Assembly (NCBI GenBank): GCA_003567775.1
Contig: PWYR01000043.1
Span: 1-35,702, forward strand
DNA length: 35,702 bases
Reading direction: 5' to 3'
Source of the DNA: Ignavibacteriales bacterium
Lineage (GTDB): Bacteria; Bacteroidota; Ignavibacteria; T3Sed10-11
The notes under the pieces were generated by a model, which was not told the origin of the DNA, did not search any database, and saw only the letters and a program-made list of their open reading frames with translations. How positions within the stretch are numbered: the stretch's first letter is position 1; every line of letters starts with the position of its first letter. The position numbers and the translations under genes were made by a program. This document shows positions 1 through 35,702 of the stretch, in pieces.

Positions 1-200
1 AGAATCGTTCCGCCGCGATGTAGAATACCCGAGACGTTTTTGTGCGTCAACCAATCGCCTTTCCCGTCAATTGCACCTTTCCATCCATCGTAAAAACCGA
101 ATACTTCATCGCCGTTTAAAAATGCTTTACGGGCAACCGCTCTTATAACTGCATTTAAGCCGGGACAATCACCTCCGCCCGTTAATACTCCAATTTTCAT
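1..200 (-). CDS. pfkA: 6-phosphofructokinase, N-terminal part (runs off the window)
   Basis: The minus strand opens with an ATG at 200 and stays open to the window edge (66 codons seen). The N-terminus begins MKIGVLTGGGDCPGLNA, the phosphate-binding GGGDxPGxN signature of phosphofructokinases, and continues through IRAVAR, a YDGWKG segment and HRGGTIL, all in the usual PFK order. The enzyme phosphorylates fructose 6-phosphate in glycolysis. The GGGDCPGLNAVIRAV form is commoner in the PPi-dependent or mixed-substrate group than in E. coli PfkA, but the residues that separate ATP from PPi use lie outside the window, so the phosphate donor is undecided. An AAGGAG ribosome site sits just upstream. 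The gene follows surE after 17 bp and probably shares its transcript. Confidence 0.9.
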   Translation of the reverse strand, partial: MKIGVLTGGGDCPGLNAVIRAVARKAFLNGDEVFGFYDGWKGAIDGKGDWLTHKNVSGILHRGGTI

Positions 201-217
201 CTACCGATACTCCTTCA

Positions 218-994
218 TTACTTTAATTTTTCCAAATCCCATGATTTCAGTTGATTAATCACGCTATAATTCGTCAGATCGTAGTGTATCGGCGTGATCG
301 ATACTTTTTTATTTTTTATTGCTATCTGATCTATGTCTTCTTCTTTATCGAGTATTTGCAGCGATCCGGTTAACCAATAATACTCCCGTTTACCCGGATC
401 GAGACGTTTCTCGTAATAATCGTCCCAGTTGGAACGACCTTGCCGCGTTACAACGACACCTTGTATTTCTTCCTCGGGAACGTTCGGTACATTTACATTC
501 AGAACCGTACCCGGCGGTAAACCTTTTTCAGCAACAATTTCAGTAAGCTTTCGCGCAAACTTCGCCGAATACCTGAAGTCCGGTTTATCGAACGTCGTTA
601 ACGACACCGCAATGGACGGAACGCCGAGAATTGCACCTTCGGTTGCCGCCGATACGGTGCCCGAATAAATTATATTGACCGCAGTGTTTGAACCGTGATT
701 GATACCCGAAACCAATACATCGGGCGGGTTATCTTTCATTATATTACGGACGGCAAATTTCACGGCATCCGCAGGTGTCCCGTCGATTGCATACCCGAAC
801 ATAGTTCCGTTCACGTGAAACGGATACACACGAACCGGCGAATGCATGGTAATCGCGTGTCCGACCGCACTCTGTTGTCTGTCGGGAGCAACAACGATAA
901 CTTCACCCAGCTCCCTCAGCGACTGCGCTAATGCGAATATGCCGGGGGCAAAAATACCGTCGTCGTTTGATACAAGTATGCGTAATGGTTTCAT
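218..994 (-). CDS. surE: 5'/3'-nucleotidase SurE
   Basis: This 258-residue protein matches the usual SurE length. SurE is a cytoplasmic metal-dependent phosphatase acting on nucleoside 5'- and 3'-monophosphates. The N-terminal ILVSNDDG carries the metal-binding Asp pair (D11, D12). It is followed by APDRQQSAVGHAI and by the DVLVSGINHGSN block that supplies the conserved Ser/Asn ligands. GTVSAATEGA and the late NVNVPN segment are also typical. The ATG at 994 is the only sensible start. No strong Shine-Dalgarno sequence precedes it, which is common in this window. It lies between panB (75 bp upstream) and the phosphofructokinase. Confidence 0.96.
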   Translation of the reverse strand: MKPLRILVSNDDGIFAPGIFALAQSLRELGEVIVVAPDRQQSAVGHAITMHSPVRVYPFHVNGTMFGYAIDGTPADAVKFAVRNIMKDNPPDVLVSGINHGSNTAVNIIYSGTVSAATEGAILGVPSIAVSLTTFDKPDFRYSAKFARKLTEIVAEKGLPPGTVLNVNVPNVPEEEIQGVVVTRQGRSNWDDYYEKRLDPGKREYYWLTGSLQILDKEEDIDQIAIKNKKVSITPIHYDLTNYSVINQLKSWDLEKLK

Positions 995-1069
995 TTTTAC
1001 TGCACATATTCACTAATACAATTAAAATTACAGAATTTTAAATATACGTAGATTCCGGATAGATAGCAA

Positions 1070-1885
1070 TCAGTAGGATTCGTTCTTACCGGGGAAACGG
1101 ACCTGCTTCACATCGTCAATATACAGCTTTACATAATCGCGAATCGACCGATTCAATTCAGCATATCGACGTACGAAACGCGGCCGGAAATGCTCGTTGA
1201 GACCGAGCATATCGTTAACAACAAGTATCTGACCGTCACAATGAGGTCCCGCGCCAATGCCGATGGTCGGCACCGAGACGCTCTCCGTCACTTCTCTGGC
1301 AAGCGATGTGGGAATCTTTTCAAGCACAATTGAAAATACGCCTGCATCTTCAAGACATTTCGCATCCTCAATTATTTTTTGCTGTTCTTCAGGTTGGGTG
1401 CCGCGAACTTTATAGGTTCCAAACACATTGATCGATTGCGGAGTTAAACCGAGATGTCCCATTACCGGTATACCGATCTCCGTGACGCGTTGAACAACTT
1501 CGATGATTGCACTGCCACCCTCCAGTTTAACCGCATCTGCACGAGTTTCTTTCATAACACGTCCGCAATTGCGTACTGCATCTTCGACCGTAACCTGGTA
1601 AGACAGAAACGGCATATCGGTAACCAACAACGAGCGTCGAATTCCTTTTTGGACTGCCTTTGTATGATAGATCATCTCATCGACCGTCACCGGCAATGTG
1701 GTCTCGTTCCCCTGAAATACATTGCTCAGCGAATCACCGACGAGAATGACATCGATTCCCGATTCATCGAGCAATGCGGCGGTCGTATAGTCGTACGCGG
1801 TCAACGCCGCAATTTTTTCACCCGATTGCTTGCGTTCACGAATGGAAAGGGTCGTCTGCTTGCGTGGTGCGGCATCTGCGGTCAT
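1070..1885 (-). CDS. panB: 3-methyl-2-oxobutanoate hydroxymethyltransferase
   Basis: PanB transfers a hydroxymethyl group from 5,10-methylenetetrahydrofolate to ketoisovalerate, giving ketopantoate, the first committed step of pantothenate and CoA synthesis. The 271-residue length fits the family. LTAYDYTTAALLDESGID and ILVGDSLSNVFQG near the N-terminus are the substrate and metal-binding segments. VKLEGG, GIPVMGHLGLTPQS, the catalytic-Glu segment FSIVLEKIP and TIGIGAGPHCDGQILV follow in canonical order. Its ATG overlaps the stop of the upstream lipoyl-transfer gene by 4 bp (ATGA), indicating translational coupling. No panC or panD is visible here. Confidence 0.97.
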   Translation of the reverse strand: MTADAAPRKQTTLSIRERKQSGEKIAALTAYDYTTAALLDESGIDVILVGDSLSNVFQGNETTLPVTVDEMIYHTKAVQKGIRRSLLVTDMPFLSYQVTVEDAVRNCGRVMKETRADAVKLEGGSAIIEVVQRVTEIGIPVMGHLGLTPQSINVFGTYKVRGTQPEEQQKIIEDAKCLEDAGVFSIVLEKIPTSLAREVTESVSVPTIGIGAGPHCDGQILVVNDMLGLNEHFRPRFVRRYAELNRSIRDYVKLYIDDVKQVRFPGKNESY

Positions 1886-2682
1886 AGTAGTTGCTCCGTC
1901 ATAAATGCCCGGTCTTTCATTCCGGAAATAAAAAATGAATGCGGGCGCTCTTCATATTCACCGTTTGCAAGATTATTAATAACGGCTTCTTTCATCGAAG
2001 ATTTAATACCGGATAGATCGACCCGGTTGACGCCGCATTCAGAAAGATCGGTGCTCGATTGTTCCATTTTTGTTTTTAGTTTTATTCTGGCTTCGTCATC
2101 GATCCGGAGGAAATCAACAAGCTGAAGATGTTTTTTCCCCGTCAGGATCGAACCATGTTGTAATGCGGTAATTCCGCCGTCTTCACGGGCGTATCTCCTT
2201 TGCGCACTTCCGACCAGCTTTCGCCCGCCAAGCTGTATCTCATACTCGCTGCTCGCCGTAAAACACGAAACCGATTTTTTATCCTTATAGAGTGTATTAA
2301 AATCCTGCTTTGTTCCGGCAAAGGTAACGTCATATCCGATAGACGTCAAACCTGCTACGAGGGTACGGCTTACCCGCTCGTAGACATCGTTCACACTCAA
2401 ATGTGTTGCATCCTGTATTATGCTATAAGTAATTTCCTCGGCGTGAAACACCGCACGTCCACCCGTAGGTCTGCGCACGAGATCATATCCTTCCCGTTTC
2501 AAAGCATCGACGTGGACATCATTGATCGATTGATGAAAACCAAGTGAAAGTGCAAAAGGCGACCATCCGTACAACCTGAAGACGGGTTTCCGGGTTTCCG
2601 GGAACCATGACAGCGCAAGCCACTCGTCAAGCTGCATATTTTCAAGACCCTTCCGGTCACCAGAATCGAAGAACATCCACAT
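1882..2682 (-). CDS. Lipoate-protein ligase A family protein, LipM-like octanoyltransferase
   Basis: A 266-residue member of the biotin/lipoate A/B protein ligase fold. The RRPTGGRAVFHAEEITYS segment (about 70-87) is the family signature. The middle carries SCFTASSEYEIQLGGRKLVG, with Cys140 and Lys155, followed by SAQRR and LQHGSIL. This arrangement resembles Bacillus LipM, an octanoyl-ACP:GcvH transferase that uses a catalytic Cys in a matching CFxAPSWYE context. By inference it moves an octanoyl or lipoyl group to the lipoyl domains of glycine cleavage or 2-oxoacid dehydrogenase proteins. A true LplA-type ligase using free lipoate is the alternative. It starts 8 bp after lpxA and overlaps panB by 4 bp. 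Confidence 0.85.
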   Translation of the reverse strand: MWMFFDSGDRKGLENMQLDEWLALSWFPETRKPVFRLYGWSPFALSLGFHQSINDVHVDALKREGYDLVRRPTGGRAVFHAEEITYSIIQDATHLSVNDVYERVSRTLVAGLTSIGYDVTFAGTKQDFNTLYKDKKSVSCFTASSEYEIQLGGRKLVGSAQRRYAREDGGITALQHGSILTGKKHLQLVDFLRIDDEARIKLKTKMEQSSTDLSECGVNRVDLSGIKSSMKEAVINNLANGEYEERPHSFFISGMKDRAFMTEQLL

Positions 2683-2690
2683 AGGCGTTA

Positions 2691-3479
2691 TCAGCGGACT
2701 TTTGCAGGAATGATTCCCCGCTTACTTTTTTGGATGAAGTCGATAATCTTTTCAACCTCGGAAATTTTACCATCCATTGCAGTTAGTTTTTGCAGCGCCT
2801 GCGATACATTCAATTTTGACCGATAGATTACATGATAAGTATCGGCAATAGTTTGGATTGTGTTCGGACTGAATCCGCGTCTACGGAGACCGATCAAGTT
2901 CAGCCCTTCATACGACAGCGGATGACCTCCTGCAAGTACATACGGCGGAACATCTTTACTCACGCGAAACAGCGCACCGATCATCGCGTACGCACCGATC
3001 GTTACAAATTGATGAATGCCGGTTAATCCGCCGATTATAACATTATCCTGAATTGTTACATGTCCGGAAAGGTTGACGGAGTTTGCAAGAATTATGCCGT
3101 CGCCAAGCACGCAATCGTGTGCAACATGTGAATACGCCATCAAAAGACAATTTTTTCCGACTTTCGTTCTGTTCGTCGCGGATGTGCCGCGATTTATCGT
3201 TGCACATTCGCGTATCACCGTCATATCACCGACCTCAACTACCGTCAGCTCGCCTTTATACTTTAAGTCCTGCGGTTGGTTGCCGATAATCGCTCCGGGA
3301 AATACCCGCACACCATTGCCGAGTCTTGTCCCCGATGCCAGAACAACTTGATGCCCGATCTCACAATCATCACCGATGATGACATTATCTTCTATCACCG
3401 AGTATGTACCAACACTTACATTCGATCCAAGTTGCGCCCCGGAATCTATAATTGCGGTTGAATGAATTTTAGTAGGCAT
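2691..3479 (-). CDS. lpxA: Acyl-ACP:UDP-N-acetylglucosamine O-acyltransferase
   Basis: LpxA performs the first step of lipid A synthesis, adding a 3-hydroxyacyl chain to UDP-GlcNAc. The 262-residue protein starts with IHSTAIIDSGAQLG and is a left-handed beta helix built of hexapeptide repeats up to about residue 190. A helical C-terminal domain with GLRRRGFS follows, as in E. coli LpxA. The catalytic His lies in MAYSHVAHDCVLG (His121, equivalent to E. coli His125). The NRGT segment is also present. It follows lpxC-fabZ after 36 bp in a lipid A gene cluster. Only a weak Shine-Dalgarno sequence is visible. Confidence 0.97.
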   Translation of the reverse strand: MPTKIHSTAIIDSGAQLGSNVSVGTYSVIEDNVIIGDDCEIGHQVVLASGTRLGNGVRVFPGAIIGNQPQDLKYKGELTVVEVGDMTVIRECATINRGTSATNRTKVGKNCLLMAYSHVAHDCVLGDGIILANSVNLSGHVTIQDNVIIGGLTGIHQFVTIGAYAMIGALFRVSKDVPPYVLAGGHPLSYEGLNLIGLRRRGFSPNTIQTIADTYHVIYRSKLNVSQALQKLTAMDGKISEVEKIIDFIQKSKRGIIPAKVR

Positions 3480-3515
3480 GTAATATGCTTTCAGGGGTTT
3501 GTCTGATTATTTCGA

Positions 3516-4973
3516 TTATTTTTTTTCATTTTGTTCAACAGTCCGTCCATTGCCGCTATTACTCTGTACGTTTGCCGTCGGCTCATCTATGATAGCAGCC
3601 ATCATATCTGCTTCCGCTACAAGCTTTCCGTCAACAAATGCTTTGCCTTGCACCTGACAGGTTCGACTCCGGCGGTTAACCATTGTAATCTCATAAACGA
3701 GTTGATCTCCCGGGAATACCGGCTTTCGGAATTTCGCATTGTCAATTCCCATAAAAAACACCATTTTCCCTTCGGTATTATCCGTTCCGTTCAGCAGCAA
3801 AATACCGCCGGTTTGCGCCATACCTTCAATGATAAGCACGCCGGGCATGACAGGATAACCGGGAAAGTGCCCCTGGAAAAATTCCTCGTTTACGGATACA
3901 TTCTTTACACCGACAATGCGCTCTTCCATTTCAAAGTCGGTTATCTTATCGACCAGTAAAAAAGGATACCGGTGCGGCAAAATACGTTTGATCGCGTTAA
4001 TATCAAAGATATATCCTTCTTTTTTCTCGTGCTGATATTTGCTGACCAATTTTTTCTGACGGTATAGCCGTTTCACCATTCGTGCGAATTCAATGTTGTG
4101 TGCATGTCCCGGACGGGCAGCCAGAATTTGCGCCTTCATCGGCACGCCGATAAGCGCCAGGTCGCCGATCAAATCGAGAAGTTTATGGCGGGCAGGTTCG
4201 TTTTTATATCGGAGCGTATTGTCGTTCAATATGCCGTTGCTGCCGAGTATGACCGAACCGGATATGCCGAGCTTTTGTGCAATTCGTTTCAACTCGTCGT
4301 GATCGAGTTCGCGATCGACAATTACAATTGCGTTATCGAGGTTGCCCCCCCGAATCAACCCCTGCTCGTACAACTGCTCCACCTCATGCAGAAAACAGAA
4401 TGTCCGGGCAGGAGCATATTCCGATATGAACTCCTGTTCAAGACTAAACAAACTTGTGTGCTGACTTCCAAGTGCGGGATTTTGATAATCGACCATTATG
4501 GTTACCCGAAAGTCGTCGGTAGGAAGCGCTACAATATCGACGCCCTTTTCCTCATTTTTATAATATACTGTTTGATCGATAATAAGATAATCTTTCGGCG
4601 CATTTTGCTTTTCAAAATCCGCTTTCAGTAACGCATCCACAAACGGCTTCGAGCTGCCGTCGCCGATAGGCGGCTCGTTGTTATCCAGTTCAATGATCAC
4701 ATTATCTATTTGCAAGCCGACCAGCGCAGCCATTACGTGTTCGATTGTATGAATCTGCGCTTCGCCGATCGCTATGGTCGTACCCCGCGAAACATCGACA
4801 ACAAAATCAATATCCGCAGGAATTTCCGGTTTGCCTCCAAGATCGACCCGACGAAACCTGATGCCGGTATTTTCCGGAGCAGGTTTAAACGTCATATTGG
4901 TCGTGTTCCCGGTATGAATTCCGACGCCGGGCAATGTTACCGGGCGTTTAATGGTTCGTTGTTGAACTAACAT
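3516..4973 (-). CDS. lpxC/fabZ: Fused UDP-3-O-acyl-GlcNAc deacetylase / 3-hydroxyacyl-ACP dehydratase
   Basis: A 485-residue two-domain fusion. Residues about 1-305 are LpxC, the zinc deacetylase committing to lipid A. HTIEHVMAAL carries His79, HKLLDLIGD carries the zinc ligands His263 and Asp267, and PGH carries the general-acid His290. Residues about 322-465 are FabZ, the fatty-acid dehydratase. ILPHRYPFLLVDKI and FFQGHFPGYPVMPGVL with His369 and Glu383 form its active site. The fusion is well known from Bacteroidetes and Chlorobi and is one of the best lineage clues here. It puts a lipid A enzyme and a competing consumer of 3-hydroxyacyl-ACP in one chain. The ATG at 4973 follows an AAAGAG site. 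Confidence 0.97.
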   Translation of the reverse strand: MLVQQRTIKRPVTLPGVGIHTGNTTNMTFKPAPENTGIRFRRVDLGGKPEIPADIDFVVDVSRGTTIAIGEAQIHTIEHVMAALVGLQIDNVIIELDNNEPPIGDGSSKPFVDALLKADFEKQNAPKDYLIIDQTVYYKNEEKGVDIVALPTDDFRVTIMVDYQNPALGSQHTSLFSLEQEFISEYAPARTFCFLHEVEQLYEQGLIRGGNLDNAIVIVDRELDHDELKRIAQKLGISGSVILGSNGILNDNTLRYKNEPARHKLLDLIGDLALIGVPMKAQILAARPGHAHNIEFARMVKRLYRQKKLVSKYQHEKKEGYIFDINAIKRILPHRYPFLLVDKITDFEMEERIVGVKNVSVNEEFFQGHFPGYPVMPGVLIIEGMAQTGGILLLNGTDNTEGKMVFFMGIDNAKFRKPVFPGDQLVYEITMVNRRSRTCQVQGKAFVDGKLVAEADMMAAIIDEPTANVQSNSGNGRTVEQNEKK

Positions 4974-5005
4974 AACTGCTCTTTATTTTATGGAACGAAT
5001 ACAAT

Positions 5006-6073
5006 TTATGATGATGTGTCTGTATCAACTGCCGGGTTCTTCAGTTGTGCGAGTTCCCTTTTTAAATCCTCAACATCTTTTAACAGTTCCGGAAGTTGGC
5101 GAATCACAGCTTCTATGCGCAACGCCCTGCCGTGTTCTTTTGCCGGATAACCGAAATAGGTCCCGGTTTTTTTTATCGACTTGGGCACTCCCGATTGCGC
5201 GGCGATGATCACGTTATCGGTTATCTCTACATGACCGATAATTCCAACCTGACCCGCGAGTATGCACTGTTTTCCGATTTTTGTGCTGCCGGATATTCCT
5301 GTCTGAGCAGCGATAACAGTATTTTCACCGATTACTACATTATGCGCAACTTGAATGAGATTATCAAGCTTTACACCTTTACAAATTCTCGTTTCACCCA
5401 TTGTTGCACGGTCGATCGAACAATTCGATCCTATCTCAACATCGTCTTCAACTACAACCTTACCGGTTTGGGGGATCTTTGAATAGGAGCCATCCTTCTG
5501 AGGAGCAAATCCAAAGCCGTCGCTGCCCACGACCGTGCCTGAATGAATAATTACACGTGAACCGATTATACATCCTTCACGCACGGTAATATTCGGATAT
5601 AAGGTAGTGCCGTCACCGACCTGCACATTATCGCCGAGTACCGTACCGTGGGCGATGATGGTTTTCTCACCGATCTTACAATTTTCCCCCACGACGACAT
5701 GTGCACCGATACGCACCTCATCACCAATTCGGGCATTATCGGCAATTACGGCGGTATGATGAATGCCCGGTGGTATAACATCCGGAGGCGGATTGAAAAC
5801 ACGCAACACTTGTAAGAAAGATGTGTACGCATCATCAACTTTCAGCAACACAGGCATAGAAGTCCGCTCCGGGAGTTTCTCTTTCGGGATGGAACGTGAA
5901 ACGAGTACAGCAGATGCGTTGGTGGTTGTAAGGTATTTTAGGTATTTGAGATTTGAGACAAATGTAATTTGCCCCTCACCGGCTTCTTCAATTTTCGCGG
6001 TGCTGTGTATTACAATGCCGCCATCACCGATCACCTCTGCTTGTACTTGTTCTGCTATATCGTTAACGGTCAT
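5006..6073 (-). CDS. lpxD: UDP-3-O-(3-hydroxyacyl)glucosamine N-acyltransferase
   Basis: LpxD adds the second hydroxyacyl chain to the deacetylated UDP-glucosamine in lipid A synthesis. The 355-residue length is typical. Residues 1-100 form the uridine-binding N-terminal domain. A hexapeptide-repeat beta helix then runs to about 320, and a charged C-terminal helix (PELLKDVEDLKRELAQL) closes the trimer. LDNLIQVAHNVVIG holds the catalytic His, and GSDGFGFAPQ and IDRATMG are standard family blocks. It lies between the second ompH gene and lpxC-fabZ, in the order lpxD-lpxC/fabZ-lpxA. Confidence 0.97.
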   Translation of the reverse strand: MTVNDIAEQVQAEVIGDGGIVIHSTAKIEEAGEGQITFVSNLKYLKYLTTTNASAVLVSRSIPKEKLPERTSMPVLLKVDDAYTSFLQVLRVFNPPPDVIPPGIHHTAVIADNARIGDEVRIGAHVVVGENCKIGEKTIIAHGTVLGDNVQVGDGTTLYPNITVREGCIIGSRVIIHSGTVVGSDGFGFAPQKDGSYSKIPQTGKVVVEDDVEIGSNCSIDRATMGETRICKGVKLDNLIQVAHNVVIGENTVIAAQTGISGSTKIGKQCILAGQVGIIGHVEITDNVIIAAQSGVPKSIKKTGTYFGYPAKEHGRALRIEAVIRQLPELLKDVEDLKRELAQLKNPAVDTDTSS

Positions 6074-6089
6074 GGCGGCACGCTTTTTA

Positions 6090-6608
6090 TTACATTTCGA
6101 GAACTCGTTGAAGTACTTTTTGGGTCAAATCGTACTCTTCATTTGCATACATAAGTAAGATATCGCCGCTTTGGTCTAATACATAATCGTATGCTTCTTC
6201 TTCGGCAATTTCCTGAATAGCAAGAAATATGCGATCCTGGATCGGTCGAATGAGTTCTTCCTGTAATCGAAAAAGCTCCCCATCCTGTCCGAATTTTTGG
6301 TCGCGGTATTCAGCTATCTGTCGATCAAGGTCCATCAACTCACGCTCTGCATCCGCGCGTCTTTGATCGCTCATGATCAACTTCATTTTATCGTACTCTT
6401 CAAATTTACGCTGCCATGTTCGCTGCATCTGCGACAATTCGTCCTGCCACTCACTTACTATTTCATCAAGCTGGCGTTGGGCTTCCTGCGCTTCGGGCAA
6501 CTGATCCATGATTGCATCGGAATTAATATACCCGATTTTGACCGATTGTGCAAGCACAAACACAGGAACGATCAATAGAACGAACGCATAAAAAACTATT
6601 TTTTTCAT
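6090..6608 (-). CDS. OmpH/Skp-family periplasmic chaperone (paralogue 1)
   Basis: A 172-residue OmpH/Skp protein with an N-terminal signal peptide (MKKIVFYAFVLLIVPVFVLAQ, cleavage near residue 20). KIGYINSDAIMDQLPEAQEA is the family's first strand and helix. A long charged coiled coil (about 45-115, rich in Gln, Arg and Glu) forms the tentacle-like arm. The C-terminal YDYVLDQSGDILLMYANEEYDLT strand region completes the trimer body. Skp-type chaperones hold unfolded outer-membrane proteins on the way to BamA, which fits the position two genes after bamA. It is one of two tandem paralogues that probably arose by duplication. Confidence 0.92.
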   Translation of the reverse strand: MKKIVFYAFVLLIVPVFVLAQSVKIGYINSDAIMDQLPEAQEAQRQLDEIVSEWQDELSQMQRTWQRKFEEYDKMKLIMSDQRRADAERELMDLDRQIAEYRDQKFGQDGELFRLQEELIRPIQDRIFLAIQEIAEEEAYDYVLDQSGDILLMYANEEYDLTQKVLQRVLEM

Positions 6609-6637
6609 TGTCTTACACCGGTTAATTATCGTTTGAA

Positions 6638-7195
6638 TTATTGACTGCCGCGTTTCAAATAATCAAGCACTTTAAACGTAACATCGAATCGCCGATCTGC
6701 ATATAGAAGGACGCCTACGTCGTCAGATTTATCAAGAACAAGATTGAGGTTTTCCTGCTGTGCAATAACCTCTATTGCATCGAGGATTTTTTGACGGACC
6801 GGCTCGAAGATTCTCTCGAATTCTGTTGCAGCCGCTCCACCCTGACCAAATTTTTCCATCCGGAACTGATTAATTTCCTGCTCTAATTCAACAAGTCGTT
6901 GTTGCTCCTCGATCCGCGCTTGCTCGGTCATCATTCCTTGCTTTCTCTGGAAGTCATCGTAATTCTCCTGAAGCTGTTGAATTTTGTCCCGCAGTTCGTT
7001 TTCCCAACCGACGACGATGTTTTCATATTGTCGCTGTGCACGTTGAGCATCTTCAAATTGTGTCATAATTACCCCGGAATTAACAAACCCGAATTGTAAT
7101 TGCTGGGCAGAAGCTTGATGATCAATTGCCACATTAAGAATACCTGCAATCACAAATGCTAATATTCCGGAAAAGAGAATAGTTTTAGTTTTCAT
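6638..7195 (-). CDS. OmpH/Skp-family periplasmic chaperone (paralogue 2)
   Basis: A protein of about 185 residues with signal peptide MKTKTILFSGILAFVIAGIL, cleaved near QASA. The mature start LQFGFVNSGVIMTQFEDAQ is the OmpH/Skp entry motif. The central region (about 50-125) is a charged coiled coil, and the C-terminal NLVLDKSDDVGVLLYADRRF matches the paralogue downstream. A GTG three bases earlier (7198) is possible, but the ATG at 7195 sits 9 bases after AGAGG and is preferred. It lies between bamA (55 bp upstream) and the other ompH gene (29 bp downstream). Its likely role is periplasmic escort of outer-membrane proteins to BamA. Confidence 0.92.
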   Translation of the reverse strand: MKTKTILFSGILAFVIAGILNVAIDHQASAQQLQFGFVNSGVIMTQFEDAQRAQRQYENIVVGWENELRDKIQQLQENYDDFQRKQGMMTEQARIEEQQRLVELEQEINQFRMEKFGQGGAAATEFERIFEPVRQKILDAIEVIAQQENLNLVLDKSDDVGVLLYADRRFDVTFKVLDYLKRGSQ

Positions 7196-7250
7196 CACAC
7201 TACACCTCTATATGTTGGATAATGATTGTTTACTGTTAAAAATTTTTAAA

Positions 7251-9698
7251 CTACATCCCACGACCGAACTGGAAGTGGAATTTCCATCCATCCGGCTTCC
7301 CCGGACGCTCGAAAACATCGTCGAAGCCATATGCATAATCAAAACCGATCATACCGAGCGGTTGTACAAGCATTCGAACACCAACACCCGCAGATCGGCG
7401 CAGATCACCGAAATCGGTGCTCTTGAAATCCGGCCAAACATTTCCCGCCTCGACAAACGCAAGCAAGAAAATCGGGATCGGATTTAATGTCGGTGCAAAC
7501 CGGAACTCTAATGTATGTATCGCCATAGCTTTACCGCCGATTTCCTGCATGTTGCGTAACGGTCCGACTTTGCGGTCTTCGTATCCACGCAGCGGCGTCA
7601 CGTTAAACTGACCGATTCCCGTACCTCCCATAAAGAATAGCTCAAGCGGTGGAATGACAGTATCATCGTGAAACGGAAACATGACCGACGTTTTTGTTTT
7701 AAGAGACAATGCAAACTTATTTGAATTAAACATCGGCGTATACCAGTTTGCTTCAAACGTATGGCGATGGAATTCCACCGTTCCCGGGAGCAACGGACCG
7801 CCGGCTAGTTCATTTGTTATTGCAACATTCGATCCTCGCGTCGGGAAAATCGGGTTATCGACGCTGTTACGACGAATAATTTGAGTAATGCTAATTTGCG
7901 TTGTTACACCGGGAGGGAAAATATCGCGCCCGTCAATCACATCGTTCCGCTGACCGCGTACGATCCAATCACCCCGGAAATAGTCGTCGGGCCACATAAA
8001 CCTGCGTCCGATCCTCACCGAGCCGCCGGTTTGTCTTAGATCATAGAAGAACAGGTATCTCGTATCGAACATATTCACACCGAAAAGAGTCGGTGTATCG
8101 TAAAGCCAGGGTTCCGTAAACGAAATACTGAAGGTACGATAGCTGCCGGCTTCTCCGAACTGCCAGTCAAATGTAAGCTGCTGACCGCCGCCGCCGCGCA
8201 ACGGACGACGCAGATCGAAGTTATTAAAACTCAGACCGAGACCGCCGGTAAATCCCCATCCCTGTGCATACCCCACCGATGCATTAAACGTATCGCTCGA
8301 TTTTTCTTCAAGATTAAAAACAATGTTGACCGTCTCTTCATCGTCGAGATACTGGTTCGGTTCCATGGTTTCCGGATTAAAATAATTCAATTGTTGCAAC
8401 TCGCGGATGCTGCGAATTAAATTCTGTCTCGAATAATAATCACCGGGTCGTGTGTATAACGACCGGCGAATAACGTTTTCGCGTGTTTTTGTGTTACCGC
8501 TGATCAACACTTGACCGATACGAAACTGATTATTTTCACGTATTCGAATTCGCAAATCGATGCTATCCGGTGGTACACGAACTTCTTCCGGATCCGCTTG
8601 AAATGCCAGGTAACCGTTATCCATATAAAGCGATGCTACATCGTGCTGGTTCGGATTGAAGAACATGTTCTTTTCGAACCGTTCCATATTGTAGACATCT
8701 CCTTTTGCAAACCCCAGACGTTCGCTCAATACCCGGTCTTCATACACGGTGTTTCCGATCCACTCGATATTTCTCACGTGATATTGCGGTCCTTCGTAGA
8801 CACTCACATGCACATACATTTCGGCGTTCTCATAGTAAATCGAGTCGCTTACAATGTCGGCGTCGCGAAAACCTTCCTTGCGATAATAATAGATGACTTT
8901 ATCCAGTCCCTCTTTATATTCATCCCGATCGAATCTTCCCCGTGACCAGAATTTCCACCAGCGCTTGGTGCTGACACCGAGCTGCCGGCGCAGCTTACTA
9001 TCGCTTACGTGTTCGTTGCCTTCAAATACAACGTCACGCACCCGGATATCTTCACCCTCCGAAATATTATATTGTAATATGACGCGGTTCGGTTGCGCAT
9101 CGGGTGCGGGAATTATCTCATGATCAATTTCTACAAGTATCTTGCCTTTTTCATGATACTCTTTTTCCAATTTCGTCTTGAATCTATTTAAATGTTGAGG
9201 TGTCAGAACCTGTCCGCGCGATATATCGACAACGCGACGAAGATCGCGTTCACGTAATTTTTTGTTGCCCTGGAATTCAACGCGCTCTAACCGCGGATGC
9301 TCTGTGACTTTTATAACGAGGTAAACACCGTCAGCCGTTCGTTGTTCTATTTCAATGCGGATATCGCTGAAGATGCGAAGTGCGTGAAGTTGTTTGATTG
9401 CCTGAGCGGTCCGGTCGCCCGGTATGGTAATTTCATCACCGACACGTAATCCCGAATTAGCGATGATTGCCGAAGCATCTGCCGTTACTGCTCCTTCGAC
9501 TGAAATTCCGAGTATACGATAACGTTCGGGTTGTTGAATACTCCGGGCAAATCCTTCTAGCGAGAATCCGAAAATGTAAACCACTATTATCAGGAGAAGA
9601 ATAATCGGAAAGATGTACCGGTGAGATTCCACGTAATTTTGTTTACTCTCCCGTAATTGTTTGGAATATTTTTGCTGCAAGACTCTTCTCGCCTCCAT
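7251..9698 (-). CDS. bamA: Outer-membrane protein assembly factor BamA
   Basis: An 815-residue Omp85 protein inserting beta-barrel proteins into the outer membrane. After a hydrophobic segment (about residues 30-50, YIFPIILLLIIVVYIFGF) come five POTRA domains (to about 425; note VEFQGNKKLRERDLRRVV, VFEGNEHVSDSKLRRQL and VLISGNTKTRENVIRRSL). A 16-strand barrel follows and ends with an aromatic C-terminus. LRGYEDRKVGP is the conserved loop-6 motif. Three starts compete: GTG 9722, ATG 9698 with a perfect AAGGAGG 4 bases upstream, and GTG 9632 just after the uppS stop, which would give a conventional short signal peptide. ATG 9698 is chosen. It overlaps uppS by 56 bp and gives an unusually long polar stretch before the membrane segment. 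Confidence 0.95.
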   Translation of the reverse strand: MEARRVLQQKYSKQLRESKQNYVESHRYIFPIILLLIIVVYIFGFSLEGFARSIQQPERYRILGISVEGAVTADASAIIANSGLRVGDEITIPGDRTAQAIKQLHALRIFSDIRIEIEQRTADGVYLVIKVTEHPRLERVEFQGNKKLRERDLRRVVDISRGQVLTPQHLNRFKTKLEKEYHEKGKILVEIDHEIIPAPDAQPNRVILQYNISEGEDIRVRDVVFEGNEHVSDSKLRRQLGVSTKRWWKFWSRGRFDRDEYKEGLDKVIYYYRKEGFRDADIVSDSIYYENAEMYVHVSVYEGPQYHVRNIEWIGNTVYEDRVLSERLGFAKGDVYNMERFEKNMFFNPNQHDVASLYMDNGYLAFQADPEEVRVPPDSIDLRIRIRENNQFRIGQVLISGNTKTRENVIRRSLYTRPGDYYSRQNLIRSIRELQQLNYFNPETMEPNQYLDDEETVNIVFNLEEKSSDTFNASVGYAQGWGFTGGLGLSFNNFDLRRPLRGGGGQQLTFDWQFGEAGSYRTFSISFTEPWLYDTPTLFGVNMFDTRYLFFYDLRQTGGSVRIGRRFMWPDDYFRGDWIVRGQRNDVIDGRDIFPPGVTTQISITQIIRRNSVDNPIFPTRGSNVAITNELAGGPLLPGTVEFHRHTFEANWYTPMFNSNKFALSLKTKTSVMFPFHDDTVIPPLELFFMGGTGIGQFNVTPLRGYEDRKVGPLRNMQEIGGKAMAIHTLEFRFAPTLNPIPIFLLAFVEAGNVWPDFKSTDFGDLRRSAGVGVRMLVQPLGMIGFDYAYGFDDVFERPGKPDGWKFHFQFGRGM

Positions 9699-10488
9699 TG
9701 TTCCTCCTTCGTACTTGTTCACTCACAAGACCAAAACGCCGTTCGCGGTTTTGATAGTCTCTGATTGCTTCATATAAATGCTGTCGTCGGAATTCGGGCC
9801 AATAAAGCGGGGATATAAATAATTCCGAATATGCAAGCTGCCAGAGCATGAAATTGCTCACCCGATATTCTCCGCCCGTTCGTATAAGCAAATCGGGTTC
9901 CGGGATCCCCGAAGTAGTAAGATGATCCGAAATGAGCGATTCGTTAATATCATCGAGTTCAATTTCTCCCTGCCGTACTTTCAGGGCAATTTCTCTGACG
10001 GCATTTACTAATTCCCACCTACCGCTGTAACTAAGCGCTAAATTAAGCGTCAGCCCGGTATTACCTTTTGTAATCGAAATTGCATCCGCGAGTTTTTTTT
10101 GAACTTCACCCGGGAGTTTATCAATAGCTCCGATCGCCGTCAGCCGCACATTATTTCTATGCAGTTTATCGGTTTCTTCACGGAGTGAATTCAGAAGCAA
10201 ACGCATAAGCGTAGAAACTTCATCTTGCGGGCGGTTCCAGTTTTCCGTTGAAAAAGCATACAGCGTTAAATAACCAACACCCAATTGACCGCATACCTCT
10301 ACTATGTCCCGTACCGAACCTACACCTTCCCGATGACCGGCAACACGCGGTAAAAAACGTTTCGTAGCCCACCGACCGTTCCCATCCATAATTATCGCAA
10401 TATGTCCGGGGATATTCCCTGAAGCTCGCAATTCCTCTTGAATTTTCTTATCTTCGGCAGTCGGTTTATTCAGCGCCTCAAGTTCCAA
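9643..10488 (-). CDS. uppS: Isoprenyl (undecaprenyl) diphosphate synthase
   Basis: This cis-prenyltransferase condenses isopentenyl diphosphate units to make undecaprenyl diphosphate, the lipid carrier for peptidoglycan and LPS sugars. IAIIMDGNGRWATKR carries the catalytic Asp. HREG, LTLYAFSTENWNRP, LNLALSYSGRWE and RTGGEYRVSNFMLWQLAYSE are the conserved regions in order. The 281-residue length includes a slightly extended N-terminus. The start is a TTG at 10488 with AAGGGG 10 bases upstream. No ATG lies before the active-site block, so the TTG is the best choice. It is the first gene of the leftward envelope run, with a good promoter-like sequence upstream. Confidence 0.95.
   Translation of the reverse strand: MELEALNKPTAEDKKIQEELRASGNIPGHIAIIMDGNGRWATKRFLPRVAGHREGVGSVRDIVEVCGQLGVGYLTLYAFSTENWNRPQDEVSTLMRLLLNSLREETDKLHRNNVRLTAIGAIDKLPGEVQKKLADAISITKGNTGLTLNLALSYSGRWELVNAVREIALKVRQGEIELDDINESLISDHLTTSGIPEPDLLIRTGGEYRVSNFMLWQLAYSELFISPLYWPEFRRQHLYEAIRDYQNRERRFGLVSEQVRRRNNGGEKSLAAKIFQTITGE
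9703..9709 (-). promoter_or_regulatory. Strong ribosome binding site deciding the bamA start
   Basis: Reading leftward, AAGGAGG is followed by four bases and then the ATG at 9698. It is one of the strongest Shine-Dalgarno matches in the window and lies inside the uppS coding region. It favours ATG 9698 over GTG 9722, whose own upstream sequence has no comparable site. Confidence 0.6.
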
Positions 10489-10557
10489 TATACGCAGACC
10501 CCTTTTCTACTGTTTAGACGTAATCATACTTCACTTTGTTACATTGCAAGAATATTA

Positions 10558-10586
10558 AAATTAAAACATTTAACACAGAAAGTCAA
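10558..10586 (-). promoter_or_regulatory. Sigma70-like promoter for the uppS-bamA-lpx run
   Basis: Read on the minus strand, TTGACT (10586-10581) is separated by exactly 17 bases from TAATTT (10563-10558), followed by an AT-rich stretch and about 70 bases to the uppS TTG. The match to the -35/-10 consensus is good. Function is inferred from position and spacing only. Confidence 0.5.
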
Positions 10587-10668
10587 GAAAACGATTTATG
10601 CACTTTTTATCTAACTTATTGATTTTCAATAAGGTTACGTAAAATGACCCGTTGAAGATTATGTTTTG

Positions 10669-10697
10669 TTGACTTTTCTTGCATTAATATCTATATT
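10669..10697 (+). promoter_or_regulatory. Sigma70-like promoter for ybaB-recR
   Basis: TTGACT (10669-10674), 17 bases, then TATATT (10692-10697). This is a near-consensus promoter pointing at ybaB, 290 bases upstream of its start. Transcription would begin near 10704, so the inverted-repeat element at 10737-10925 would form part of the untranslated leader. Confidence 0.5.
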
Positions 10698-10736
10698 TTT
10701 TGATTAAAGGTAACTACTCAGCATGAGAGAAATATA

Positions 10737-10925
10737 TGCCACCAAAACACGAAATTTCACCAAAGGGTTATTGAAAACAACCGAGATAACGATTTTGATC
10801 CTATTCCGGCAGAGCTTGATGAAATCGGCAAAAAAATTGTACATGCTGCATACCTTGTTCATAAAGCACTTGGAGCCGGACTACTTGAAAAGGTATATGA
10901 AGCGTGTTTTCGTGTTTTGGTGGCA
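10737..10925. mobile_element. 189-bp element with perfect 18-bp terminal inverted repeats (MITE-like)
   Basis: The left arm TGCCACCAAAACACGAAA (10737-10754) is the exact reverse complement of the right arm (10908-10925), 18 of 18 positions. Neither arm extends inward or outward by Watson-Crick pairing, so the ends are sharp. ATA occurs directly outside both arms (10734-10736 and 10926-10928), a possible 3-bp target duplication. The 153-bp interior encodes the beginning of a GxxExxY-family protein that stops abruptly at the right arm. This looks like an internally deleted, non-autonomous derivative of a larger element, but no transposase is present to confirm mobility. It sits between the presumed ybaB promoter and the ybaB start. 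Confidence 0.6.
10758..10910 (+). pseudogene. Truncated GxxExxY-family protein remnant
   Basis: One frame reads through DFDPIPAELDEIGKKIVHAA and YLVHKALGAGLLEKVYEACF. This matches the N-terminal region of GxxExxY proteins, a small PD-(D/E)XK-nuclease-like family of unknown function, including the name-giving motif GLLEKVY. The family normally continues for about 70-80 more residues with the putative nuclease core. Here it is cut at the right inverted repeat, after which the frame ends at 10952. No ATG, GTG or TTG opens this frame upstream, so it cannot be a normal gene. It is best read as a gene fragment kept inside the inverted-repeat element. Confidence 0.65.
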
Positions 10926-10987
10926 ATAATATCGTCGCTGAGCAGTAATTAATAAAGAATATTTTTTTAATAATATAAAGGTGCAAG

Positions 10988-11326
10988 ATGAAAGGAAAGC
11001 CCGGTATGCAAAATTTGATGAAACAAGTCCAGAAAATGCAGGAAAAGATGGGCGAGGTTCAAGCACAGCTCGAGAATAAGACAGTTACTGCAGAATCCGG
11101 CGGCGGAATGGTAAAAGTGACGGCAAACGGTCGTCAGCAATTAGTTAAAATTGAGATCGAAAAAGAAGTTGTCGATCCGGAAGATATCGAGATGCTCGAA
11201 GATTTGGTCGTTGCCGCCGTCAACAAAGCACTCGAAGAATCGAACAATATGGCGCAGGAAGAAATGTCAAAAGTAACAAGCGGCATGATGCCCAATATCC
11301 CGGGCATGAAATTCCCCGGTATGTAA
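10988..11326 (+). CDS. ybaB: YbaB/EbfC family nucleoid-associated protein
   Basis: A 112-residue protein with the family pattern: MQNLMKQVQKMQEKMGEVQA as the first helix, then TAESGGGMVKVTANGRQQLVK and IEIEKEVVDPEDIEMLEDLV, a helix of alternating Ala, Asn and Lys, and a short Met/Pro/Gly-rich tail. YbaB dimers bind DNA without strict sequence need and travel with recR in many bacteria, as here (6 bp gap). The ATG at 10988 follows a GTGCAAG stretch rather than a strong Shine-Dalgarno sequence. Confidence 0.95.
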   Translation: MKGKPGMQNLMKQVQKMQEKMGEVQAQLENKTVTAESGGGMVKVTANGRQQLVKIEIEKEVVDPEDIEMLEDLVVAAVNKALEESNNMAQEEMSKVTSGMMPNIPGMKFPGM

Positions 11327-11332
11327 AATTAT

Positions 11333-11944
11333 ATGATACACACTTCTCAAACTATTGAGATTTTATCCGATCATTTATCGAAGCTGCCGGGTATCGGGAG
11401 AAAGACCGCACAACGTTTAGCGCTTTTTATACTCAAACTGCCGGATGAAGAGGTCAGATCGCTTGCAAATACACTCATTGAATTGAAGGAGAGAGTCAGG
11501 TATTGCACGGAGTGTTCAAACATTACCGAAGATGATCCCTGTATTATTTGCAGTAATCCCAAACGCGACCGTTCTATTATTTGTGTGGTCGAAGAGCCGA
11601 AAGATGTAATTGCCATTGAACGCACGAACGAGTTTCGCGGGCTGTACCACGTGCTCGGCGGCTCGTTATCACCGCTTGACGGAATCGGTCCGGATGATCT
11701 GAAAATAAAAGAGCTGCTCAAACGGATTGACGCAAGGAAAAACGAAATGCCGGTTAGCGAGGTGATACTTGCACTCGATCCGAACGTTGAAGGCGAAGCG
11801 ACAATTATATATCTAAGCAAGCTGCTTCGGCAGTTCGAAGCAAAATTAACCCGCATCGCGCGAGGGCTTCCCATCGGCAGCGACCTTGATTTTGCCGATC
11901 AGGCAACGCTCGCGCGTGCTCTCGAAGCACGGGTATTACTTTAA
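11333..11944 (+). CDS. recR: Recombination protein RecR
   Basis: RecR works with RecO and RecF to load RecA at single-strand gaps. The 203-residue protein has the N-terminal helix-hairpin-helix (LSKLPGIGRKTAQRLA), a four-Cys zinc finger (C58, C61, C70, C73), a Toprim domain (ICVVEEPKDVIAIERT, followed by LYHVLGG and SLSPLDGIGPDDL) and the closing Walker-B-like region (TRIARGLPIGSDLDFADQAT). The spacing to ybaB is 6 bp, so the two are co-transcribed. Confidence 0.97.
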   Translation: MIHTSQTIEILSDHLSKLPGIGRKTAQRLALFILKLPDEEVRSLANTLIELKERVRYCTECSNITEDDPCIICSNPKRDRSIICVVEEPKDVIAIERTNEFRGLYHVLGGSLSPLDGIGPDDLKIKELLKRIDARKNEMPVSEVILALDPNVEGEATIIYLSKLLRQFEAKLTRIARGLPIGSDLDFADQATLARALEARVLL

Positions 11945-11968
11945 TGGATAACTGATAACCTTTATAAT

Positions 11969-12568
11969 ATGCAACGGCTCATCTTACATATCGTATATTG
12001 TGCCGCGGTGATATTGTCGTTCGCAGCTTGTGATGTTTTCGATCCGAGAACACCCGAAGAGCCAACCGAAGCACGCGGGAATTTCATACCGCCGACCACA
12101 TCCGATATCGTTATAGAAAATTTTATAAACGCGATAAACGAACGAAATGCCCGGCATTATGTACAATGTTTTGTCGATCCATCATTGAGTGAACTTGAAT
12201 TTGAATTTCTACCGACGCAGCGAGCCCAGGCGCAATTCGGTGCGTTGTTTGACGAATGGTCGGTGCAGGAAGAGAGAATGTATTTCGAAAATTTAATATC
12301 GAGCGTCCCGGTTAATGCGACCTTCAATCTCACACTTCAGGACGGTCAATTCGAAAGCCAGTCATCGAATCATGCAACCTATATATCGTCATATCGTTTG
12401 ACTGCACAGCATTCGAACGACGGATATCCGCATTACGAGTTCACGGGTACGCTGCGCTTTGAAATGATGACCGATCAGGCGAACAACTGGGCAATACACC
12501 GGTGGGCTGATTTCCCGAGCGACGACGATCAGAGCTGGAGTGAATTAAAAGGTACGTTTAAATTATAG
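11969..12568 (+). CDS. Putative lipoprotein, function unknown (first of a pair)
   Basis: A 199-residue protein beginning with a hydrophobic segment that ends in SFAAC, a lipobox with the acylated Cys at 21. The mature part starts DVFDPRTPEEPTE, a flexible linker. It continues with IVIENFINAINERNARHYVQCFVDPS, a pattern resembling NTF2-like/SnoaL small domains, and the C-terminal WAIHRWADF strand fits this too. No enzyme motif is visible. It is followed 6 bp later by a similar-sized lipoprotein with a matching end (WRITRWTDE), so the two are probably distant paralogues. The pair sits between recR and ftsX, probably in one transcript. Confidence 0.7.
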   Translation: MQRLILHIVYCAAVILSFAACDVFDPRTPEEPTEARGNFIPPTTSDIVIENFINAINERNARHYVQCFVDPSLSELEFEFLPTQRAQAQFGALFDEWSVQEERMYFENLISSVPVNATFNLTLQDGQFESQSSNHATYISSYRLTAQHSNDGYPHYEFTGTLRFEMMTDQANNWAIHRWADFPSDDDQSWSELKGTFKL

Positions 12569-12574
12569 AGACAT

Positions 12575-13090
12575 ATGAAACGGCTATTGCTATATTTCGG
12601 ATTGTGCAGCACCTTGTTCATAAGCTGCATCAATCCGTTTGCTCCGTCGTTCGATGACTCGCCTCATACAGGTACGGATGTACTCGGCGATCAAACAACG
12701 ATCGAAGGCGCATTCACCAACTTTAAGTTATCTTATACAACACAGGATACATTGTTATACGGCCGGCTGCTTGCTCCTAACTTTGTTTTCGTGTATACTG
12801 ATTATTATCTCGATCGGCCTATCGATATATCGTGGGGTCGGGACGAAGATATGCGGGCAACATACCGTTTGTTCAGAAGCGCCAACAATATCGATCTGAT
12901 ATGGAATGAAATCATTTCTCAATCGGGCGATTCACTGCAAACGTCTGTGCGACGCTCATTTAATTTAACAATATCGTTCACCGCCGACGACGTCGTTCGC
13001 ATCGGTGGTTACGCCAATTTATTATTCGAACGACGCAACCCGGATACTATCTGGAGAATAACACGCTGGACTGATGAGTCGAATTTTTAA
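12575..13090 (+). CDS. Putative lipoprotein, function unknown (second of a pair)
   Basis: A 171-residue protein with a short signal ending in FISC (Cys18 as lipidation site) followed by INPFAPSFDDSP, a lipoprotein-like linker. The remainder, including TTIEGAFTNFKLSYTTQDTL and LLAPNFVFVYTDYY, and the final WRITRWTDE, suggests an NTF2-like alpha+beta domain like its neighbour upstream. The function is not recognised. The 6-bp spacing from the first lipoprotein and 24 bp to ftsX suggests one operon. Confidence 0.7.
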   Translation: MKRLLLYFGLCSTLFISCINPFAPSFDDSPHTGTDVLGDQTTIEGAFTNFKLSYTTQDTLLYGRLLAPNFVFVYTDYYLDRPIDISWGRDEDMRATYRLFRSANNIDLIWNEIISQSGDSLQTSVRRSFNLTISFTADDVVRIGGYANLLFERRNPDTIWRITRWTDESNF

Positions 13091-13114
13091 TATCAATGAT
13101 TCAGGTATAACAAA

Positions 13115-13975
13115 ATGGGTTATGTAATTCGCGAAGGATTTTCTGGATTTAAACGCGCAAAGCTCTCAACGACGATCTCGATCCTTACCATAAGCATTTC
13201 ATTAATATTGCTTGGCACCTTTGCAATAATATTTGCAAACATGCATAAAATTGCCGATGCACTTAAACGCGAAGTACAAATCGAAGTATTTTTGCTGGAC
13301 GATATCACCGAAGCACAACGTAGCCGGATGAATGACAGCATTCGTTCTTTACCCGGAGTCGATGGTGTATCATTCATTTCAAAAGACGACGCCGCGGATA
13401 TTTTTAAGGAGCAGTTCGGGGAAGATATATTTAGCGTTCTCGATTTTAATCCGCTGCCTGCATCCTTCCGCATTTCACTGAAACCCGAATATGTGCATAC
13501 AGATTCCGTCGCTGCAATCGCTGCTTTTGCGGAAGAACTTGAGGGAACCGAATCAGTACAATACCGACAAACGCTTCTTGCTATGCTCACCGATCGTATT
13601 CAGACGGTGATCGGGGTTTCCATCGGCGTCGGTACGCTTCTTGCCATCTCGGCAATCTTTCTTGTATCGAATACAATTCGCCTTACGATTTACGCCAAAC
13701 GCAAGCTCATTCAAACGATGAAACTCGTCGGGGCTACAAAGGGCTTTATACGGAAACCGTTTTTGTTGGAAGGATTTGTGCAAGGAGTGTGCGGCGGCAT
13801 TGCGGCAATACTGTTTATTTATGTTATCCTTTATTTTATACGGAAAAATGTGTCGGAGCACCTCTTTGTGCTCGGAGAATACGAGATATTGTTTTACGCT
13901 GCGGTGCTGGTTACCGGAAGCATTCTCGGGTTGCTCGGCAGCGCTGTCTCGATACGACGATTTTTGAAATTATAA
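13115..13975 (+). CDS. ftsX: Cell division protein FtsX
   Basis: A 286-residue FtsX/permease-type protein with four membrane segments: about 20-45, then a large periplasmic loop (LKREVQIEVFLLDDITEAQR to about 155), then three segments between 165 and 280. EVQIEVFLLDD and IRLTIYAKRKLIQTMKLVGAT (split by the membrane) are FtsX hallmarks. FtsX pairs with the ATPase FtsE to control peptidoglycan hydrolases at the septum. ftsE is not adjacent, so the partner must be encoded elsewhere. Confidence 0.9.
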   Translation: MGYVIREGFSGFKRAKLSTTISILTISISLILLGTFAIIFANMHKIADALKREVQIEVFLLDDITEAQRSRMNDSIRSLPGVDGVSFISKDDAADIFKEQFGEDIFSVLDFNPLPASFRISLKPEYVHTDSVAAIAAFAEELEGTESVQYRQTLLAMLTDRIQTVIGVSIGVGTLLAISAIFLVSNTIRLTIYAKRKLIQTMKLVGATKGFIRKPFLLEGFVQGVCGGIAAILFIYVILYFIRKNVSEHLFVLGEYEILFYAAVLVTGSILGLLGSAVSIRRFLKL

Positions 13976-14054
13976 ACGCGATGCATAGTTTTATCCACCT
14001 CTCTCTTGACTTCGTTCCTACACTTTTATAACTTATTGTTATACTAACAAATCG

Positions 14055-14117
14055 GAGAAGCATTGAATAACCTGCCTTCCCGGTCAGGTTATATCCAAAC
14101 TACCTTCAACGCTTCTC
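14055..14117 (+). ncRNA. Long imperfect hairpin in the sdhCDAB leader
   Basis: The 13-base arm GAGAAGCATTGAA (14055-14067) pairs with TTCAACGCTTCTC (14105-14117) with one A-C mismatch. Directly inside, ATAACCTG (14067-14074) pairs with CAGGTTAT (14085-14092). The right side carries a 12-base bulge (14093-14104). No U-run follows, so it is not a rho-independent terminator. It lies about 115 bases upstream of sdhC and would be part of the leader RNA if transcription starts near 14035. Its role is unknown: a leader regulatory element or an inert repeat are both possible. Confidence 0.45.
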
Positions 14118-14161
14118 ATCATAAACTTTCATAGGTTCACTATGTATGAATAAGGACACTT

Positions 14162-14195
14162 CACCTCCGGATTTTAACCTCTCTCACCGGCGGTG
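14162..14195 (+). other. Second hairpin upstream of sdhC
   Basis: CACCTCCGG (14162-14170) can pair with CCGGCGGTG (14187-14195) with one mismatch across a 16-base pyrimidine-rich loop. It lies 35 bases before the sdhC start, close enough to influence ribosome access to the AAGGAG site, but nothing in the sequence proves that. Confidence 0.3.
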
Positions 14196-14230
14196 TATAT
14201 CTCAAACCGCAACTCAAGGAGTATAACATC

Positions 14231-14659
14231 ATGTATCAAAAATCACCAACGCAGGAATGGACTTCAAACGTGGTGCGCTACAAGAAGTTTTCAGGAAGCT
14301 GGGCATGGCTTCTACACCGCGTCACCGGGCTCGGACTCACGGCGTATGTGCTTGTCCATATAAATACGCTCGCATCACTGCAGGAAGGCCCCGAAGCATT
14401 TAACGCAAAGATGCAGGTGTTCATGGCGCCGCACTGGCTATTCGCGGCATGGATATTGTTCGGGCTTGTTATTTATCACACAGTCAACGGCATCCGCATC
14501 GTGATCATCGACTTTGGAAAAGGCGCTAAATATCATAAACAGTTGTTATATGGCGCCGTCGCAATTGGTCTCATCGTATTCCTCTGGATGGGATATATTA
14601 TGTTCTTCGGTCACACAGATCACGATTTTCTGTCGCATATCGTTCCCTTTTATAATTGA
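14231..14659 (+). CDS. sdhC: Succinate dehydrogenase cytochrome b556 subunit (E. coli-type anchor)
   Basis: A 142-residue membrane anchor with three membrane segments. SGSWAWLLHRVTGLGL is the SdhC entry motif that contributes to the quinone site. IYHTVNGIRIVIIDFG contains the likely heme b ligand (His83, matching the HxxxGxR pattern of SdhC). It is the first gene of sdhCDAB, starting at an ATG 8 bases after AAGGAG. With SdhD it forms the membrane part of complex II passing electrons from succinate to quinone. Confidence 0.92.
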   Translation: MYQKSPTQEWTSNVVRYKKFSGSWAWLLHRVTGLGLTAYVLVHINTLASLQEGPEAFNAKMQVFMAPHWLFAAWILFGLVIYHTVNGIRIVIIDFGKGAKYHKQLLYGAVAIGLIVFLWMGYIMFFGHTDHDFLSHIVPFYN

Positions 14660-14680
14660 AAATGAACAAGGAGTTTTATC

Positions 14681-15034
14681 ATGTCATATAAATATATCGG
14701 TTCGCGGGGATCGGGTTCGATGAGCTGGTTTCTCCAGCGCATAAGCGGCGTCGTGCTTGTGTTTGTCATGGTCGGACACTTCATCCTCATGCATTATAAT
14801 CCCGAAATGGGGCACTCGTTCGATCGGGTATTCGAACGGATGCAGAACCCGTACTACCAGATGCTGCAAATCGCATTCGTGGTGCTTGCACTGTATCACG
14901 GATTGCAGGGCGTCTGGAACATCTATCGCGATTTCAAATTTCCGTCGTGGCTCAACATGACGGTGCTGGCAATACTTATCGTAGCCGGAGTCGGCTTCGG
15001 CGCGCTCGGTATAGCAAACATTTTACATTTTTAA
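14681..15034 (+). CDS. sdhD: Succinate dehydrogenase membrane anchor subunit SdhD
   Basis: A 117-residue small anchor with three membrane segments. [18 protein letters not shown] at the start and [14 protein letters not shown] in the middle (His73, the probable second heme ligand, in the place of E. coli SdhD His71) identify it. It starts 21 bp after sdhC with an AAGGAG-like site and precedes sdhA by 25 bp. A separate short SdhD is typical of the mitochondrial/proteobacterial complex II layout and distinguishes this operon from the second one downstream. Confidence 0.9.
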
Positions 15035-15059
15035 TGTCAATGAAAAAGGAATTTTCACT

Positions 15060-16793
15060 ATGAAACTATCACATGACGTCGTTATCGTGGGAAGCGGTTT
15101 GGCGGGTTTGCGCGCGGCGCTCGAAGCATCTCAATATTATAACGTTGCCGTCGTATCGAAACTCTTTCCCCTTCGCTCTCATTCCGGTGCGGCGCAGGGC
15201 GGGATCGCTGCCGCGTTGGCAAACGAAGAAGAAGATTATATCGACTGGCATTTTTTCGATACCGTGAAAGGATCGGACTACCTCGGTGATCAGGATGCAA
15301 TAGAGCTGCTCGTAAACGATGCAATTCCCACACTCTACGAACTTGAACATCTCGGTACGCCGTTCAGCCGCACACCCGAAGGAAAAATCGCACAACGCAA
15401 ATTCGGCGGTCATACAAAAAAATACGGTGAAGCTGCCGTGCTCCGGGCGTGTTACGCTGCCGATCGTACCGGTCACGTTATTTTGCATACTTTGTATGAA
15501 CAGTGCGTTAAAAATAACGTAAAGTTCTACAACGAATATTACGCAATGGATCTTTTAGTAAAAGATAATATCACACGCGGACTCGTCGCGTACGATATGC
15601 CGAACGGGCGCTTCGTTGCATTTCACAGTAAAGTCGTTATGTTCGGCACCGGCGGTTACGGACGCGCCTATAAAATTACTTCGAACGCACACGCCAATAC
15701 CGGCGATGGTCTCGGCATTACGGTTCGCGCGGGCATCCCGCTTGAGGATATGGAGTTTGTGCAATTCCACCCGACGGGTATTTTTGGTTACGGCATTCTG
15801 GTTACCGAGGGCGCGCGAGGCGAAGGCGGCTATCTGCTGAACAACGACGGCGAACGCTTTATGAAAAAATATGCACCCAAAGTAATGGAGCTTGCCCCGC
15901 GCGATCTTGTATCACGATCAATTTGGACGGAGATCAATGAAGGACGCGGCATCGACGGTAAACGATGCGTGCATCTCGATTTGCGTCACCTCGGCGCCGA
16001 GCGGCTAAAAGAACGCCTCCCTGAAATTATGGGATTCTGCCGCAAACTCGTCGGCGTCGATCCGGTCAAAGAACCGATCCCGATCGAACCGACGGCGCAT
16101 TATTCAATGGGCGGCATCCCGGTTACCGTCGATGCAGAAGTACTTGCCGACGGCATTAAGGAAAAGGTCGAAGGATTTTACGCAGCCGGTGAATGCGCCT
16201 GCGTTTCGGTGCATGGCGCCAACCGTCTCGGAACCAACAGCTTGCTCGATGCAGTCGTGTACGGCAGGCGTGCGGGTAAATCAATCGTCCGGTTCTTAAA
16301 CGACAACGGAACCGTGAAAGCCGATTTTATAGAAGATCAATACAAGGCGTCGCTTGACCGGATCGACAAAATAAAGAATAACACCGGTAATGAGAAGGTC
16401 GGTCTTCTCCGCACCAAATTGCAAAATGTGATGAACGAAAAAGTCGGCGTCTACCGCGACGGGAAGAACCTGGAAGAAGCTTTGAAAGAGGTAGAGGAAC
16501 TCGAACAGCGTTTCAATAATATACAAATCGATGATAAAGGGTCGGTCTTCAACACCGATCTTGCCGAAGCGCTCGAGCTTGGAAACCTGCTCGATTTCGC
16601 ACGGCATATCGTAGCCGGCGCATTGAATCGCCACGAAAGCCGCGGCGGTCATGCCCGCATCGACTTCCCGAAACGCGACGATAAAGACTGGTTAAAACAT
16701 ACCATTGCACTACGCAAAGACGACGGCGCAATTGAGTTCACCTACAAACCGGTTGTCATAACAAAATTCCAACCTCAGGAAAGGACTTACTGA
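15060..16793 (+). CDS. sdhA: Succinate dehydrogenase flavoprotein subunit (type of sdhCDAB)
   Basis: A 577-residue FAD subunit oxidising succinate to fumarate. [14 protein letters not shown] is the dinucleotide fold. [16 protein letters not shown] carries His41, the covalent FAD attachment site. [20 protein letters not shown] and [11 protein letters not shown] contain the substrate-binding His and capping domain, [10 protein letters not shown] the catalytic Arg region, and [13 protein letters not shown] another substrate ligand. [16 protein letters not shown] near the end is also typical. It follows sdhD with an AAAAAGGA site and leaves one base before sdhB. Confidence 0.97.
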
Positions 16794-16794
16794 T

Positions 16795-17499
16795 ATGAAG
16801 ATCAAACTGAAACTGTTCCGCTATAACCCTGAGACCGATACAAAACCTCGTTATCAAACATACGAAGTAGAAGCCGATCCGAAGGAAAAAGTACTCGACC
16901 TTTTGCACAAAGTTAAATGGGAACAGGACGGCACACTCGCATTCAGAAGATCCTGTGCGCACGGCATTTGCGGATCGTGTGCAATGACCGTAAACGGTGA
17001 AAACCTGCTCACCTGCGAGGCGCTTATCGGTAACCTGAAGAAGCAGCGAATGATTACCATAGAACCCATACCATCGCTGCCGGTGATAAAGGATCTTGTT
17101 GTGGATATGGAAGACTTCTATAAAAAATACACGGTCATCAAACCATACCTGATCAACAATACCCCGCCGCCGCCGACCGAGCGATTGCAGAGTATTCAGG
17201 AACAACGCATAATAGACGAATCAACCTGGTGCATTATGTGCGGAGCATGCAGCACAAGCTGTCCGTCGAATTGGAGCAACCCCGATTTCCTCGGACCGGC
17301 TGCATTGCTCAAAGCGTACCGGTTCATTTTCGATTCGCGGGATGAAGGCGCGGATGAACGGTTTAACATCCTCGATCACGGCGACGGCGTCTGGCGCTGC
17401 AGAACAATCTTCAACTGCGTAGAAGCATGTCCGAAGGAGATCGATATAACGTATCATCTGTCGCAGTTGAAGAAAGCTATGGTAGTGAGAGAGGTGTGA
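16795..17499 (+). CDS. sdhB: Succinate dehydrogenase iron-sulfur subunit (type of sdhCDAB)
   Basis: A 234-residue three-cluster iron-sulfur protein carrying electrons from SdhA to the membrane quinone site. The plant-type [2Fe-2S] ligands are C54, C59, C62 and C74 (SCAHGICGSC). The C-terminal ferredoxin domain has C146, C149, C152 and C156 (CIMCGACSTSCP) and C202, C208 and C212 (CRTIFNCVEACPKEI), giving [4Fe-4S] and [3Fe-4S] clusters. It starts one base after the sdhA stop. It differs from the second SdhB/FrdB downstream in the [2Fe-2S] loop, so the two operons are not a recent duplication. Confidence 0.97.
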   Translation: MKIKLKLFRYNPETDTKPRYQTYEVEADPKEKVLDLLHKVKWEQDGTLAFRRSCAHGICGSCAMTVNGENLLTCEALIGNLKKQRMITIEPIPSLPVIKDLVVDMEDFYKKYTVIKPYLINNTPPPPTERLQSIQEQRIIDESTWCIMCGACSTSCPSNWSNPDFLGPAALLKAYRFIFDSRDEGADERFNILDHGDGVWRCRTIFNCVEACPKEIDITYHLSQLKKAMVVREV

Positions 17500-17535
17500 A
17501 AGACGCGTGTATGTATGCATGCGTGATTGATTGAT

Positions 17536-17617
17536 TGTGCGACGCACCTGCCCGTTGAACGGGAAATGAAATTGTATGCAATGACTCAGAAGAGTCGGCG
17601 TTTGGGTGCGTCGCACA
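17536..17617. repeat. 82-bp palindromic element that folds as a three-hairpin junction
   Basis: The 13-base arm TGTGCGACGCACC (17536-17548) is the perfect reverse complement of 17605-17617. Between the arms lie three further hairpins: CCCG-TTGAA-CGGG (17551-17554/17560-17563), ATTG-TATG-CAAT (17571-17574/17579-17582) and GACTC-AGAA-GAGTC (17583-17587/17592-17596). The layout resembles the repetitive extragenic palindromes associated with RAYT (Y1-type) transposases. It begins 37 bases after the sdhB stop, so it could also stabilise or end the sdhCDAB transcript. No second copy lies in this window. Confidence 0.6.
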
Positions 17618-17779
17618 TATTTGAATTACTCTACTCTTTTTCTCTCCCGTTCCCACCCTTGATTATTATTTAACACTTTAATACCTTTAAACCTATATAT
17701 TAATTGACTGCATACACCTTATCTTGAATTCCATGTTTCACCGTCAATCTATTTTAGTAACGTCAAGAGGAAATTAAAC

Positions 17780-18490
17780 ATGCCTTCGTTAACATCAGCA
17801 GCATGGACAAGCGTCGGGAAAAAAGTACTCACCGCTGTAACCGGATTGGGCCTGAGTTTGTTCGTTTTGTTGCACTTACTTGGGAACCTTGCATATTTTG
17901 ACAGCGATCCAAACGCAATCAATCGCTACAGCCATTTCCTGCACAATCTTGGAGCGATATTCTATACGCTTGAGTTCATCCTCCTCGTTGCAATAGTGTT
18001 GCATATTATACTCGGAATAGTAATCTATGTAAGACGAAAAAAACTTCGTCCGGTCGAGTATGCAGTATCGGCGACACGCGGCGGCGCAAGCAAAAAGAAC
18101 TTCAGTTCAAAAACAATGATCTGGACGGGTATCATTCTTCTTATCTTTATCGTTATACATCTCCAAACATTCAAATGGGGGCCCGGCGTCGAAGATGGAT
18201 ATGTTGCAACGGAAAATGGGGAAGAACTAAGAATAGACGGCAAACCCATAAAAGACGTACATCAGCGGTTAACCGAAGTTTTTAAAAAAGAAGGTTATGT
18301 TATAGGATATCTCGCGGTTATGATATTTCTCGGCTTTCATCTACGACACGGAGTTTGGAGCGCGTTTCAGTCATTGGGCGCAAACAATCCGAAACTATCG
18401 CCGATAATTTATACTATCGGTGGTATATTTGCCGTGTTTATAGCTTTCGGCTTTCTTTTCCTGCCAATCTATATTTACTTTTTTGTTTGA
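17780..18490 (+). CDS. Succinate dehydrogenase/fumarate reductase cytochrome b558 subunit (Bacteroidetes type)
   Basis: A 236-residue single large anchor with five membrane segments, as in the cytochrome b558 family (type B complex II, two hemes). The N-terminus [20 protein letters not shown] with LLHLLGNL, the histidines in [26 protein letters not shown] and [16 protein letters not shown] supply the probable heme ligands in the family order. It starts the second complex II operon with an AAGAGGAAATTAAAC leader before the ATG. This family usually works with menaquinone, either as succinate oxidase or fumarate reductase. The direction cannot be read from sequence. Confidence 0.92.
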
Positions 18491-18513
18491 ATAATATTGC
18501 ACAGAGGATCATA

Positions 18514-20427
18514 ATGAAACTCGATTCGAAAATACCAGCCGGTCCTGTAAACGAAAAATGGGATCTACATAAAAACTGCATCAAGCTTGTCAGTCCGGCA
18601 AATAAAAGAAAATATACTATCATTATAGTTGGTACCGGACTTGCCGGTGCATCGGCAGCAGCATCACTCGGCGAACTCGGTTACAACGTCAAAGCATATT
18701 TTATTCACGATACTTCCCGCCGTGCTCACAGCATCGCAGCACAGGGCGGTATCAACGCTGCTAAGAACTATCCCAACGACGGCGATACAATTTGGCGATT
18801 GTTTGTCGATACTGTCAAGGGCGGCGACTTCCGTGCACGCGAAGCGAATGTGTACCGGCTTGCACAGGTAAGCGGCGCTATTATCGATCAATGTGTCGCA
18901 CAGGGCGTACCGTTCGCTCGGGAATATGGCGGTTTGCTCGCAAACCGCTCATTCGGCGGCGCGCAGGTGTCGCGTACCTTTTATGCCCGGGGACAAACCG
19001 GTCAACAACTTCTTCTTGGCGCGTACAGCGCGATGATGCGACAGGTCGATGCCGGACGGGTAAAACTTTTCCCCCGCCGCGAAATGCTCGACCTCGTCGT
19101 CGTTAACGGTAAAGCACGCGGAATCATTACCCGCAACCTCATCAATGGCGATATCGAAGGTCACGAAGCTCATGCTGTTTTATTATGCACCGGCGGATAC
19201 GGCAATGTTTATTATTTATCGACTAATGCTAAAAATTCCAATGCAACTGCCGTGTGGCGATGTTACAAGCGGGGCGCCGCATTCAGCAATCCCTGTTTCA
19301 CACAGATACATCCCACCTGCATTCCGCAATCGGGTGACTATCAATCGAAACTCACGTTGATGAGCGAGAGCTTACGGAACGACGGACGTGTTTGGGCGCC
19401 GAAAAACAAGGGTGATAAACGTCCCCCGAACGAAATCCCCGAAGATGAACGCGACTATTATCTCGAACGAAAATACCCGAGCTACGGAAACCTTGCGCCG
19501 CGCGATATATCCTCCCGCTCGGCGAAAGAAGTATGCGACGAGGGACGCGGCGTCGGCGATACCGGTTTTGCCGTGTATCTGGATTTCCGGGATGCAATAG
19601 ACCGTCTCGGCAAAGAAGTCATCCGTCAACGGTACGGCAACCTATTCGATATGTACCAACGCATCACCGATGAAAATCCGTATGAAGTCCCTATGCGCAT
19701 TTATCCCGCGGTTCATTACACTATGGGCGGACTCTGGGTTGATTACAACCTGATGAGCACCATACCGGGGCTGTATGTTCTCGGCGAAGCGAACTTCTCC
19801 GATCACGGCGCTAACCGGCTCGGCGCAAGCGCGCTTATGCAAGGACTTGCCGATGGTTATTTCGTTATCCCGTACACGCTTGGCGATTATCTCGCCTCAA
19901 CCGAGTTGCCCAAAGTTGCCACTGAAGACGATGCGTTTAATGAAGCAACCGACAATATATCACAAATGACCGAAAAGTTACTGGGAATTAACGGCGATAA
20001 AACCGTCCTTCAGTTTCATCGTGAACTCGGGAAGATCATGTGGGATAATGTCGGTATGGCCCGGACAAAGAGGAGTCTCGAACTGGCAATCAAACAAATT
20101 AAAATTCTCCGGGAGGAATTCTGGCAGAATCTCAAGCTTATCGGCAGCGATCAGGAACTAAATAAAGATCTTGAATACGCGGGGCGGCTTGCCGATTACT
20201 TCGAGCTTGGCGAACTAATGGCGCAGGATGCATTACTTCGAAAAGAATCATGCGGCGGACATTTCCGCAAGGAATATCAAACCGGGGATGGTGAAGCACT
20301 GCGCAACGATAAGGAATTTGCATACGTGGCTGCGTGGGAATACAAAGGCGAAGGGAAAAAACCGAAGTTGCATAAAGAGTCGTTAAAATTTGAAGCGGTG
20401 AAACTTGCGCAGAGAAGTTATAAATAA
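18514..20427 (+). CDS. Succinate dehydrogenase/fumarate reductase flavoprotein subunit (Bacteroidetes type)
   Basis: A 637-residue flavoprotein. [20 protein letters not shown] is the FAD fold and [18 protein letters not shown] holds His72, the covalent FAD site. [20 protein letters not shown] has the substrate-binding His in the variant found in the epsilon/Bacteroidetes group. [13 protein letters not shown] and [15 protein letters not shown] complete the active site. The open frame extends upstream to 18355 inside the cytochrome gene, but the ATG at 18514, preceded by AGAGGA and matching the family N-terminus, is the real start. It lies 23 bp after the cytochrome b gene. Confidence 0.95.
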
Positions 20428-20444
20428 GGCAAGAATCACTTTTT

Positions 20445-20476
20445 TCTCCCACGAAATTGTATTTTTTTGTGGGAGA
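20445..20476 (+). other. Intercistronic hairpin between the second complex II flavoprotein and iron-sulfur genes
   Basis: TCTCCCAC (20445-20452) pairs perfectly with GTGGGAGA (20469-20476). Inside the 16-base loop, AAA and TTT can pair further. A run of five T follows after CTAAAC. It sits in the middle of an operon, so it more likely adjusts the relative amounts of the two mRNAs or protects a 3' end than stops transcription outright. Confidence 0.4.
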
Positions 20477-20510
20477 CTAAACTTTTTAATAACATGGAGA
20501 TAATATTCCA

Positions 20511-21245
20511 ATGAAACTCAATCTGAGAATATGGCGGCAAAAAGGACCGAACGACCGGGGTAGCTTTAAAAACTATACCGTAGAAGCAAACGAACATATG
20601 TCGTTTCTTGAAATGCTCGACTTCCTGAACGAAGACCTTATCGTAAAAGGCGAAGAGCCGGTTGAGTTCGACAGCGATTGTCGGGAAGGTATTTGCGGAT
20701 CCTGTGGAATGGTAATCGACGGCGTCGCTCACGGTCCGTGGCAGGGAGCAGCTACCTGCCAAGTACATATGCGGCATTATCGTGAAGGAGAAACTATTAC
20801 AATCGAACCGTTCCGCGCAAAGGGGTTTCCCGTTATCAAAGATCTTGTCGTTGACCGGAGCGCATTCGATCGTATTATGATCGCAGGAGGATATATATCG
20901 GTGAATACCGGAGCGCCGCCCGACGGAAATACGATTCCGATCCCGCAGGATAAAGCGGAACGTGCGATGGATTTTGCCGCCTGCATCGGCTGCGGAGCGT
21001 GTGTTGCCGCTTGCCCGAACTCATCCGCTTCGCTGTTTACCGGCGCCAAGATAGCGCAGTTCGCATTGCTGCCGCAGGGAGAAACAGAACGAAAACGGCG
21101 CGCCCGGCGAATGATCGATCAGATGGAGAAAGAGGGATTCGGCGATTGCTCTAACTACGCCGAGTGCGAGGCGGTCTGTCCGAAAGAAATTTCCATAGAA
21201 GCAATAGCACGCATGCGACGCGAATATTTGAAAGCGGTGTTTTAA
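20511..21245 (+). CDS. Succinate dehydrogenase/fumarate reductase iron-sulfur subunit (Bacteroidetes type)
   Basis: A 244-residue iron-sulfur subunit. The [2Fe-2S] ligands are C57, C62, C65 and C83 in [17 protein letters not shown], with a long loop before the fourth Cys ([15 protein letters not shown]) characteristic of the Bacteroidetes and epsilon-type enzyme. The ferredoxin domain has C158, C161, C164 and C168 ([13 protein letters not shown]) and C213, C219 and C223 ([15 protein letters not shown]). It follows the flavoprotein by 83 bp, a gap occupied by a hairpin, and closes the operon. Confidence 0.95.
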
Positions 21246-21427
21246 TAGTAGAAGAAAAATAAAAGGCATCCCTCCACCAAAATACCGCCGCCGCAGAAGG
21301 TACATCACATCCCGCTACGTTGTTAAAAGGAAAGAGTCCTCCCTACCAGTTGCTGTATTCACGTAAATATATTAACTTACAACAGTATTGATAATTTAAT
21401 ACTTTATAACCGGTAACATACAATATC

Positions 21428-24400
21428 ATGGAGAGATGTACCGTGCAGGGATGTCGGATTCAAATTATTTTATCTGTAATTTCATTTTTTCTAATTTCAT
21501 ACAGCGCAAGTGCAGCCGATACGTTGTCGGTTGAGGAGCCGGACACGGTTATTGTCGAACAGCGGGACACCGCATTCATACACGAGTTTGCTATTGCGGT
21601 ACAACTGTTCGATGACGGCGATTATAGTCTGGCTATGGACCACTTCAGATCGATAATCGAATCGTATCCGCAGACGTCACAGGGAATTGAATCGCGTTTC
21701 TACCTCGGGATGGTGTATCGCCGTATCGGACAACCCGAAAACGCCCGTATGACGCTGCAGACTTTTGCACTCACATTTCCCGATCACAAACGCGCACCCG
21801 ATGCGTGGTGGAACATTGCGGACATCTATGCCGATCAAAACCGCTTCGCCGATGCGGGGCTTGCACTCGAACGCCTTTTTCAATTCCACCCAAATCACGA
21901 GATAGTGCCCGATGCAATGCTCAAAGCAAGCACATATTTCGAGAAGGCAGGCGACCGGAAAAAATCCGATGAATATCTCCGGCGAATTATTCTTCAACAC
22001 AGCACCTCAAATGTTATTCTCGATGCCCGACTGCGATTCGGCATCTACCGGCTTGAAGACGGTGCATACTCGAAAGCTGCCGATGTATTCCGGAGAATCA
22101 TTTCAGATATACCGGAGCAAGCAACCGATAATCGTTCCCGCACTACGCGGGCGCAAGCGATATTCGGATTAGCCCGCTCATATCATCACCGGCGTATATT
22201 CGATAGAGCCGAGCAAGAATACAACCGTGTGATAAATCAATACGAAAATACCCCTTCCTATCCAAACGCGCTGCTTCATCGCGCATTATTACATCAACAA
22301 CAAGGACAGCATCTCGAAGCGGTGGATTTGTTTCGCCGCAGCCAGCGCACAACCGAAGGAAGCGACGACGACACAAAACAATCCATCGCCCGACGCGCAC
22401 TGTTCGGTATTGCCGAAAGTTACAATGAACTCGGCGATTATTCAAGCGCCGCCACTTTTTTCGATCTCTATGCACGCCAATACGCCCAAACCGCAACCAA
22501 AGAGGAACTGGTCACCATCTGGAAAGGTGCGGCGCAAGCAAACGAGGGAATGCGAAATTACTATCGTGCACTCGAATGGTGGGACCGGATCATCGACATC
22601 GATGCGGCGGATAATGTACAAGAAGAAGCATATATCCGCTCGGCGATGAATCACATTCAAGTCGGTCAATATTACAATGCGGCAGAACACTTACGTACAT
22701 ACGCCGGCAATTATCAAACACCTCACGTTGCCGAAGCGTTAAACCGGTTGGGCAGGTTATATGAGGAACACCTTAACGATCACCGGAAAGCGCTGACAGC
22801 TTATGAAGAACTTGCCTATCGTTTCCCGGAATCTCGTTTTATTGACGATGCAATACTCAGGCAGGCACGGATGCAGTTGGAGATTGGAAATGACCGGACG
22901 GCACATCATATCGTTCGTGAATTTCCGCAACGATTTCCGGGCAGCCCGTTGGTAGAAGACGCCGTCGCCTTACAAGAAGAACTCGAAGTTTATCATTTAC
23001 AGGACCGCGACGGAGGATTCCAGAGCATCACAATGCTTATGAGTGAGATGATTGCAGGAGCGCCGCGCGGCGAGCTTGCATTCCAACTCGGCAATATATA
23101 TATCGATAAACTTAAGCAATATCCCGAGGCGGCGCGTCAATTTGAAATCGCTCTCTCAATGGAACTGCCTCAGAATAAGAAAATACGCGCCGAATATCTA
23201 TATGCGTTTTCACTATACAGAACAGCGCAGCAATCGGCAGAGCGTAGATCGGAGATACTGGCTAAACTGCTCGAACAAAGCGAACTGACTAACCAGGAAC
23301 GCTCCCCAAATAGCAAAGCAATCTCTTATTACCATCTCGAAGTGCTGCGATCCGTTGCCGGTACGGCCGAATTCATCGACGCTGCGGAAAAATACATCGA
23401 AACATTTCCGCAATCCGAACATACCGTTATTGTACGAATGGCGCTTGCCAAATCGCTTGAAGAGATAGGTGAACAAACACGGGCAGTTGAAAAATACAAA
23501 CAGATTATCCAGCAATACCAGAACCAACCGGTTGCAGGGGATGCAATAGTACAACTTGCAAATTATTATCTCACTGCGGGTGAAGACAGTAATGCAATCG
23601 ATCTATTTACTTCTTATATAAGGCGATATGCAAACGGGGTGCACATTGCCGATGTTATGCTGACGACCGCGGGACTACATCGGAAAAACGGAAGATACCG
23701 GGAAGCAATCGATCTCTACAGGCAATTTGTTCGCACTTATAAATATCACAACAAGATCGACGGTGTTAGGGAAAATCTCGCATTTGCACTTTTTAACGAT
23801 ACTCGTTACCGCGAAGCGCTTGAATTATTCGAAGATATAATCACATATTATCAATCTTCATTTTTTAATCCCGTGGTCGTGCCGGAAAATATATTCTATG
23901 TCGCCGCTACTGCCGCGTATCGAATAGACGCTGAGGATAAAGCTATTGAATATTTCGAGCAGTACGTTGTACGCGACCGTTCATCGGAACGTTCGGGCAT
24001 TGCATCCATTATATTGGGAGAATTATACAACCGGCGAGGTGAAACGCAAATATCCGATTTTTATTTCGGACGTGCTGACGAGATTGTTACCGGAGGAGCA
24101 ACGAACAAAGATATTGCTGATTTATTATATCTCAACGGTCGATATGAAAAAGCTGTCCCCCACCTTAACGCCACTGCAGAAAACGCCGAATCGGAAGAAA
24201 CACGAAAAACATACCGGACGCGCGAGATCATAGCGCTGTTGCGAAGCGGCAAGATCGATGAGGGCCGCCGCCGAATCGAATCATATAAAACTGATTTCCC
24301 TCAAGAAAAAAATGCACTTGTCGAATTTGAATTCGAGATCGGAATGCGGCAATTCAGAAATCGTTCTTACGATAATGCAGCGCGGACGTTTCAACAGTTT

Positions 24401-25165
24401 ATTCAACAGCATCAGGGACATGAAAAAACCGCCTTCGCGCATTTTTATCTCGGCAGAACGTGGGAAGCCGTCGGACGCAGAAATGATGCAAGGAGAAAAT
24501 ACGAAGAAGTATTTGAGAAATTTCCAAATTCCGATATCATGCCGGACGTTCATCTTGCTTATGCAGGACTATTAATGCGTGAAGAGCAGTTTATCGAAGC
24601 CATAGATCATTACCGTATAATCATCGAAACCGCATCCGACGATGACGATTTGATGTATTATACGATGCAAAATCTCGCACAGGCATACGAGGAAATCGGA
24701 TTCAATGAAGCTGCGCTCGAATTGATAGATGATTTCATTGAACGATTTCCAAACGATCCGAAAGTAATCGATATGGATATAAAGATCGGAACTTTGTATC
24801 AGCGGGCTAAGTTATATGAACGAGCATTAGAGAAATTCCATTCGCTGATCCTTTATGCCGACCGCGCCCTCGAGACGGAGCTTCGGTATTACGCCGGCGA
24901 TTCGTATCATACCATGGGTAACCACCAACGGGCAATTCAAGAATTTTTAACCGTTGCTGAAATCGACCCGCGCACGACACAACTCGACTGGACTGCTACG
25001 GCGTTATATATGGCAGGGCAATCGTATGAACAAAAGGGTATTCCATCGCAAGCGATTGCGATGTATCAGGAGATAATCGATCGCCGCGGCATCGAAGCGC
25101 AATACAAAGCGGCGGCGCGCCGTGAAATCGAACGCGTTCGCAATACTATGAATCAAACAAATTAA
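21428..25165 (+). CDS. Large exported TPR-repeat protein
   Basis: A 1245-residue protein with a hydrophobic signal (IILSVISFFLISYSASAAD, cleavage near ASA) and then almost continuous tetratricopeptide-like helices. Repeats such as DYSLAMDHFRSIIESYPQT, YSKAADVFRRIISDIPEQ, YPEAARQFEIALSME, YREAIDLYRQFVRTY and YERALEKFHSLI recur every 35-40 residues, with YPxS- and FP-type turns as in the outer-membrane lipoproteins BamD and YbgF. No lipobox or enzymatic domain is seen. A periplasmic scaffold for envelope complexes is the likely class of role. The ATG at 21428 is used here. A GTG at 21443, preceded by GGAGAG, would trim five residues. It probably shares a transcript with the next two genes. Confidence 0.85.
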   Translation: MERCTVQGCRIQIILSVISFFLISYSASAADTLSVEEPDTVIVEQRDTAFIHEFAIAVQLFDDGDYSLAMDHFRSIIESYPQTSQGIESRFYLGMVYRRIGQPENARMTLQTFALTFPDHKRAPDAWWNIADIYADQNRFADAGLALERLFQFHPNHEIVPDAMLKASTYFEKAGDRKKSDEYLRRIILQHSTSNVILDARLRFGIYRLEDGAYSKAADVFRRIISDIPEQATDNRSRTTRAQAIFGLARSYHHRRIFDRAEQEYNRVINQYENTPSYPNALLHRALLHQQQGQHLEAVDLFRRSQRTTEGSDDDTKQSIARRALFGIAESYNELGDYSSAATFFDLYARQYAQTATKEELVTIWKGAAQANEGMRNYYRALEWWDRIIDIDAADNVQEEAYIRSAMNHIQVGQYYNAAEHLRTYAGNYQTPHVAEALNRLGRLYEEHLNDHRKALTAYEELAYRFPESRFIDDAILRQARMQLEIGNDRTAHHIVREFPQRFPGSPLVEDAVALQEELEVYHLQDRDGGFQSITMLMSEMIAGAPRGELAFQLGNIYIDKLKQYPEAARQFEIALSMELPQNKKIRAEYLYAFSLYRTAQQSAERRSEILAKLLEQSELTNQERSPNSKAISYYHLEVLRSVAGTAEFIDAAEKYIETFPQSEHTVIVRMALAKSLEEIGEQTRAVEKYKQIIQQYQNQPVAGDAIVQLANYYLTAGEDSNAIDLFTSYIRRYANGVHIADVMLTTAGLHRKNGRYREAIDLYRQFVRTYKYHNKIDGVRENLAFALFNDTRYREALELFEDIITYYQSSFFNPVVVPENIFYVAATAAYRIDAEDKAIEYFEQYVVRDRSSERSGIASIILGELYNRRGETQISDFYFGRADEIVTGGATNKDIADLLYLNGRYEKAVPHLNATAENAESEETRKTYRTREIIALLRSGKIDEGRRRIESYKTDFPQEKNALVEFEFEIGMRQFRNRSYDNAARTFQQFIQQHQGHEKTAFAHFYLGRTWEAVGRRNDARRKYEEVFEKFPNSDIMPDVHLAYAGLLMREEQFIEAIDHYRIIIETASDDDDLMYYTMQNLAQAYEEIGFNEAALELIDDFIERFPNDPKVIDMDIKIGTLYQRAKLYERALEKFHSLILYADRALETELRYYAGDSYHTMGNHQRAIQEFLTVAEIDPRTTQLDWTATALYMAGQSYEQKGIPSQAIAMYQEIIDRRGIEAQYKAAARREIERVRNTMNQTN

Positions 25166-25186
25166 AAGACATGAAACGAGAGAATT

Positions 25187-26467
25187 ATGTTCAACTTCGA
25201 AACAGAATACATAATACGTAAAGTACAAAATAAAATCCTTGGCGAGCGGGATAGGGTTACGCTCCGCTCGATTCTATCCGCGCCAATTCATAATGCGATA
25301 AAAGTATATTTCCGTGCAAGTATTGCAAATAAACACGGAAGCACAAAGCGTTTCCATACCGAACAAAGCGCAGACGTCGACATATTAAAATCCGAAATCG
25401 ATCTGCTGCTACCGTCGAATTACACATTCGACAGAGACGCCTTTTTATCGCTTCTTACCGACGCGGTGCATTTTCAATTTAATTATCTCTGCCGTCCACG
25501 GTGGACAATGAAAGAATTTTTCTTTCACAATTCGTCCACTCTGGCCATCCCGGAACTGAAACAAGGATTTATATATTTTTCGGCATACGATTACTATCCA
25601 AAAGTTCTCTTTCCCTATTTGAGAAAGAAAAATATTACGCAGCTTGAAAACGCCACTTTCGATGAGATCATATTGAAGATAGATAAGCTCGTACTCGGAA
25701 ACGCCACCGCCAACGACTTTGCAACAGTGCTTCAACCTTTATCGGATTTCATCAGATACGGCAGAGAAAACGATGATGATTCTATTCCCGAACATGCGCT
25801 TGCATTATTTTTTGACGATAAGAAATTTAACCATATAAAAACCTACTTCGAATCAATACTCAAACGCAAACAGATTGAACAGGTTACAATCGATGAGCTG
25901 CGCGAGTACCTATCCGGTATGCCGGAAAAAGGCGATATAAAATCAGAAGAAGCGATTACGGAAAAGCCGGTAGATGAAAAGATACCCGACGATGAATCCG
26001 GAGCTCCCCCCGTCATCGAGGAACCGTATGAAGAAGAACCGGATGCGGAGGAACCGATAGCTGAGATAAACAATGAATCCGGAACCGGGCCGGAGAAGGA
26101 GGTCACAAAAACCTCCGAAAGCAACGAACCGTTCCAACCGCTGCGGGCAGAATCCGATCCGGCGGATGAATCCCTAGAAGAAATAAAGGAAATAAAACCA
26201 CAGAAAACCTCATCATCGATGCCCCCGCTTGAGCTTTTAATCGAAGATGATGAACGCAAACGATTCATCCGAAAATTATTTAATAATGATGCTGCATATT
26301 TTGAAGTAGTCGTTCAAACGTTGAATAAGATTTTATCATGGAAAGAAGCATCGCTCTACATCGATGAGATATTTTTAGTCAACGGCGTCGATCCGTATTC
26401 TACCGATGCGGTGAATTTTACAGACAAAGTATACACCAGGTTCAATCAGAAATCAGTGTATAAATAA
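25187..26467 (+). CDS. Unrecognised 426-residue protein with acidic linker
   Basis: No family is recognised. There is no signal peptide or membrane segment, so it is probably cytoplasmic. Residues 1-245 look like an all-alpha or mixed globular domain (start MFNFETEYIIRKVQNKILGE). Residues about 245-345 form a low-complexity acidic, Pro/Glu-rich linker (EEPYEEEPDAEEPIAEI), probably disordered. A second small domain closes the protein (DDERKRFIRKLFNNDAAYFE, then LNKILSWKEASLYIDEIFL). It lies 21 bp after the TPR gene and its stop abuts the obgE start (TAAATG), so it is made with ObgE. The coupling may mean a ribosome- or envelope-stress-related role, but that is only context. Confidence 0.75.
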   Translation: MFNFETEYIIRKVQNKILGERDRVTLRSILSAPIHNAIKVYFRASIANKHGSTKRFHTEQSADVDILKSEIDLLLPSNYTFDRDAFLSLLTDAVHFQFNYLCRPRWTMKEFFFHNSSTLAIPELKQGFIYFSAYDYYPKVLFPYLRKKNITQLENATFDEIILKIDKLVLGNATANDFATVLQPLSDFIRYGRENDDDSIPEHALALFFDDKKFNHIKTYFESILKRKQIEQVTIDELREYLSGMPEKGDIKSEEAITEKPVDEKIPDDESGAPPVIEEPYEEEPDAEEPIAEINNESGTGPEKEVTKTSESNEPFQPLRAESDPADESLEEIKEIKPQKTSSSMPPLELLIEDDERKRFIRKLFNNDAAYFEVVVQTLNKILSWKEASLYIDEIFLVNGVDPYSTDAVNFTDKVYTRFNQKSVYK

Positions 26468-27472
<1,005 letters not shown>

Positions 27473-27502
27473 TGTGATTTATTTAAGACAAAATTGTCAG
27501 TC

Positions 27503-27531
27503 TTGCCAATCAGTATCTTTTTTCGTAATTT
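27503..27531 (+). promoter_or_regulatory. Sigma70-like promoter for leucine dehydrogenase
   Basis: TTGCCA (27503-27508), 17 bases, then TAATTT (27526-27531), in the 242-bp gap after obgE and about 180 bases before the leucine dehydrogenase start. The match is moderate. The long gap suggests the downstream gene has its own promoter. Confidence 0.33.
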
Positions 27532-27714
27532 CATAGTAGGTCACATTTGGAACGCTGTGCAAGACTCTCACCGGAATAAAATGATATCAATATATGTTCT
27601 TACTCATAATCTACCTGCTCAACGAGGAGCCTACCACCTCTCACAATCCTATTTTGGGGCGGAAAAATCTGATCTGTACAAAAATGAAAAATCTAATCAT
27701 AACGGAGAATTATT

Positions 27715-28830
27715 ATGGATACCTTTGAACTTATAGAAAAAAACGATCACGAACAAGTTGTCTTTTGCTCGAATAAATTAGTGGGCTTACAAGCAATAAT
27801 CGCAATTCATGATACCTCACTCGGACCCGCACTTGGCGGCACGCGTATGTGGACATATAAAACGTCGGAAGAGGCGCTGAAGGACGTGCTGAGGTTATCT
27901 CGCGGAATGACATACAAAGCGTCGGTTGCAGGTCTAAACCTCGGTGGCGGCAAAGCCGTGATCATAGGCGACCCGAATAAAGATAAAACAGAAGATTTAT
28001 TCCGGTTCTTCGGAAGATTTGTTGAAGGACTTGCGGGCCGTTACATTACGGCAGAAGACGTCGGTACCGATGTAGAAGATATGGAATTTGTACGAATGGA
28101 AACAAAATACGTTACCGGTATATCGCGCGCCCTCGGCGGGAGCGGCGACCCGTCGCCCGTCACCGCATACGGCGTCTACGTTGGTATGAAAGCATGTGCA
28201 AAGGAAATATTCGGCAGCGATTCTCTGGAAGGCAAAAAGGTTGCAGTTCAGGGCGCGGGAAACGTCGCAAGATATCTCTGCGATCATCTTGCAAAAGAAA
28301 AAGCAGACATCCTGGTATGCGATATATACGAAAATAAAGTAAAAGCAATTGTTGATGCAACCGGCGCAACACCGATCGATCCCGATAAAATATATGAAGC
28401 CGATACGGATATTTTTGCGCCATGTGCGCTCGGCGGAATCGTCAATGACGATACGATACCGAAATTTAAATTCAAAATTATTGCGGGCGGCGCAAACAAC
28501 CAATTGCTTGATGAAAATAAACACGCCGATGTCTTACTCAAAAAAGGAATTCTTTATGCTCCCGATTATGCCATCAATGCAGGCGGACTCATCAACGTAT
28601 CGAACGAGTTTGAAGGATATAATCAGGAGCGCGCACTAAAGCAAGCTGAAACAATTTATCAAAGAATCCAACAAATCATAACAATATCAAATGAACGAAA
28701 CATTACCACACAGGAGGCGTCCAGTCGACTGGCTGAAGATCGCATCAGGGCAATCGGTCAGGTAAAACAGATCTATGCCGGCTCTTCGACATTCACGGGT
28801 CGTCTTGGTGAAACCGCAACACGGAGATAA
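27715..28830 (+). CDS. Leucine dehydrogenase (Glu/Leu/Phe/Val dehydrogenase family)
   Basis: A 371-residue NAD-dependent amino-acid dehydrogenase that interconverts branched-chain amino acids and 2-oxoacids with release of ammonia. [27 protein letters not shown] with the catalytic lysines K68 and K80 (same numbering as Bacillus leucine dehydrogenase), and [12 protein letters not shown] form the substrate domain. [18 protein letters not shown] is the NAD-binding fold. APCALGG and GGANNQL are also family blocks. AACGGAGAATTATTATG gives a clear start. The valine and phenylalanine enzymes are close relatives, so leucine is the most likely but not the only substrate. Confidence 0.92.
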
Positions 28831-28839
28831 ATTACTTAA

Positions 28840-28881
28840 GTGGAATCTATCCTCTACAACGGTGTAGAGGATGGACTCCAC
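28840..28881. repeat. Strong 19-bp hairpin between leucine dehydrogenase and nusB
   Basis: The arm GTGGAATCTATCCTCTACA (28840-28858) pairs with 28863-28881 over a four-base ACGG loop, with one A-C mismatch and one T-G wobble. The inner 10 bp are perfect. Neither side is followed by a U-run, so it is not a textbook terminator. It may be a rho-assisted terminator, an mRNA-stabilising stem or a small mobile repeat. It begins 10 bases after the leucine dehydrogenase stop and ends 20 bases before nusB. Confidence 0.55.
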
Positions 28882-28901
28882 CATAAATCTGCTTAAAAAT
28901 T

Positions 28902-29399
28902 ATGCGTTATAAACGACGTCTTGTAAGGGAAAAAACACTCCAGGCATTGTATGCGTTAGAACTGTCCGATGATCCAATCGACCATATCCTGACGCATACA
29001 ATCGACCAATTACGTGACGATAAAGAGTCGCACGAATTTGCACGGTCATTATTTCAAAAATGCATCGATGCAATACCGGTGATTGATCCGCTGATTCGCG
29101 AACAGACGGCGAATTGGGAATTAGACCGCATTGCGCTCATTGATAAGTTGTTGCTGCGAATGACAATAGCCGAGTTCATGTTTTTTGAAGAAATCCCGCC
29201 CAAAGTTTCTATCAACGAAGCCATCGAAATTGCAAAACGGTTCAGCACCGAAAAAAGCAGTCAATTTATAAATGGTATTCTCGATGCAATACTTGAGCGG
29301 TTGAAAACAGAAAACAAGCTCCGGAAAAGCGGACGTGGATTAATTGAAATTTCGGTAAACACCGTGCGCGAAGAGGAATCTAATAACAAGGCAACGTGA
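28902..29399 (+). CDS. nusB: Transcription antitermination factor NusB
   Basis: A 165-residue all-helical protein that binds boxA RNA with NusE (S10) during rRNA transcription. RRLVREKTLQALYALELSD at the N-terminus and LIDKLLLRMTIAEFMFF, followed by IPPKVSINEAIEIAKRFS and FINGILDAI, are the conserved NusB core. The tail after residue 130 is longer and variable. It overlaps the following MFS gene by 4 bp. Confidence 0.94.
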   Translation: MRYKRRLVREKTLQALYALELSDDPIDHILTHTIDQLRDDKESHEFARSLFQKCIDAIPVIDPLIREQTANWELDRIALIDKLLLRMTIAEFMFFEEIPPKVSINEAIEIAKRFSTEKSSQFINGILDAILERLKTENKLRKSGRGLIEISVNTVREEESNNKAT

Positions 29400-30706
29400 T
29401 ACCAACTCCGCCATCCCCTGACATAGAAAAACGAACTGGAACACGGTTCCAGATTTTTATCTGGACATTATTCGATCTCGGCAGCAATGCTTTCATTATG
29501 CTGATCCTGACTGTCGTTTTTCCTGTTTATTTCACTACGGTACTTGCTGCAGGACGTTCCGACGCCGATTTCCTCTGGGGTGCAGCGTTTAGTGTATCTA
29601 TGCTTATTGCAGCATTGATCTCTCCCGTTCTCGGAGCTATTGCCGATCATTCCGCAGGGAAAAAACGATTTCTGCTTTATTTCACCCTTCTCTGCATTGT
29701 ATCAACCGCTCTTCTTTTTTACGTTGGAGAACACCGGCTTGCGCTCGGTTTTATACTTCTAATTTTTGCAAACATCGGATTTGAGGCATGTCTTGTTTTT
29801 TACGATGCTTTTCTTCCGGAAATTACGACGGAGAGAAGTTACGGACGCGTATCCGGATACGGGTTTGCAATGGGATACGTCGGATCGTTGCTCTCGGTGC
29901 TGATAGCATATCCGTTAATCAGTGAAGGATTTACGCCGGAAAATTTTACAAATATCCGTTGGTCGTTCGTTCTGGCGGCAGGGTTATTTACGATATTTGC
30001 TCTTCCATTCTTTTTCGTCCTTCGGGACAGTAAAAAAGACGTATTCCGTTCGGAGTCATACATCTCAATCGGCATCAGCCGTGTGGTAACGACGGTGCGG
30101 AACGTTAAGCGATACAGCAATATCGGGAAATTTTTAATAAGCTATTTTATCTATTTTGACGCTATCAACACGGTAGTGATTTTTGCTTCAATCTATGCGA
30201 CGGTTACGCTCAATTTTTCGATCACGGAAATACTTCTCTTTTTCATTACAGTCCAGACAACCGCCATTGCAGGGTCGCTTGGGTTCGGTATTCTCGCCGA
30301 CAGCATCGGGCGAAAAAATACCATCAGCATTACGCTCCTGATCTGGATCGGTGTGGTGATAGGCGCGTTTCTATCGCAAGATAAACTCACTTTTTTTGTT
30401 GTCGGAACAATCGCCGGTCTTGCTCTCGGATCTTGTCAGGCATCCAGCAGGAGTTTGATGAGTACGATACTCCCATTCCATAAGCGGACCGAATTTTTCG
30501 GGTTTTACTCGTTTTTCGGGAAGGCGTCGGCGATAATAGGTCCGACATTGTTCGGATTGCTCTCGACCTTATTTAATCAGCGATGGGCAATACTCTCGGT
30601 CGGATTCTTTTTTCTGGTTGGATTAATACTCCTGCAGCGGGTCAAAGAAGAACCGTATAAACCGGAAGCCGATGAAATTATTCCACCAACATCTCCGAAC
30701 ACCTAA
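29396..30706 (+). CDS. MFS transporter, UMF1/Atg22-like
   Basis: A 436-residue protein with about 12 membrane segments. WTLFDLGSNAFIMLILTVVF is typical of the UMF1 branch of the major facilitator superfamily, which includes the vacuolar amino-acid effluxer Atg22. The central loop and GFGILADSIGRKNTI are the MFS signature region between helices. GSCQASSRSLMSTILP and KRTEFFGFYSFFGKASAIIG are also UMF1-like. The substrate is unknown. It starts with GTG at 29396, overlapping the nusB stop (GTGA), so it is translationally coupled to nusB. Confidence 0.88.
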   Translation: MIPTPPSPDIEKRTGTRFQIFIWTLFDLGSNAFIMLILTVVFPVYFTTVLAAGRSDADFLWGAAFSVSMLIAALISPVLGAIADHSAGKKRFLLYFTLLCIVSTALLFYVGEHRLALGFILLIFANIGFEACLVFYDAFLPEITTERSYGRVSGYGFAMGYVGSLLSVLIAYPLISEGFTPENFTNIRWSFVLAAGLFTIFALPFFFVLRDSKKDVFRSESYISIGISRVVTTVRNVKRYSNIGKFLISYFIYFDAINTVVIFASIYATVTLNFSITEILLFFITVQTTAIAGSLGFGILADSIGRKNTISITLLIWIGVVIGAFLSQDKLTFFVVGTIAGLALGSCQASSRSLMSTILPFHKRTEFFGFYSFFGKASAIIGPTLFGLLSTLFNQRWAILSVGFFFLVGLILLQRVKEEPYKPEADEIIPPTSPNT

Positions 30707-30721
30707 TGCTAATCTCAGTTC

Positions 30722-31870
30722 CTACGTCATCTCAATTTGTTTGACAATCCTAATCGATCCATTGTCAATGCGGCCGAAAATATCCTTCAAATCCTTACCC
30801 GTTATCACGATTCCGTGGTTTTTCTGGCACACAACAACCCGCGCCGGATCGGGCGCATTTCGAATTACCGACGCGGTATCTTCGCCAAGTTCGACCGTTC
30901 CGCACGGATATGATGTTTGTGTTGCCGCCACGGTGTGACCGGTCATTTTTGTGGCAGAATCGTCTACCCAGCAATGTGCATGTATAATTGCCCCAACACC
31001 CGGGTTTTCCGTATATACCATCCAGTGCTCAATCGCATCAACCGATACCCGGTTCGGTCGCTCGATGTGCTTAGGAATACTGACCAGAATAGCATTTTTC
31101 TTTTTATCATATCCCGTGACAAGATGAATGTGTTCACCCACGTTTTGCAGATTCGATTTATCGACCCCCGATGCACTCATCCAGAATGTTTTATCGTCGT
31201 TTCGTACACTCAGGTTACCGTAACTGAGACCGCCTACACGATATAAACGCCAGAGCTGGCGCAATGCGTCTTCGCTCAGAAATTGCTCGATCTTGATTAC
31301 CGTCGGAAGCAGATCCATCTCATCAAGTTTACGACCGGCATAGTATAATTGTCTTGTTTTTTCTGTTCCCCCGGCAAGCTCGTCGGGCAGATCCGGAAAA
31401 AATTCATTATTGATCACAAATCTCGAACACGCAAGCGGGGCGATACGCTCGTAAGCATTTTCAAAATATTCTTCCATCTTACCCTCATGAAGCACAATCC
31501 GCGGGAATCCCTGCTCGGGCGTTACGAAATAGGAATGCAGTTCGTTTCCGTTTCTTGTATGATAAATAAGCAAGTTGGAAATATTTTTTAATAAGTGAGG
31601 ATATGCAGTTTCAAGAATATGTCCCTGCGGCATCTTACCCTCGAGTATTGAAACAATAAATACACTTTGTGACTTTCGCCGGTAGGGACGCGACGTTTCA
31701 TCATCCACCAAATTAAAAATTAATCCGGTTTCATCGTTCGGAGACTCATGATATTCATGTCCCCGCATTTGCATTCTCTCGTGAATACCTTCCACAAACC
31801 AGCGCACCGTATCCGTGGCAGCTTCACCCACAAATGCATAACTTAACTTTGTACCCTGTTTTTCTTCCAC
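30722..31870 (-). CDS. Class II aldolase/adducin-type protein with unfamiliar N-terminal domain
   Basis: A 382-residue protein. The C-terminal part (about 200-378) is a class II aldolase/adducin domain. GGLSYGNLSVR is the entry strand, IIHAHC gives metal ligands H297 and H299, and KNHGIVITG gives H352. By alignment from memory with fuculose-phosphate aldolase, the catalytic Glu73 position holds Asp278 (VSVDAIEHW), so activity may be altered. Residues 1-195 match no family I recognise and are soluble, with mixed alpha/beta character (SVFIVSILEGKMPQGHILE). It is the last gene of a four-gene operon, 3 bp after the galactose-binding-like gene. The substrate is unknown. Confidence 0.8.
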   Translation of the reverse strand: MEEKQGTKLSYAFVGEAATDTVRWFVEGIHERMQMRGHEYHESPNDETGLIFNLVDDETSRPYRRKSQSVFIVSILEGKMPQGHILETAYPHLLKNISNLLIYHTRNGNELHSYFVTPEQGFPRIVLHEGKMEEYFENAYERIAPLACSRFVINNEFFPDLPDELAGGTEKTRQLYYAGRKLDEMDLLPTVIKIEQFLSEDALRQLWRLYRVGGLSYGNLSVRNDDKTFWMSASGVDKSNLQNVGEHIHLVTGYDKKKNAILVSIPKHIERPNRVSVDAIEHWMVYTENPGVGAIIHAHCWVDDSATKMTGHTVAATQTSYPCGTVELGEDTASVIRNAPDPARVVVCQKNHGIVITGKDLKDIFGRIDNGSIRIVKQIEMT

Positions 31871-31873
31871 GTT

Positions 31874-32422
31874 TTACTCCATACTAATAAAATATTCGAA
31901 AAGTTTTACTTCTTGTGCATCTTTATGTACGATACCGACAGGACCTTTATAAATACCTCCATCGTGCTTTATATTATACACCCGTATTGCAATAACATTT
32001 TCTTCCCCCAGTAAATCGGTGGGAATGTCATATATTCGGAGTGTTTCCCGTTCTGACTTTGTTTCTGGAGGAAATGCCCCCGTCGAACCAATAAGTTGTC
32101 CGTTAAGAAAGGTCTGATCCGCTTCGTCAATTTTCCCGACAATCAATATAAGTTGGTTACCTATCGGCTCTTCGGGGAAGGTAAACGTTTTACGGTACCA
32201 GGCATACCCGTTGTGATCATAACCTTGAGATTTCCACGGACAGGGAACTGCTATCGTATCCCATTGCTCATCATTATAGTAAACGTGACGCCACGTGATG
32301 TGATCACCTAAACGAAATTTCCATGTTCCCGATAAATCGACAATGAGATTTATACCCGCATTGAGTTCATTACTACCAATAAGAACAATGATTAAAATAA
32401 TTAATGAGCGTAATTTCTCCAT
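31874..32422 (-). CDS. Secreted galactose-binding-like (GH2 jelly-roll) protein
   Basis: A 182-residue protein with signal peptide MEKLRSLIILIIVLIGSNEL, cleaved near LNA (residue 22). The rest is a single beta-sandwich of the sugar-binding N-terminal domain type seen in family 2 glycoside hydrolases and sialate esterases: LSGTWKFRLGD, WDTIAVPCPWKSQGYDHNG, AWYRKTFTFPE, VGKIDEADQTFLNGQLIG and NVIAIRVYN. No catalytic domain is attached, so it is a stand-alone binding module or a remnant of a larger enzyme. It is an odd exported member of an otherwise cytoplasmic operon, 1 bp after the upstream aldolase. Confidence 0.8.
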   Translation of the reverse strand: MEKLRSLIILIIVLIGSNELNAGINLIVDLSGTWKFRLGDHITWRHVYYNDEQWDTIAVPCPWKSQGYDHNGYAWYRKTFTFPEEPIGNQLILIVGKIDEADQTFLNGQLIGSTGAFPPETKSERETLRIYDIPTDLLGEENVIAIRVYNIKHDGGIYKGPVGIVHKDAQEVKLFEYFISME

Positions 32423-32423
32423 A

Positions 32424-33182
32424 TCATGTATTTTCCAATCGTTGAAGTACTCGTCTTAGTATTTCATATACATCCGTTTCACTGTATAAAGCATCCGTTT
32501 GTTGACCATCAGCGGGATCTACAAGGATTTTTTTCCCGTAGCTCTGTTCACCGATAGCAATAAGGTTCTTAATATGCTCGCGAGATAATGGACGTTCACC
32601 GCCGAGCAAACGCGCATAGAGTGTTATCCGGGCGACGTGCTCAAGTTTTTCCATCCCGAAATATGCTTCCTGTAAGCTCGCACCGAAGGTAACTGCGCCA
32701 TGGTTTGCAAGCAGGATTGCATTATGATCATGGACAAACGGACTGATTGACTCGGGGACTTCATCCGTAGACGGTGTTGCGTACCGTGCAAGCGGTATTT
32801 TCCCCATCATCACAAGCACTTCCGGAAACACAGGTTTATCGAGTGCCTGACCGGATGCAGCAAATGCAGTAGCAAACGTCGGATGCGCGTGAACGACAGC
32901 ATTGACATCTTCCCGCTGCTCGTAAATGAACAAATGCATTTTCAGCTCGGTGGACGGCTTACCTATACCGCTTACCGGTTTTCCCGATCGGTCAACCTCG
33001 ACGATATCGTTTATGGTGACATCTCCTTTATGTATCGACGACCGTGTTGTGTAAAACGTTCCTGTCTTTGTCCGAACGCTGATATTTCCGTCCGTTGCGC
33101 TAACCATCCCTTTCTCTGCCAGACGATGACAGACAGTAACCATTTCCTGCAGTATGGATGATTCATCGGGATGTTCCATCAT
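32424..33182 (-). CDS. Class II aldolase, L-fuculose-phosphate aldolase-like
   Basis: A 252-residue class II aldolase. ATDGNISVR is the substrate phosphate loop, STELKMHLFIY carries the catalytic Glu79, VVHAHPTFATAFA the zinc ligands H98 and H100, and LLANHGAVTFG the third His (H161). The family splits sugar 1-phosphates into DHAP and an aldehyde. In this position, right behind a methionine-synthesis fusion gene with a 4-bp ATGA overlap, a role in salvaging 5-deoxyribulose- or methylthioribulose-1-phosphate (by-products of SAM use) is an attractive inference. No mtnA- or mtnK-like gene is in the window to support it. Fuculose or rhamnulose phosphate remain alternatives. Confidence 0.88.
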   Translation of the reverse strand: MMEHPDESSILQEMVTVCHRLAEKGMVSATDGNISVRTKTGTFYTTRSSIHKGDVTINDIVEVDRSGKPVSGIGKPSTELKMHLFIYEQREDVNAVVHAHPTFATAFAASGQALDKPVFPEVLVMMGKIPLARYATPSTDEVPESISPFVHDHNAILLANHGAVTFGASLQEAYFGMEKLEHVARITLYARLLGGERPLSREHIKNLIAIGEQSYGKKILVDPADGQQTDALYSETDVYEILRRVLQRLENT

Positions 33183-35014
33183 ACAGCGTCCATTATTTCA
33201 ATTGCCATTTGGTATTTTTTAAAAGGCGGCAGCATGTAGGCGCCGGTTACCATGTGTTTTGATTCGCGGAGAAATTCTGCGGCGATCTTGACGCCCAACA
33301 CCGCCCCATTTTTTCCGGCGGCGCGGAATTTTTCCCGTACTGAATCAGGAATATTTATTCCCGGGATTTCATTGTGTAAAAACTCTGCATGGCGGTAGCT
33401 TCGCAAAGGCATAATACCCACCATAACCGGTATTTTCAGATGATCGATCTTCTTCATGAATTCTTCCATCGTATGAATTTCAAGCACCGGCTGTGTAAAG
33501 ATAATTTGCGCTCCTTCTTCAACTTTCTGGTGAAGTTTATCGAGTTCATATTCAAGGTCTTCGGCAACCGGATTTGCTGCACAGGCAATGAGGAAATTAG
33601 TCTTCGTTCCTATGGAGTTGCCCATTAGATCACGCCCTTCGTTAAACCGTTTAACGGCGCGGATAAAACCGACCGACTCGATATCAAATACCGACGTTGC
33701 ATGGGGATAATCCCCGATATTCGCAGGATCGCCTGTAATAACGAGAATATTTTTCAACCTGAGTTCGTGACAACCCAGAAGATCCGCCTGCATCCCGATC
33801 ATATTTCTATCACGACAAGCCAGATGAGTAATTGTTTCCATACCGGTCTCGGATTGTACTTTGTGACAGATCGCCAGCGGTGTCATTCGCAGCCGGGCGC
33901 GAGCGCCGTCTGTAATATTAACAGCGTCGATTCCATTTTGTTTGAGATACGTCGCTCCCTCGACCACACTGCTCATATCAAGCCCCCGTGGGATATCCAA
34001 TTCGACGGTCGTTAGGAATTTCTTCCCGATATTTTGTGCAAAGTTTGATCTGTCGGTAGCGGGTGTTTCTTCAATTTTATCTGCTTCCGGCTTTCGTTCT
34101 TTAACTTCCAGATCCATAGCGCCCGGTTTTACATTCGAGACGGCTTTTCTGATTTCACGAATGTGAGCCGGCGTCGATCCGCAACAGGCGCCGATAATTC
34201 GCACACCTGCTTCGACAAGCTGCTTCGCATACATTGCAAGATATTCGGGGGTTGTATGATAGACCGACCGACCGTCGCGCAATGTGGGAATACCGGCTGC
34301 CGGCTGTGCTGACATTACAACGCCTTCCTGGTACATAGACTTAATAATACCGAACATACGCTGTGGACCGACGGTACAGTTTGCACCGACAACATCAACC
34401 CCTCGTTTATGAATATGTTCTACAACATCGATAGGAAAATTACCGGCAAGAATGGCGCCATCTTCTGAAAACGCTTTCTGGGCAATAAGTGGCAAATCGC
34501 TTACCTCTTTTGCCGCCTGGATTGCTATATCGAGTTCATTAAGACTTACAAATGTTTCAAGCATTATCAGATCGACGCCTTCCTCTACGAGAGCTCCGAT
34601 CTGTTGCTTAAATGCTTCTAACATTTGCTGTACGTTCACTTTACCGATCGGTTCAAGCAGTTTTCCCGTCGGACCAACCGCACCGGCGATATATATCGTT
34701 TTATTTTCATTCTCCTCATAATAAAGAGAAACCTTTTTTGCAATTTCAACGCCTTTTTTATTTATTTCCTGAACTTTATCCTGCAAATAAAAGTCCGATA
34801 GACGATATCTATTGGCGCCGAATGTATTCGTCTCAATAATTTCAGCGCCTGCATCCACGTATTCTTTATGAATTCTTTCGACTATATCCGGATTTTTCAG
34901 ATTCTGAATATCGTGAGGAAGCTCGGGATATTCATAAAGATCCAGCAATGTCCCCATTGCACCGTCACAAATTATCAGTCCCTCTTTCAATCTATCCTGA
35001 AACAATTTTCTCAT
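33179..35014 (-). CDS. Fused homocysteine S-methyltransferase / 5,10-methylenetetrahydrofolate reductase
   Basis: A 611-residue two-domain protein like Bacillus YitJ. Residues 1-290 are a zinc-dependent homocysteine methyltransferase: CDGAMGTLL, ETNTFGANRYRL, VVGANCTVGP with Cys213, and IIGACCGSTPAHIREI with Cys277/Cys278 as zinc ligands. A Glu/Lys/Pro-rich linker (about 295-330) leads to the MetF-like domain. LTTVELDIPRG, LACRDRNMIGMQADLLG, ILVITGDP and IFTQPV mark the FAD-binding barrel. It has no cobalamin-binding or MetH activation domain. The fusion couples methyl-THF production to methionine regeneration. No SAM or cobalamin riboswitch was recognised upstream. Confidence 0.94.
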   Translation of the reverse strand: MRKLFQDRLKEGLIICDGAMGTLLDLYEYPELPHDIQNLKNPDIVERIHKEYVDAGAEIIETNTFGANRYRLSDFYLQDKVQEINKKGVEIAKKVSLYYEENENKTIYIAGAVGPTGKLLEPIGKVNVQQMLEAFKQQIGALVEEGVDLIMLETFVSLNELDIAIQAAKEVSDLPLIAQKAFSEDGAILAGNFPIDVVEHIHKRGVDVVGANCTVGPQRMFGIIKSMYQEGVVMSAQPAAGIPTLRDGRSVYHTTPEYLAMYAKQLVEAGVRIIGACCGSTPAHIREIRKAVSNVKPGAMDLEVKERKPEADKIEETPATDRSNFAQNIGKKFLTTVELDIPRGLDMSSVVEGATYLKQNGIDAVNITDGARARLRMTPLAICHKVQSETGMETITHLACRDRNMIGMQADLLGCHELRLKNILVITGDPANIGDYPHATSVFDIESVGFIRAVKRFNEGRDLMGNSIGTKTNFLIACAANPVAEDLEYELDKLHQKVEEGAQIIFTQPVLEIHTMEEFMKKIDHLKIPVMVGIMPLRSYRHAEFLHNEIPGINIPDSVREKFRAAGKNGAVLGVKIAAEFLRESKHMVTGAYMLPPFKKYQMAIEIMDAV

Positions 35015-35070
35015 AATAACGCAACTTTTTATAAGGAAACATTCAACAAATTAACACGGAGAGAAACTAT

Positions 35071-35099
35071 AGTATAAGTATATCTTTAAATTAATGCAA
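35071..35099 (-). promoter_or_regulatory. Sigma70-like promoter for the homocysteine methyltransferase-aldolase operon
   Basis: On the minus strand TTGCAT (35099-35094), 17 bases, then TATACT (35076-35071), about 55 bases before the ATG at 35014. The -10 match is strong. It lies in the 150-bp divergent gap shared with the DUF4920 gene. Confidence 0.5.
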
Positions 35100-35115
35100 A
35101 TTATACGTATATTTA

Positions 35116-35143
35116 TTGAACATCAGCATGTGACATTTAATTT
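35116..35143 (+). promoter_or_regulatory. Possible promoter for the DUF4920 lipoprotein
   Basis: TTGAAC (35116-35121), 16 bases, then TAATTT (35138-35143), followed by a CGGAGA ribosome site and the start at 35165. A weaker match than the promoter on the opposite strand. If real, the start site would be close to the ribosome site and the leader very short. Confidence 0.28.
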
Positions 35144-35164
35144 ACTAACCGGAGATTTAAAACT

Positions 35165-35701
35165 ATGATAATGTATCGGTTATTCTTATGCGTGTTAGCA
35201 CTCGGTATTTTTCTCGGTTGCGGTGCGAATAATCAAATTGAAGAAGAGTGGAACTATTATGGAGCGGAGATAACCAAAAACGATGTCATTACTGTATCAC
35301 GGGCAGTTGAACAAATCGAAAATCTAATCGACCAACCGGTAGTTGTCCGGGGAACAATAAAACAGGTATGTCAAACCCGCGGGTGTTGGATGGTTGTTGA
35401 AGAAGAAGGAAAGACAGTTCGGGTACGTTTTGCGGACTATGGTTTCTTCGTGCCTTGGGAATCCGCAGGGAAAGAAGCCCGTATGCAGGGTGCGCTCAAT
35501 ATCCAAACAGTCAGCGAAGAGCAAGCCCGACACTGGGCAGAAGAAGCCGATGATCCGGAAGTAAAGCCCGAAGACATCCACGGTGATCAGGAAGTGATTA
35601 GGTTAATGGCGACAGGAGTAGCCATTAAAGGAGGGACGCCTATTTCTCCCGAACAACAAGCGGTTATAGAAGGAAAACATGAACACGAACACACTCATTA
35701 A
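35165..35701 (+). CDS. DUF4920-type lipoprotein with His-rich tail
   Basis: A 178-residue lipoprotein with signal MIMYRLFLCVLALGIFLGC and Cys19 as acylation site. The core VVVRGTIKQVCQTRGCWMVV with C69 and C74 is the signature of the DUF4920 family. An OB-like beta domain (VRVRFADYGFFVPWESAGK) follows. The C-terminus EHEHTH is His-rich and could bind metal. The family role is not established. The Cys pair and His tail suggest redox or metal handling in the envelope, which is inference. It is divergent from the methionine operon. The second ATG (35171) is equally possible as start. Confidence 0.82.
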   Translation: MIMYRLFLCVLALGIFLGCGANNQIEEEWNYYGAEITKNDVITVSRAVEQIENLIDQPVVVRGTIKQVCQTRGCWMVVEEEGKTVRVRFADYGFFVPWESAGKEARMQGALNIQTVSEEQARHWAEEADDPEVKPEDIHGDQEVIRLMATGVAIKGGTPISPEQQAVIEGKHEHEHTH

Positions 35702-35702
35702 T

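Follow-up and report, generated by a model that had tools for sequence, protein, structure and literature searches.

A described parallel to the locus reported here is found in 23S rRNA intervening sequences. In Coxiella burnetii, RNase III removes an intervening sequence in which tandem GACAGAT heptamers precede an ORF (PMC4990558). The ORF is small, encodes a four-helix-bundle protein (S23p) and lies within an inverted-repeat stem with the heptamers at its 5' side. The distribution of these sequences is patchy and selfish-looking. They resemble the elements that we describe in this distribution, in the small ORF within an inverted-repeat stem and in the tandem repeats at its 5' side. Heptamers of another kind, TAACTGA, have been reported from Beggiatoaceae and Cyanobacteria as intergenic direct repeats that adjoin ordinary genes (PMC4679880).

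The gene family at issue here, GxxExxY (TIGR04256; PF13366, PDDEXK_3), is present in a large share of environmental bacteria and has no known role. A sequence-only reading of a 35,702-nucleotide stretch of Ignavibacteriales DNA (hereafter the window) had proposed that such genes may be cargo or drivers of elements bounded by terminal inverted repeats (TIRs), and knew of no established link of this kind. We likewise found no description of arms or element boundaries for GxxExxY in the open literature, where the name appears in two papers, in one of them incidentally (subscription journals, preprints and database comment fields were outside the search). Genomes, contigs and loci are given below by our own G, C and L numbers, the window genome being G000.

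The window contains an inserted segment that lies outside 23S rRNA, between two protein-coding genes, and its ORF belongs to GxxExxY rather than to the S23p/four-helix-bundle family. The features of the locus are as follows.

9643 to 10488, minus strand: gene flanking the insertion (from the ORF list), which we take to be uppS-like on the word of the sequence-only reading and general knowledge.
10704 to 10707, no strand: left copy of a possible target duplication, TTAA (sequence and empty site in G002, TTTTTTGTTTAATAAAGAATA; weak, AT-rich).
10708 to 10952, no strand: whole inserted segment (alignment with G001, G002, G004 and G005, all of which lack it), containing one copy of the possible TTAA duplication.
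10711 to 10722, plus strand: outer left arm TAACTACTCAGC, complementary at 10 of 12 positions to 10937 to 10948, in a region paired in the predicted RNA fold.
10737 to 10754, plus strand: inner left arm, perfect over 18 bp (from the sequence); the array CACCAAAA-CACGAAATTT-CACCAAAGG continues to 10766.
10794 to 10910, plus strand: truncated GxxExxY coding remnant (TIGR04256 and PF13366 matches; 29/37 identity to L150).
10908 to 10925, plus strand: inner right arm, perfect over 18 bp (from the sequence); its array runs inward to 10904 (GTGTTTT).
10937 to 10948, plus strand: outer right arm GCTGAGCAGTAA (sequence and predicted RNA fold).
10949 to 10952, no strand: right copy of the possible target duplication, TTAA (same evidence as for the left copy; weak, AT-rich).
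10988 to 11326, plus strand: downstream ybaB-like gene (from the ORF list; orthologs in relatives).

The inner arms, which had been read as perfect 18-bp inverted repeats around 153 bp, are indeed 100% complementary over 18 nt and separated by 153 nt. They are not expected by chance, as 20 mononucleotide shuffles of the window gave no perfect inverted repeat of at least 14 nt within 300 nt. The last left-arm repeat unit, CACCAAAGG, has no counterpart on the right. The arm-bounded 189-bp unit thus stands as proposed, but the true insert is wider (about 245 bp, roughly 10708 to 10952, with boundaries set against the nearest sister species, G002) and includes the second, outer pair of arms.

The insertion sits in the upstream leader of the ybaB-like gene, which is followed by a recR-like gene at 11333. 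Four species of the same genus have the corresponding uppS-ybaB gap (G001, G002, G004 and G005), and in 4/4 the insert is missing while the flanks align. Judged from these alignments, this is an insertion between uppS and ybaB in the window lineage only, and not a fixed leader. The 3-bp target duplications that the sequence-only reading had suggested looking for were not found. TTAA stands at both insert edges and at one matching site in G002. Because the surrounding DNA is AT-rich, this 4-bp repeat is only a candidate target duplication, possible and not proven. Elsewhere in the window, a 14-nt perfect inverted repeat pair (16056 and 16354) within a large succinate dehydrogenase-like ORF is probably due to chance.

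The forward frame at 10794 to 10910 translates as FDPIPAELDEIGKKIVHAAYLVHKALGAGLLEKVYEACF. An N-terminal PIPxEL leader precedes roughly the first 32 positions of the family; the family motif is present as GLLEKVY, and the catalytic part is missing. Profile matches uphold the assignment to the GxxExxY N-terminus. The frame aligns to positions 2-31 of TIGR04256 (E 4e-7, 30.3 bits; a fragment would not be expected to reach the cut-off of 35 bits, and this one does not) and scores 29.9 bits against PF13366 (over the cut-off of 22). Homology had been thought to stop exactly where the right arm begins; instead, it runs 3 nt into the arm, whose first three bases are the last homologous codon (TTT, 10908-10910). 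GTGTTTT at 10904-10910 is therefore simultaneously coding sequence and a further arm unit. This double use of the bases at the break makes a microhomology deletion with its junction at GTGTTTT likely, as an inference.

The best protein match of the remnant is L150 in the sister species G005 (29/37 identical), a longer gene that is cut by the contig end and preceded by an identically spelled palindrome, ACCACGAAAACACTAAAACAC...GTGCTTTAGTGGT. L132, L058 and L142, among the next-best matches, have CACCAAAACACAAAGG-type spelling or near variants. Since its closest relative is longer and lies beside a palindrome of the same spelling, the window copy is best read, from these comparisons, as the internal-deletion stump of a larger unit, as had been supposed. 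A second GxxExxY remnant in the window genome (G000:C54:12703-12942; L029, L158) contains stops, is orthologous to L151 and has no evident arms.

GxxExxY genes are present in 44/61 relatives, with 0-12 matches per genome. The full-length genes found in elements are clear family members (135-156 bits against TIGR04256), of which the window copy is a fragment. We scored flanking arms by local alignment of one flank against the reverse complement of the other, with a score of at least 14 as the criterion. Inverted arms were identified at 21/30 full-length GxxExxY loci from relatives in the class, and at 0/29 ybaB control loci from the same relatives (top score 10.5). A second set of 80 GxxExxY loci from named genomes gave 77 usable loci, 48 of which score at least 14; control positions shifted by 700-900 bp in these loci gave 0/279. 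The second set spans about six phyla (Bacteroidota, Planctomycetota, Verrucomicrobiota, Acidobacteriota, Chloroflexota and Spirochaetota). It consists mostly of metagenome bins, so individual names may be misassigned, though the phylum spread is clear. About one third of GxxExxY loci have no arms at this threshold.

Some loci depart from the single-gene, single-arm layout. L123, L127, L149 and L037 carry a complete arm-spacer-arm palindrome on each side of the gene, in direct orientation, instead of single arms. L145 (G003:C411), L148 (G004:C363) and L151 (G005:C272) are single ORFs of approximately 270-280 amino acids, and those of L145 and L148 each give two separate tandem GxxExxY matches. 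The two flanks of L056 share a GC-rich repeat (GCTGTTGGGCGTAGTGCCGTTCCCGCGG) that differs from the arm units seen elsewhere and recurs downstream. Carriage by phages or plasmids was considered and dropped: the phage collection contained no GxxExxY, and among plasmids the family is rare.

The arms are not fixed transposon ends; each element has its own array of iterated units. These units are a degenerate 7-mer, CRCNRRG (CACAGAG, CGCAAAG, CACGAAG, CACTAAG), or, in divergent members, GATT/GAATT forms, and the arrays usually have TTAACC(A/G)C at the outer end. CRCNRRG is about 10 times as frequent as at control positions and faces inward from either side: per 130 nt there are 2.1-2.7 inward units, 0.8 in the opposite orientation and 0.2 at control positions. 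Unit spacing peaks at 9-11 bp. Within an element the spelling is mostly uniform; it changes from one element to the next, even in one genome. This pattern is what tandem slippage and palindrome correction would leave, and the arms could accordingly be a mutational by-product of slippage and template switching at quasi-palindromes beside a harmless gene whose protein has no role. We consider such an origin very improbable, as the arms around this gene keep to one type of 7-mer, one (inward) orientation and one spacing in different phyla, and none of the shifted controls or ybaB loci reaches the arm threshold.

Elements with more similar proteins tend to have more similar arm spelling (Mantel r 0.33, p 0.0005, 79 loci), and the correlation is unchanged when flank composition is controlled for. 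It fits co-inheritance and recognition alike and cannot separate them. At one intergenic spot shared by two congeners, GxxExxY genes are flanked by arms spelled CAGAG (L128, G019) and CTGATT (L139, G037); either a replacement has taken place, or all units were respelled in concert.

Searches with the arms and flanks returned further copies and further empty sites. The arm motif recurs in the window genome at C65, C159 (twice) and C36, and three of these are short gene-less palindromes. The sister species G002 has several more palindromes with the same ends, GCCACCAAAACACC...GGTGTTTTGGTGGC, and partly shared outer flanks. The gene-less palindromes of the window genus are thus a small MITE-like family. 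When solitary palindromes were searched for as high-copy MITEs in five genomes, most of them adjoined their own gene; only the window's genus had a small gene-less family at dispersed positions, and the elements are not high-copy within a genome. Around C36:29290-29310 (L028), a CCCGATAAATATCGGGA palindrome lies within the arm of a gene-less element, where another repeat is apparently nested.

These copies bear on the reading of the window insert as an ordinary non-autonomous MITE that was moved by an unrelated transposase and captured a gene fragment by chance. The genus-specific family of gene-less palindromes with the same GCCACCAAAACACC ends, the small size and the intergenic position would all fit. 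Arms of this kind surround full-length GxxExxY genes in many phyla, however, with element-specific spelling, no fixed TIR and no clear duplication, and no transposase was seen in the GxxExxY elements. This evidence already disfavours the reading, and we give it very little credence.

Orthologous sites that lack gene and arms as a block were identified for several full-length elements. The clearest cases are L130, whose site is reduced to a 2-nt gap in G061, holds the gene in G028 and G069 and has remnants in both G062 and G019, and L133, whose site is empty in G019. At one site (L354), just 2 nt stand in place of the missing block. The site of L129 has the gene in one species and a gene-less palindrome or traces in at least four others. 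Stop-containing copies and stumps are common. Because empty, gene-bearing and gene-less states share orthologous sites, gain, loss and internal deletion all seem, on this comparative evidence, to occur. At empty sites the flanks are 70-94% identical at best, which is not enough to define junctions cleanly. A search for target duplications at several of these sites gave no convincing case; a possible TAATT duplication was seen at one site other than that of the window, with diverged and AT-rich flanks.

The residues that are invariant in two alignments of full-length relatives include G18, G20, E23, Y26, D63, E73 and K75. D63, E73 and K75 are of catalytic type and match a PD-(D/E)xK centre, and E23 and Y26 belong to the family motif. 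The structure model is of moderate confidence (pLDDT 73, pTM 0.62), and its alpha-beta order is compatible with PD-(D/E)XK-type nucleases. A fold search gave weak matches, the best to 2okf (fdxN-element excision controlling factor, E 0.02, TM 0.40), with Cas4-like and RecU-like folds lower. Profile matches were weakly Cas4-like, and no solved structure was matched by sequence. The modelled fold thus lends only weak support to a nuclease fold.

Copies are retained at the same site in several species, and orthologous copies are long-lived; those of full length retain the nuclease residues. The pN/pS ratio between orthologs is 0.02-0.19, indicating strong purifying selection, with synonymous sites often near saturation. 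In several of these orthologs, the two arms can still base-pair. Without selection they would have diverged by then, unless palindrome-correcting mutation restores pairing; the unit may therefore be kept by selection, by continual copying or by both. Judged from these substitution patterns, long orthologous retention with purifying selection speaks against a simple parasite of the insertion-sequence kind.

The same retention across several species, with pN/pS down to 0.02, is what a host-beneficial or addictive module would show, that is, a stably inherited nuclease cassette of toxin-antitoxin-like or defence type whose arms are regulatory sites and whose spread is incidental. We regard such a module as improbable. 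Presence is patchy (0-12 matches per genome), stop-containing copies and stumps are frequent, and no named defence family was matched beyond the weak similarity to Cas4.

We consider it probable, on balance, that the window insert is the internally deleted stump of an 'inverted-iteron' element, in which a GxxExxY gene lies between inward-pointing degenerate repeat arrays that form a palindrome. Against this stand the lack of a definable target duplication, the low copy number, the long persistence, the third of loci without arms and the weak structure matches. The sequence-only interpretation is nevertheless supported: other copies of the arms exist, full-length genes have flanking arms far more often than controls, and the segment is not conserved at this locus across relatives, so none of the outcomes that would have refuted it was met. 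Of its wider proposal for GxxExxY genes, flanking arms hold up, as iterated arrays rather than fixed transposon ends, and a driver role is not shown. The anatomy of the elements, their cross-phylum generality and their presence or absence at orthologous sites are shown here; transposition, target duplication and the action of the arms as DNA or RNA are not.

The mechanism that we favour for the inverted-iteron element is one in which the GxxExxY nuclease would recognise its own arm repeats once these have folded back into DNA hairpins or cruciforms, as might happen in replication. It would cut at the folded arms, and host repair would then copy or keep the unit. Arm and protein would consequently evolve together, and loss of the gene would leave gene-less palindromes or stumps. 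This mechanism as a whole remains a tentative inference, somewhat short of being probable. The correlation between arm and protein is also expected from plain joint inheritance.

A second gene family also weighs against this mechanism. In TIGR02436, the four-helix-bundle family to which the protein of 23S rRNA intervening sequences belongs, 17/29 loci (L091-L120) have inverted arms. These arms are sharply periodic at 7, and their identity at lags of 7 and 14 is 61-63%, against approximately 30% when shuffled. This family has no nuclease and the same architecture, so the arms need not be nuclease targets. Since unrelated proteins share the architecture, the need for nuclease activity is weakened and a role in RNA stays possible.

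The arms could, for instance, form a long RNA stem around the ORF that is co-transcribed with the neighbouring genes and either processed (for example by RNase III) or bound by the protein as an autoregulatory site, so that the element is tolerated inside operons. The window insert is predicted to fold as a nested stem that includes the outer arms, and elements often lie directly behind an upstream stop codon and ahead of the next start (judged by eye and not counted). The period-7 inverted arms of the four-helix-bundle family point the same way. No expression or processing data are available, and PD-(D/E)XK-type nuclease domains usually act on DNA, which we count against this explanation. RNase III excision of the heptamer-bearing Coxiella intervening sequence (PMC4990558) is a precedent in its favor. 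We hold an RNA role of the arms to be rather unlikely.

The inverted iterated arms give GxxExxY a defined unit and likely binding sites, and they link this family to the equally puzzling four-helix-bundle/23S intervening-sequence genes. This common orphan gene, found in more than two thirds of the relatives and at up to 12 matches per genome, seems to belong to an element for which we found no earlier description, and some short intergenic palindromes and gene stumps would be explained as remnants of such units.

Several known systems share part of this anatomy. REP/BIME-RAYT systems (tnpA-REP) likewise have one small gene with palindromes on either side, and further palindromes without a gene at other places; L123, L149 and L127 have such a palindrome-gene-palindrome layout. 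GxxExxY elements differ in having no Y1/HUH transposase, iterated element-specific arms and few copies per genome; the Pfam matches of the fragment and the NCBIfam matches of full-length genes are to the PD-(D/E)XK/GxxExxY family, so the requirement for a Y1/HUH gene is not met. With TIR transposons and MITEs they share inverted terminal arms and empty orthologous sites (for the window insert and several full-length elements). MITEs are also short, inverted-repeat-bounded, gene-less intergenic derivatives, and the window copy is a derivative of this kind; unlike MITEs, GxxExxY elements lack both a parent transposase whose fixed ends match theirs and a clear target duplication. The TAACTGA heptamers (PMC4679880) are tandem 7-mers near start codons, are patchy over phyla and resemble the arm units of the four-helix-bundle genes, but do not form inverted pairs around one gene family.

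The 23S rRNA intervening sequences differ from GxxExxY elements in their unrelated protein and in their location (23S rRNA helix 45 versus intergenic DNA), and repeat spacing is 7 in four-helix-bundle arms versus 9-11 in GxxExxY arms. One unifying possibility, which we regard as speculative and rather unlikely as it stands, is that GxxExxY elements are cross-phylum minimal mobile elements, each a nuclease gene in a palindrome of co-evolving recognition sites, moved by the action of the GxxExxY nuclease on the folded arms. The four-helix-bundle elements would then be a parallel period-7 lineage, and the 23S intervening sequences a special case. An ORF inside an inverted-repeat stem is already known from 23S intervening sequences, and its GxxExxY counterpart is apparently undescribed in the open literature.
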